Origin: Oscillospiraceae bacterium
GTDB lineage: Bacteria > Bacillota > Clostridia > Oscillospirales > Oscillospiraceae
DNA length: 36,389 bases
Reading direction: 5' to 3'
NCBI GenBank assembly: GCA_017465745.1
Contig: JAFTVM010000082.1
Coordinates: 1 to 36,389 of the forward strand
A program made the position numbers and the translations under genes. Of this stretch, positions 1-36,389 are shown in pieces; positions within the stretch are counted from its first letter, which is position 1, and each line of letters opens with the position of its first letter. Under the pieces are notes generated by a model. It ran no database searches. It was not told where the DNA came from and saw only the letters and a program-made list of their open reading frames with translations.

Positions 1-139
1 ATTTTCGTCATAATCTTCACGCTTTCTGAATATATTTGATAAATTGGCTGCGGTATTCTTTCCAATATTCCAGACAGATAATACCACAAGATTGTTGGAA
101 TTGCAATGGATTTTCAGCATTTCACCTGCAGCGCACCTG

Positions 140-1351
140 TTATTTGATGATTCCGTACAGCTTCAGCAGCTTCACCCGGTCATTGCCGATGGTAATGCTG
201 GAGGAAATGCGGCTGCGGGCATTCCGCTTTTTTGTCAGATAATGGACAATCCGCTGGATCCATGCAACAGGCAGCAGGAACGGAAATCTGCGCAGATATG
301 GATACTTGTTCTCCATATCCACGCGCTTCAGAAATACCGAGTCCCAGATGCTGCTGCGCTTGCCGGTACGGTCTGCCGCCACTGCATTCAGCGTCACGGT
401 GGAGGAGTGCAGCCGTTCACTATCGGAATTGCCATACACTCCGCTGGTCAGCACATCTTCCAGCAGCGGCTCACAAAATTCCCGGGTGGTCTGCCAATCG
501 GCAGGAAGCTCCATATGGATCTGCAGTTCATGGGCCGCTATGCCCAGAACCGCCGCCGCATACTGCTGCGCACCGCAGCTTCGCAGCTGCTGCGTCAGAC
601 GCTCCCAATCGATCTGCGTATGGTAACGCTGTGCCCAAAGGCCGATATCACACACCTGCCGGATACCAAAGCCGCTGTGCAGAAAATGCTTGTAGGCATG
701 AAGCAGCAGATAGAGCAGGTGGTCATGGGGCGGGAGCGAATACACGGTGCCGTACTGCGTGGGATAGGCGGCGGCTTTTTCCGCGGCGCAGTCAAAGAAA
801 GCCTCCAGATCGCCGTAGGCGATGGAATCCGGAGAGAACAGCCTGCGGTGCAGCTCGATATACAGACTGCCGCCGCGTTTCTGCCAGCCGATCTCATGGG
901 CATCGGGCGCAACATCTGCGGTTGGCTCCATGCCGTAATCGCGCAGGAATTCACAGCAGCCGTCGAACTCTTCATCCGGCACATACAGGTCCTCGTCGCC
1001 ACTGGGACGTTCATCCCCCTGGGGATAGATGGAGCGGCAGACGATGCCTTTGACCACCAGCGGATGGAAACCTGCGCTGCGCAGCCCGTTATACAGGGTG
1101 ATGAACGCCTTGGACTGGACTGTCTGAAGCACCACCTGCCGGATTGCGGTCTGCTTCGCCCTGGGGATGCCTGCCAGGATCTCTCCCGGAAGAGCCGATA
1201 CGGTCATCGGCAGCAGCTTGTGCTCGGCTGCCATAGAGAACAGGCCGTCCCAGTCCGCAACGTCAGTCACATCAGCAGGCTCCACCTTCTGATTGCGCAG
1301 CGCAGCGCGCAGAAGCTGTAAAAATTTCTGTTCATTCTGTGCAAGGCTCAT
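140..1351 (-). CDS. Nucleotidyltransferase family protein (PF14907-type)
   Basis: A 403-residue protein resembling the uncharacterised nucleotidyltransferase family (NTP_transf_5). What is visible: a helical N-terminal third, then a Lys-Gly motif (residues 101-102, LVVKGIV), an Arg at 115 and an acidic GDEDLYV segment at 118-124, the arrangement expected for the metal-binding Asp pair of the nucleotidyltransferase fold. The C-terminal half is rich in His and Trp. Substrate is unknown; family members often accompany peptide-modification or cell-surface genes, but nothing next to this one points that way. I chose the ATG at 1351 because the AGGTGG ribosome site lies 9 nt upstream of it, whereas the ATG at 1360 abuts that site. 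A TTGAGT-17-TATACT promoter lies upstream. It is transcribed divergently from the next gene. Family assignment is fairly sure; function is open. Confidence 0.75.
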   Translation of the reverse strand: MSLAQNEQKFLQLLRAALRNQKVEPADVTDVADWDGLFSMAAEHKLLPMTVSALPGEILAGIPRAKQTAIRQVVLQTVQSKAFITLYNGLRSAGFHPLVVKGIVCRSIYPQGDERPSGDEDLYVPDEEFDGCCEFLRDYGMEPTADVAPDAHEIGWQKRGGSLYIELHRRLFSPDSIAYGDLEAFFDCAAEKAAAYPTQYGTVYSLPPHDHLLYLLLHAYKHFLHSGFGIRQVCDIGLWAQRYHTQIDWERLTQQLRSCGAQQYAAAVLGIAAHELQIHMELPADWQTTREFCEPLLEDVLTSGVYGNSDSERLHSSTVTLNAVAADRTGKRSSIWDSVFLKRVDMENKYPYLRRFPFLLPVAWIQRIVHYLTKKRNARSRISSSITIGNDRVKLLKLYGIIK

Positions 1352-1412
1352 CTTTATCATCCACCTCTGTCAAACAGGATCTTCAAATCCCATATCATAC
1401 CATTGTAAGGAT

Positions 1413-1441
1413 AGTATAGCACAATCGCGCACAAAACTCAA
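1413..1441 (-). promoter_or_regulatory. Candidate promoter of the nucleotidyltransferase gene
   Basis: On the minus strand a TTGAGT box (1441 to 1436) is followed after 17 nt by TATACT (1418 to 1413). A second possible -10, TATGAT (1399 to 1394), lies closer to the gene. Spacing is ideal for the first pair; assignment is by pattern only. Confidence 0.45.
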
Positions 1442-1499
1442 TGCTCCGGTGATTCCGACCTGTTTCCCTGCGGAACGAAAAATCTCGAAAAGTCAAGTC

Positions 1500-1528
1500 T
1501 TGTTCTTCCATTTTTTGCATGGTATAAT
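1500..1528 (+). promoter_or_regulatory. Promoter of the small hypothetical gene
   Basis: TTGTTC at 1500-1505 and a perfect TATAAT at 1523-1528 separated by 17 nt, about 35 nt ahead of the start codon. It points away from the divergent nucleotidyltransferase gene. Confidence 0.65.
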
Positions 1529-1562
1529 CCCCACCAGTGCGCTAAGAAAAGGAGAGACAGAT

Positions 1563-1862
1563 ATGACCCATACCATGCAGCAGCTTCGTGACAGAGAATC
1601 GGCCGTTTTTCACACCATCCCCGGCATGAACCAGCTCCTTCATGCCCGCCCCGGCGAAGCAGAGGATCTGCAGGCAAAATACCCGGACGCCGCGTTCGCC
1701 CTGCGGACGGCCAACGAGCTTTTCCATCACGACCGGGAGCTGAGCCTGATCACCCAGCGGGCCTACTTCTCCATCCTGGAGGGCGAAAATATCGCTTCCG
1801 TCCGCCGGCGCTACAACCGGGAAATGGAAGCGTATGTGCAAAACCACATGTGGGACGACTGA
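1563..1862 (+). CDS. Small hypothetical protein
   Basis: A 99-residue, probably all-helical, acidic soluble protein with no signal peptide or membrane segment. I do not recognise the family. Reality is supported by a good promoter (TTGTTC-17-TATAAT), an AAAGGAGA ribosome site 9 nt before the ATG and codon use like the neighbours. The reading frame is open much further upstream, but those codons lie before the promoter. The middle is rich in charged residues and the C-terminus ends in Trp-Asp-Asp. It stands alone: divergent from the gene to its left and about 120 nt from the glucokinase gene, which has its own AT-rich promoter region. No function is proposed. Confidence 0.7.
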   Translation: MTHTMQQLRDRESAVFHTIPGMNQLLHARPGEAEDLQAKYPDAAFALRTANELFHHDRELSLITQRAYFSILEGENIASVRRRYNREMEAYVQNHMWDD

Positions 1863-1917
1863 AACAAAGCGCAGACTGGTTCAAATCACGATTTCCCGCT
1901 CATTTATGTTTTTCTAC

Positions 1918-1946
1918 TGGCAATTTGTGATATTATAGTATATAAT
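1918..1946 (+). promoter_or_regulatory. Candidate promoter of the ROK kinase gene
   Basis: An AT-rich stretch with TATAAT at 1941-1946; the best-spaced -35 is the poor TGGCAA at 1918-1923 (17-nt spacer). Overlapping TATTATAG just upstream gives alternatives. Confidence 0.4.
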
Positions 1947-1986
1947 ATAAAGGCTCAAAATAATCCAAATTGGGAGGATTCAACTT

Positions 1987-2931
1987 ATGAGATATGGATT
2001 CGGTGTCGACCTGGGCGGTACAACTGTCAAGATCGCCTACTTTGATGAAAACGGCACCCTCCTCAGCAAATGGGAGATCCCCACTGTTACTGCAAACAGC
2101 GGCGCACAGATCCTGCCCGACATTGCAGCTTCCATCGAACAGTTTATCGACAGTCAGCACATCAACCGTGACGCCATCATTGGCGTCGGCATCGGTGTTC
2201 CCGGTCCCGTTGACGGTCAGGGCGTTGTCAACAAGTGCATCAACCTGGGATGGGGCGTGTTCAACGTGGCCGAGACCCTGTCCGGTCTGGTGGGCTTCCC
2301 TGTGAAGGCCGGCAATGACGCCAACGTGGCCGCTCTGGGTGAGTACTGGAAGGGCGGCGGCAAGGACGCCGACAACATGATCCTGGCCACCCTGGGCACC
2401 GGCGTCGGCGGCGGCATCGTCATCGGCGGTCATCTGCTCCACGGCGCCCATGGCTCCGGCGCAGAGATCGGCCATATGGTCCTCAACCGCGACGAGACTG
2501 AACAGTGCGGCTGCGGCAAGCGCGGCTGTGCCGAGCAGTATTGCTCCGCCACCGGCATCGTCCGTCTGGCAAACCGTGCCATGGCAAGAGAACAGAAGGC
2601 CTCCAAGCTGCGCGGTCTGAACACCCTGACCTGCAAGGACATCTTCGACTTCGGCGCTGAAGGCGACGAGCTGGCCAACGATGTTCTGAACGAGTACTAC
2701 GCCTACCTGGGTGAGTTCCTGGCAAACCTGTGTGACGTGGTCGATCCCGAAGCCGTGGTCCTCGGCGGCGGCGTCAGCAAGGCCGGTCAGGTTCTGCTGG
2801 ACGGTGTCCGTCCCCATTTCGACAAGCATATCTTCCACGCTGCCCGGGGCGCACAGTTTGTACTGGCATCCCTCGGCAACGACGCCGGCGCTTACGGTGC
2901 CTTCAAGCTGGCACTGGACGCTTTCGGCTGA
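1987..2931 (+). CDS. ROK family glucokinase
   Basis: A 314-residue cytoplasmic sugar kinase of the ROK family, normal in length, expected to phosphorylate glucose with ATP at the head of glycolysis. The N-terminal phosphate-binding signature DLGGTTVK is at residues 9-16, the catalytic-Asp segment GNDANVAALGE is near 103-113, GTGVGGG near 138-144, and the zinc-binding ROK signature CGCGKRGCAEQ lies near 176-186, preceded by the substrate-contacting EIGHM. The ATG has a GGGAGG ribosome site 8-9 nt upstream. It is monocistronic, ending in a strong terminator shared with the convergent transporter operon. The zinc Cys pattern and length match glucokinases rather than ROK repressors, which carry an N-terminal HTH that is absent here. 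Other hexoses or N-acetyl sugars remain possible substrates. Confidence 0.9.
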   Translation: MRYGFGVDLGGTTVKIAYFDENGTLLSKWEIPTVTANSGAQILPDIAASIEQFIDSQHINRDAIIGVGIGVPGPVDGQGVVNKCINLGWGVFNVAETLSGLVGFPVKAGNDANVAALGEYWKGGGKDADNMILATLGTGVGGGIVIGGHLLHGAHGSGAEIGHMVLNRDETEQCGCGKRGCAEQYCSATGIVRLANRAMAREQKASKLRGLNTLTCKDIFDFGAEGDELANDVLNEYYAYLGEFLANLCDVVDPEAVVLGGGVSKAGQVLLDGVRPHFDKHIFHAARGAQFVLASLGNDAGAYGAFKLALDAFG

Positions 2932-2946
2932 TCCCCTCTACATACC

Positions 2947-2981
2947 AAAAACACAGCGGACTTTTCGTCCGCTGTGTTTTT
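2947..2981. terminator. Bidirectional terminator
   Basis: Perfect 15-bp stem (2947-2961 with 2967-2981) around a TTTTC loop, with T runs on both strands. It separates the convergent glucokinase and ABC ATPase genes. Confidence 0.9.
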
Positions 2982-3754
2982 TATCGTCTTACCATGACAA
3001 AACCGTTTTCATATTCCAGGATCCGGATCTGACCGTAGATCTCGGACAGGGCTTCTTCGATTTCTTCCCGCTTCGCCCCCGCAAGAGGCACCCGGCGGAG
3101 AATATGACCGTCGCGCATCAGGATCAGGCTGTCACAGTAGGCCAGGGCGAAATTCGGGTCGTGGAGGGTGATCAGGCCTGCCCTGCCCTGTTCCCGGAGG
3201 ATCTGGCGGATCTTACCCAGCACCAGATTCCGGTTGACGAAATCCAGGGCGCTGTCCGGCTCATCCATCAGCATGACGGGAGTATCCTGGACCATGGTGC
3301 GGGCCAGAATGATCATCTGCTTCTGTCCCTCGCTGAGCTTGGCGTAGTCCCGCTGGGCAAGCTCCACCATTCCCAGCCGCTCCAAGGCTTCCATAGCCTT
3401 CTGCCTATGGGCTCTGCCGGGGGAATCCAGCAGATGGAGCCGGGCGTTGAAGCCCATCAGAACCACTTCCAGCACAGTTTTGCCGGCGATCAGGCTGCCC
3501 CGCTGGGGAATGTAGGCCATCTGCAGGGCACGCTGGCGCTCATGGAACTTGGTACAGTCCACGCCACCCACCAGGCATTTTCCCTCATGAGTGGGCAGCA
3601 GGCCGCAGATGGCCTTGATCAGCGTGGTTTTGCCGCAGCCGTTGAGGCCCAGCAGGGCGCAGAATTCACCGGGTGCCACCTCCAGGCTGGCGTTGTGGAC
3701 AATTTCCCGGTGCTGATATCCGCAGCGGATATTTTCAACCTTCAGCAAACTCAT
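2981..3754 (-). CDS. Iron/siderophore/cobalamin-type ABC importer, ATPase subunit
   Basis: A 257-residue ATP-binding subunit of the FecE/BtuD type that powers the permease encoded just upstream. Visible motifs: Walker A GLNGCGKTT, Q-loop in AYIPQRG, signature LSEGQKQ, which deviates from LSGGQ, Walker B VMLMDEPDSALD, and H-loop LITLHDPN. The ATG at 3754 overlaps the permease stop codon (ATGA), so translation is probably coupled. The frame stays open upstream, but that part lies inside the permease gene and has no family resemblance. It is the last gene of a binding protein-permease-ATPase operon and ends at the shared terminator. Substrate cannot be fixed from the ATPase alone; iron chelates, haem or corrinoids are all possible. 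Confidence 0.88.
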   Translation of the reverse strand: MSLLKVENIRCGYQHREIVHNASLEVAPGEFCALLGLNGCGKTTLIKAICGLLPTHEGKCLVGGVDCTKFHERQRALQMAYIPQRGSLIAGKTVLEVVLMGFNARLHLLDSPGRAHRQKAMEALERLGMVELAQRDYAKLSEGQKQMIILARTMVQDTPVMLMDEPDSALDFVNRNLVLGKIRQILREQGRAGLITLHDPNFALAYCDSLILMRDGHILRRVPLAGAKREEIEEALSEIYGQIRILEYENGFVMVRR

Positions 3755-4764
3755 ACCACTCCTCCTCTGCGCTTGCACATGAACCACAGCAGGATCGGAA
3801 CGCCGATCAGGGTGGTGAGGATGCTGATGGGCAGCTCTGCCGCGTACAGCGTGCGTGCCAGGATATCCGAGATCAGCAGAACGCCTCCGCCCACCAGACT
3901 GCTCAGCATCAGTGTCTGTGAATTCTGCCGCCTGATCATCATCCGAGCGATATGGGGCGCGATGAGACCTGCAAAGGAAATCAGGCCTGTCACGCAAATG
4001 ACGGAAGCCACCAGCAATGTCGACATCAGCAGCACCGTGATGCGGATCGGGCCAAGACGCACGCCCAGGGCGCGGCACTCCTCCTCATTCAGCGACAACA
4101 GACCGATCTGCCGGTGCAGCAGCAGCAGGCCGCCGAAGCCCACCAGCCAGAAGGGCAGGATGGCCCAGACCTTCGAGGCGGTGATGGATGCCAGGGATCC
4201 CATGGTCCAGTATTCGATGGCCGCCAGCTCAGATTCGGAGTCTGCGTAATATTTCAGCAGCATGATCACCGTGTTGGCAAGGGCGGAGATGATGATACCC
4301 GCCAGCACATAAGTGGATGTTGCGTTGGATTTGGTAGCCTGTACCAGGATCATCACCAGCATCACCGCCGCCAGACCGCCGGCAAAGGCTCCCACTGCAA
4401 TGGAAACCATGGTGCCGCTGACAGAGACGATGGCGATGGCGGCACCCATATTGGCGCCGGAGGAGATACCGATGATATCCGGGGATGCCAGGGGATTCTT
4501 GAAGATATTCTGATATACGCCGCCGGCCAGACCCAGACCCATGCCGCCCAGCACTGCCATGATGGTACGGGGCACCCGGAGGGTGAAAAACACCTTGGAG
4601 GTCATATCCTGTACTTCCCCGCCGGTGATCAGCGCCGCGATCTGTGGCACGGAAATGGGATATTTGCCCACGCAGAAGGAAGCCACCGCGCCGGCCAGCA
4701 GGAAAACGCCAACCATGCAGAACACCAGTGGGATATTCACTTGTCTGTGTGTTTGTTGTTTCAT
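3751..4764 (-). CDS. FecCD-family ABC importer permease
   Basis: A 337-residue integral membrane permease of the FecCD/BtuC family, forming a homodimeric channel with the ATPase encoded downstream. About ten hydrophobic segments are apparent. Family hallmarks are the RVPRTIMAVLGGMGLGLAGG stretch near residues 63-82, the NPLASPDIIGISSGA segment that follows it, and the coupling region near GVRLGPIRI. The ATG has an AGGTAGGT ribosome site about 5 nt upstream. It follows the binding-protein gene after a 64-nt gap that contains a perfect 11-bp hairpin, and overlaps the ATPase start by 4 nt. One permease gene only, so the transporter is presumably a homodimer. Substrate: an iron chelate, haem or corrinoid by family. 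Confidence 0.88.
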   Translation of the reverse strand: MKQQTHRQVNIPLVFCMVGVFLLAGAVASFCVGKYPISVPQIAALITGGEVQDMTSKVFFTLRVPRTIMAVLGGMGLGLAGGVYQNIFKNPLASPDIIGISSGANMGAAIAIVSVSGTMVSIAVGAFAGGLAAVMLVMILVQATKSNATSTYVLAGIIISALANTVIMLLKYYADSESELAAIEYWTMGSLASITASKVWAILPFWLVGFGGLLLLHRQIGLLSLNEEECRALGVRLGPIRITVLLMSTLLVASVICVTGLISFAGLIAPHIARMMIRRQNSQTLMLSSLVGGGVLLISDILARTLYAAELPISILTTLIGVPILLWFMCKRRGGVV

Positions 4765-4783
4765 ATTACCTACCTGTACAAAA

Positions 4784-4811
4784 GCAGGACACCGTCTGTG
4801 CGGTGTCCTGC
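4784..4811 (-). promoter_or_regulatory. Intercistronic hairpin after the binding-protein gene
   Basis: Perfect 11-bp GC-rich stem (4784-4794 with 4801-4811) with a 6-nt loop. Read on the minus strand it is followed by TTTTG, a weak U tract. It is likely to lower transcription into the permease and ATPase or protect the upstream message, giving more binding protein than membrane components. Confidence 0.65.
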
Positions 4812-4828
4812 CCTTTCAGAAATGAGAA

Positions 4829-5932
4829 TCAGGCCAGTTCGTTTGCATCAACGGAGAAGCCGTAGAAGGTCTCGTAGAATTCCTGCACGTCAGCGGCGAA
4901 AGCTTCCTGGCTGTACAGGTCGGGATGGATGGTCTTGAGCATCCACTTGACGCCCAGGATACCGGAGGGAGCAGGAGAATCCCAGGCTTCGAAGCCGATG
5001 GTCATCTGGTAAACTGCACCATTCTTGATGGCGGTCACTTCGCTCAGCTGCGCATCAGCCAGCAGGCCTTCCACGGTAAAGTCAGGCGCGCCGTTGGCGA
5101 AGCTGTTGGTGGGAACGACAATGATGTCGGGATTCATCGCCAGCAGCTGCTCATAGCTGATCTCCGTCCAGGAGCTGCCTTCGATATCAGCGCCTGCGGC
5201 ATTGCCGCCGGCAGCCGTGATCAGGGTGGACTGGTACATCTGGCCGGGGGCAGTGGTCAGGTAGCTGGAGGTACCGGTGATATAGACCACGGGAGCGTCG
5301 GACACGCCGGCCACCAGAGCCTCCACCTCTGCAAGCTCAGCTTCATAGTAGGCGATCAGTTCCTGGGCAGCCTCCATGGAGTTGGTGGCGGTGCCGATGA
5401 GGGTGAACATCTCGATGATCTGCTCGTGGCTCTCGGGCATCACCAGCAGGGCAGGCACGCCCAGCTCCTCCAGAGCAGCGGCGGTATCCTTCTGCTTCAT
5501 GGGCAGAATGACCAGGTCGGGTTCGGTGGACAGGCAGGTCTCCAGATCGAACTCCTTGGCGGTACCCACGTTGGGCAGCTCCATGAGCTGGGGAGCGGCG
5601 TCGGCATAGATGGGACGCTTGTCAGCCTTGGCCTCGATGCCGACCATCTTGTCTTCCAGGCCCAGCGCAATGCAGGCGGAGGAGGAAATGTAGTAACCGC
5701 TGACGATGCTCTTCGGTTCGGATTCGATGGTGACCTCACGGCCGGCCATATCAGTGACAGTAACGGGGTAGCTGACGCCGGCGGGGTCGGTGACTGCTTC
5801 GGTGTTGTTGTCGGTCTGAGCCTCGGTCTGGCCCTCAGTGGGAGTCTGGGTCTCAGATTCACCGGAAGTGCCGCAGGCAGCCAGGCTGAATACCAGCATC
5901 AGTGCCAGCAGCAGGGAAATAAGCTTTCTCAT
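4829..5932 (-). CDS. Iron/siderophore/cobalamin-type ABC importer, binding lipoprotein
   Basis: A 367-residue class III (BtuF/FhuD-like) solute-binding lipoprotein. The signal peptide ends in the lipobox LAAC at about residue 19, followed by a Thr/Glu/Gln-rich linker of about 30 residues and then a periplasmic-binding-protein-2 fold beginning VTVTDMAGREVTI. Typical family pieces are present: EPDLVILP, ELGVPALLV and NPDIIVVP. Start at 5932 is supported by an AAAGGAAAAG ribosome site and by the start of the signal peptide; the 30 upstream in-frame residues lie before the promoter. It is the first gene of a three-gene importer operon whose promoter is overlapped by a 20-bp palindrome. Ligand not determined; a divergent TspO-family gene makes a tetrapyrrole attractive but unproven. 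Confidence 0.87.
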   Translation of the reverse strand: MRKLISLLLALMLVFSLAACGTSGESETQTPTEGQTEAQTDNNTEAVTDPAGVSYPVTVTDMAGREVTIESEPKSIVSGYYISSSACIALGLEDKMVGIEAKADKRPIYADAAPQLMELPNVGTAKEFDLETCLSTEPDLVILPMKQKDTAAALEELGVPALLVMPESHEQIIEMFTLIGTATNSMEAAQELIAYYEAELAEVEALVAGVSDAPVVYITGTSSYLTTAPGQMYQSTLITAAGGNAAGADIEGSSWTEISYEQLLAMNPDIIVVPTNSFANGAPDFTVEGLLADAQLSEVTAIKNGAVYQMTIGFEAWDSPAPSGILGVKWMLKTIHPDLYSQEAFAADVQEFYETFYGFSVDANELA

Positions 5933-5984
5933 GTTCTTTTCCTTTCGATATTCTGTATTTTGCGCCCAAAGGTGCAACAGGAGT

Positions 5985-6013
5985 ATTATAATCAATCCGC
6001 GCAGTTGTTGCAA
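5985..6013 (-). promoter_or_regulatory. Promoter of the iron/corrinoid-type importer operon
   Basis: Minus-strand TTGCAA (6013 to 6008), 17-nt spacer and TATAAT (5990 to 5985), about 55 nt ahead of the binding-protein start. The -35 hexamer is the exact centre of a 20-bp palindrome. Confidence 0.7.
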
Positions 6014-6020
6014 CAACTGC
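6001..6020. promoter_or_regulatory. 20-bp perfect palindrome, candidate operator
   Basis: Half-site GCAGTTGTTG followed by its exact reverse complement. It lies in the gap between the importer operon and the tspO-like gene and covers the importer's -35 box, the classic position of a repressor operator. The protein that binds is not known; no regulator gene is adjacent. Confidence 0.65.
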
Positions 6021-6121
6021 ATGTATTAAAATATCGGATAATTCGAAGTATTTTATTCAAAACAATAATAATGAATATCACAATATGCCCCAGCGTATCC
6101 TATCATGAGGTGATGCTTCCT

Positions 6122-6586
6122 ATGAAAAAGGGAAACTGGAAAACATATGCATTCTGGATCATTCTGTCAGAAGCGGTGGGCAGTCTGGCTGGTTTTCTGA
6201 CCCAGGAGGGTGTAAAGCTTTTCAATGCCACCGCGGCACAGCCGCCCCTTTCCCCGCCGGAATGGGTCTTCCCTGTGGTCTGGGGCATTCTCTACGCCCT
6301 GATGGGCGTCAGTGCTGCCCGGATCGCCATGACACAAACCCGGCCGGGACTGAACCTGTTCATCGTACAGCTGGTCGTGAATTTCTTCTGGAGCCTGATC
6401 TTTTTTAATGCTTCGGCCTATGGCTTCGCCGTCCTGTGGCTGGCGCTGCTGTGGTGGCTGGTCCTGCTGATGATCCTGGCGTTCCGGCGGGCTGACCCCC
6501 TTGCTGCCTGGCTTCAGATTCCCTATCTGCTTTGGCTGACTTTCGCGCTGTATCTGAACGTGGGGGTCTGGATGCTGAACCGGTGA
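6122..6586 (+). CDS. TspO/MBR family membrane protein
   Basis: A 154-residue protein of the TspO/peripheral benzodiazepine receptor family, five transmembrane helices, Trp-rich as usual (for example PPEWVFPVVWGILY near residues 45-58 and NFFWSLIFF near 77-85). Bacterial TspO proteins bind and turn over porphyrins and act in stress adaptation. The start at 6122 is chosen because GAGGTG lies 9 nt upstream; the ATG at 6113 sits directly on that ribosome site. The frame is open far upstream, antisense to the binding-protein gene, but without support. It is divergent from a transporter of the family that carries haem, siderophores or corrinoids, and both may share the palindrome between them. Ends at a strong bidirectional terminator. 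No clear promoter of its own was identified. Confidence 0.85.
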   Translation: MKKGNWKTYAFWIILSEAVGSLAGFLTQEGVKLFNATAAQPPLSPPEWVFPVVWGILYALMGVSAARIAMTQTRPGLNLFIVQLVVNFFWSLIFFNASAYGFAVLWLALLWWLVLLMILAFRRADPLAAWLQIPYLLWLTFALYLNVGVWMLNR

Positions 6587-6678
6587 AAATTTGAAGATTC
6601 GACACATTTGCCTTGTTTTCGCTCACGGGTGTGGGGTATCCTGAAACTGGCAGAGATCCCCGACGCGACATACTGCCA

Positions 6679-6715
6679 AAACCGCCGTTCCGGCTCTCCC
6701 ACGGAACGGCGGTTT
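6679..6715. terminator. Bidirectional terminator
   Basis: Perfect 14-bp stem (6679-6692 with 6702-6715), 9-nt loop, T-rich flank TTTCTTATTTT on the plus strand and AAA on the other side. It separates the convergent tspO-like and SPOCS-LysM genes. Confidence 0.85.
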
Positions 6716-6721
6716 CTTATT

Positions 6722-8212
6722 TTACTGGATCGGGATCAGCAGCATCCGGTCCATTTCCGGTTCCTGATCGATACCGTTGGCACTTTCAATGGCCCTGACT
6801 GTCGAGCCGGTGTCTTTTGCGATCTCCCACAGCCCCCTTTTTCCGGGACGGCAAAGAATCAGAGTGGGCCGCTGCCTGTCTGGCTCCCGCAGGGTACCCA
6901 GCTCCAGGGCGGTGATCATCGGCATCCCCTGTCCGGACCGGATGGTGGTATGGAGCCGGATCTCCCCTCTTGCCTCCATGGCGCTTCCGGTGTTGACCCA
7001 CTGGATCTCTCCTGCAGGCACCGTCACCGCATCCACCCTGCTGGACAGGTCGGTATTCAGTCCGTTCTTCCCTTCCCAGGAGGCACAGGCAGCCCGCAGA
7101 TTCCCCTCCCGGTCGTAGCCCAGGATCTGGAACCGCCCGGGGATCTCCAGCTCCGTCCGGTCTCCCTCCCGGCGGATCCTGGGATGACCCGGCCAAAACT
7201 GGGCATCTGCGCCATCGAGGCTCATATCAGGGAATTCCCCCCGGGCACTGACCCGCTCCATGGTTTCATCCAGGATCACCGGAAGATGCAGTTCTTCCTG
7301 CCGCAGTCCCACGTCCCGGCGGGTGCTGTAGGCATCCTCCACCAATTCCAGCATGGTCCGGTCCGAGATCATGTACTGGGCCACCAGGCCGCATTTCAGG
7401 GCCAGATTTTCTTCCTCCGGGTCCAGCTCCAGGGAGGTAATTGCCATCATCACATCCGCCTGGGCGTCCTGTTCGTAGGCTTTTTCCAGTTCTCCCAGCT
7501 GGGAAAAGGGAATCTCAAAATCCCGGGAACAGATCCGCCCCTCCCGGTCACTGCAGACCAGATGCAGCCGTCCCGTGCCACGCAGGGCCACCTTATCGCC
7601 GCTGACCCGGGCTTCGGAAAGTTCGGGCTGAAGGGTGCAGGCAATGATCTGCTGGACAGGAGTGGTACCTGTCTCCAGGGTCTGTTCCAAGGCAAAGGTC
7701 TTTTCCCCCGCTTCCATGGGCAGCCGCACCGGATAACTGCGACGAAGCAGCTGAACATCCGCCGGAACTTCCGATGCGCGGAACACCTCTGTCCGGTGCG
7801 GCGTCAGCCCCTCGGCAAGGCAGGAAATCCCGGCCCGCACCAGGATCTTCCGGGCTGACAGATTCCGTCCGTCCACGAACCGCAGCAGAATCTGGACCCG
7901 CATGGGCCCCTCCCGGTCCGTCTGTGCCCCGTCCCATTTCATCTGGAACGGGATCCATACATCCACCGACCGGGGCGCTGTACCGTCCTCCGGGGCGTAC
8001 AGCACCGATGCCTGGACACCGCCGGATACGGCGATGTGGTTCCCCTGCCATTCCTTGCCCCGGAGGATCACCTGTCCCCAGCCAGCCAGCACCCTGCCCA
8101 CATCGGGCAGATCCTCCGTCAGCCGGATCTCCTGGGTCAGCTCCTGATCCTTGACGCCCCGGATCACCTGGCGCAGGCAGGAAAGCTCCCTCTTTTCGAA
8201 CTGCAATTGCAT
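6722..8212 (-). CDS. SPOCS (DUF3794)-LysM protein, SipL-like
   Basis: A 496-residue protein with the layout of clostridial SipL and its paralogues: beta-rich SPOCS/DUF3794 repeats through most of the length, clearest at about residues 180-265 (QQIIACTLQPELSEARV then VALRGTGRLHLVC), and a C-terminal LysM-like domain near 447-495 (LWEIAKDTGSTVRAIESANG, ending LLIPIQ). In Clostridioides difficile SipL binds SpoIVA through its LysM domain and is needed for spore-coat assembly, so a role in the mother cell during sporulation is likely. There is no signal peptide. The ATG has GAAAGG about 10 nt upstream. Alone after a 49-residue membrane protein on the same strand. I saw no convincing vegetative promoter; a sporulation sigma promoter would fit but I cannot assign one. 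Confidence 0.78.
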   Translation of the reverse strand: MQLQFEKRELSCLRQVIRGVKDQELTQEIRLTEDLPDVGRVLAGWGQVILRGKEWQGNHIAVSGGVQASVLYAPEDGTAPRSVDVWIPFQMKWDGAQTDREGPMRVQILLRFVDGRNLSARKILVRAGISCLAEGLTPHRTEVFRASEVPADVQLLRRSYPVRLPMEAGEKTFALEQTLETGTTPVQQIIACTLQPELSEARVSGDKVALRGTGRLHLVCSDREGRICSRDFEIPFSQLGELEKAYEQDAQADVMMAITSLELDPEEENLALKCGLVAQYMISDRTMLELVEDAYSTRRDVGLRQEELHLPVILDETMERVSARGEFPDMSLDGADAQFWPGHPRIRREGDRTELEIPGRFQILGYDREGNLRAACASWEGKNGLNTDLSSRVDAVTVPAGEIQWVNTGSAMEARGEIRLHTTIRSGQGMPMITALELGTLREPDRQRPTLILCRPGKRGLWEIAKDTGSTVRAIESANGIDQEPEMDRMLLIPIQ

Positions 8213-8273
8213 TGAATCACGCCTTTCTTCATCATCAATAAACGATATGACGGTGTGGACAAGGTTATGCCTG

Positions 8274-8423
8274 TTATTTTTGTCGCATCACAGAAAATCC
8301 CACCGCCACAATGACGATCGCCCCCATGGAGCACCAGAAGCCCTGTTCCAGGCATTGTCCGATCAGCAGCCCCAGACCAAAGGCTATGAGGATCAGGCCC
8401 CACATCTGATTTCTGCGGCACAT
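8274..8423 (-). CDS. Small membrane protein (49 residues)
   Basis: A short reading frame starting ATG TGC CGC and ending CGA CAA AAA TAA. The product has a basic N-terminus (MCRRNQ), a first hydrophobic helix (MWGLILIAFGLGLLIGQCL, residues 7-25) and a second (residues 30-46), giving a two-helix hairpin. A GGGGGGTG ribosome site lies about 5 nt before the ATG. That site is inside the right arm of the livF terminator stem, so translation should occur only when the hairpin is open or when transcription starts within it. Similar small membrane proteins next to SPOCS genes are familiar from related genomes as unnamed conserved proteins, but this is from memory. It could belong with the spore-coat gene that follows it 61 nt downstream. 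Confidence 0.6.
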   Translation of the reverse strand: MCRRNQMWGLILIAFGLGLLIGQCLEQGFWCSMGAIVIVAVGFSVMRQK

Positions 8424-8459
8424 AAAAACACCCCCCGCAAATTCTATGCGGAGGGTGTT
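8424..8459 (-). terminator. Terminator of the liv operon
   Basis: Minus-strand stem of 13 bp with one G-U type pair (8459-8447 with 8439-8427), 7-nt loop, then TTTTT directly abutting the ATG of the small membrane gene. It ends livF transcription and buries the next gene's ribosome site. Confidence 0.8.
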
Positions 8460-8470
8460 GTGATTATTGC

Positions 8471-9169
8471 TTAACCGCCCAGGTAGGCCTTCTTGACCTC
8501 GTCGGAGGAAGCAAGTTCCTTACCGGTACCGGACAGCGTGACCTTGCCGGTCTCCAGAACATAGGCTCGGTCGGCAATTTCCAGCGCCTTGGATGCATTC
8601 TGTTCGACAAGCAGAATGGTGGTACCATCGGCATGGAGCTGCTTGATGATGTCGAAGATCTGGTCCACCAGAATGGGGGCCAGGCCCATGGAGGGTTCGT
8701 CCAGCATCATCAGCTTGGGGTGGCTCATCAGGGCACGGCTCATGGCCAGCATCTGCTGCTCGCCGCCGGACAGGGTGCCGGCGACCTGCTTGCGGCGCTC
8801 CTTCAGGCGGGGGAAGTAATTGAAGACCCGGTCCAGGTCATCCTTGCTGACGTCCTTGCGGATGTAGGCGCCCATCTCCAGATTGTCCTGGACGGACATC
8901 TGCAGGAAGATCCGGCGTCCTTCGGGAACATGGGCAAGACCATGACGCAGCAGCTTGTAGGCTTCCATATGGGCGATATTCTCGCCGCAGAAGGTGATAT
9001 TGCCGCTGCGGGGATGCATCAGACCGGAGACGGTCTTCAGGATGGTGCTCTTGCCGGCGCCGTTGGCACCGATCAGGGCGACGATTTCGCCCTCGCCGAC
9101 TTCAAAGGACACACCCTTGATGGCGTGGATGGCACCGTAGTACACATGAATATCATCGATTTTCAGCAT
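8471..9169 (-). CDS. livF: Branched-chain amino acid ABC importer ATPase LivF
   Basis: A 232-residue ATPase, the usual LivF length. Walker A GANGAGKST, Q-loop and signature LSGGEQQML near residues 132-140, Walker B LMMLDEPSMGLAP and H/switch region LLVEQNA are all intact; the VPEGRRIF sequence is typical of LivF. With LivG it forms the ATPase heterodimer driving uptake of Leu, Ile and Val through LivHM. It starts 6 nt after the livG stop, with AAGGAG upstream of the ATG inside the end of livG. Last gene of the livKHMGF operon, followed by a terminator. Confidence 0.95.
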   Translation of the reverse strand: MLKIDDIHVYYGAIHAIKGVSFEVGEGEIVALIGANGAGKSTILKTVSGLMHPRSGNITFCGENIAHMEAYKLLRHGLAHVPEGRRIFLQMSVQDNLEMGAYIRKDVSKDDLDRVFNYFPRLKERRKQVAGTLSGGEQQMLAMSRALMSHPKLMMLDEPSMGLAPILVDQIFDIIKQLHADGTTILLVEQNASKALEIADRAYVLETGKVTLSGTGKELASSDEVKKAYLGG

Positions 9170-9175
9170 TTGGTG

Positions 9176-10001
<826 letters not shown>

Positions 10002-10009
<8 letters not shown>

Positions 10010-11078
10010 TGGAGCCACCTGCCTTTCCCTTTCTCTTAAATCTCTTACGGATACCGGCCATGCAAACCTCGATGCTGCCCTTGATCTTGGGAGACCAGGT
10101 ACACAGCATGACCACGATCAGGACCACCGCATAGAGGATCATGCGGTAATCCTCCAGCTCACGCATGGCCTCGGGCAGAATGTACAGCACGGTGGCGGAA
10201 ATGACGGAGCCAAGAATATTACCCATACCGCCCAGCACCACGAAGACCAGGATGTTGATGGAGGTATTGAAATTGAACTTGGATGCGGTGATGGAGGAGA
10301 AATTCTGGCCAAACAGCGCACCTGCCATACCGGCCAGCACCGCGGAGACCACGAAGGCCTTCATACGGAAGGCGGTGACATTGATGCCCACGGACTCGGC
10401 GGCGATGCGGTTTTCCTTGATGGCCTTGATGGCGCGGCCTTCCTTGGAGTTAACGAGATTCAGCACCACGAACAGGGTGAACAGGATCAGCACGAAGCCC
10501 ATGGGGAAGGTGGAAATGCGGTCGATGCCGGTGGCGCCAACGGGGCCGTCCAGGATCATCTTGCCGCCGTCGAGCAGCTGGAACTTGGCAGAGCTGACGG
10601 AGAAATGCAGGCCCTCAGCATCCATACCGATGTACAGATTGCTGAAGATGTTCTTCAGAATTTCACCAAAGGCCAATGTCACGATGGCCAGGTAGTCACC
10701 CCGCAGGCGCAGGGCAGGAATACCGATGAGGAAGCCGAAAATACCAGCTGTCAGACCGCCTGCCACCATGGAGATAACGAGACGAAGCGTGGGATCAGGG
10801 ATCAGATCCCGCAGCATGGTGGCCACAATGATGCCGGCAAACGCGCCGGTGCCCATAAAACCAGCATGGCCCAGGCTCAGCTCACCGCAGACGCCAACCA
10901 GCAGGTTCAGGGAAATGGCCAGAGAAATGTATGCGCAGACAGGAACCAGATAACCCTTGACAGCGCTTTTCAGCATGCCCATCTCAGACAGGGTGAACAT
11001 GATGACAAAGGCCACCACCACAACAAGGTAAGTGATCAGATTGGTTCTTGTATTGTTGTTGGAAAGCATTTTTTTCAT
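10002..11078 (-). CDS. livM: Branched-chain amino acid ABC importer permease LivM
   Basis: A 358-residue permease with about nine or ten membrane segments. Family marks are LVGVCGELSLGHAGFMGTGAF after the first helices, LRLRGDYLAIVTLAFGEI in the middle, and VLGGMGNILGSVISA toward the end. The C-terminus is basic. ATG at 11078 is preferred to a GTG at 11087 because AGGTGG is 5 nt upstream of it. It pairs with LivH to form the membrane channel; it follows livH by 10 nt and overlaps livG by 8. Confidence 0.94.
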
Positions 11079-11088
11079 ATTTTCCACC

Positions 11089-11970
11089 TCACACTTTCTC
11101 CTGGACCTGCTTGCCCATCAGACCCGCGGGCCGGACCAGCAGAATCAGAATCAGGACGGCAAAGACGATGGCGTCGCTGAACTCGGTGGAAATGTACTTC
11201 TTGCTGAAGGTCTCGATGATGCCCAGCAGGATGCCGCCCAGCATGGCGCCGGGGATGGAGCCGATGCCGCCGATAACCGCAGCAGTAAAGGCGCGGATAC
11301 CGGGCATGGAGCCGGTGGTGGGCATCAGGGTGGGCACAGTGGAGCACAGCAGAACACCGGCAATGGCAGCCAGTGCGGAGCCGATGGCGAAGGTCATGGA
11401 AATGGTCTGGTTGACATTGATGCCCATGAGCTGCGCAGCATCCCGGTCCTCGGACACGGCACGCATGGCCTTACCCATTCTCGTCTGACCCGTGAAGAAG
11501 GTCAGCGCGATCATAATCAGCACGGAAGCCGCAACAGTGATGACGACCTCGCCGGTAATGACCAGATTGCCGTCGGCAAAGGAGAAGGGCTTAAACGTAA
11601 CAATGCTGGTAAAGGTCTTGGCAGCAGAGCCCCAGATCAGCTGGGCAGCGTTCTGCAGGAAATAGCTGACGCCGATGGCGGTGATCAGAACCGCCAGATT
11701 GGAAGTGCCCCGCAAAGGCTTATAGGCCAGCGCCTCAATGACAATGCCCAGGACCGTACAAACAGCCATTGCGGCCACAATGGACACGATGGCAGGCAGC
11801 CCCAGGTAGTTGGTTACGCCAAAGGAAATATAGGCGCCCACCATGATGACGTCACCGTGGGCAAAGTTCAGCATCTTGGCAATGCCGTAGACCATGGTGT
11901 AACCCAGGGCGATAATGGCATACACAGCGCCGATACTGATACCGTTGATCAGGTACTGTAATACTTGCAT
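11089..11970 (-). CDS. livH: Branched-chain amino acid ABC importer permease LivH
   Basis: A 293-residue permease of the LivH family: starts with LINGISIGAVYAIIALGYTMVYGIAKMLNFAHGD-type sequence (residues about 7-40, NFAHGDV being the family mark) and has the conserved GGIGSIPGAMLGGILLG segment near residue 235. Eight or so membrane helices. GAGGTAAG precedes the ATG. It is separated from livK by a 113-nt gap holding an 11-bp hairpin, and is followed by livM after 10 nt. Confidence 0.95.
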   Translation of the reverse strand: MQVLQYLINGISIGAVYAIIALGYTMVYGIAKMLNFAHGDVIMVGAYISFGVTNYLGLPAIVSIVAAMAVCTVLGIVIEALAYKPLRGTSNLAVLITAIGVSYFLQNAAQLIWGSAAKTFTSIVTFKPFSFADGNLVITGEVVITVAASVLIMIALTFFTGQTRMGKAMRAVSEDRDAAQLMGINVNQTISMTFAIGSALAAIAGVLLCSTVPTLMPTTGSMPGIRAFTAAVIGGIGSIPGAMLGGILLGIIETFSKKYISTEFSDAIVFAVLILILLVRPAGLMGKQVQEKV

Positions 11971-12046
11971 ATCTTACCTCTCTTTCTCAACAGCCCATGA
12001 CGGCGGTCGGAACTCAGCCGCTCTCATGGACTGTCGATATGTATGA

Positions 12047-12072
12047 GGATGGGAAGGTTGCCCTTCCCATCC
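12047..12072 (-). promoter_or_regulatory. Intercistronic hairpin between livK and livH
   Basis: Perfect 11-bp stem (12047-12057 with 12062-12072) with a 4-nt loop and no U tract on either strand, so not a standard terminator. Probably protects the livK message from 3' decay and so raises binding protein over permease. The remaining sequence to livH (11971-12046) shows nothing else. Confidence 0.6.
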
Positions 12073-12083
12073 GATTATGGACA

Positions 12084-13235
12084 TTACATGCCGACGTACT
12101 TGCCGTTCTCGATGACCACAGCAGCGGGGACCTTGGAGATCATGCCGTTCTCGTCCCAGGTCATGCCGGAACCGGTCAGGCCGTTGAAGGTGGCGGTTGC
12201 GAAGTACTCGCACAGCTTGGCGCAGGCATCAGCTGCGGAAGTGGTGCCGTCAACGCCGGTAGCCTTGCAGGCCTCGTAGACAGCGTAGATGACGTCGTAG
12301 CCGTCAGCTGCGAACTGGTTGGGGACCTCGCCGTTCATCATAGCCTGGTACTGCTCGACGAAAGACTTGGACTCTTCAGCATCGGGGTTGAAGGGGGTCA
12401 TCAGCATCAGGCCCTCAGCCAGAGCGGTGTCGAAACCGTCCATGCTCAGGATACCGTCCATGCCGTCGCAGCCGAAGAAGGTGGGCTCGTAGCCGATCTT
12501 CTCAGCGTAGGTCAGAACCTGGGAAGCCTCGGTGTAGTAGAAGGGCAGGAAGACGAAGTCGCAGCCTGCGTCCTTGCACTGGGTGACCTGGGTGGACAGG
12601 TCGCTCTTGTTGTCAGCGGTGAAGGATGTCTCAACGACGATGTTCAGACCCAGCTCAGCAGCCTTGTCCTTGAAGCCCTGCATCAGGCCCTTGGAGTAGT
12701 CATCGGAGTTGTCATAGATAATGCCGATGGAGGTAGCCAGACCCTTGTCAGCCACCAGCTGTGCGGCGCTGGCGCCCTGGTTGGGGTCGGTGAAGCACAT
12801 CTGATAGATGTTGCTGCCGCTCAGAGCGATCTTCTCGGAGGAGCCGGAGGGAGTCATCATAAACATCTGGTCCTCAACGGTGCTGGGAGCAATGGCCAGG
12901 CAGGGACCGGTGGTGACAGCGCCTGCAAAGATCTGCATGCCGTCGTCCTTCAGGGTGTTGTAAGCGTTCAGAGCCTTTTCATTGTCGTGCTCATCGTCCT
13001 GGGACATGAACTCGATCTTCAGGCCGTCTTCGCCGGCAGCTGCGTTGATCTCTGCAACAGCGATCTTCATACCAGCCTCAACAGCAGTGCCGTAAATGGC
13101 AGCGCCGCCGGTCAGGGGGCCGGACAGGCCGATCTTAATGGTATTGGCGTCAGCAGCGGGCTTAGTCTCGCCGCAGCCGGCGAACATGGCGGCCACCATC
13201 AGGGCAGCCATCAGGATTGCGAAAAACTTTTTCAT
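12084..13235 (-). CDS. livK: Branched-chain amino acid binding lipoprotein LivK/BraC-type
   Basis: A 383-residue class I binding lipoprotein. Signal peptide MKKFFAILMAALMVAAMFAGC with the lipobox Cys at residue 21; then an acid- and Ala-rich linker and a Leu/Ile/Val-binding fold starting IKIGLSGPLTGGAAIYG. The conserved ligand loop regions (SGSSEKIA, FTDPNQGASAA, YDNSDDYSKG) are visible. First gene of livKHMGF. The ATG at 13235 has AAAGGAG about 9 nt upstream; the longer frame start at 13256 falls before that ribosome site. The gene follows a 250-nt leader with a terminator, so its expression is probably set by attenuation. Ligand preference among Leu, Ile and Val cannot be read from sequence. 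Confidence 0.93.
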   Translation of the reverse strand: MKKFFAILMAALMVAAMFAGCGETKPAADANTIKIGLSGPLTGGAAIYGTAVEAGMKIAVAEINAAAGEDGLKIEFMSQDDEHDNEKALNAYNTLKDDGMQIFAGAVTTGPCLAIAPSTVEDQMFMMTPSGSSEKIALSGSNIYQMCFTDPNQGASAAQLVADKGLATSIGIIYDNSDDYSKGLMQGFKDKAAELGLNIVVETSFTADNKSDLSTQVTQCKDAGCDFVFLPFYYTEASQVLTYAEKIGYEPTFFGCDGMDGILSMDGFDTALAEGLMLMTPFNPDAEESKSFVEQYQAMMNGEVPNQFAADGYDVIYAVYEACKATGVDGTTSAADACAKLCEYFATATFNGLTGSGMTWDENGMISKVPAAVVIENGKYVGM

Positions 13236-13264
13236 TGTAAGTTCTCCTTTTCTCATTTTTCTAT

Positions 13265-13291
13265 AAAAAGACGGTTACTATCGTAACCGCC
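13265..13291 (-). terminator. Attenuator terminator in the liv leader
   Basis: Minus-strand 9-bp stem (13291-13283 with 13278-13270), GATA loop and TTTTT (13269-13265), 30 nt before the livK start. It lies inside the 5' untranslated region, so it must be bypassed for livK to be made. Segment 13289-13283 can instead pair with 13315-13309 upstream, which would prevent the terminator. Confidence 0.75.
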
Positions 13292-13308
13292 CTCTCATAC
13301 AAGGTTTT

Positions 13309-13386
13309 CGGTTACAGCTGTGGAATCACTGTACTTCGCCTGCGAAAACGGACACTACCAGAACCCTGGCAGTGTCCGCGTTTTCG
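13309..13386 (-). promoter_or_regulatory. liv leader fold: large hairpin and antiterminator segment
   Basis: A long stem, 19 bp with one 2-nt bulge and one G-U pair (13386-13366 with 13361-13343, AACC region loop), fills the second half of the leader ORF. Downstream, segment 13315-13309 (minus GTAACCG) is identical to the right arm of the terminator and complementary to its left arm, so it can act as the antiterminator strand. Confidence 0.65.
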
Positions 13387-13463
13387 ATAATGGGCGCGCA
13401 GGTACATGCCGCTGCGGCGCAGTGGCTGGCGGACTGATGGCTGTATCCATTGTATCCAAACAT
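13326..13463 (-). CDS. Putative liv leader peptide (45 residues)
   Basis: A short frame starting ATG TTT GGA 7 nt after a GGGAGG ribosome site and about 22 nt after the expected transcription start. The C-terminal half is rich in branched-chain residues: Ile-Ile at 25-26, Val-Leu-Val-Val at 34-37, Val at 39 and 44. Those codons fall in the loop and descending arm of the large leader hairpin, and the stop codon is 10 nt before the antiterminator segment. This is the arrangement of a ribosome-mediated attenuation peptide. A second overlapping frame (ATG at 13467, stop at 13312, 51 residues) ends Val-Ile-Pro-Gln-Leu with its stop inside the antiterminator, but its ATG is only 3 nt from the ribosome site. 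Which one is translated is unproven. Confidence 0.5.
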   Translation of the reverse strand: MFGYNGYSHQSASHCAAAACTCAPIIENADTARVLVVSVFAGEVQ

Positions 13464-13491
13464 ACATGTACCTCCCGTTGAAACTGAGGCC

Positions 13492-13520
13492 ATTGTATCT
13501 CACTGGTGGACATTTGTCAA
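13492..13520 (-). promoter_or_regulatory. Promoter of the livKHMGF operon
   Basis: Minus-strand consensus TTGACA (13520 to 13515), 17-nt spacer, TACAAT (13497 to 13492). It predicts a start near 13485 and a leader of about 250 nt before livK. The remainder of the gap toward the transpeptidase gene (13521-13583) is AT-rich, with a weak AATTTTG/CAAAATT dyad, and shows no obvious terminator for that gene. Confidence 0.8.
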
Positions 13521-13583
13521 TCTGTCCCGCAACAAAAGATTCCATCCAAACCGCAACCAATTTTGTGCAAAATTTACAATTCC

Positions 13584-14966
13584 TTAATTTTTGTCCATTT
13601 CGTCCTTGCAGGCCGCCAGGACTTCGCTCATGATGGGCACGCAGGTGGAGCTGCCGTAGCCGCCGTTTTCCACCACCACGATGAAGGCCAGGGGGTACTC
13701 TTCATCTGCTACGAAACCGGAGAACAGGGCGTTGGACACCTGATCGCCTCCCACCTGGCTGGTGCCGGACTTGGCGCAGACCGTCAGTCCCGGGAAATTG
13801 GAGCTGCCGTAATTGTTTTCCACATTATTGCGCATCAGTTCCGTAAGGATCTGCGCAGTTTCCGCAGAAACCAAACGTCCGGTGGAAGTACTCCGGACTT
13901 CATAGACCGGATCCTCTCCCCTGGCGACCCGGCTGACCATATGAGGCTCAGCCCCGCTGCCGCCACCGGCGATGGCCCCCATGAGGGTCATGTACTGGAG
14001 GGGATTGATTTGATCCGTATACTGGCCGATGGCCGCCCAGGCCACCTCCACATCCGCCGCCCCGGACAGGTCGAAGGATCCGGCCTTTGTAGTGATGCCG
14101 TCAAATTTCAGGCTGGTGGTAATCCCGAACTTCCCGACGTACCGCATGAGGGTATCCGCGCCAAGCTGGTCCGCGATCTGGGCATAGGCGCAGTTGCAGG
14201 ATTTTCGCATGGCCTTTTTCAGATCCACGGTACCGTGGGCATTCTCACAGGTAACCGTATCCGGGCCGTAGGCCACAGCGCCGGTACATTCGAAGGTCTG
14301 CTGCTGAATATCATCGATGGTCTCCAGGGCAGCGGCGGTGGTGACGATCTTAAAAATGGAGCCGGGCGTATAGACCGACCGGGTGACCCGGTTCCAGTAA
14401 AGGCCATCATAGGCTTCGTTATTTTCCAGCTCCTCCTGGCTCAGATCCGGCGGATCGTCGGGATCGTAGGTGGGGGTCGTCACAGCGCAGAGGATCTCGC
14501 CGGTTTCATAATTGTAAACAGCGATGACGCCCTGATGATCGCCCATGGCTTTCAGGGCTGCGGCCTGGACATCCGCCGACAGAGTCAGTTCAATACAGCC
14601 CGGAACGTCGGAATAGGAATAAAGGCCGTTGAGCAGATCATAATCAGACATCTCCGCGGCATAGTAGGCCACCATGGGCGCATTGATCTTCCCCTCCCGG
14701 TCACCCAGCCAGTGGAGCATGGCCTCGCGCACAGCGGCGCTTTCGGCGTAGCTGCTTGCGCCGCCGATGGTCAGCAGCATCTCCCCGTTACGGTCCACCA
14801 CACTGCCTGCGGCGGTACCGGAATTACCGAAGAGGTGGGGCGAATTGGTATGGCCCACCCAGACCGAAGCGTTCATGAAAAATTCACCCAGGAAAAATCC
14901 CAGGCCCCCCAGCAAAATGGCGATCAGCACCACCAATGCCCAGGCGCGTTTGGAAACTCTGTTCAT
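13584..14966 (-). CDS. PbpA-type penicillin-binding protein (transpeptidase)
   Basis: A 460-residue class B penicillin-binding protein that cross-links peptidoglycan. One N-terminal membrane anchor (residues about 8-28), a short non-catalytic region, then the transpeptidase domain with the three active-site motifs: SIFK (203-206), SCN (256-258) and KSGT (399-402; Ser in place of the more usual Thr of KTG). It lacks the long dimerisation and PASTA regions of PBP2/PBP2x, matching the short PbpA group that works with RodA/FtsW proteins. Start at 14966 is set by GGAGGGGAG upstream; it overlaps the stop of the FHA-RodA gene by 4 nt (ATGA). Third gene of the nfo-rodA-pbpA operon. Expected role: cell elongation or sporulation wall synthesis. 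Confidence 0.88.
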   Translation of the reverse strand: MNRVSKRAWALVVLIAILLGGLGFFLGEFFMNASVWVGHTNSPHLFGNSGTAAGSVVDRNGEMLLTIGGASSYAESAAVREAMLHWLGDREGKINAPMVAYYAAEMSDYDLLNGLYSYSDVPGCIELTLSADVQAAALKAMGDHQGVIAVYNYETGEILCAVTTPTYDPDDPPDLSQEELENNEAYDGLYWNRVTRSVYTPGSIFKIVTTAAALETIDDIQQQTFECTGAVAYGPDTVTCENAHGTVDLKKAMRKSCNCAYAQIADQLGADTLMRYVGKFGITTSLKFDGITTKAGSFDLSGAADVEVAWAAIGQYTDQINPLQYMTLMGAIAGGGSGAEPHMVSRVARGEDPVYEVRSTSTGRLVSAETAQILTELMRNNVENNYGSSNFPGLTVCAKSGTSQVGGDQVSNALFSGFVADEEYPLAFIVVVENGGYGSSTCVPIMSEVLAACKDEMDKN

Positions 14967-16681
14967 TCGCTCCCCTCCTTTCTGACGCGGCGGACGGCGA
15001 AGCTGGCGTTCTGACGGGTATCCGCTGCCTTGAGGAAGGCCAGCAGTCCCCAGGCGCCCAGCATGGACGAGCCGCCGTTGCTGACGAAGGGGAAGGTAAC
15101 GCCGGTGAAGGGCAACACATCCAAAGTGCCCAGGGCATTGAGGATGGCCTGCGTCAGCAGGATTGCAGCGGCAGTGCAGGAACCGATGGTGTAAAAGCTG
15201 CTTCGGCCCGTAATGGCCGCCCGGATGGCAAATACCGCCAGCGCCACAACCGCCAGCACCGGCAGCACCGCCAGGATCAGGCCCCACTCTTCCGTAATGG
15301 TGGCGAACACGATGTCAGAATCCGCCGCGAAGTAGCCTTTCAGCTTTCCCTGATTGGCGCCGAGACCAAACAGTCCGCCGGCAGCCATGCACATGAGTGC
15401 CCGGGTCTGCTGGTAGCCCGCCCCCATAGGGTCGGCCCAGATGTGCCGCCAGGAGGCGAAGCGCCGCAGGGCGTGGGGCGCGATCTTTACCGCGATAACG
15501 CCGGCAAAGCCCAGCGCCGTGCAGGCCAGGCCCACCGTACCCACGCTGCCGGAGCGCATGAAGGCGATAATGAGAAATGCCACAAAAAAGATCAGGGCAG
15601 TGCCAAAATCATTCATCAGCGCCAGGCAGGCGCAGATCAGGACGGAATAGCCGATGAAGAGGTAGAGATTGCGCTTGTCCAGCAGCCGGTCCATGGTGGA
15701 AGCGCCCGCATAGACGAAACAGACCTTGCTCAGCTCGGAAGGCTGCAGGTTGAGCCCCGCAATCTGGATCCAGGCTTTCGCGCCGTTCTGCTCGTCACCG
15801 AACAGCAGCGTAAAGATCAGAAAGCCCAGGCCCAGCGCCGTGGCGGCGTAGCGGCACTTTTTCGCCCGCTCCAGATCCCGCAGCGACCAGCCCACCACCA
15901 GATACAGCGCCACGCCCATCACCAGGGCGGCCAGCTGCTTGATAATGTCCTTCGGGATCACCGTGGCGACGACCGCCATGCCCATGGTGCACAGGAAGAA
16001 CGCCACCGTCTCCATCTCAAAGGCGCTGCGGCGGATGCACAGATAGAAGATCATCAGGATCCACTGGGTCACCATAATGCCGCCAAAGCCCCAGATAACA
16101 CTTTCCAGGTAATCAGACTGACTCGTCAGCAGGAACGCCAGGCACACCATGATCTGCAGCACCGTCAGCAGCAGAAGATTTGCCACATTGTCCACCGCAG
16201 AGGCGGGCGCCCGGAGCTGCGCCTGGAGCTGTTCCTGCTTTGCGGTAACCGGGGTCAGGGTCATATCCAGCCCGCCGATGTTGATGACATCGCCCGCTTC
16301 CAGGGCATGGAGGCGGATCGGCTCCCCATTGACCAGAACGCCGGATTTGGAGCCTGCGTCCTTGATGCTCCAGGAGCCGTCGTCATAGCGGGTCAGAACG
16401 GCGTGATTGCGGGAGATCGTCGGAAAATCGATGACCACATCACAGGTCTTACTTCTGCCGATGATGCTTTCCCAGTGGGTCAGGGCGAAGCTGGAGCCGT
16501 CGGCGCCTTTCAGCCACCCCCAGATCTCCGGCACCCGCCGGAAAACCACCAGGGGTTTGAGACAGCGCCAGAGCAGCAGCGCCGCCAGCACCGGGGCGAC
16601 ATAGCGCAGAATGCAGAGGTAAACGCCCATATAGGCCGGATTCCCCTGACTGATACTTTGAAGGATGGACTGCAAAGCCAT
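14963..16681 (-). CDS. FHA domain-RodA/FtsW (SEDS) fusion
   Basis: A 572-residue membrane protein fusing a phosphothreonine-reading FHA domain to a SEDS peptidoglycan polymerase. One N-terminal membrane helix (17-40), FHA domain at about 64-145 with GRSKTCD (75-81), SRNH (90-93) and SKSGVLVNG (111-119), then about ten membrane helices of the SEDS domain including LNLQPSELSKV, NDFGTALIF, the conserved acidic SDIVFATITEEWG and VTFPFVSNGGSSM. It probably makes glycan strands with the transpeptidase encoded next to it, and the FHA part suggests control by a Ser/Thr kinase. The AAGGAGG ribosome site is only 2 nt from the ATG; a TTG 6 nt further on (spacing 8) could be the true start. It follows nfo by 19 nt. 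Confidence 0.9.
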   Translation of the reverse strand: MALQSILQSISQGNPAYMGVYLCILRYVAPVLAALLLWRCLKPLVVFRRVPEIWGWLKGADGSSFALTHWESIIGRSKTCDVVIDFPTISRNHAVLTRYDDGSWSIKDAGSKSGVLVNGEPIRLHALEAGDVINIGGLDMTLTPVTAKQEQLQAQLRAPASAVDNVANLLLLTVLQIMVCLAFLLTSQSDYLESVIWGFGGIMVTQWILMIFYLCIRRSAFEMETVAFFLCTMGMAVVATVIPKDIIKQLAALVMGVALYLVVGWSLRDLERAKKCRYAATALGLGFLIFTLLFGDEQNGAKAWIQIAGLNLQPSELSKVCFVYAGASTMDRLLDKRNLYLFIGYSVLICACLALMNDFGTALIFFVAFLIIAFMRSGSVGTVGLACTALGFAGVIAVKIAPHALRRFASWRHIWADPMGAGYQQTRALMCMAAGGLFGLGANQGKLKGYFAADSDIVFATITEEWGLILAVLPVLAVVALAVFAIRAAITGRSSFYTIGSCTAAAILLTQAILNALGTLDVLPFTGVTFPFVSNGGSSMLGAWGLLAFLKAADTRQNASFAVRRVRKEGSE

Positions 16682-16700
16682 CACCTCCTTGGATTCTTGA

Positions 16701-17522
16701 TTATAGGGAGCGCAGCAGTTCGATCTCCCGGGCATAGCCGGGCAGCTCGTTGGGCGTCTCCAGGATCATGGGTTTGCCGGCCAGCAGCGGGTGACTGACG
16801 ATGGCTGCGAAGGTGCTGACGCCCAGGCTGCCCTGGCCGATGCATTCGTGGCGGTCCTTGTGGCTGGCGAAGGGGTTCTTGGAATCGTTCAGGTGCAGGG
16901 CTTTCAGCCGGTCCAGTCCCACCACAGCGTCGAATTCCGCCAGGACACCATCGAGATCATTGACGATATCATATCCGGCATCATAGACATGGCAGGTATC
17001 CAGACAGACGCCCACATGTTCACTGCCCACGGCGTCAATGATGGCTTTCAGTTCCTCAAATTTGCCGCCGACCTCGCTGCCCTTGCCGGCCATGGTCTCC
17101 AGCAGCACCGTCACCGGATAGCCGGGTTCCAGGGCTTTCCGGAGCGCCTGGGCAATATAGGCAATGCCGGCCTCACTTCCCTGCCCCACATGGCTGCCCG
17201 GGTGGAAATTATAGTACTGGTCCGGCACCGCCGCCATGCGCCGCAGGTCATCCGCCAGCACGTCGGCGGCAAATTCTCTGGCTTCCGCTTCCTTGGTGCA
17301 CAGATTCATGGTGTAGGCACCGTGGGCCACCAGTTTGCCGAACCCCTTGTCCGCCAGGGCCGCCACCGCCCGGGCGGCGTCCGCCGGGTCTTCCTTTTTG
17401 GCCTTGGAACCTCTGGGATTGCGGGTGAAAAAGGCAAAGGTATTGGCACCGATGCCCTCGGCGGTCTTCACCATGCCCATGTAGCCCGCCGACGCGGACA
17501 GGTGGCATCCGATATATCGCAT
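16701..17522 (-). CDS. nfo: Deoxyribonuclease IV (endonuclease IV)
   Basis: A 273-residue AP endonuclease of the Nfo family, cutting 5' to abasic sites in base-excision repair. The TIM-barrel metal ligands are recognisable: GCHLSAS at the N-terminus, LVAHGAYTMNL, NFHPGSH, LLETMAGKG, CLDTCHVYDAGYD, LHLNDSK, RHECIGQG and ILETP. Normal length. ATG at 17522 has AGGAAGTG upstream. First gene of the operon with the FHA-RodA and PbpA genes, a repair gene riding with wall synthesis. Its promoter region overlaps that of the divergent WYL regulator; the best minus-strand -10 is TATGAT (17557 to 17552) with a weak TGGATT -35. Confidence 0.95.
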   Translation of the reverse strand: MRYIGCHLSASAGYMGMVKTAEGIGANTFAFFTRNPRGSKAKKEDPADAARAVAALADKGFGKLVAHGAYTMNLCTKEAEAREFAADVLADDLRRMAAVPDQYYNFHPGSHVGQGSEAGIAYIAQALRKALEPGYPVTVLLETMAGKGSEVGGKFEELKAIIDAVGSEHVGVCLDTCHVYDAGYDIVNDLDGVLAEFDAVVGLDRLKALHLNDSKNPFASHKDRHECIGQGSLGVSTFAAIVSHPLLAGKPMILETPNELPGYAREIELLRSL

Positions 17523-17585
17523 AGAATCACTTCCTGTTCTGTTTTTTCCATATCATATCACAAATATGTGAACAAATCCACCACC

Positions 17586-17615
17586 TTGCCAAAGGGTAAT
17601 GGATTATGGTATAAT
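17586..17615 (+). promoter_or_regulatory. Promoter of the WYL regulator gene
   Basis: TTGCCA at 17586-17591 and TATAAT at 17610-17615, 18-nt spacer, 20 nt before the start codon, so the leader is only about 14 nt. Confidence 0.65.
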
Positions 17616-17635
17616 AGCCGGCAAGAGGTGGTAAC

Positions 17636-18613
17636 ATGCCAAAATCCGACAATCAGAAACTGAAGATCTTCTATATCCTCGATTATCTCGAGCGCAATTC
17701 CCATGCCGACCATCCCGTCCGGGCGGCCCAGCTGATGCAGATGCTGGAAAAGCGTCACAACATCATCTGCGAGCGCAAGACGATCTATTCCGACATCGCA
17801 GCCCTGCAGGATCTGGGGGTAGATATCGTATCCATCCCCGGCAAAAACGGCGGCTATTACATCGCGTCCAGGAATTTCGAACTGCCGGAACTGAAGCTGC
17901 TCATTGACGCCGTCCAATCCTCCCGGTATCTGACGGAGAAGAAGTCCCGGGAACTGATTGAAAAGCTGTGCAACCAGTGCTCCGTCCACGATGCCCGGCT
18001 GGTGCGCCGGGATGTTGTGGTGTCCGGGCGGGTCAAGAGCATGAACGAGTCCATCTATTATAATGTGGACACCATCCAGGAAGCCATTGCCGAAAACCGC
18101 CAGATCACTTTCCGGTATTTCGACTGGGGTCTGGACGGTAGGCGCCGCTACCGCGACCGGGAATATATCGCCAGCCCCTACGGCCTGTGCCAGGACAACG
18201 AAAACTGCTACCTGCTGGCCCTCTCCGAGCGTCACGGTATTACCTCTTACCGGGTGGACCGCATGAGCGATATTGCCGCCCTGGCTTCTCCCCGGATCCC
18301 CTGCCCAGAGCTGACGGGCAAAAAGCTCCAGGAACACGCCGGGCGGCTGTTCCAGATGTACGCGGGCGAGGCGGCGGACGTCAAGCTCCGCTTCCACCGG
18401 AGCCTTGTGAATGTGGTCATCGACCGGTTCGGCACGGACACCATGCTGATCCCCGACGGCGACGAACATTTCGTCTTTACGGTCCGGGTGGCGGTGAGTC
18501 CCATGTTTCTCAGCTGGCTCATCGGCTTCGGCACCAAGGCCAAGGTCATCCATCCGGCCTTCGTTGCAGAAAAATGCCGGGCACTTTGTCTGGAAGCACT
18601 GTCCCAGTATTAA
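17636..18613 (+). CDS. WYL-domain transcriptional regulator
   Basis: A 325-residue cytoplasmic DNA-binding regulator. An N-terminal winged HTH (about residues 8-65, with ERKTIYSDIAALQDLGV as the recognition part) is followed by a WYL domain (about 140-230) and a C-terminal WCX-like extension. The name-giving Trp-Tyr-Leu appears as Cys-Tyr-Leu (NENCYLLALS), while the downstream YRVDRMSDI is conserved. WYL domains bind nucleic acid or small ligands; target unknown. AGAGGTGG precedes the ATG. It is divergent from nfo, so regulation of the nfo operon or of itself is possible but only inferred. Its stop codon overlaps the stop of the convergent lipoprotein gene (TTAA shared). Confidence 0.88.
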   Translation: MPKSDNQKLKIFYILDYLERNSHADHPVRAAQLMQMLEKRHNIICERKTIYSDIAALQDLGVDIVSIPGKNGGYYIASRNFELPELKLLIDAVQSSRYLTEKKSRELIEKLCNQCSVHDARLVRRDVVVSGRVKSMNESIYYNVDTIQEAIAENRQITFRYFDWGLDGRRRYRDREYIASPYGLCQDNENCYLLALSERHGITSYRVDRMSDIAALASPRIPCPELTGKKLQEHAGRLFQMYAGEAADVKLRFHRSLVNVVIDRFGTDTMLIPDGDEHFVFTVRVAVSPMFLSWLIGFGTKAKVIHPAFVAEKCRALCLEALSQY

Positions 18614-19095
18614 CCGATGGTCACGGACTCAAACATCCCGTTCCATATTTCCTGATAATCCCCCGCTTTCTCTTCGGGCGCCATGGCGGTGACGCAGTAG
18701 TGGTAGACCCCATCGCTGAGAATACAGGCTCTGCCCACCTGATCCCCCGTCTCCCCGGCGGATGACCAGACGAAGTCATACCGGTTAAAGCCGGCCGCAG
18801 CTGTTTCCATCACATCCACATCCCCCACACCGAAGCCGCTGAGGGTGCGTACCGTGGCATCCAGGTCGCCCCCGGCCATAGTTTGCACAGCCACTTCAAA
18901 ATCCCTGCAAATGTAGAGCTGTCCCGCCTCCGTCTCCATGACGGGCAGCACCGTCTCCTCCGGCAGTGCCACCCGGATCTGCCGGGGCGTGGCCTGGCTG
19001 AATACCATTTCATCGGAAATGGTCTCGAAGGTTTCTTCCGCGCCGCATCCGGCCAGAACACAGGCCAGCAGCATGATGCAACACATTTTTTTCAA
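18610..19095 (-). CDS. Hypothetical lipoprotein
   Basis: A 161-residue secreted lipoprotein with a short signal peptide and lipobox LAGC (Cys at 17). The mature part is acidic, with a C-terminal region (DGVYHYCVTAMAPEEKAGDYQEIWNGMFESV) typical of small clostridial lipoproteins that adopt a PsbP/LpqN-like fold, though I cannot name a family. Two Cys residues in the mature part could form a disulphide. The ATG is preceded by a run of AGGGGGGATCC. It is divergent from the DUF1294 gene with only 29 nt between starts, and convergent with the WYL gene with a 4-nt overlap at the stops. Confidence 0.7.
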   Translation of the reverse strand: MKKMCCIMLLACVLAGCGAEETFETISDEMVFSQATPRQIRVALPEETVLPVMETEAGQLYICRDFEVAVQTMAGGDLDATVRTLSGFGVGDVDVMETAAAGFNRYDFVWSSAGETGDQVGRACILSDGVYHYCVTAMAPEEKAGDYQEIWNGMFESVTIG

Positions 19096-19124
19096 AAGGA
19101 TCCCCCCTGAAAGGAACTGAAATC

Positions 19125-19391
19125 ATGGATATTTTTCTGTCGTACCTCACCATAATCAATGCCATCGGGTTTTCGTTTATGCTTGTGGACAAGCGCCGGG
19201 CTCAGAAAAAGCGCTGGCGCATCCCGGAATCGACCCTCATCGGCATCGCCGTCATCGGCGGCAGTGCAGGTACGCTGCTGGGGATGTACACCTTCCGCCA
19301 CAAGACCAGGCATATCAAATTCACCATCGGTGTCCCGGTGATCCTTGCCCTGCAGCTGGCGCTGGCCGCCGCCATCTTCATTGCCGCGTAA
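19125..19391 (+). CDS. DUF1294 family membrane protein
   Basis: An 88-residue membrane protein of the DUF1294 family: an N-terminal helix, the conserved DKRRAQKKRWRIPESTL and GGSAGTLLGMYTFRHKTRH segments with the basic loop, then a second and third hydrophobic helix. Complete by family length. Function unknown; the family is sometimes found fused to cold-shock domains. GAAAGGAACTG precedes the ATG. Ends at a strong bidirectional terminator. Confidence 0.88.
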   Translation: MDIFLSYLTIINAIGFSFMLVDKRRAQKKRWRIPESTLIGIAVIGGSAGTLLGMYTFRHKTRHIKFTIGVPVILALQLALAAAIFIAA

Positions 19392-19396
19392 CGGGA

Positions 19397-19424
19397 AAAA
19401 CCCGCAGCGAAAGCTGCGGGTTTT
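19397..19424. terminator. Bidirectional terminator
   Basis: Perfect 12-bp stem (19397-19408 with 19413-19424) with a GAAA tetraloop and T-rich tail. It separates the convergent DUF1294 and CPBP genes. Confidence 0.9.
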
Positions 19425-19428
19425 GTAT

Positions 19429-20397
19429 TTACAGCGGTGTGATCAGCGCAAAGCAGGTGGCAATGGTGCTGATGACCATAACCACCGTGAATGTGATCAC
19501 GCCTGCGGAAGAGAAGAAACAACGGACATAGGTGGGCCCCATGGCATTGCCATGGCTCCAGGCCCGGATCTCCCGGCGCTTGCGGATCAGGGTCACGATG
19601 GCGCCGATAACGCTGATAATCAGGATGCCCCAGATGACAAGGGCGGCACCGGTTTCCCCCATGCCGGAGGTCAGCCGGGTCAGCATGTCGCCCAGCACCA
19701 GGTTGTTGATCATGTGCAGCACCATGGCCCAGGCGATGGAATACTCCGACGCCACGTAGCCCAGCACCAGACCCACCAGAAACGCAAAGGGTGTCTGGAG
19801 AATATTGCCGTGCATCATGCCAAAGAGGAACGCGGAGCCAAGGATGGCGATTTTTTTGCCATAGGGCATCAGAGTACGCTGGATCAGGCCACGGAACAGC
19901 AGTTCCTCGGTGACAGGCGCCAGCAGCCCCATATACAGGAACATGCTGAAGCTGTCAGAACCGGCGGACATCGCCTCCAGTCCTTCCATCATGGTCAGCC
20001 CCATTCCGTTGAGCGTCACCTCCAGACTGATGGTGTAAAGCTGATACAAAAACTGGGCGCTGAGGAAAACAGCCAGGATCCCCCAGAAGGCGCCTGCCTT
20101 CATGGGCTTTCCCTTTTTCCAGATCTCCTCATTCCAGTACCGGGGCTTCTTCCAGGCCAGCAGAATGATGATGCCCACCGCAGCCGATACGAAATAGCCC
20201 CAGGCGCTGGAGGCGGCGGCCATGGCGGCGCCCATAATACTGCCATAATCGAAACCGTCCGCATTGAGAGCGGCCATCATGCCGATGATCATTTCTGCGA
20301 TCATGGTCACCACAACACAGACCATCATGATCAGATTATAGATCAGCGCGGTCCAGCCGGCGACGCCCAGGGCTTTGCGGAGTTGTTTGCGGTCCAT
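19429..20397 (-). CDS. CPBP family intramembrane glutamic endopeptidase
   Basis: A 322-residue polytopic membrane protein of the CAAX protease/bacteriocin-processing (CPBP, Abi) family. Active-site motifs are intact: EELLFRG (Glu 164-165, Arg 169), FLFGMMHGN (His 196) and HMINN (His 228). Predicted eight helices. Such proteins cleave membrane peptides, or give immunity to self-made bacteriocins, but no bacteriocin gene is nearby. The ATG at 20397 lies 7 nt after GGAGG; the frame extends upstream without a ribosome site. It starts 2 nt after the stop of the FAD dehydrogenase gene and is the third gene of that operon. Confidence 0.88.
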   Translation of the reverse strand: MDRKQLRKALGVAGWTALIYNLIMMVCVVVTMIAEMIIGMMAALNADGFDYGSIMGAAMAAASSAWGYFVSAAVGIIILLAWKKPRYWNEEIWKKGKPMKAGAFWGILAVFLSAQFLYQLYTISLEVTLNGMGLTMMEGLEAMSAGSDSFSMFLYMGLLAPVTEELLFRGLIQRTLMPYGKKIAILGSAFLFGMMHGNILQTPFAFLVGLVLGYVASEYSIAWAMVLHMINNLVLGDMLTRLTSGMGETGAALVIWGILIISVIGAIVTLIRKRREIRAWSHGNAMGPTYVRCFFSSAGVITFTVVMVISTIATCFALITPL

Positions 20398-20399
20398 GG

Positions 20400-21983
20400 T
20401 CACGCCTCCTTCAACGCAGCGATGACTGCCTCGGCACACTGGATGCCGTCAACGGCGGCGGACATGATGCCGCCGGCATAGCCCGCGCCCTCACCTGCCG
20501 GATACAGGCCGGAAAGGCCCGTAGACTGTCGGTCGTCGTCCCGGATGATGCGCACGGGCGAGGAGCTTCTGGTCTCCGGCGCGGTGAGCACCGCGTCGGG
20601 ATGGCTGAAGCCCGCCAGGTTCCGTTCCAGCCGGGGCAGGGCTTCTTTCAGGCTGCGGGTGATCTTTTCCGGCAGCACGCTGTTCAGATCGCACCAGGTC
20701 ACGCCGGGGCGATAGGTGGGCTGCACCGTTCCGGCTCCGTCGCTGGGTCTGCCTGCCAGGAAGTCGCCCACCCTCTGGGCGGGGGCCCGGTAGGATCCGC
20801 TGACACGGTAGGCCGCTTCCTCGATCTCCCGCTGCCAGCGCATGCCGCCGAGATTGCCCTCGTAGGGGAAATCCTTGGGGTTCAGGGACACCAGCAGCGC
20901 AGCGTTGGCGTTTTCGCCGTCCCGGTCGGCGTAGCTCATGCCGTTGGTGACTACTCTTCCCTCCTCGGAGGCGGCGGCCACAACATAACCGCCGGGACAC
21001 ATGCAGAAGGTGTAGACAGTGCTGTCTTCCAGGTGTTTCACCAGCTTGTAGTCGGCAGGAGGCAGCACCGGATCAACACGGCCGTACTGCGCAGCGTCAA
21101 TGGTGGTCTGAGGGTGCTCAATGCGCACACCCATGGCAAAGGGCTTGGGCTCCATGGGAAGCCCCGTGTGATCCAGCATCTCAAAGGTATCCCGGGCGCT
21201 GTGGCCAATGGCCAGGATCGCATGATCGCATTCAATCAGCTCACCGCCCTCCAGCTCCAGGCCGGTGAGCTTTCCATCCTCACTGCGGAGGCCCACCACC
21301 TGGGCATTGAAGCGGACTTCACCGCCCAGGGCAATAACGGCGTGGCGCAGGTTCTGCACCACCGTCAGCAGCACATCGGTGCCCACATGGGGCTTGGCAT
21401 CATAGAGGATGTTCTCTCTTGCACCGAATTTGACAAACTGCTCCAGGATCCAGCCGATGCGGGGATTGTTGACGCCGGTGTTCAGCTTGCCGTCGGAGAA
21501 GGTTCCCGCGCCGCCCTCGCCGAACTGCACATTGCTTCGGGGATCCAGCTCCCCGGTGGCAAAGAAATGCTCGACCTTCGCATTGCGGCTGGCGGCGTCC
21601 TCGCCCCGCTCCAGCACGATGGGCTTCAGGCCCGCTCTCGCCAGGATCAGGGCAGCGAACATACCGGCGGGGCCGAAGCCCACCACCACGGGCCGCTTTT
21701 GGGGAGTGACATTGCATTTGGGCACTTTGTAATAGGAAATGGGGGCAACGGAGGCTTTCTTGCAGCCGGACTTGCGGATCAGCTTCTCCTCGTTGCCGTC
21801 CACCATCACATCGATGGTATAGATGATCCTGATATCCGGCTTCTTCCGGGCATCCACGCTGCGCTTGACGATCTTCAACCCCCGGATCTTGGAGGCGGAC
21901 AGCCGCAGCAGCTGGGCCGCCTCGAACTGGAGCTGACTGACGTTGTGCTCCGGCGGCAGGGCAATATCTCGAATTCTTATCAT
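20400..21983 (-). CDS. FAD-dependent dehydrogenase (COG2509-type)
   Basis: A 527-residue flavoprotein. After an N-terminal alpha/beta domain of about 85 residues comes the dinucleotide-binding VVGFGPAGMFAALILARAG, then LERG, the FSDGKLNTG segment, AIGHSARDTFEML, the conserved CPGGYVV, and a C-terminal FAD-binding GLYPAGEGAGYAGGIMSAAVDG. This matches uncharacterised dehydrogenases of COG2509, common in Clostridia; the substrate is unknown. It begins 3 nt after the stop of a second flavoprotein gene of the COG2081 family, and both genes are commonly kept together, so they may act on related substrates. A run of basic residues in the N-terminal domain (KIVKRSVDARKKPD) is typical of the family. 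Confidence 0.88.
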   Translation of the reverse strand: MIRIRDIALPPEHNVSQLQFEAAQLLRLSASKIRGLKIVKRSVDARKKPDIRIIYTIDVMVDGNEEKLIRKSGCKKASVAPISYYKVPKCNVTPQKRPVVVGFGPAGMFAALILARAGLKPIVLERGEDAASRNAKVEHFFATGELDPRSNVQFGEGGAGTFSDGKLNTGVNNPRIGWILEQFVKFGARENILYDAKPHVGTDVLLTVVQNLRHAVIALGGEVRFNAQVVGLRSEDGKLTGLELEGGELIECDHAILAIGHSARDTFEMLDHTGLPMEPKPFAMGVRIEHPQTTIDAAQYGRVDPVLPPADYKLVKHLEDSTVYTFCMCPGGYVVAAASEEGRVVTNGMSYADRDGENANAALLVSLNPKDFPYEGNLGGMRWQREIEEAAYRVSGSYRAPAQRVGDFLAGRPSDGAGTVQPTYRPGVTWCDLNSVLPEKITRSLKEALPRLERNLAGFSHPDAVLTAPETRSSSPVRIIRDDDRQSTGLSGLYPAGEGAGYAGGIMSAAVDGIQCAEAVIAALKEA

Positions 21984-21986
21984 GGT

Positions 21987-23195
21987 TTATTCCTCCCGGG
22001 CATGCTCGCCTGCCAGACGGCCGGAGCTCCATGCCCATTGCAGATTGTAGCCGCCGCAGTCCCCGTCGATGTCCAGTACCTCGCCGCAGGCGTAGAGGCC
22101 GGGAACCCTGCGGCTTTCCATGGTCTCGGGGTCAAATTCGGCCGTGACGATACCGCCGGCGGTGACCTGGGCACTGTCCATGCCCAACGGCTCCGTCAAG
22201 GGTACTTCAAAGCCCTTGACTGCGCCGCAGACGGTGGAAATATCCAGATCGCTCAGATTCCGGATGGGCTTCTGACCCTTGATGCCCACAGCGGCGGTAA
22301 GTACCCGCCCCAGGCGGTTGTGGAGAATACCGGTGAGCAAGTCTTCCGACATCCAGTGCGTGGTACGGCGGCGGGTCAGTTCGGTTTTCAGGGTTTCTTC
22401 TTCCATATCGGGCAGCAGATCCAGTCGGCACACCCAATCTCCCCCGCTCTGGCAGGCGTCCCGGGAGATCTCGAACATGACGGGGCCGGACAGGCCGTGC
22501 TCCGTAAACTGGATCTCCCCCGTACTTTCACTGTGAAGATTTCCATTGTGATAGATGGCCGCATGGCAGTTTGCCCGGACACCCTTGAGCGACGCCGTAC
22601 CGCCCCAGGCGGCTTTCAGCTGCACCAGGGTGGGCCGGAGCTTTGTGCAGCGGTGGCCAAGGCTGCGCAGGATCTTGTAGCCGGACATGGAGCCGCCCAG
22701 CTTGGTACCCGCCAGGCCGCCTGCGGCCACGATGAGCCTGTCCACAAAAATCGCCTCGCCGTTTCCGTCGATGCGGAAGCCAGTGTCGGCTTTCTTCACC
22801 CTATCCACTTCAAATCCGGTGATCAGCCGGATATTGGGCTTCTCCAGGGCGAACCGCAGCACATCCAGCACGGAATTTGCCTGGTCGGAATAGGGGTACA
22901 CCCGGCCGGAGGGCTCGGCAACCGTATAAAGCCCCAGTTGAGAGAACCAGTTCAGGGTTTCTTCAGGGCCGAATCGATTCAGGGCAAAGTCGGCAAAGGA
23001 TGCGTCATCGCCGTGGTAGCCGCCCTCGCCGGCATGGAGATTGGTCAAATTACAGCGACCGTTGCCCGTCGCCTGGAGCTTCCGTCCCACCCGGGCCTGC
23101 CGCTCCAGCAGCAGGACGTGGACGTCCGGGTTCTCCGCCGCCGTCAGCGCTGCTGCCATGCCCGACGCACCGGCGCCAATGATTCCGATTACCAT
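21987..23195 (-). CDS. NAD(P)/FAD-dependent oxidoreductase (HI0933/BaiN-type, COG2081)
   Basis: A 402-residue flavoprotein of the HI0933 family. N-terminal Rossmann motif GIIGAGASGMAAAL, the family mark VGRKLQATGNGRCNLTN (about residues 36-52), YPYSDQANSVLDVL, and the C-terminal GLYACGEVLDIDGDCGGYNLQWAWSSG. Relatives include BaiN, reported in bile-acid dehydroxylating clostridia; that does not establish the reaction here. ATG with GGAAGGG upstream. First gene of a three-gene operon (this, COG2509 flavoprotein, CPBP protease). Its promoter lies beyond a 111-bp palindromic repeat, so the message probably carries that repeat in its leader. Confidence 0.88.
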   Translation of the reverse strand: MVIGIIGAGASGMAAALTAAENPDVHVLLLERQARVGRKLQATGNGRCNLTNLHAGEGGYHGDDASFADFALNRFGPEETLNWFSQLGLYTVAEPSGRVYPYSDQANSVLDVLRFALEKPNIRLITGFEVDRVKKADTGFRIDGNGEAIFVDRLIVAAGGLAGTKLGGSMSGYKILRSLGHRCTKLRPTLVQLKAAWGGTASLKGVRANCHAAIYHNGNLHSESTGEIQFTEHGLSGPVMFEISRDACQSGGDWVCRLDLLPDMEEETLKTELTRRRTTHWMSEDLLTGILHNRLGRVLTAAVGIKGQKPIRNLSDLDISTVCGAVKGFEVPLTEPLGMDSAQVTAGGIVTAEFDPETMESRRVPGLYACGEVLDIDGDCGGYNLQWAWSSGRLAGEHAREE

Positions 23196-23214
23196 AGTTG
23201 TGTCCCTTCCTTCA

Positions 23215-23325
23215 TGTCATTCAGAGCCGGTGCTCACACCGGCGTGGGAATCCCCTCCGCTTTCAGACAAGCCCCTCATACGATGAGGATTGCCACACCC
23301 GTCTGCGGACTGGTTCACAATGACA
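23215..23325. repeat. Palindromic intergenic repeat, diverged copy
   Basis: Begins TGTCATT and ends AATGACA, with an internal GTGGGAATCCCC facing GGATTGCCAC and short dyads next to each end. It matches the layout of the copy at 29307-29407 but with several substitutions. No reading frame. It sits in the gap between divergent genes, inside the predicted leader of the COG2081 operon. Confidence 0.7.
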
Positions 23326-23345
23326 CAGAATTTTCATTTTCTCAT

Positions 23346-23374
23346 ATTATACTCGACAAATCCCGTTTCCACAA
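23346..23374 (-). promoter_or_regulatory. Promoter of the COG2081-COG2509-CPBP operon
   Basis: Minus-strand TTGTGG (23374 to 23369), 17-nt spacer, TATAAT (23351 to 23346). The predicted message would have about 145 nt of leader including the whole palindromic repeat. Confidence 0.6.
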
Positions 23375-23385
23375 GAAAAACTTAG

Positions 23386-23413
23386 TTGCATTCCCGGGAA
23401 GTTATGATATAAT
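23386..23413 (+). promoter_or_regulatory. Promoter of the S4-domain gene
   Basis: TTGCAT at 23386-23391 and TATAAT at 23408-23413 with a 16-nt spacer. The predicted start is around 23420, only about 10 nt before the ATG at 23430. Confidence 0.6.
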
Positions 23414-23429
23414 GCCATTTGGTGATCAT

Positions 23430-24215
23430 ATGGAACGCAGGAATATCGAAAAAATTGCAAAAAATTCCGAGGACCGGCTGCTGCTGGCCAAGCTCTGGGA
23501 TAAAATAAACGCCGGCATCCGCCGCAGCATTCCCGCCAACACCTGTTTCCTCTCCCCCCGGGAGCTGGAGATGGCCCGGTTCCTTTTCGGAGACGAGCCG
23601 GGGCTGTGTGCCTTCGGCGGCTATGGCGACGCGGAGCGGAAAATGCTGTGCTACCTGCCCGACTATCTGGAAGCGGACAGCCTGTACGAAGACGACAGCC
23701 CTCTGGTGTGCCTGCGGGCCGAATTCTTCGAGGGCGACGCACCCAGCCACCGGGATTTTCTCGGCGCCCTGATGGGCAGCGGCATCGCCCGGGAATCCGT
23801 GGGCGATATCTGCGTGGGTAAGGGCAGCTGCGATTTCTTCGTCACCGCGGAGATCGCGCCCTATGTGATCCAGAATTTTCTTTCCGCCGGACGCACCCGG
23901 CTGCATCTGAAGCAGGTGCCTTTGAAGGATGCGCAGATCCCGGAGCCGGAAGTCAAGGAGATCAAGGATACCCTGGCGTCATTGCGGCTGGACAGCGTCA
24001 TCTCCTCGGGCTTCCGCATCGGCAGGAGCCTGGCTGCCCAGTATGTCACCGCCGGAAAGGCCGCCATCGACGGCCTGCCCTGTGAAAAGCCCGACAAGGC
24101 CATTTCCGAGGGCGCGAAGGTCTCCGTTCGGGGGCTTGGCAAGATCAAGCTGCACCATGTGGGCGGCAATACGAAAAAAGGCAGAATCTCGGTGGTGATC
24201 CACCGTTATGTGTGA
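23430..24215 (+). CDS. YlmH-like S4 RNA-binding protein
   Basis: A 261-residue protein close to the YlmH family in length and layout: an N-terminal domain of about 170 residues, then an S4 RNA-binding domain at about 185-255 (LRLDSVISSGFRIGRSLAAQYV, KAAIDG, then VSVRGLGKIKL). YlmH proteins bind ribosomes or tRNA and help rescue stalled peptidyl-tRNA. The ATG at 23430 is chosen because the upstream in-frame ATG (23412) lies within the -10 box; the resulting leader is about 10 nt with only a weak GGTGAT site. The long open frame upstream is antisense to the oxidoreductase genes and not real. Followed by a UPF0291 gene after 10 nt. Confidence 0.82.
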   Translation: MERRNIEKIAKNSEDRLLLAKLWDKINAGIRRSIPANTCFLSPRELEMARFLFGDEPGLCAFGGYGDAERKMLCYLPDYLEADSLYEDDSPLVCLRAEFFEGDAPSHRDFLGALMGSGIARESVGDICVGKGSCDFFVTAEIAPYVIQNFLSAGRTRLHLKQVPLKDAQIPEPEVKEIKDTLASLRLDSVISSGFRIGRSLAAQYVTAGKAAIDGLPCEKPDKAISEGAKVSVRGLGKIKLHHVGGNTKKGRISVVIHRYV

Positions 24216-24225
24216 GGTAACAACT

Positions 24226-24429
24226 ATGAACATGGATGAAGTCATCAAGCGGATCAATGAACTGGCCGCCAAGAACAAGGCAGAGGGCCTGACCGAAGCA
24301 GAGCTGGAGGAGCGCGCCAAGCTGCGCCGTATCTACATCGATTCCGTCACAGGCAATCTGAAGAACAGTCTGGAGCACACCACCATCGTCTATCCCGACG
24401 GCTCCAAAAAGAAGGTCACCCACAAGTGA
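24226..24429 (+). CDS. UPF0291/DUF896 family protein
   Basis: A 67-residue cytoplasmic protein of the UPF0291 (DUF896, YnzC-like) family. The whole length matches: helical hairpin ELAAKNKAEGLTEAELEERAKLR, then IDSVTGNLKNSLEHT and the basic C-terminus SKKKVTHK. Bacillus YnzC is small and linked to the SOS-regulated yneA operon; role still unclear. GAGGTAA lies 7 nt upstream of the ATG at 24226. Cotranscribed with the S4 protein gene and followed by a terminator. Confidence 0.92.
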   Translation: MNMDEVIKRINELAAKNKAEGLTEAELEERAKLRRIYIDSVTGNLKNSLEHTTIVYPDGSKKKVTHK

Positions 24430-24436
24430 TTCACGC

Positions 24437-24475
24437 CCCCGGTTGCACGAACATGTGCAACCGGGGCTTCTTTTT
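24437..24475 (+). terminator. Terminator after the UPF0291 gene
   Basis: Perfect 12-bp stem (24437-24448 with 24455-24466), GAACAT loop and C-TTC-TTTTT tail. The amidase ribosome site begins only 12 nt after the tail and no promoter is obvious between, so the amidase-holin pair may depend on readthrough. Confidence 0.85.
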
Positions 24476-24503
24476 CCCCCTTGGGCGAAAGGAGATGGAT
24501 TAT

Positions 24504-25175
24504 ATGAGCAAAATCTGGTATTTAAGCCCCTCCTGCCAAGGGACGAATGTAGGGATTAACGGCTACGGCACGGAGCAGGAGCAGATGTACCTGCTGGCAG
24601 ACGCCATCATTCCTCACCTGGACCGGGCAGGGGTCAGCTTTATTCTGGCAGACCGGGACGCAAGCCTTTCCCGCCGGGTGACGGAATCCAACGGTGCAGG
24701 CGCCGGCTTCCACCTGTGCCTGCATTCCAATGCCGGGGGCGGCGGCAAGGCCTGGGGGCCTGTGGCGCTGTACTACAGCAGCGCCGGGGAAGCCTTCGGC
24801 CGGAAGCTGGTGGACGCTCTGCTGGCACTGGGGCAGGCAAATAACCGCAGCTACAATCTTAAACAGCAGCAGGGGCTTTACGAGCTGCGCCGCACCGCCG
24901 CCCCCGCCTGCCTGCTGGAGGTGGATTTCCACGACAGCGCTGTGGGGGTGGAATTTCTCACGAAACGCCGCGGCGAGATCGCCGAAGCCATCGCAAAGGT
25001 CATCATCGAGGCCGACGGAAAGCAGTTCGTCCCCGTCACTGCCGGCGAGTATGCGGACGAAGCGGTGCGCCTGGGGCTGTTCCCCCCAGATACCAACTGG
25101 CAGACCGCCATGACCTGTGAAGCAGCGGCGGAACTTGCCGTGAAGCTGATCCATAAAATGAAACGGGGTGAATGA
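24504..25175 (+). CDS. N-acetylmuramoyl-L-alanine amidase (endolysin-like)
   Basis: A 223-residue peptidoglycan amidase of the Amidase_3 type. The C-terminal zinc-ligand region FHLCLHSNAGGG (about residues 71-82) and the catalytic-Glu segment ACLLEVDFHDS (about 135-145) are clear. The N-terminus reads YLSPSCQGTNVG where classical members have a His, so the first metal ligand differs; this LSPS...YGTE variant is common among clostridial amidases. The last 40 residues (DEAVRLGLFPPDTNWQTAMTCEAAAELAVKL) look like a reduced SLH-type wall-binding element. No signal peptide, as for a holin-dependent endolysin. Ribosome site AAAGGAG is 9 nt from the ATG at 24504. The holin gene begins 1 nt after its stop. 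Confidence 0.82.
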   Translation: MSKIWYLSPSCQGTNVGINGYGTEQEQMYLLADAIIPHLDRAGVSFILADRDASLSRRVTESNGAGAGFHLCLHSNAGGGGKAWGPVALYYSSAGEAFGRKLVDALLALGQANNRSYNLKQQQGLYELRRTAAPACLLEVDFHDSAVGVEFLTKRRGEIAEAIAKVIIEADGKQFVPVTAGEYADEAVRLGLFPPDTNWQTAMTCEAAAELAVKLIHKMKRGE

Positions 25176-25176
25176 T

Positions 25177-25578
25177 ATGAAGGAAGGAATCTGCACCGCT
25201 ATTGGCATGGCCGGGGCTGCCATCTGCTGGGCCTTCGGCGGCTGGGACGCTGGGCTGGCGGCGCTGCTGGTGTGCATGGGCGTGGACTACGTTTCCGGCA
25301 GCATCGTGGCCCTGGTGTTCCACAACAGCAGAAAGAGTGAAACTGGAGCCTACAACTCTGTTTATGGCCTGAAGGGCCTGTGCAAGAAGGGGCTGATGCT
25401 GTTGTTCGTGCTGGTGGCCGTCCAGATGGATCGCGTCATGGGCACCGACTATGTCCGGAACGCTGTGTGCATCGGCTTCTGCATCAATGAAGTGCTGTCC
25501 ATCACAGAAAACCTCGGATTAGCAGGAATCCCCATGCCGCGAGCTGTGAAGAAAGCACTGGAACAGCTTCAGAAATAA
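25177..25578 (+). CDS. Phage-type holin (toxin secretion/lysis holin family)
   Basis: A 133-residue membrane protein of the Holin_4/TcdE-like family: three or four hydrophobic segments, with GVDYVSGSIVALVFHNSRKSETGAYNS (the D-Y-x-x-G and Ser-Lys-Lys-type loop) and GLKGLCKKGLMLLFVLVAV as family marks, and a basic-amphipathic C-terminus. Such holins form pores that let an endolysin reach the wall; TcdE relatives also export toxins. GGGGTG lies 6 nt before the ATG at 25177; the GTG at 25168 overlaps the amidase. Together with the amidase it forms a lysis cassette with no other phage gene nearby. Ends in a strong terminator. Confidence 0.85.
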   Translation: MKEGICTAIGMAGAAICWAFGGWDAGLAALLVCMGVDYVSGSIVALVFHNSRKSETGAYNSVYGLKGLCKKGLMLLFVLVAVQMDRVMGTDYVRNAVCIGFCINEVLSITENLGLAGIPMPRAVKKALEQLQK

Positions 25579-25584
25579 AGCTTT

Positions 25585-25616
25585 GGACGCATCCACCCGG
25601 ATGCGTCCTTTTTTGA
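25585..25616 (+). terminator. Terminator after the holin gene
   Basis: Perfect 10-bp stem (25585-25594 with 25599-25608), ACCC loop, then TTTTTTTT. Confidence 0.9.
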
Positions 25617-25639
25617 CTCTTCCTTTTCTCCCGGCTTTC

Positions 25640-25648
25640 TGCTATAAT
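25640..25648 (+). promoter_or_regulatory. Extended -10 promoter of ygiQ
   Basis: TGC directly followed by TATAAT (25643-25648), about 32 nt before the ATG. No good -35 at 17 nt, so an extended -10 promoter is likely. Confidence 0.55.
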
Positions 25649-25679
25649 GATCAAAATATGATTTCTCGGAGGTATCTCT

Positions 25680-27608
25680 ATGCCTTTTCTGCCATTATGC
25701 AAACAGGATATGATCGACCGCGGCTGGGAGCAGTGCGATTTCGTCTACGTCATCGGCGACGCCTATGTGGACCATCCCTCCTTCGGCCATGCCATCATCA
25801 GCCGTGTGCTGGAAAGCCACGGCTACACCGTGGGTATCATTTCCCAGCCCAACTGGCGCAATCCCAAATCCATCGATGTCTACGGCCGTCCCCGTCTGGG
25901 CTTCCTGGTGTCCGGCGGCAATATGGACTCCATGGTCAACCACTATTCCGTCACCAAGCATAAGCGCAAGACCGACGCCTTCACCCCCGGCGGCGAGATG
26001 GGCAAGCGGCCCGACTATGCCACCATCGTCTACTGCAACCTGATCCGTCAGACCTACAAGGATGTACCCATCCTCATCGGCGGCATCGAAGCCTCCCTGC
26101 GCCGTCTGGCCCATTACGACTACTGGTCTGAGAGCATGAAGCGCTCCATTCTGCTGGACAGCCAGGCGGATATCCTCATGTACGGCATGGGCGAAAAGTC
26201 CATCGTGGAGCTGGCCGACGCCCTGAACGCTGGTCTGGAGGCCAAGGATATCACCTATATCGACGGCACCGTGTTCAAGTGTGCGGAGCTGGACGAAAGT
26301 CTGCCCACCATCGTCCTGCCGGACTACGAAGAACTGAAAGCCAACAAGCGCAAATATGCAGAGAGCTTCAAGGTACAGTACGGCAACTGCGATCCCTTTA
26401 CCGCCAAGCGGCTGGCAGAGCCTTACGGCAACACTTACGTCGTCCAGAACCCCCCTCAGAAGCCCCTGACCACGGAGGAAATGGACGCCGTCTACGCTCT
26501 GCCCTACGAGCGCACCTGGCACCCCAGCTATGCTAAGGCCGGCGGCGTGCCCGCCATCGAGGAAGTCAAATTCAGCCTGGTCAGCAACCGGGGCTGCTTC
26601 GGCGCCTGCTCCTTCTGCGCCCTGACCTTCCATCAGGGACGCATCATCCAGACCCGCTCCCACGAATCCATCCTGGCGGAAGCGGAGATTATGGTCAAGG
26701 ACAAGGATTTCAAGGGCTACATCCATGACGTAGGCGGTCCCACCGCCAACTTCCGCCATCCCGCCTGCGACAAGCAGATGACCAAAGGCGCCTGCGGCGG
26801 CCGCCAGTGCCTCTTCCCCACCCCCTGCAAGAATATGCGGGCGGATCATTCCGACTACATCGCCCTGCTTCGCAAGCTGCGGAAGATCCCCGGCGTGAAA
26901 AAGGTCTTTGTCCGCAGCGGCATCCGTTTTGACTATTTGCTGGCTGATAAGAAGGACACCTTCTTCAAGGAACTGGTGCAGTTCCACATCTCCGGTCAGC
27001 TGAAAGTCGCCCCTGAGCATGTGTCTGACGCCGTGCTTTCCCGTATGGGCAAGCCCAAGAACGCCGTCTACAACAAGTTTGTGGATAAGTATTTTGCACT
27101 CAACAAGCAGTACGGTATGAACCAGTTCCTGGTTCCCTACCTGATGTCCAGCCATCCCGGCTCCACCATGAAGGAAGCAGTGGAACTGGCCGAGTACATC
27201 CGCGACATGGGCTACAACCCCGAGCAGGTCCAGGACTTCTACCCAACCCCCTCTACCCTGTCCACCGTCATGTATTACACGGGCCTGGATCCCCGGACCA
27301 TGGACCGGGTCTATGTCCCCACCGATCCCCACGAGAAGGCCATGCAGCGGGCCCTGATCCAGTACCGCAATCCCAGGAACTACTATCTGGTGCGGGAGGC
27401 TCTCATTGCCGCCCACCGGGAGGATCTCATCGGCTCCGGCCCCAAGTGCCTGATCCGTGCCATCCCGCCCCGAAAGTCCCCGGTGACCCTGCCGCCTCCC
27501 AAGCTCCCCGGCAAGGGCAAAAAGGTATACGAGCGTCCCGGCTTCAAGCCCAAGCCCCCCAAGGCAGAGATCCGGGGCGGCAAAAAGGGCAAGCCCACTA
27601 AGAAATAA
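25680..27608 (+). CDS. YgiQ family radical SAM protein
   Basis: A 642-residue radical SAM enzyme of the YgiQ/UPF0313 family. N-terminal region binds as in B12-binding-like folds ([35 protein letters not shown]), the 4Fe-4S motif CFGACSFC is at about residues 305-312 within [14 protein letters not shown], then [10 protein letters not shown], a Cys-rich insert ([22 protein letters not shown]), SGIRFDYLL and KVAPEHVSD. The C-terminal 60 residues are Pro/Lys-rich. The reaction is unknown. GGAGG precedes the ATG by 8 nt. It leads a two-gene operon with a Nudix hydrolase 9 nt downstream. Confidence 0.93.
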
Positions 27609-27617
27609 GGTAACGCC

Positions 27618-28091
27618 ATGGGTGGATACATTTTAGACCTGCGCAAGGTCGTTGGCCATCGTCCCCTGATCCAGGTGGGCGCGGGCATCATTGTCGAAGA
27701 CTCCCGGGGCAGGGTTCTGCTCCAATTGCGGGCGGATAACCACTGCTGGGGCTACTGCGGCGGTTCCTGCGAGATCGACGAGCGGGTGGAGGATACTGCC
27801 CGCCGGGAACTCTTCGAAGAAACGGGACTGGTCGCGGAAGAATTGGAGCTTTTCGGCGTCTGGTCGGGTCCGGAGCTTCACTACATTTACCCCAACGGCG
27901 ACGAGGTGTCCAATATCGACATCGTGTTTCTCTGCCGCTCCTTCTCCGGCGAGATCAGGCGGCAGGAGGAGGAAGTGGACGCCCTGCGGTTCTTTTCCGT
28001 CGATGAGATACCCGAGAATCTCTCCCCGCCCATCGTCAGGCCCCTGATGAAATGGGTGGAAACGAAGCGAAAAAGTTCTGCAAATCCGTGA
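27618..28091 (+). CDS. Nudix hydrolase
   Basis: A 157-residue Nudix enzyme expected to hydrolyse nucleoside diphosphate derivatives. The Nudix box is complete: GSCEIDERVEDTARRELFEE then TG (about residues 49-70), with catalytic Glu residues in place. The upstream VGAGIIVEDSRGRVLLQLR is the usual first strand pair. AAGGTAA precedes the ATG. Cotranscribed with ygiQ. Its stop codon TGA is the first part of the dyad upstream of the next gene. Substrate undetermined. Confidence 0.92.
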   Translation: MGGYILDLRKVVGHRPLIQVGAGIIVEDSRGRVLLQLRADNHCWGYCGGSCEIDERVEDTARRELFEETGLVAEELELFGVWSGPELHYIYPNGDEVSNIDIVFLCRSFSGEIRRQEEEVDALRFFSVDEIPENLSPPIVRPLMKWVETKRKSSANP

Positions 28092-28092
28092 T

Positions 28093-28107
28093 GCAACCCA
28101 AAGTTGC
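28093..28107. promoter_or_regulatory. GCAAC-N5-GTTGC dyad, site A
   Basis: GCAAC, 5-nt spacer CCAAA, GTTGC. It lies 49 nt before the -10 box of the HTH gene at 28178. One of four related sites within 5 kb, each near a membrane-anchored HTH gene; candidate operator. Confidence 0.6.
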
Positions 28108-28138
28108 GCGATAAATGGTGGAAGCAACTACTTAATTT

Positions 28139-28147
28139 TGCTATGAT
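28139..28147 (+). promoter_or_regulatory. Extended -10 promoter of the first HTH membrane gene
   Basis: TGC followed by TATGAT (28142-28147), 30 nt before the ATG. The -35 position holds only a weak TGGAAG, typical of an activator-dependent or extended -10 promoter. Confidence 0.5.
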
Positions 28148-28177
28148 CCAGATACAAAACCGAAAGGAGTTCTGATT

Positions 28178-28570
28178 ATGGATATTTCTCAAACTGCCTC
28201 CACAAACGCGTTCCCTGCCATGATCACGATCTGGTTCATCATTCTGATCAACATTGTCCGTATTGCCGCCGTCGTCTATCTGTTTATTCTCCTGGTGCGC
28301 GCCCTCCGGCGTTATCTGGCCACCGGCGAGATCCGCAAGGAAAAGTCCATCGCCCGCAAGTCCCTGGGCGAAGCACTGAAAGAAGAGCGCCTGCGGTGCC
28401 AGATGACTCAGGAATTCGTGGCCGAGCGGCTGGGCATCAGCCGTCAGGCCGTGAGCAAATGGGAGAACGGCACCGCCGACCCCTCCACCTCCAATCTGCT
28501 GGCTCTGGCGAAGCTCTACGGCGTTGATGCCGCCGATTTGCTGCGCAGCGTTGGAAATAACCTCGAATAG
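28178..28570 (+). CDS. Membrane-anchored Xre-type HTH protein 1 (N-terminal TM)
   Basis: A 130-residue protein with an unusual order: one long or two short membrane helices first (residues about 12-42), a basic linker, then an HTH_3 domain (about 66-120) with recognition helix SRQAVSKWE at 89-97. The DNA-binding domain should face the cytoplasm from the membrane. GAAAGGAG precedes the ATG by 8 nt. It stands alone with its own extended -10 promoter and a dyad (site A) upstream. A degenerate copy of the dyad and a terminator follow. The recognition helix is nearly the same as in the other two HTH genes at 30180 and 32530-33000, consistent with shared targets. Target genes unknown. Confidence 0.82.
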   Translation: MDISQTASTNAFPAMITIWFIILINIVRIAAVVYLFILLVRALRRYLATGEIRKEKSIARKSLGEALKEERLRCQMTQEFVAERLGISRQAVSKWENGTADPSTSNLLALAKLYGVDAADLLRSVGNNLE

Positions 28571-28588
28571 TTTCGGTTTTTCCCGGAT

Positions 28589-28603
28589 GCAACCAATAGT
28601 TGA
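28589..28603. promoter_or_regulatory. GCAAC-N5-GTTG dyad, site B (degenerate)
   Basis: GCAAC, CAATA, then GTTGA instead of GTTGC. It lies between the stop of the first HTH gene and that gene's terminator. It overlaps a TTGACA sequence at 28600-28605 without a good -10. Confidence 0.45.
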
Positions 28604-28612
28604 CAGGTTTTG

Positions 28613-28645
28613 TGCCCCGCTGATACAGCGGGGCATTTTTCTTTT
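28613..28645 (+). terminator. Terminator after the first HTH gene
   Basis: A 10-bp stem (28613-28622 with 28626-28635), 3-nt loop ATA, then TTTTTCTTTT. Confidence 0.88.
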
Positions 28646-28692
28646 CCTGTTGCCATAGGATGTTCCATCTATTACTTCACGAGGTGGTACTT

Positions 28693-29301
28693 ATGGAACA
28701 TCCTGAAAATCAGATCACACTGCGGGGCAGCCTGCACACCCTCCCCGCATTTTCCCACGACAACCACGGGCGCCGGTTTTTCCGGTTCACCCTGGAAGTG
28801 CCCCGGCTGTCCGGCGCCGTCGACCTGCTTCCCATCGTAGTGGAGGAGCGCATTCTCAACGCCATGGATCTGAGCGGCGGGGAAATGCTCACGGTCTGCG
28901 GCCAGGTGCGCACCCACAATGTCCGCACCGACACCGCCCGGCATCTGCTGATCTTTGTATTCGCTTCCTCCATTGTATGTGAGGACGGAGAACCCATCAA
29001 CGAATGCATTGTATCCGGAACACTTTGCCGTGAACCCACCTACCGCCGCACACCCCTGGGACGGGAGATCTGCGACGCCATGCTTGCCGTTCCCAGAGCA
29101 TTTCGCCGCTCCGACTATCTTCCCTGTATCCTCTGGGGAAAAACAGCGGTGGAGGTTTCCGGATGCCATGTCCGGGATCAGGTACGGATCTACGGCAGGC
29201 TCCAGAGCCGTGTCTATACCAAGGTCACCGACAACGGCCCCGAAGAGCGGACCGCCTATGAAATCTCCGCCCTGACGGCGGAGATTCTGGAAACCCAATA
29301 A
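28693..29301 (+). CDS. SSB-like protein with two OB folds
   Basis: A 202-residue protein made of two tandem single-strand-binding-type OB domains: N-terminal about residues 6-100 (QITLRGSLHTLPAFS then RRFFRFTLEVPR) and C-terminal about 105-198 (CIVSGTLCREPTYRRTPLGREICDAMLAVPR, then LPCILWGKTAVEVS). The second domain is much closer to SSB; the first is diverged. There is no acidic C-terminal tail of the kind used by housekeeping SSB to recruit partners. Length differs from the usual 110-180. Expected to bind single-stranded DNA; a special repair or competence role is possible. GAGGTGG precedes the ATG by 5 nt. Own promoter not clear. Followed by a palindromic repeat. Confidence 0.75.
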   Translation: MEHPENQITLRGSLHTLPAFSHDNHGRRFFRFTLEVPRLSGAVDLLPIVVEERILNAMDLSGGEMLTVCGQVRTHNVRTDTARHLLIFVFASSIVCEDGEPINECIVSGTLCREPTYRRTPLGREICDAMLAVPRAFRRSDYLPCILWGKTAVEVSGCHVRDQVRIYGRLQSRVYTKVTDNGPEERTAYEISALTAEILETQ

Positions 29302-29306
29302 TTCGA

Positions 29307-29407
29307 TGTCATTGCGAGCCAGTCTGCAGACTGGCGTGGCAATCCCCCACGGTGTTCAAAAATCTGACGGGGATTGCCACGTGGGGTTTGTCCTCCTCGC
29401 AATGACA
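29307..29407. repeat. Palindromic intergenic repeat (TGTCATTGCGAG family)
   Basis: A 101-bp non-coding element with perfect 12-bp terminal inverted repeats (TGTCATTGCGAG at 29307, CTCGCAATGACA ending 29407), a 16-bp perfect palindrome CCAGTCTGCAGACTGG at 29320-29335 and an inner 13-bp inverted repeat CGTGGCAATCCCC/GGGGATTGCCACG. A diverged relative is at 23215-23325. No ORF; looks like a REP/MITE-type mobile repeat. Confidence 0.85.
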
Positions 29408-29419
29408 TTCTTTTTCCGC

Positions 29420-29448
29420 TTTTCATCTGTCGGAATCTGTGCTAAAAT
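29420..29448 (+). promoter_or_regulatory. Promoter of nth
   Basis: TTTTCA at 29420-29425, 17-nt spacer, TAAAAT at 29443-29448 with TGC just before it (extended -10). Directly follows the palindromic repeat. Confidence 0.55.
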
Positions 29449-29474
29449 AAAGAAAAATGCAAAGGAGTTCCGCC

Positions 29475-30101
29475 ATGAAAGAGAAAGTACGCTCCATTAT
29501 CGATATCCTCAAAGCCCGCTATCCCGACGCCCTGTGCGCCCTGCACTACAGCAAGGACTATGAACTGATGATCGCCGTGCGGCTGTCGGCCCAGTGCACC
29601 GACGCCCGGGTGAATATGATCACCCCCGCCCTCTTCGCTGCTTATCCCACTCTGGAAGATATGGCTGCGGCAGATATTACGGATGTGGAAAACTACGTCC
29701 ACTCCTGCGGATTTTACAAACACAAGGCCCGGGATATTGTCCTGGCCTGCCAGATGCTGCTGACGGACTACGACGGCAGGGTGCCCGATACCATGGAAAA
29801 GCTGCTTCGGCTGCCCGGCGTGGGCCGCAAAACTGCCAATCTTCTCCTGGGCGACCTCTACGGCGTTCCCGGCAGTGTGGTCTGCGACACCCACTGCATC
29901 CGTATCTGCGGCAGGCTGGGCCTGTCCGTGGGCAAGGAGCCTGAGAAAGTGGAACAGCAGCTGCGAAAGATTCTCCCGCCGGAGGAAAGCTCCGATTTCT
30001 GCCACCGTATCGTCCTCTTCGGCCGGGACTGCTGCACTGCCCGCAACCCCAAATGCAGCCAGTGCCCTCTGGCCATGCATTGCAGGGAATTTAATCCCTG
30101 A
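29475..30101 (+). CDS. nth: Endonuclease III
   Basis: A 208-residue DNA glycosylase/AP lyase that removes oxidised pyrimidines. The helix-hairpin-helix LLRLPGVGRKTANLLLGD (with catalytic Lys) is near residues 111-128, the catalytic Asp is in VVCDTHCIR, and the Fe-S cluster motif C-x6-C-x2-C-x5-C closes the protein (CTARNPKCSQCPLAMHC). Normal length. AAAGGAG lies 7 nt before the ATG; the open frame just upstream lacks support. Second base-excision enzyme in this window besides nfo. Its stop codon TGA begins the dyad upstream of the next HTH gene. Confidence 0.95.
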   Translation: MKEKVRSIIDILKARYPDALCALHYSKDYELMIAVRLSAQCTDARVNMITPALFAAYPTLEDMAAADITDVENYVHSCGFYKHKARDIVLACQMLLTDYDGRVPDTMEKLLRLPGVGRKTANLLLGDLYGVPGSVVCDTHCIRICGRLGLSVGKEPEKVEQQLRKILPPEESSDFCHRIVLFGRDCCTARNPKCSQCPLAMHCREFNP

Positions 30102-30102
30102 T

Positions 30103-30117
30103 GCAACCGCAGGTTGC
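30103..30117. promoter_or_regulatory. GCAAC-N5-GTTGC dyad, site C
   Basis: GCAAC, CGCAG, GTTGC, immediately after the nth stop and 48 nt before the -10 box of the second HTH gene. Candidate operator of the same family as sites A, B and D. Confidence 0.6.
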
Positions 30118-30128
30118 CGGATGGTTGG

Positions 30129-30156
30129 TAGACAATCCGCCCCTTTTTGCTATCAT
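30129..30156 (+). promoter_or_regulatory. Promoter of the second HTH membrane gene
   Basis: TAGACA at 30129-30134, 16-nt spacer, TATCAT at 30151-30156 preceded by TGC (extended -10). Confidence 0.55.
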
Positions 30157-30179
30157 AAAGGTGCAAAGGAGGTTGTGAT

Positions 30180-30968
30180 ATGACACTTGGAGATAGAATC
30201 AAAGAATGCCGCCTGAAGGCGAAGCTGTCCCAGGAGAAGGTTGCTGAGCTTGTCGGCGTCAGCCGCCAGGCGGTAACCAAATGGGAGTCAGGCCTTTCCG
30301 CTCCCAACACGGACAACCTGTTCAAGCTGGCGGAAGTCCTGGGCACCACTGTAGATTTTCTGATCACAGCAGAAAACGATACCCGTTCTGTCGCCGAACA
30401 GGTCTACCAGATGATCAAGGATGAAGCGGCAGGAAAGGAAGCCGAAATCAGGCACCAACGGCTTCTGAATTTCTATGCCGTTCTCGGTGTTCTGGCCGGG
30501 TATACCGTGATTTTCCTCACCGGAAAGCTGCTTTTTACCGAAAGCGGGGATTATACTGTTTTGGGTTGGCTGACAAACACGGATATGAGGCCGGGGGCCT
30601 ACCTGTTCGGCTGGCTTCTGAGCAGCCGTATGTTCCATTACGCCACCATACTCTCCATGTTCTGCGGTCTTGCCGGATTCCGGCGTGTCGCCTTCACTAC
30701 CCTGGGCGCTTTCACACTGGGGCTGCCCCTGGGCGAGTATCTGGGTGCCATCCCCGCCCTGGTTCCGCAGGGCTACCACTACGGCTGGGCCATCTGGGGA
30801 CTGCTGTTTATCGGCTCCATCTTCCTGGGGATCTGGCTGCAGCGTTTTCCGGCGGCGGAATTGCATTGGCATTCCAAAAAGCTGCGGCGCTGGTGCATCG
30901 CTGCCGGGCTTTACGCCGCGGCATCCATCGCCTTCGTCCTGTTGAACATCCCTCCTGCCTATTATTAA
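30180..30968 (+). CDS. Membrane-anchored Xre-type HTH protein 2 (five TM)
   Basis: A 262-residue protein: HTH_3 domain at residues 5-60 with recognition helix SRQAVTKWE (28-36), a charged helical linker (65-95), then about five membrane helices (roughly 96-118, 140-165, 170-195, 203-221, 238-257). No enzymatic motif in the membrane part. AAAGGAGG precedes the ATG. It probably senses a membrane or envelope state and controls transcription directly. The gene has its own promoter and dyad (site C). Downstream, a 13-bp hairpin separates it from a flippase gene, which may be cotranscribed. Confidence 0.85.
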   Translation: MTLGDRIKECRLKAKLSQEKVAELVGVSRQAVTKWESGLSAPNTDNLFKLAEVLGTTVDFLITAENDTRSVAEQVYQMIKDEAAGKEAEIRHQRLLNFYAVLGVLAGYTVIFLTGKLLFTESGDYTVLGWLTNTDMRPGAYLFGWLLSSRMFHYATILSMFCGLAGFRRVAFTTLGAFTLGLPLGEYLGAIPALVPQGYHYGWAIWGLLFIGSIFLGIWLQRFPAAELHWHSKKLRRWCIAAGLYAAASIAFVLLNIPPAYY

Positions 30969-30975
30969 CATATCG

Positions 30976-31010
30976 CCCCCCTTGTCCCCATACACTTGGG
31001 ACAAGGGGGG
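30976..31010 (+). promoter_or_regulatory. Hairpin burying the flippase ribosome site
   Basis: Perfect 13-bp stem (30976-30988 with 30998-31010) around a 9-nt loop. The right arm ends in AAGGGGGG, the only good ribosome site before the flippase gene. No U tract follows, so it is not a standard terminator. Confidence 0.65.
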
Positions 31011-31016
31011 ATCGCT

Positions 31017-32516
31017 TTGTCCGGGAAGATGAATATATTCTACAGCGCTCTGATGCTCACCGGGGTGAATCTGCTGCTGCGGCTGGTGGGGACATCCTTT
31101 CAGGTCTACCTGTCCGGACGGATCGGCGCGGCGGGCATCGGGCTGCTGCAGCTGACCATGAGTGTGGGGAGCCTTGCCATGGTGGCCGGAATGGGCGGGA
31201 TCCGCACAGCCACCATGTATCTGACCGCCGAGGAACTGGGCCGTGGCAGGAAAAACAGCGTCACCTGGGTCCTGTCGGGCTGCTGCCTGTACAGCATTCT
31301 GTTCAGCGGAACAGTAGCCTTCGGGCTGTATACCTTCGCCCCCTGGCTGGCGGAAAACTGGATCGGGGATGTCCAGACCATCCCCTCCCTGCGGCTTTTC
31401 GCTGCATTTCTGCCGGTGGTCTGCCTGTGCGGGGTGATGAGCGGGTATTTCACCGCCGCGGAGCGGATCGGAACCCTGGCGGCGGTGGAGGTGGGTGAAC
31501 AGCTGGCTTCCATGGTGATGACGATGGGAGCACTGGTACTGTGGGCCGGAAATGATCCCGGACGGGCCTGTCTTTCCGTGGTACTCGGGAGCGCACTGGG
31601 CGCCTGTCTGACACTTTGCTGTCTTGGATTGCTGCGGCTGGGGGAACGCCCAGAAACCGGCCCCCGGATCCCGGTGCGGCAGAGACTGGCGGAAACGGCG
31701 CTGCCTCTGGCGCTGGCGGACGATCTGCGCACCGGCATCACCACAGCCGAAAACCTGATGGTTCCCAAACGGCTTGCTCTGTGCACCGCTGTGGAGAATC
31801 CCCTGGCCGCCTTCGGGCTGGTCAGCGGCATGGTGTTTCCTGTCATCATGTTCCCGGCAGCGATCCTGTTCGGCCTTAACGAGCTGCTGATCCCGGAGCT
31901 GGCCCGGTGCAGCGCCGCCGGACAGACCAGGCGGATCCGGTATCTGGTGCGGCGCAGTCTTCGGGTAACACTGGTGTACGGACTGACTTTCTGCGGACTG
32001 CTGTATCTGCTGGCGGATGAACTGTGCATGGGGCTCTACGGCAATTGGGACGCCGCTAAAAGCATCCGGCTCTACGGTCTTCTGGTGCCCATGCTCTACT
32101 GCGATGCGGTTACCGACGCCATGACCAAAGGCCTGGGGCAGCAGAAAGTGTGCGTCCGCTACAACATCATCACCTCTGCCATGGATGTAGCGTTTCTGTA
32201 TCTGCTGCTGCCAAATTACGGGATGAAAGGCTATTTTTTCAGCTTTCTGATCACCCATCTGATCAATTTCCTGCTGAGTCTGCGGCGGCTTCTGAAGATC
32301 ACCGGCCTGCGGATCCCCTTCCATACCCCGGTACTGGCCACGTCCGGGTGTCTTTTCGCCGTATTTGCGGCGGGCAGGCTCCCCTCACCCATCCTCCGCT
32401 CCGGCGCCTATCTTGCCCTGCTGGGCAGCATCCTCTTTCTCTGCCGTGCCTGGCGCCGGGAGGATCTGCACTGGCTGATGGGCTTGATCAAACGAAAAGA
32501 CCTCACCAAACGGTGA
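31017..32516 (+). CDS. SpoVB/MurJ-like oligosaccharide flippase
   Basis: A 499-residue polytopic protein of the MOP superfamily, closest by eye to stage V sporulation protein B and related lipid-linked sugar flippases. Features: N-terminal FYSALMLTGVNLLLRLVGTSFQ, SGRIGAAGIGLLQLTMS (typical of SpoVB), about fourteen hydrophobic helices, AAILFGLNELLIPELAR in the middle. It probably moves lipid-linked wall precursors or polysaccharide units across the membrane. Start: TTG at 31017 has AAGGGGGG 6 nt upstream; the first ATG, 31029, has only a weak GGGAAG. The ribosome site lies in a 13-bp hairpin. The stop codon is inside the stem of the terminator. It follows a membrane HTH gene by 48 nt. Confidence 0.85.
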   Translation: MSGKMNIFYSALMLTGVNLLLRLVGTSFQVYLSGRIGAAGIGLLQLTMSVGSLAMVAGMGGIRTATMYLTAEELGRGRKNSVTWVLSGCCLYSILFSGTVAFGLYTFAPWLAENWIGDVQTIPSLRLFAAFLPVVCLCGVMSGYFTAAERIGTLAAVEVGEQLASMVMTMGALVLWAGNDPGRACLSVVLGSALGACLTLCCLGLLRLGERPETGPRIPVRQRLAETALPLALADDLRTGITTAENLMVPKRLALCTAVENPLAAFGLVSGMVFPVIMFPAAILFGLNELLIPELARCSAAGQTRRIRYLVRRSLRVTLVYGLTFCGLLYLLADELCMGLYGNWDAAKSIRLYGLLVPMLYCDAVTDAMTKGLGQQKVCVRYNIITSAMDVAFLYLLLPNYGMKGYFFSFLITHLINFLLSLRRLLKITGLRIPFHTPVLATSGCLFAVFAAGRLPSPILRSGAYLALLGSILFLCRAWRREDLHWLMGLIKRKDLTKR

Positions 32517-32530
32517 GGTCTTCCCTTTTT
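32497..32530. terminator. Bidirectional terminator overlapping the flippase stop
   Basis: Perfect 11-bp stem (32497-32507 with 32512-32522), AAAC loop, then CCCTTTTT on the plus strand and TTTTCG on the minus strand. The flippase stop codon lies within the right arm. Confidence 0.85.
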
Positions 32531-33000
32531 CATTTCTTCCAGGCTTTGCGGATAAAATACACGATCACAAAAACGACTCCCAAATCGAATCCGAAATTGA
32601 TGCTCTGTAATATCAAGGTAACCGGCGCAATCGACACCAACGCACCGCCGAACTTCCATCTCACAAAAGTGAGAACCATGAAGAATACCACCACAGCAAG
32701 CCAGGCCACCGCCCATGCGATGATCCATTTCCGCGGATTCGGTTTTGACTTCTCTTCTGCGGCGCGGGAATCTTCCACAGCAGTGGGATCCTCTGCTGTT
32801 ACCTGTTCCCCAGTCAGCAGCGCATCCACCGTGATGCCGAAGATCCGGCTCATCGCCGTCAGGCAGTCCACCTCCGGCTTCGCCGTCCCCATCTCCCAGC
32901 GGGACACCGCTTGCCGGGACACCCCCAGCAGGTCTGCCAGCTCCTGCTGGGTCATATTCTTCTGCTTGCGAAGCTGATAAATGCGCTCGTGTAGCTCCAT
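32530..33000 (-). CDS. Membrane-anchored Xre-type HTH protein 3
   Basis: A 156-residue protein: HTH_3 domain (residues 3-60) with recognition helix SRQAVSRWE (28-36), an acidic linker (65-85), then two or three membrane helices (about 91-113, 117-135, 138-151). Start at 33000 is chosen because AAAGGGGGC lies 8 nt upstream; the ATG at 33021 is next to the -10 box and would not be in the message. Convergent with the flippase gene through a shared terminator. It shares the recognition helix, dyad and extended -10 promoter with the two plus-strand HTH genes, so the three look like one regulatory family inside 5 kb. Confidence 0.85.
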   Translation of the reverse strand: MELHERIYQLRKQKNMTQQELADLLGVSRQAVSRWEMGTAKPEVDCLTAMSRIFGITVDALLTGEQVTAEDPTAVEDSRAAEEKSKPNPRKWIIAWAVAWLAVVVFFMVLTFVRWKFGGALVSIAPVTLILQSINFGFDLGVVFVIVYFIRKAWKK

Positions 33001-33023
33001 GAAAAAGCCCCCTTTCTGCATCT

Positions 33024-33052
33024 ATCCTAGCAGAAAGGGGGCAAAAAGGCAA
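33024..33052 (-). promoter_or_regulatory. Promoter of the third HTH membrane gene
   Basis: Minus-strand TTGCCT (33052 to 33047), 17-nt spacer, TAGGAT (33029 to 33024) preceded by TGC. A GCAAGC/GCTTGC dyad (33050-33063) abuts the -35 and, read with the following TTTTT, might also act as a weak terminator for pepD. Confidence 0.55.
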
Positions 33053-33073
33053 GCACGCTTGCTTTACATTTGC

Positions 33074-33088
33074 GCAACAGGCTGTTGC
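33074..33088. promoter_or_regulatory. GCAAC-N5-GTTGC dyad, site D
   Basis: GCAAC, AGGCT, GTTGC, extended to 6-bp arms by an outer C-G pair. It lies 59 nt upstream of the -10 of the third HTH gene, one helical turn further out than sites A and C. Confidence 0.6.
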
Positions 33089-33095
33089 GTTTAAT

Positions 33096-34538
33096 TTACA
33101 GCGCCTTCAGCACAGCCAGCAGGAAGTTCCAGGTGCGCTCCACGGATGCGATGCCCAGCTTCTCGCGGCTGGTGTGGATATCGTGCATCTCGGGGCCGAT
33201 GGAAACGCAGTCCAGGCCGGGAAGCTTCTCGCCCAGCAGGCCGCACTCCAGACCTGCGTGGATGGCCACCACCTCGGGAGCCTTGCCGAACATGTGGGTA
33301 TAGGTCTTGACCATGACGTCCCGGAGGTTGGAATCGGCCCTGTACTCCCAGGCAGGGTACTCGCCCATCTGGGTATAGGTGGCGTCGTGGAAGGCGGCGA
33401 TCTCCTTGAGCTTATTCAGCAGATCCTCCTTCTCCTGATTGACGGAACTGCGGACGGAGAAGGTCAGGTGCAGGGCGTCGCCCAGCTTGGCAATGCCCAG
33501 ATTCAGACTGGTCTGGACCAGACCGGGGATGTCCGCGCTCATGGCCTGGACGCCGTTGGGTACAGCGCACAGCAGAGAAATGACCTTGGCAGTGGCCTCG
33601 GTGGTCAGAGCGTTGCCGCCCAGTGCATCCACATCAAAGGCCTGAACGACGGCTTCAGGCTCGTCATACTTCTCCCGGATTTCTGCCTGGAGCTCGGCGG
33701 CAATGGTGTTGATCCGCTCCAGATTGATGCCCATGGCGACCATATTGGCGGTACAGGAACGGGTAATGGCATTATCCTTGGAGCCGCCTGCCAGACTGGT
33801 CAGGCACAGAGGCATCAGTGCCTGGACACGGCTCATAAATTCGCCCATGATCTTGTTGGCGTTAGCCCGGTTCTTGTGGATCTCCACGCCGGAGTGGCCG
33901 CCCTGAAGGCCGTCCACGCTCAGACGGATGCAGGGACCATACACAGCCCGGCGCTCACCGGCCATGGAAATGGTGGCGGTAGCGCCGCCGGCACACGAAA
34001 CGGTGAAGACGCCCTCTTCCTCAGAGTCGATGTTGATCAGGGTACGGCCCTTCAGATCCTTCAGGTCGATGGCAGCAGCGCCCAGCATGCCGATCTCCTC
34101 ATCCACGGTGATGATGACTTCCAGCGGGGGATGGGCGATGGTCTTGTCCTCCATCAGGGCCAGGGCGTAGGCAATGGCAATGCCGTCGTCGCCGCCCAGA
34201 GTGGTACCCTTTGCAAAAACGTAAGCGCCGTCATGGGTCACGTCCAGGCCCTGGGTGTTCATATCGATGGGGCAGTCGGCATCCTTCTCGCAGACCATAT
34301 CCATATGGCCCTGGATGATGACAGGGGCATGATCCTCATAACCGCAGGTGCCGTCGCAGAAGATGATGACATTATTGGCTTCATCCTGAATATATCGCAG
34401 GCCATGCTCCACGGCATACTTCACCAGATAGTCGCTGATGGCTTTGGTGTTGCGGGAACCGTGGGGGATGGCGCAGATTTCCTCAAAATATCGAAATACG
34501 GAGGCAGGCTGCAGACCCGCCAGTTTCAGTTCGTTCAT
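33096..34538 (-). CDS. pepD: Aminoacyl-histidine dipeptidase (PepD-type)
   Basis: A 480-residue M20 metallopeptidase of the PepD (Xaa-His dipeptidase) group, normal in length. Zinc-site motifs: IIQGHMDMVCEK (His 78 region), GTTLGGDDGIA (bridging Asp), TVDEEIGMLGA (catalytic Glu pair), NIDSEEEG and the C-terminal HAGLECGLL. The lid/dimerisation domain with GLQGGHSGVEIHKNRANA is in place. It works in the cytoplasm on dipeptides from imported peptides or turnover. GGAGAATCTTT separates the GGAAGGAG ribosome site from the ATG. Monocistronic, TGGACT-17-TAGAAT promoter. Confidence 0.95.
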   Translation of the reverse strand: MNELKLAGLQPASVFRYFEEICAIPHGSRNTKAISDYLVKYAVEHGLRYIQDEANNVIIFCDGTCGYEDHAPVIIQGHMDMVCEKDADCPIDMNTQGLDVTHDGAYVFAKGTTLGGDDGIAIAYALALMEDKTIAHPPLEVIITVDEEIGMLGAAAIDLKDLKGRTLINIDSEEEGVFTVSCAGGATATISMAGERRAVYGPCIRLSVDGLQGGHSGVEIHKNRANANKIMGEFMSRVQALMPLCLTSLAGGSKDNAITRSCTANMVAMGINLERINTIAAELQAEIREKYDEPEAVVQAFDVDALGGNALTTEATAKVISLLCAVPNGVQAMSADIPGLVQTSLNLGIAKLGDALHLTFSVRSSVNQEKEDLLNKLKEIAAFHDATYTQMGEYPAWEYRADSNLRDVMVKTYTHMFGKAPEVVAIHAGLECGLLGEKLPGLDCVSIGPEMHDIHTSREKLGIASVERTWNFLLAVLKAL

Positions 34539-34584
34539 AAAGATTCTCCTTCCATGCGGATTGGGTTGAAACGTTTACAAAGTG

Positions 34585-34613
34585 ATTCTACCATAACTTG
34601 GGAAAAAAGTCCA
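34585..34613 (-). promoter_or_regulatory. Promoter of pepD
   Basis: Minus-strand TGGACT (34613 to 34608), 17-nt spacer, TAGAAT (34590 to 34585), 47 nt upstream of the ATG. Confidence 0.55.
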
Positions 34614-34635
34614 CCCCAATGTCAGGCCATAAAAT

Positions 34636-34666
34636 AGACAAAGACCACAGGCAAAAGCCTGTGGCC
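34636..34666 (-). terminator. Terminator of secG
   Basis: Minus-strand stem of 10 bp including one G-U pair (34666-34657 with 34652-34643) with a TTTT loop, followed by TTTGTC and a T-rich stretch. Confidence 0.8.
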
Positions 34667-34684
34667 GTATGTCTTAATTGTCCA

Positions 34685-34912
34685 TTAGATCAGGCTCAGC
34701 AGCAGAGTCGCAATGATCCATGCCAGGGCGATCCACTTGGTGGACTTTGCCAGCATCTGATCCATGTTCTTACCCTTGTTCTTGCTCAGATAGGTGTCAT
34801 TGTTGCCGGACAGCGCGCCGGACAGGCCGGACTCCTTGCCGGACTGCAGCAGAACAACCACGATCAGAGCAATGCTCAGCAGGACTTCGATAACAGTCAG
34901 AACGATTTCCAT
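34685..34912 (-). CDS. secG: Preprotein translocase subunit SecG
   Basis: A 75-residue membrane protein of the SecG family: first helix at about 3-22, the conserved LLQSGKESGLSGALSG loop, a charged segment (YLSKNKGKNMDQMLAKSTKW) and a second helix at 57-74. It stimulates SecYEA-driven protein export. GGAGGGAGG lies before the ATG. Monocistronic here between its own promoter and terminator, although in many Firmicutes secG is followed by rnr and smpB. The leader of about 83 nt holds CCGCC/GGCGG inverted repeats just before the ribosome site, and the promoter spacer carries a palindrome. Confidence 0.95.
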   Translation of the reverse strand: MEIVLTVIEVLLSIALIVVVLLQSGKESGLSGALSGNNDTYLSKNKGKNMDQMLAKSTKWIALAWIIATLLLSLI

Positions 34913-35001
34913 TGAATTAACCTCCCTCCGCCTAGGCGGCAGCCGCCATGGGGCGGAACCGAATTTTGCTTACACGCAAACAGTAAGCCAGAATCTTTTA
35001 G

Positions 35002-35030
35002 ATTATAGCATACTGTATGCTGAATTTCAA
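35002..35030 (-). promoter_or_regulatory. secG promoter with palindrome in the spacer
   Basis: Minus-strand TTGAAA (35030 to 35025), 17-nt spacer, TATAAT (35007 to 35002). The spacer holds AGCATAC-T-GTATGCT (35007-35021), a perfect 15-nt dyad that would suit a repressor. Confidence 0.7.
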
Positions 35031-35067
35031 GTATCTTTTATAATTTTCCCGGAAAAGCTGGAAAAAC

Positions 35068-36192
35068 TTACTTCTGCACCCAATTGCCGGTGGCCAGGCA
35101 GTTCAGGTATGCCTCGATGAAAGGATCCAGCGCGCCGTCCATGACGCCGTTAACGTTGGAAGTTTCACAGCCGGTACGGGTATCCTTGACCAGGGTGTAG
35201 GGCATGAAAACATAGTTGCGGATCTGGCTGCCCCACTCGATCTTCTGCTGGACGCCCTTGATGTCGGCAATGTTGGCCAGATGCTCGCGCTCACGGATCT
35301 CAACCAGCTTGGACCGCAGCATCCGCAGACAGGTCTCCTTGTTCTGGAACTGGCTGCGCTCGGTCTGGCAGGAAACCACGATGCCGGACTTGTGGATCAG
35401 GCGGACTGCGGAAGAGGTCTTGTTGACCTTCTGGCCGCCGGCGCCGGAGGAACGGTAGACCTGCATCTCGTAGTCTTCGGGACGGATCTCGAAATCCTCG
35501 GACTCGTCGGCGATCTCGGGAATAACTTCGATGGCAGAGAAGGAGGTCTGGCGTCGGGCGTTGGCATCGAAGGGAGACACGCGGACCAGGCGGTGAACAC
35601 CGTTCTCCCCCTTCAGGAAGCCATAAGCGTTTTCGCCCTCGATCATGATGGAAGCAGACTTTAGGCCTGCCTCGTCACCTTCCTGATAGTCCATGATTTT
35701 GTAGTCGAAGCCGCTGCGCTCGGCCCAGCGGGTATACATGCGGTAGAGCATCTGGCACCAATCCTGGGCCTCGGTGCCGCCAGCACCGGCCTGGAAGCTC
35801 ATCAGGGCGTTGTTGCGGTCATACTTGCCGGTGAGCAGGGTCTGCAGACGGCAGGATTCCATCTCAGCGGTCAGGGTCTCAAATCCTTCCTTCAGCTCTT
35901 CGAGCATGGAGTCGTCGTCTTCCTCAGCGGCCATCTCGCAGATGGTCATCAGATCGTCCCAGCTGGCGCACATGGCCTCGTATTTCTCGATCTTGGTCTC
36001 GGTCTGCTTGGCCTTGACCACGATCTTCTGGCTCTTGTCGGGGTCATCCCAGAAACCGGGGGCTTCCTGCATGGCCTGCAGGCGCTCCAGTTCATTCTTC
36101 AGGCCTTCCAGATTCAGTGATTCCGCCAGACCTTCCAGGGCAGGATGGCAGTCGTTGAGTTTCTGCTTGTAGACATCAAATTCAATATTCAT
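35068..36192 (-). CDS. prfB: Peptide chain release factor 2
   Basis: A 374-residue RF2 that reads UGA and UAA stop codons. The tripeptide anticodon SPF is in VRVSPFDANARR and the catalytic GGQ in SSGAGGQKVNKT. The N-terminal helical domain is complete in one frame. Most prfB genes carry an in-frame UGA near codon 25 with a CUU slippery codon; here that region (ESLNLEGL) has no stop, so the gene lacks the programmed +1 frameshift. ATG at 36192 is preferred, with GAGAG 8 nt upstream; the ATG at 36207 has no ribosome site. Promoter TTTACA-17-TATAAT. Divergent from a tRNA gene. Confidence 0.95.
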   Translation of the reverse strand: MNIEFDVYKQKLNDCHPALEGLAESLNLEGLKNELERLQAMQEAPGFWDDPDKSQKIVVKAKQTETKIEKYEAMCASWDDLMTICEMAAEEDDDSMLEELKEGFETLTAEMESCRLQTLLTGKYDRNNALMSFQAGAGGTEAQDWCQMLYRMYTRWAERSGFDYKIMDYQEGDEAGLKSASIMIEGENAYGFLKGENGVHRLVRVSPFDANARRQTSFSAIEVIPEIADESEDFEIRPEDYEMQVYRSSGAGGQKVNKTSSAVRLIHKSGIVVSCQTERSQFQNKETCLRMLRSKLVEIREREHLANIADIKGVQQKIEWGSQIRNYVFMPYTLVKDTRTGCETSNVNGVMDGALDPFIEAYLNCLATGNWVQK

Positions 36193-36233
36193 AACAAAAT
36201 CTCTCATTTCGTCGTATTTGCATAGTTCAATTT

Positions 36234-36262
36234 ATTATAGCGGAATCAAGCAAGGATGTAAA
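36234..36262 (-). promoter_or_regulatory. Promoter of prfB
   Basis: Minus-strand TTTACA (36262 to 36257), 17-nt spacer, TATAAT (36239 to 36234), 42 nt upstream of the ATG. Confidence 0.75.
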
Positions 36263-36302
36263 GGGGAAATTTGAGAAAACCGCAAAAAACCTTCCTTTAT
36301 TC

Positions 36303-36331
36303 TTGACAGACGTAGAAAAATTGAGTAGAAT
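36303..36331 (+). promoter_or_regulatory. Promoter of the tRNA gene
   Basis: Consensus TTGACA (36303-36308), 17-nt spacer, TAGAAT (36326-36331), ending 18 nt before the tRNA. Confidence 0.8.
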
Positions 36332-36349
36332 ACAGACATGTCAGTATAT

Positions 36350-36389
36350 GCCCCAGTAGCTCAGTTGTATAGAGCAGCCGCCTCCTAAG
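36350..36389 (+). tRNA. tRNA-Arg (anticodon CCU), 5' part only
   Basis: The first 40 bases of a tRNA, cut by the window end: acceptor GCCCCAG, TA, D stem GCTC/GAGC, A26, anticodon stem GCCGC and loop CTCCTAA, which places CCU at 34-36 and reads AGG codons. The 3' half lies outside, so the cloverleaf cannot be completed, but the geometry to position 39 is exact. Confidence 0.85.

Follow-up and report, generated by a model that had tools for sequence, protein, structure and literature searches.

The window (the whole 36,389-nt stretch of DNA that we analysed) encodes three membrane-anchored XRE-type regulators, and the same dyad, GCAAC-N5-GTTGC, lies ahead of the candidate promoter of each, at positions 28093-28107, 30103-30117, and 33074-33088. 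A preliminary description of the window had proposed that membrane helix-turn-helix (HTH) regulators share this dyad as an operator, and its association with the upstream regions of such genes strongly supports that reading. We consider it fairly likely that one-component membrane regulators of the BcrR kind act from the dyad in a phased, probably activating, autoregulation. It is very probable that each regulator acts on its own gene, and the three may act on one another's genes as well. In a scan of the whole window, all three dyads proved exact and no fourth exact one was found, as described previously, but a one-mismatch copy, GCAACCAATAGTTGA, at 28589-28603 (plus strand) had been overlooked.

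The three proteins were described as having nearly identical recognition helices joined to membrane helices, and this holds: the helices are SRQAVSKWE, SRQAVTKWE, and SRQAVSRWE, and membrane segments were found in all three by hydropathy rather than by a dedicated topology predictor. These segments precede the HTH in the first regulator and follow it in the second and third. The domains match HTH_3 (PF01381) with 64.8, 67.5, and 58.2 bits, above the Pfam curated cut-off of 23, which places all three in the XRE/HTH_3 family. In each case a single chain joins a DNA-binding domain to membrane helices, as in the BcrR-like class.

The first regulator (130 aa; 28178..28570, plus strand) begins with two membrane segments. 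Its operator dyad O1, GCAACCCAAAGTTGC (28093..28107, plus), lies 34 bp before the -10 of an extended -10 element, TGCTATGAT (28139..28147, plus), and a putative -35, TGGAAG (28119..28124, plus; 3/6 consensus), was read from the sequence 17 bp before the -10. For the second regulator (262 aa, N-terminal HTH; 30180..30968, plus), O1 GCAACCGCAGGTTGC (30103..30117, plus) lies 33 bp before the -10 of TGCTATCAT (30148..30156, plus), and the -35 is TAGACA (30129..30134, plus; 5/6 consensus, spacer of 16). The third regulator (156 aa; 32530..33000, minus strand) has O1 GCAACAGCCTGTTGC (33074..33088, minus) 44 bp before the -10 of TGCTAGGAT (33024..33032, minus), and a second, weaker dyad in the sequence, GCAAGCGTGCTTGC (33049..33062, minus), overlies its -35 region. 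Its ATG at 33000, the start proposed earlier, is most likely correct because the -10 (33024-33029) leaves no space for a longer ORF from 33021. Recounting from dyad start to -10 hexamer returned the distances given previously (49, 48, and 59 nt), and the third dyad is indeed about one helical turn further out, with its centre at ~-64 versus ~-54 for the first two genes.

Dyad placement, rather than dyad count, is the unusual feature. The genome that contains the window (2.73 Mb; the own genome) has 5 exact dyads versus 3 for the reversed control pattern, so the genome-wide total is not unusual, and the window's 4 matches at up to one mismatch were attained in 6 of 100 shuffles. As to placement, 3 of the 5 genome copies fall inside 5 kb (hand estimate, ~3e-5), and 4 stand 53 to 81 nt ahead of an ORF for a membrane HTH (XRE) protein; the fifth is within an ORF. 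In the own genome, the dyad is missing before three SRQ-type genes (two with the helix SRQTINAIE and one with SRQTVSKWE). The own genome and 59 relatives together hold 105 exact dyads, compared with 51 for the reversed control. Among the 75 examined, 31 preceded an HTH ORF, 34 fell within some other ORF (at least 150 aa long), and 10 were in neither position, which does not bear out the possibility, raised in the preliminary description, that the dyad is common and unlinked to HTH genes.

The association was also found starting from the proteins. We took the best 80 of 591 stretches fitting the helix pattern SRQ[AS]V[ST][KR]WE, with HTH similarity, chosen blind to the upstream DNA. CAAC-N5-GTTG was present within 350 nt upstream of 58 of these best 80 genes (mean, 0.35; maximum, 3 in 20 shuffles), and the remaining 22 had no upstream dyad. 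Control patterns in the same upstream regions gave 2 genes with N4 spacing, 0 with N6, and 0 with the everted dyad. A membrane segment was recognised by hydropathy in 73 of the best 80, and the gene-distal half of the dyad was more constant than the other half. Within the genus, dyad and spacing were mostly kept among homologues of the first and second regulators: O1 was exact in 3, changed at one position in 2, and at two positions in 2 of 7 orthologues of the first, and exact dyads preceded 3 of 3 homologues of the second. Literature text searches for six dyad spellings and for the string SRQAVSKWE found neither, GCAAC and GTTGC were absent from the 12 papers listed among 27 matching ones, and we found no described operator for this group of membrane-bound regulators in the literature.

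The dyads are helically phased with the -10. Of 56 sites, 49 had a dyad-to--10 gap that differed by no more than 1 bp from 34, 44.5, or 55, and the other 7 were out of register. The phasing vector length was 0.83 (null maximum, 0.55 in 300 shuffles) for a period of 10.75 that was picked after the gaps were seen, and these gaps are not independent samples because single-linkage clustering groups 53 of the 56 phased genes together. The distance from dyad to HTH-domain start had no period (vector length, 0.08). Phased gaps to the -10 together with unphased distances to the gene point to helical phasing of the sort expected when an activator contacts RNA polymerase. As with class I/II activators, the sites lie upstream of the -35 and in phase with the promoter, in genes that are kin and not independent. 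Several distinct gap classes underlie the phasing argument. At 86 of 89 R/O sites a -10 above the score cut was found (the O set includes one false HTH pairing, L098), and -35 boxes averaged 2.8/6 matches at 17 bp, a figure obtained without a control promoter set.

We propose that the XRE domain of each regulator would bind the GCAAC-N5-GTTGC ahead of its own promoter as a dimer, with each recognition helix taking one half-site. With dyad centres at ~-54 in the first two genes and ~-64 in the third, one helical turn apart, the proteins would occupy the same face of the DNA and could help RNA polymerase at the extended -10 promoter, presumably under a membrane signal. Activation seems to us a likelier sign of autoregulation here than repression. 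Part of the promoters also have weaker candidate half-sites near the -35 in the same ~10.5-bp register (in the two main gap classes, TTGG at -39 in 13/21 and 16/45 promoters and CAAC at -28 in 4/21 and 13/45). These might take a cooperative second dimer, or might limit expression at high dose, as at a phage repressor's own promoter.

The same half-sites can be read as autorepression, in which a regulator bound at O1 would recruit dimers to the -35 half-sites and shut the promoter until a membrane signal arrives. We regard this as rather unlikely. Some of the promoters do have half-sites flanking the -35, a repressor array could need helical phasing too, the second regulator's promoter looks strong alone (10/12 matches, with 5/6 in the -35), and L244 and L083, judged by eye, have their dyad beyond the -10. 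However, constancy is greatest for the distant dyad, at -43 to -75, and not for one over the -35 or -10.

The outer base of the dyad goes with residue 2 of the recognition helix that the downstream gene encodes. This base was G in 55 of 58 sites of R-helix genes and T in 23 of 28 sites of A/P/F-helix genes (gene-level Fisher, 1e-13, for R versus A/P/F). In Asn-helix genes, 9 of 29 of which have a dyad, it was C in 7 of 9 sites; 3 of these 7 had prompted the idea, leaving 4/6 as new evidence. A site-first test with TCAACC-N3-GGTTGA placed 8 of 11 sites ahead of HTH genes, none with an SRQ helix, and added SMQ, TDR, and STA helices. When a related domain is aligned to the 434 repressor, helix residue 2 falls opposite Gln28, and for this reason the recognition helix probably reads the outer base, with Arg reading G. 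The 434 half-site is ACAA and its operator ACAA-N6-TTGT, as against GCAA-N7-TTGC here; the 434 protein with Gln28 changed to Ala reportedly prefers T at position 1. No gene in 394 genomes had the helix pattern with Gln at position 2 (predicted partner, ACAAC). Shared descent could mimic such a code, since independent residue switches are few. In a tree of 161 genes, a mix of helix-selected and operator-selected loci for which the helix-selected sample is the unbiased comparison, R/non-R switches number only ~4. The association is strong, but no more than one contrast lies on supported branches, and 434-type recognition of the outermost base by residue 2 is a candidate mechanism here. The 30 non-R genes are close kin, all having been retrieved with one query domain; 9 of them have a membrane segment, and the T class is less often membrane-anchored. 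One own-genome gene also prompted us to consider GAAACC-N3-GGTTTC as a third class of site, paired with TDKAVSKWE helices, but this was dropped after only 1 of 17 examined sites (25 tabulated) lay before an HTH gene.

Dyad association alone leaves the identity of the binder unspecified, and one unrelated master regulator might bind the dyad and control many XRE genes whose products do not bind it. We think this very improbable, because genes with different helices are preceded by sites with different outer bases, and both site classes coexist in one genome (L006, L009, L012, and L016 versus L017 and L019). We rejected, as scarcely credible, the reading of the dyads as RNA hairpins (terminators or leader structures): the window dyads do start a few bases past the stop codons of genes ending at 28091, 30101, and 33096, the two dyads tested fold weakly (-5.7 and -8.3 kcal/mol), and there is one terminator-like match at 33072, but 27000-34500 has no Rfam match, the two stems are little better than shuffles (equalled by 12 and 14 of 200), the dyads lie upstream of the promoter, outer bases are non-complementary in 50 of 161 sites, and it is letters rather than pairing that are conserved.

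Autoregulation by phased, membrane-bound XRE proteins can be compared with several known systems. The second regulator's domain matches the P22 repressor (E, ~4e-9) and the 434 repressor (E, 1.5e-4), which combine the HTH_3 fold, the same domain by sequence, with operator arrays and own-promoter control; in contrast, the regulators here are membrane-anchored and chromosomal, with phased sites near -43, -54, -64, and -75. In phage lambda, the repressor bound at about -42 switches on its own promoter. The BcrR operator consists of two inverted repeats, each with 4-base half-sites at N7 spacing, as here. Sections of PMC3968067 describe BcrR, which senses bacitracin in Enterococcus faecalis, as a one-component transmembrane regulator that lacks an obvious extracellular domain and activates the promoter of its target, a transporter operon, with bcrR as its own transcription unit; a passage of PMC13384398 cites a four-helix membrane anchor without which DNA binding is lost. 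Compared by description, BcrR targets a transporter operon whereas the recurrent target here is the regulator's own promoter, and no bacitracin ABC transporter operon was present among the neighbour genes examined. A match on an E. faecalis plasmid was rejected as a BcrR candidate (helix, SRTAVSNWE; no transporter recognised adjacent). Caulobacter XRE paralogues (RtrA, RtrB, and relatives) bind, in sections of PMC10688885, overlapping sites with similar motifs and one strong and one weak half-site, resembling the more constant gene-distal half here; they belong to different bacteria, and those sections mention no membrane anchor or residue-base comparison. Proteins with an HTH and a predicted transmembrane region are widespread in the survey of Demey et al. 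2023 (PMC10269533), which has BcrR in its Table 1; we found no operator given there, and its main text nowhere uses the words XRE, operator, or binding site.

More tentatively, and with slightly less than even confidence, we suggest one grammar for a very large, little-studied, mostly membrane-anchored group of Bacillota XRE proteins: X-CAAC-N5-GTTG-X', with residue 2 setting X (Arg, G; Asn, C; Ala, Pro, Phe, or Tyr, T), at one of several helically phased positions ahead of the regulator's own promoter for membrane-bound self-activation. If true, such regulators would act as membrane switches that sustain themselves, and a single genome could have several channels, orthogonal or cross-talking, that differ by one amino acid and one base. 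If the code holds, it would extend a single-residue specificity known for a phage repressor to natural chromosomal regulators. Membrane-bound transcription factors are widespread, and a testable site, position rule, and residue-base rule are all readable from sequence, which could allow regulons, and cases of autoregulation, to be predicted for many regulators not yet studied. The long-standing question of how a membrane-fixed protein finds and activates a promoter would also become testable.

Cross-regulation among the three regulators, proposed in the preliminary description, is plausible because their recognition helices are nearly identical, and the own genome's regulators may cross-bind. 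The trio was not found clustered in the 60 other genomes of the genus, a survey in which gaps are possible because the genomes are drafts. A near full-length match to the first regulator was found in 8 of 61 genomes (own included), and among those 8 the second occurs only in the own genome and G018, where the first and second regulators lie on separate contigs (C31 and C23); the third regulator's best-scoring match outside the own genome, across the 61, has 38% identity over 125 residues. The neighbours of the three genes are a Nudix hydrolase, an SSB-like gene, nth, a SpoVB/MATE-type flippase, and a dipeptidase, and we found no support for the proposed control of nth and the SSB-like gene. 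The flippase follows the second regulator in the own genome and in G018 and was not seen behind 5 other homologues. The one-mismatch dyad copy lies 18 nt past the first regulator's stop codon, with no -10 in register by eye, and a terminator-like hairpin at 28612..28636 (plus) would make the first regulator monocistronic.

On re-reading the sequence, the three GCAAC-N5-GTTGC dyads (28093, 30103, and 33074), their spacings, and the recognition helices of the three membrane XRE regulators behind them (first, 28178..28570, plus strand; second, 30180..30968, plus strand; third, 32530..33000, minus strand) were all as the preliminary description had stated. The genome of origin contained five exact copies of the dyad, close to the total for a reversed-pattern control (5 versus 3), so the evidence lies in the placement of the copies. 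Four were located 53 to 81 nt upstream of an ORF for a membrane HTH protein, the fourth (contig C100, position 29005) preceding a gene with the helix SRQSVSKWE; the fifth copy lay within an ORF. The first regulator was compared with seven orthologues within its genus: the dyad was exact in three and carried one mismatch in two and two mismatches in two; at five more distant homologues it was exact once, had two mismatches three times, and was absent once. The second regulator had exact dyads at all three congeneric homologues, and four more distant ones had two exact copies, one with one mismatch, and one with two. The orthologue comparison also revealed a spacer motif, ATAGTTGGTGGA-N-GCAACC, that recurs with variation behind the dyad of the first regulator. 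A search of 60 further genomes from the genus did not find the three genes together in any of them.

A scan of the genome and 59 relatives, proposed in the preliminary description as a check, did not refute the link to HTH genes: of 105 exact copies, 75 were inspected, and 31 of these were upstream of an HTH ORF (within 400 nt), 34 were within another ORF of at least 150 aa, and 10 fell into neither class. For the converse sample, loci were chosen from public genomes by the peptide pattern SRQ[AS]V[ST][KR]WE, without use of the operator. In the best 80 of at least 591 pattern-fitting stretches, CAAC-N5-GTTG occurred ≤350 nt upstream of the domain at 58 loci, compared with a mean of 0.35 and a maximum of 3 in shuffled upstream DNA (20 rounds); N4, N6, and everted forms were found at 2, 0, and 0 loci, respectively. 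Hydropathy indicated at least one membrane segment at 73 of the 80 loci overall and at 54 of the 58 dyad-bearing ones. By record title, the latter include members of the Clostridia, Bacilli, and Erysipelotrichia as well as one Coriobacteriaceae MAG.

The gene-distal outer base of the dyad varied with residue 2 of the helix. At helix-selected loci with Arg, 55 of 58 sites had G. A TAQAVSKWE domain used as query retrieved 30 genes (residue 2: Pro, 17; Ala, 10; Phe, 2; Asp, 1), whose 28 sites had T (23), A (4), or G (1) at this base. TCAACC-N3-GGTTGA had 11 copies in the 60 genomes (own plus 59 relatives), eight of them upstream of HTH genes with the helices TAQ (5), SMQ, TDR, and STA, and SRQ in none of the eight; Asn helices had C in 7 of 9 sites. 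Across 161 dyad-bearing genes, both helix- and operator-selected, G accompanied Arg in 101 of 105, and T accompanied any residue except Arg or Asn in 35 of 47. The DNA-binding domain of the three regulators is of the 434 type, and residue 2 aligned to the equivalent of 434 Gln28. The 434 operator half-site is ACAA, and the Gln28-to-Ala protein prefers T at that base, which would fit the natural Ala-T pairing. The association may also reflect shared descent, because in a FastTree phylogeny with the helix masked, residue 2 switched only about four times and supported branches carried a single Arg/non-Arg contrast. Arg, Asn, Ala, Pro, and Phe were in use at residue 2; a DNA pattern for a Gln helix (QQA-x-S-KWE) had no match in 394 genomes of the order. 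Genes with Ala or Pro helices often had two TCAAC- or ACAAC-type dyads 20 to 23 bp apart, or about two helical turns (loci L213, L217, L219, L222, L223, L224, and L234).

The dyad was also phased relative to the −10. In the mixed set of helix- and operator-selected loci (86 sites), the gap was 23 bp in 4, 34 in 17, 44 to 45 in 46, and 55 to 56 in 5, and the window regulators had gaps of 34 (first), 33 (second), and 44 (third). With the −10 set at −12 to −7, the dyad centers of the four gap classes lie at about −43, −54, −64.5, and −75. Of the 56 gaps measured at helix-selected loci, 49 differed by no more than 1 bp from 34, 44.5, or 55. The phase vector length was 0.83 (null mean, 0.16; null maximum, 0.55; 300 shuffles), with 53 of the 56 genes forming one similarity cluster and hence being nonindependent, although all three gap classes occur inside it. 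Distances from dyad to HTH-domain start had no periodicity (0.08 versus 0.12 for random; 49 sites). In the two main gap classes, extra half-sites were present near −49 (CCAA; 11 of 45 promoters) and, beside the −35, near −39 (TTGG; 13 of 21 and 16 of 45) and −28 (CAAC; 4 of 21 and 13 of 45). The −35 boxes averaged 2.8 of 6 matches at 17-bp spacing, a value without control promoters as a yardstick; the second regulator had a good −35. By eye, the dyad lay past the −10 at two sampled loci (L244 and L083), and the regulatory sign may thus differ between subfamilies.

By analogy, the three regulators are predicted to act as membrane one-component regulators of the BcrR kind. The dyad, its residue rule, and its phasing were undescribed in the literature searched, although the main BcrR papers were beyond that search and an earlier description is possible.

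A terminator-like hairpin ends the first regulator gene. Downstream of the second regulator and ahead of the flippase gene, 30976-31010 forms a strong hairpin (−29.8 kcal/mol) that lacks a long T-run, and one congeneric genome (G018, locus L066) has the same gene order with a similar hairpin at the same place; read-through into the flippase is therefore possible. No flippase was seen behind five other homologues within the downstream stretch available for each.

An identical 15-mer, GCAACCAATAGTTGA, always directly followed by CA, had four copies in the genome: 28589-28603 in the window and C34:9147, C40:1233, and C50:17755 on other contigs (L243, L244, and L246). One was upstream of an HTH gene whose product has a long linker and, at its C terminus, a membrane helix; the remaining three were at gene ends or just beyond, one being 795 nt upstream of what we take, by reading, to be dnaX and another following a gene that we likewise read as spoIIIAH. 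The 15-mer might be a candidate chromosome-membrane tether site. Finally, the intergenic stretch 29306-29410 contains an apparent palindromic repeat (CATTGCGAG ... CGCAATGAC), perhaps a dispersed element.
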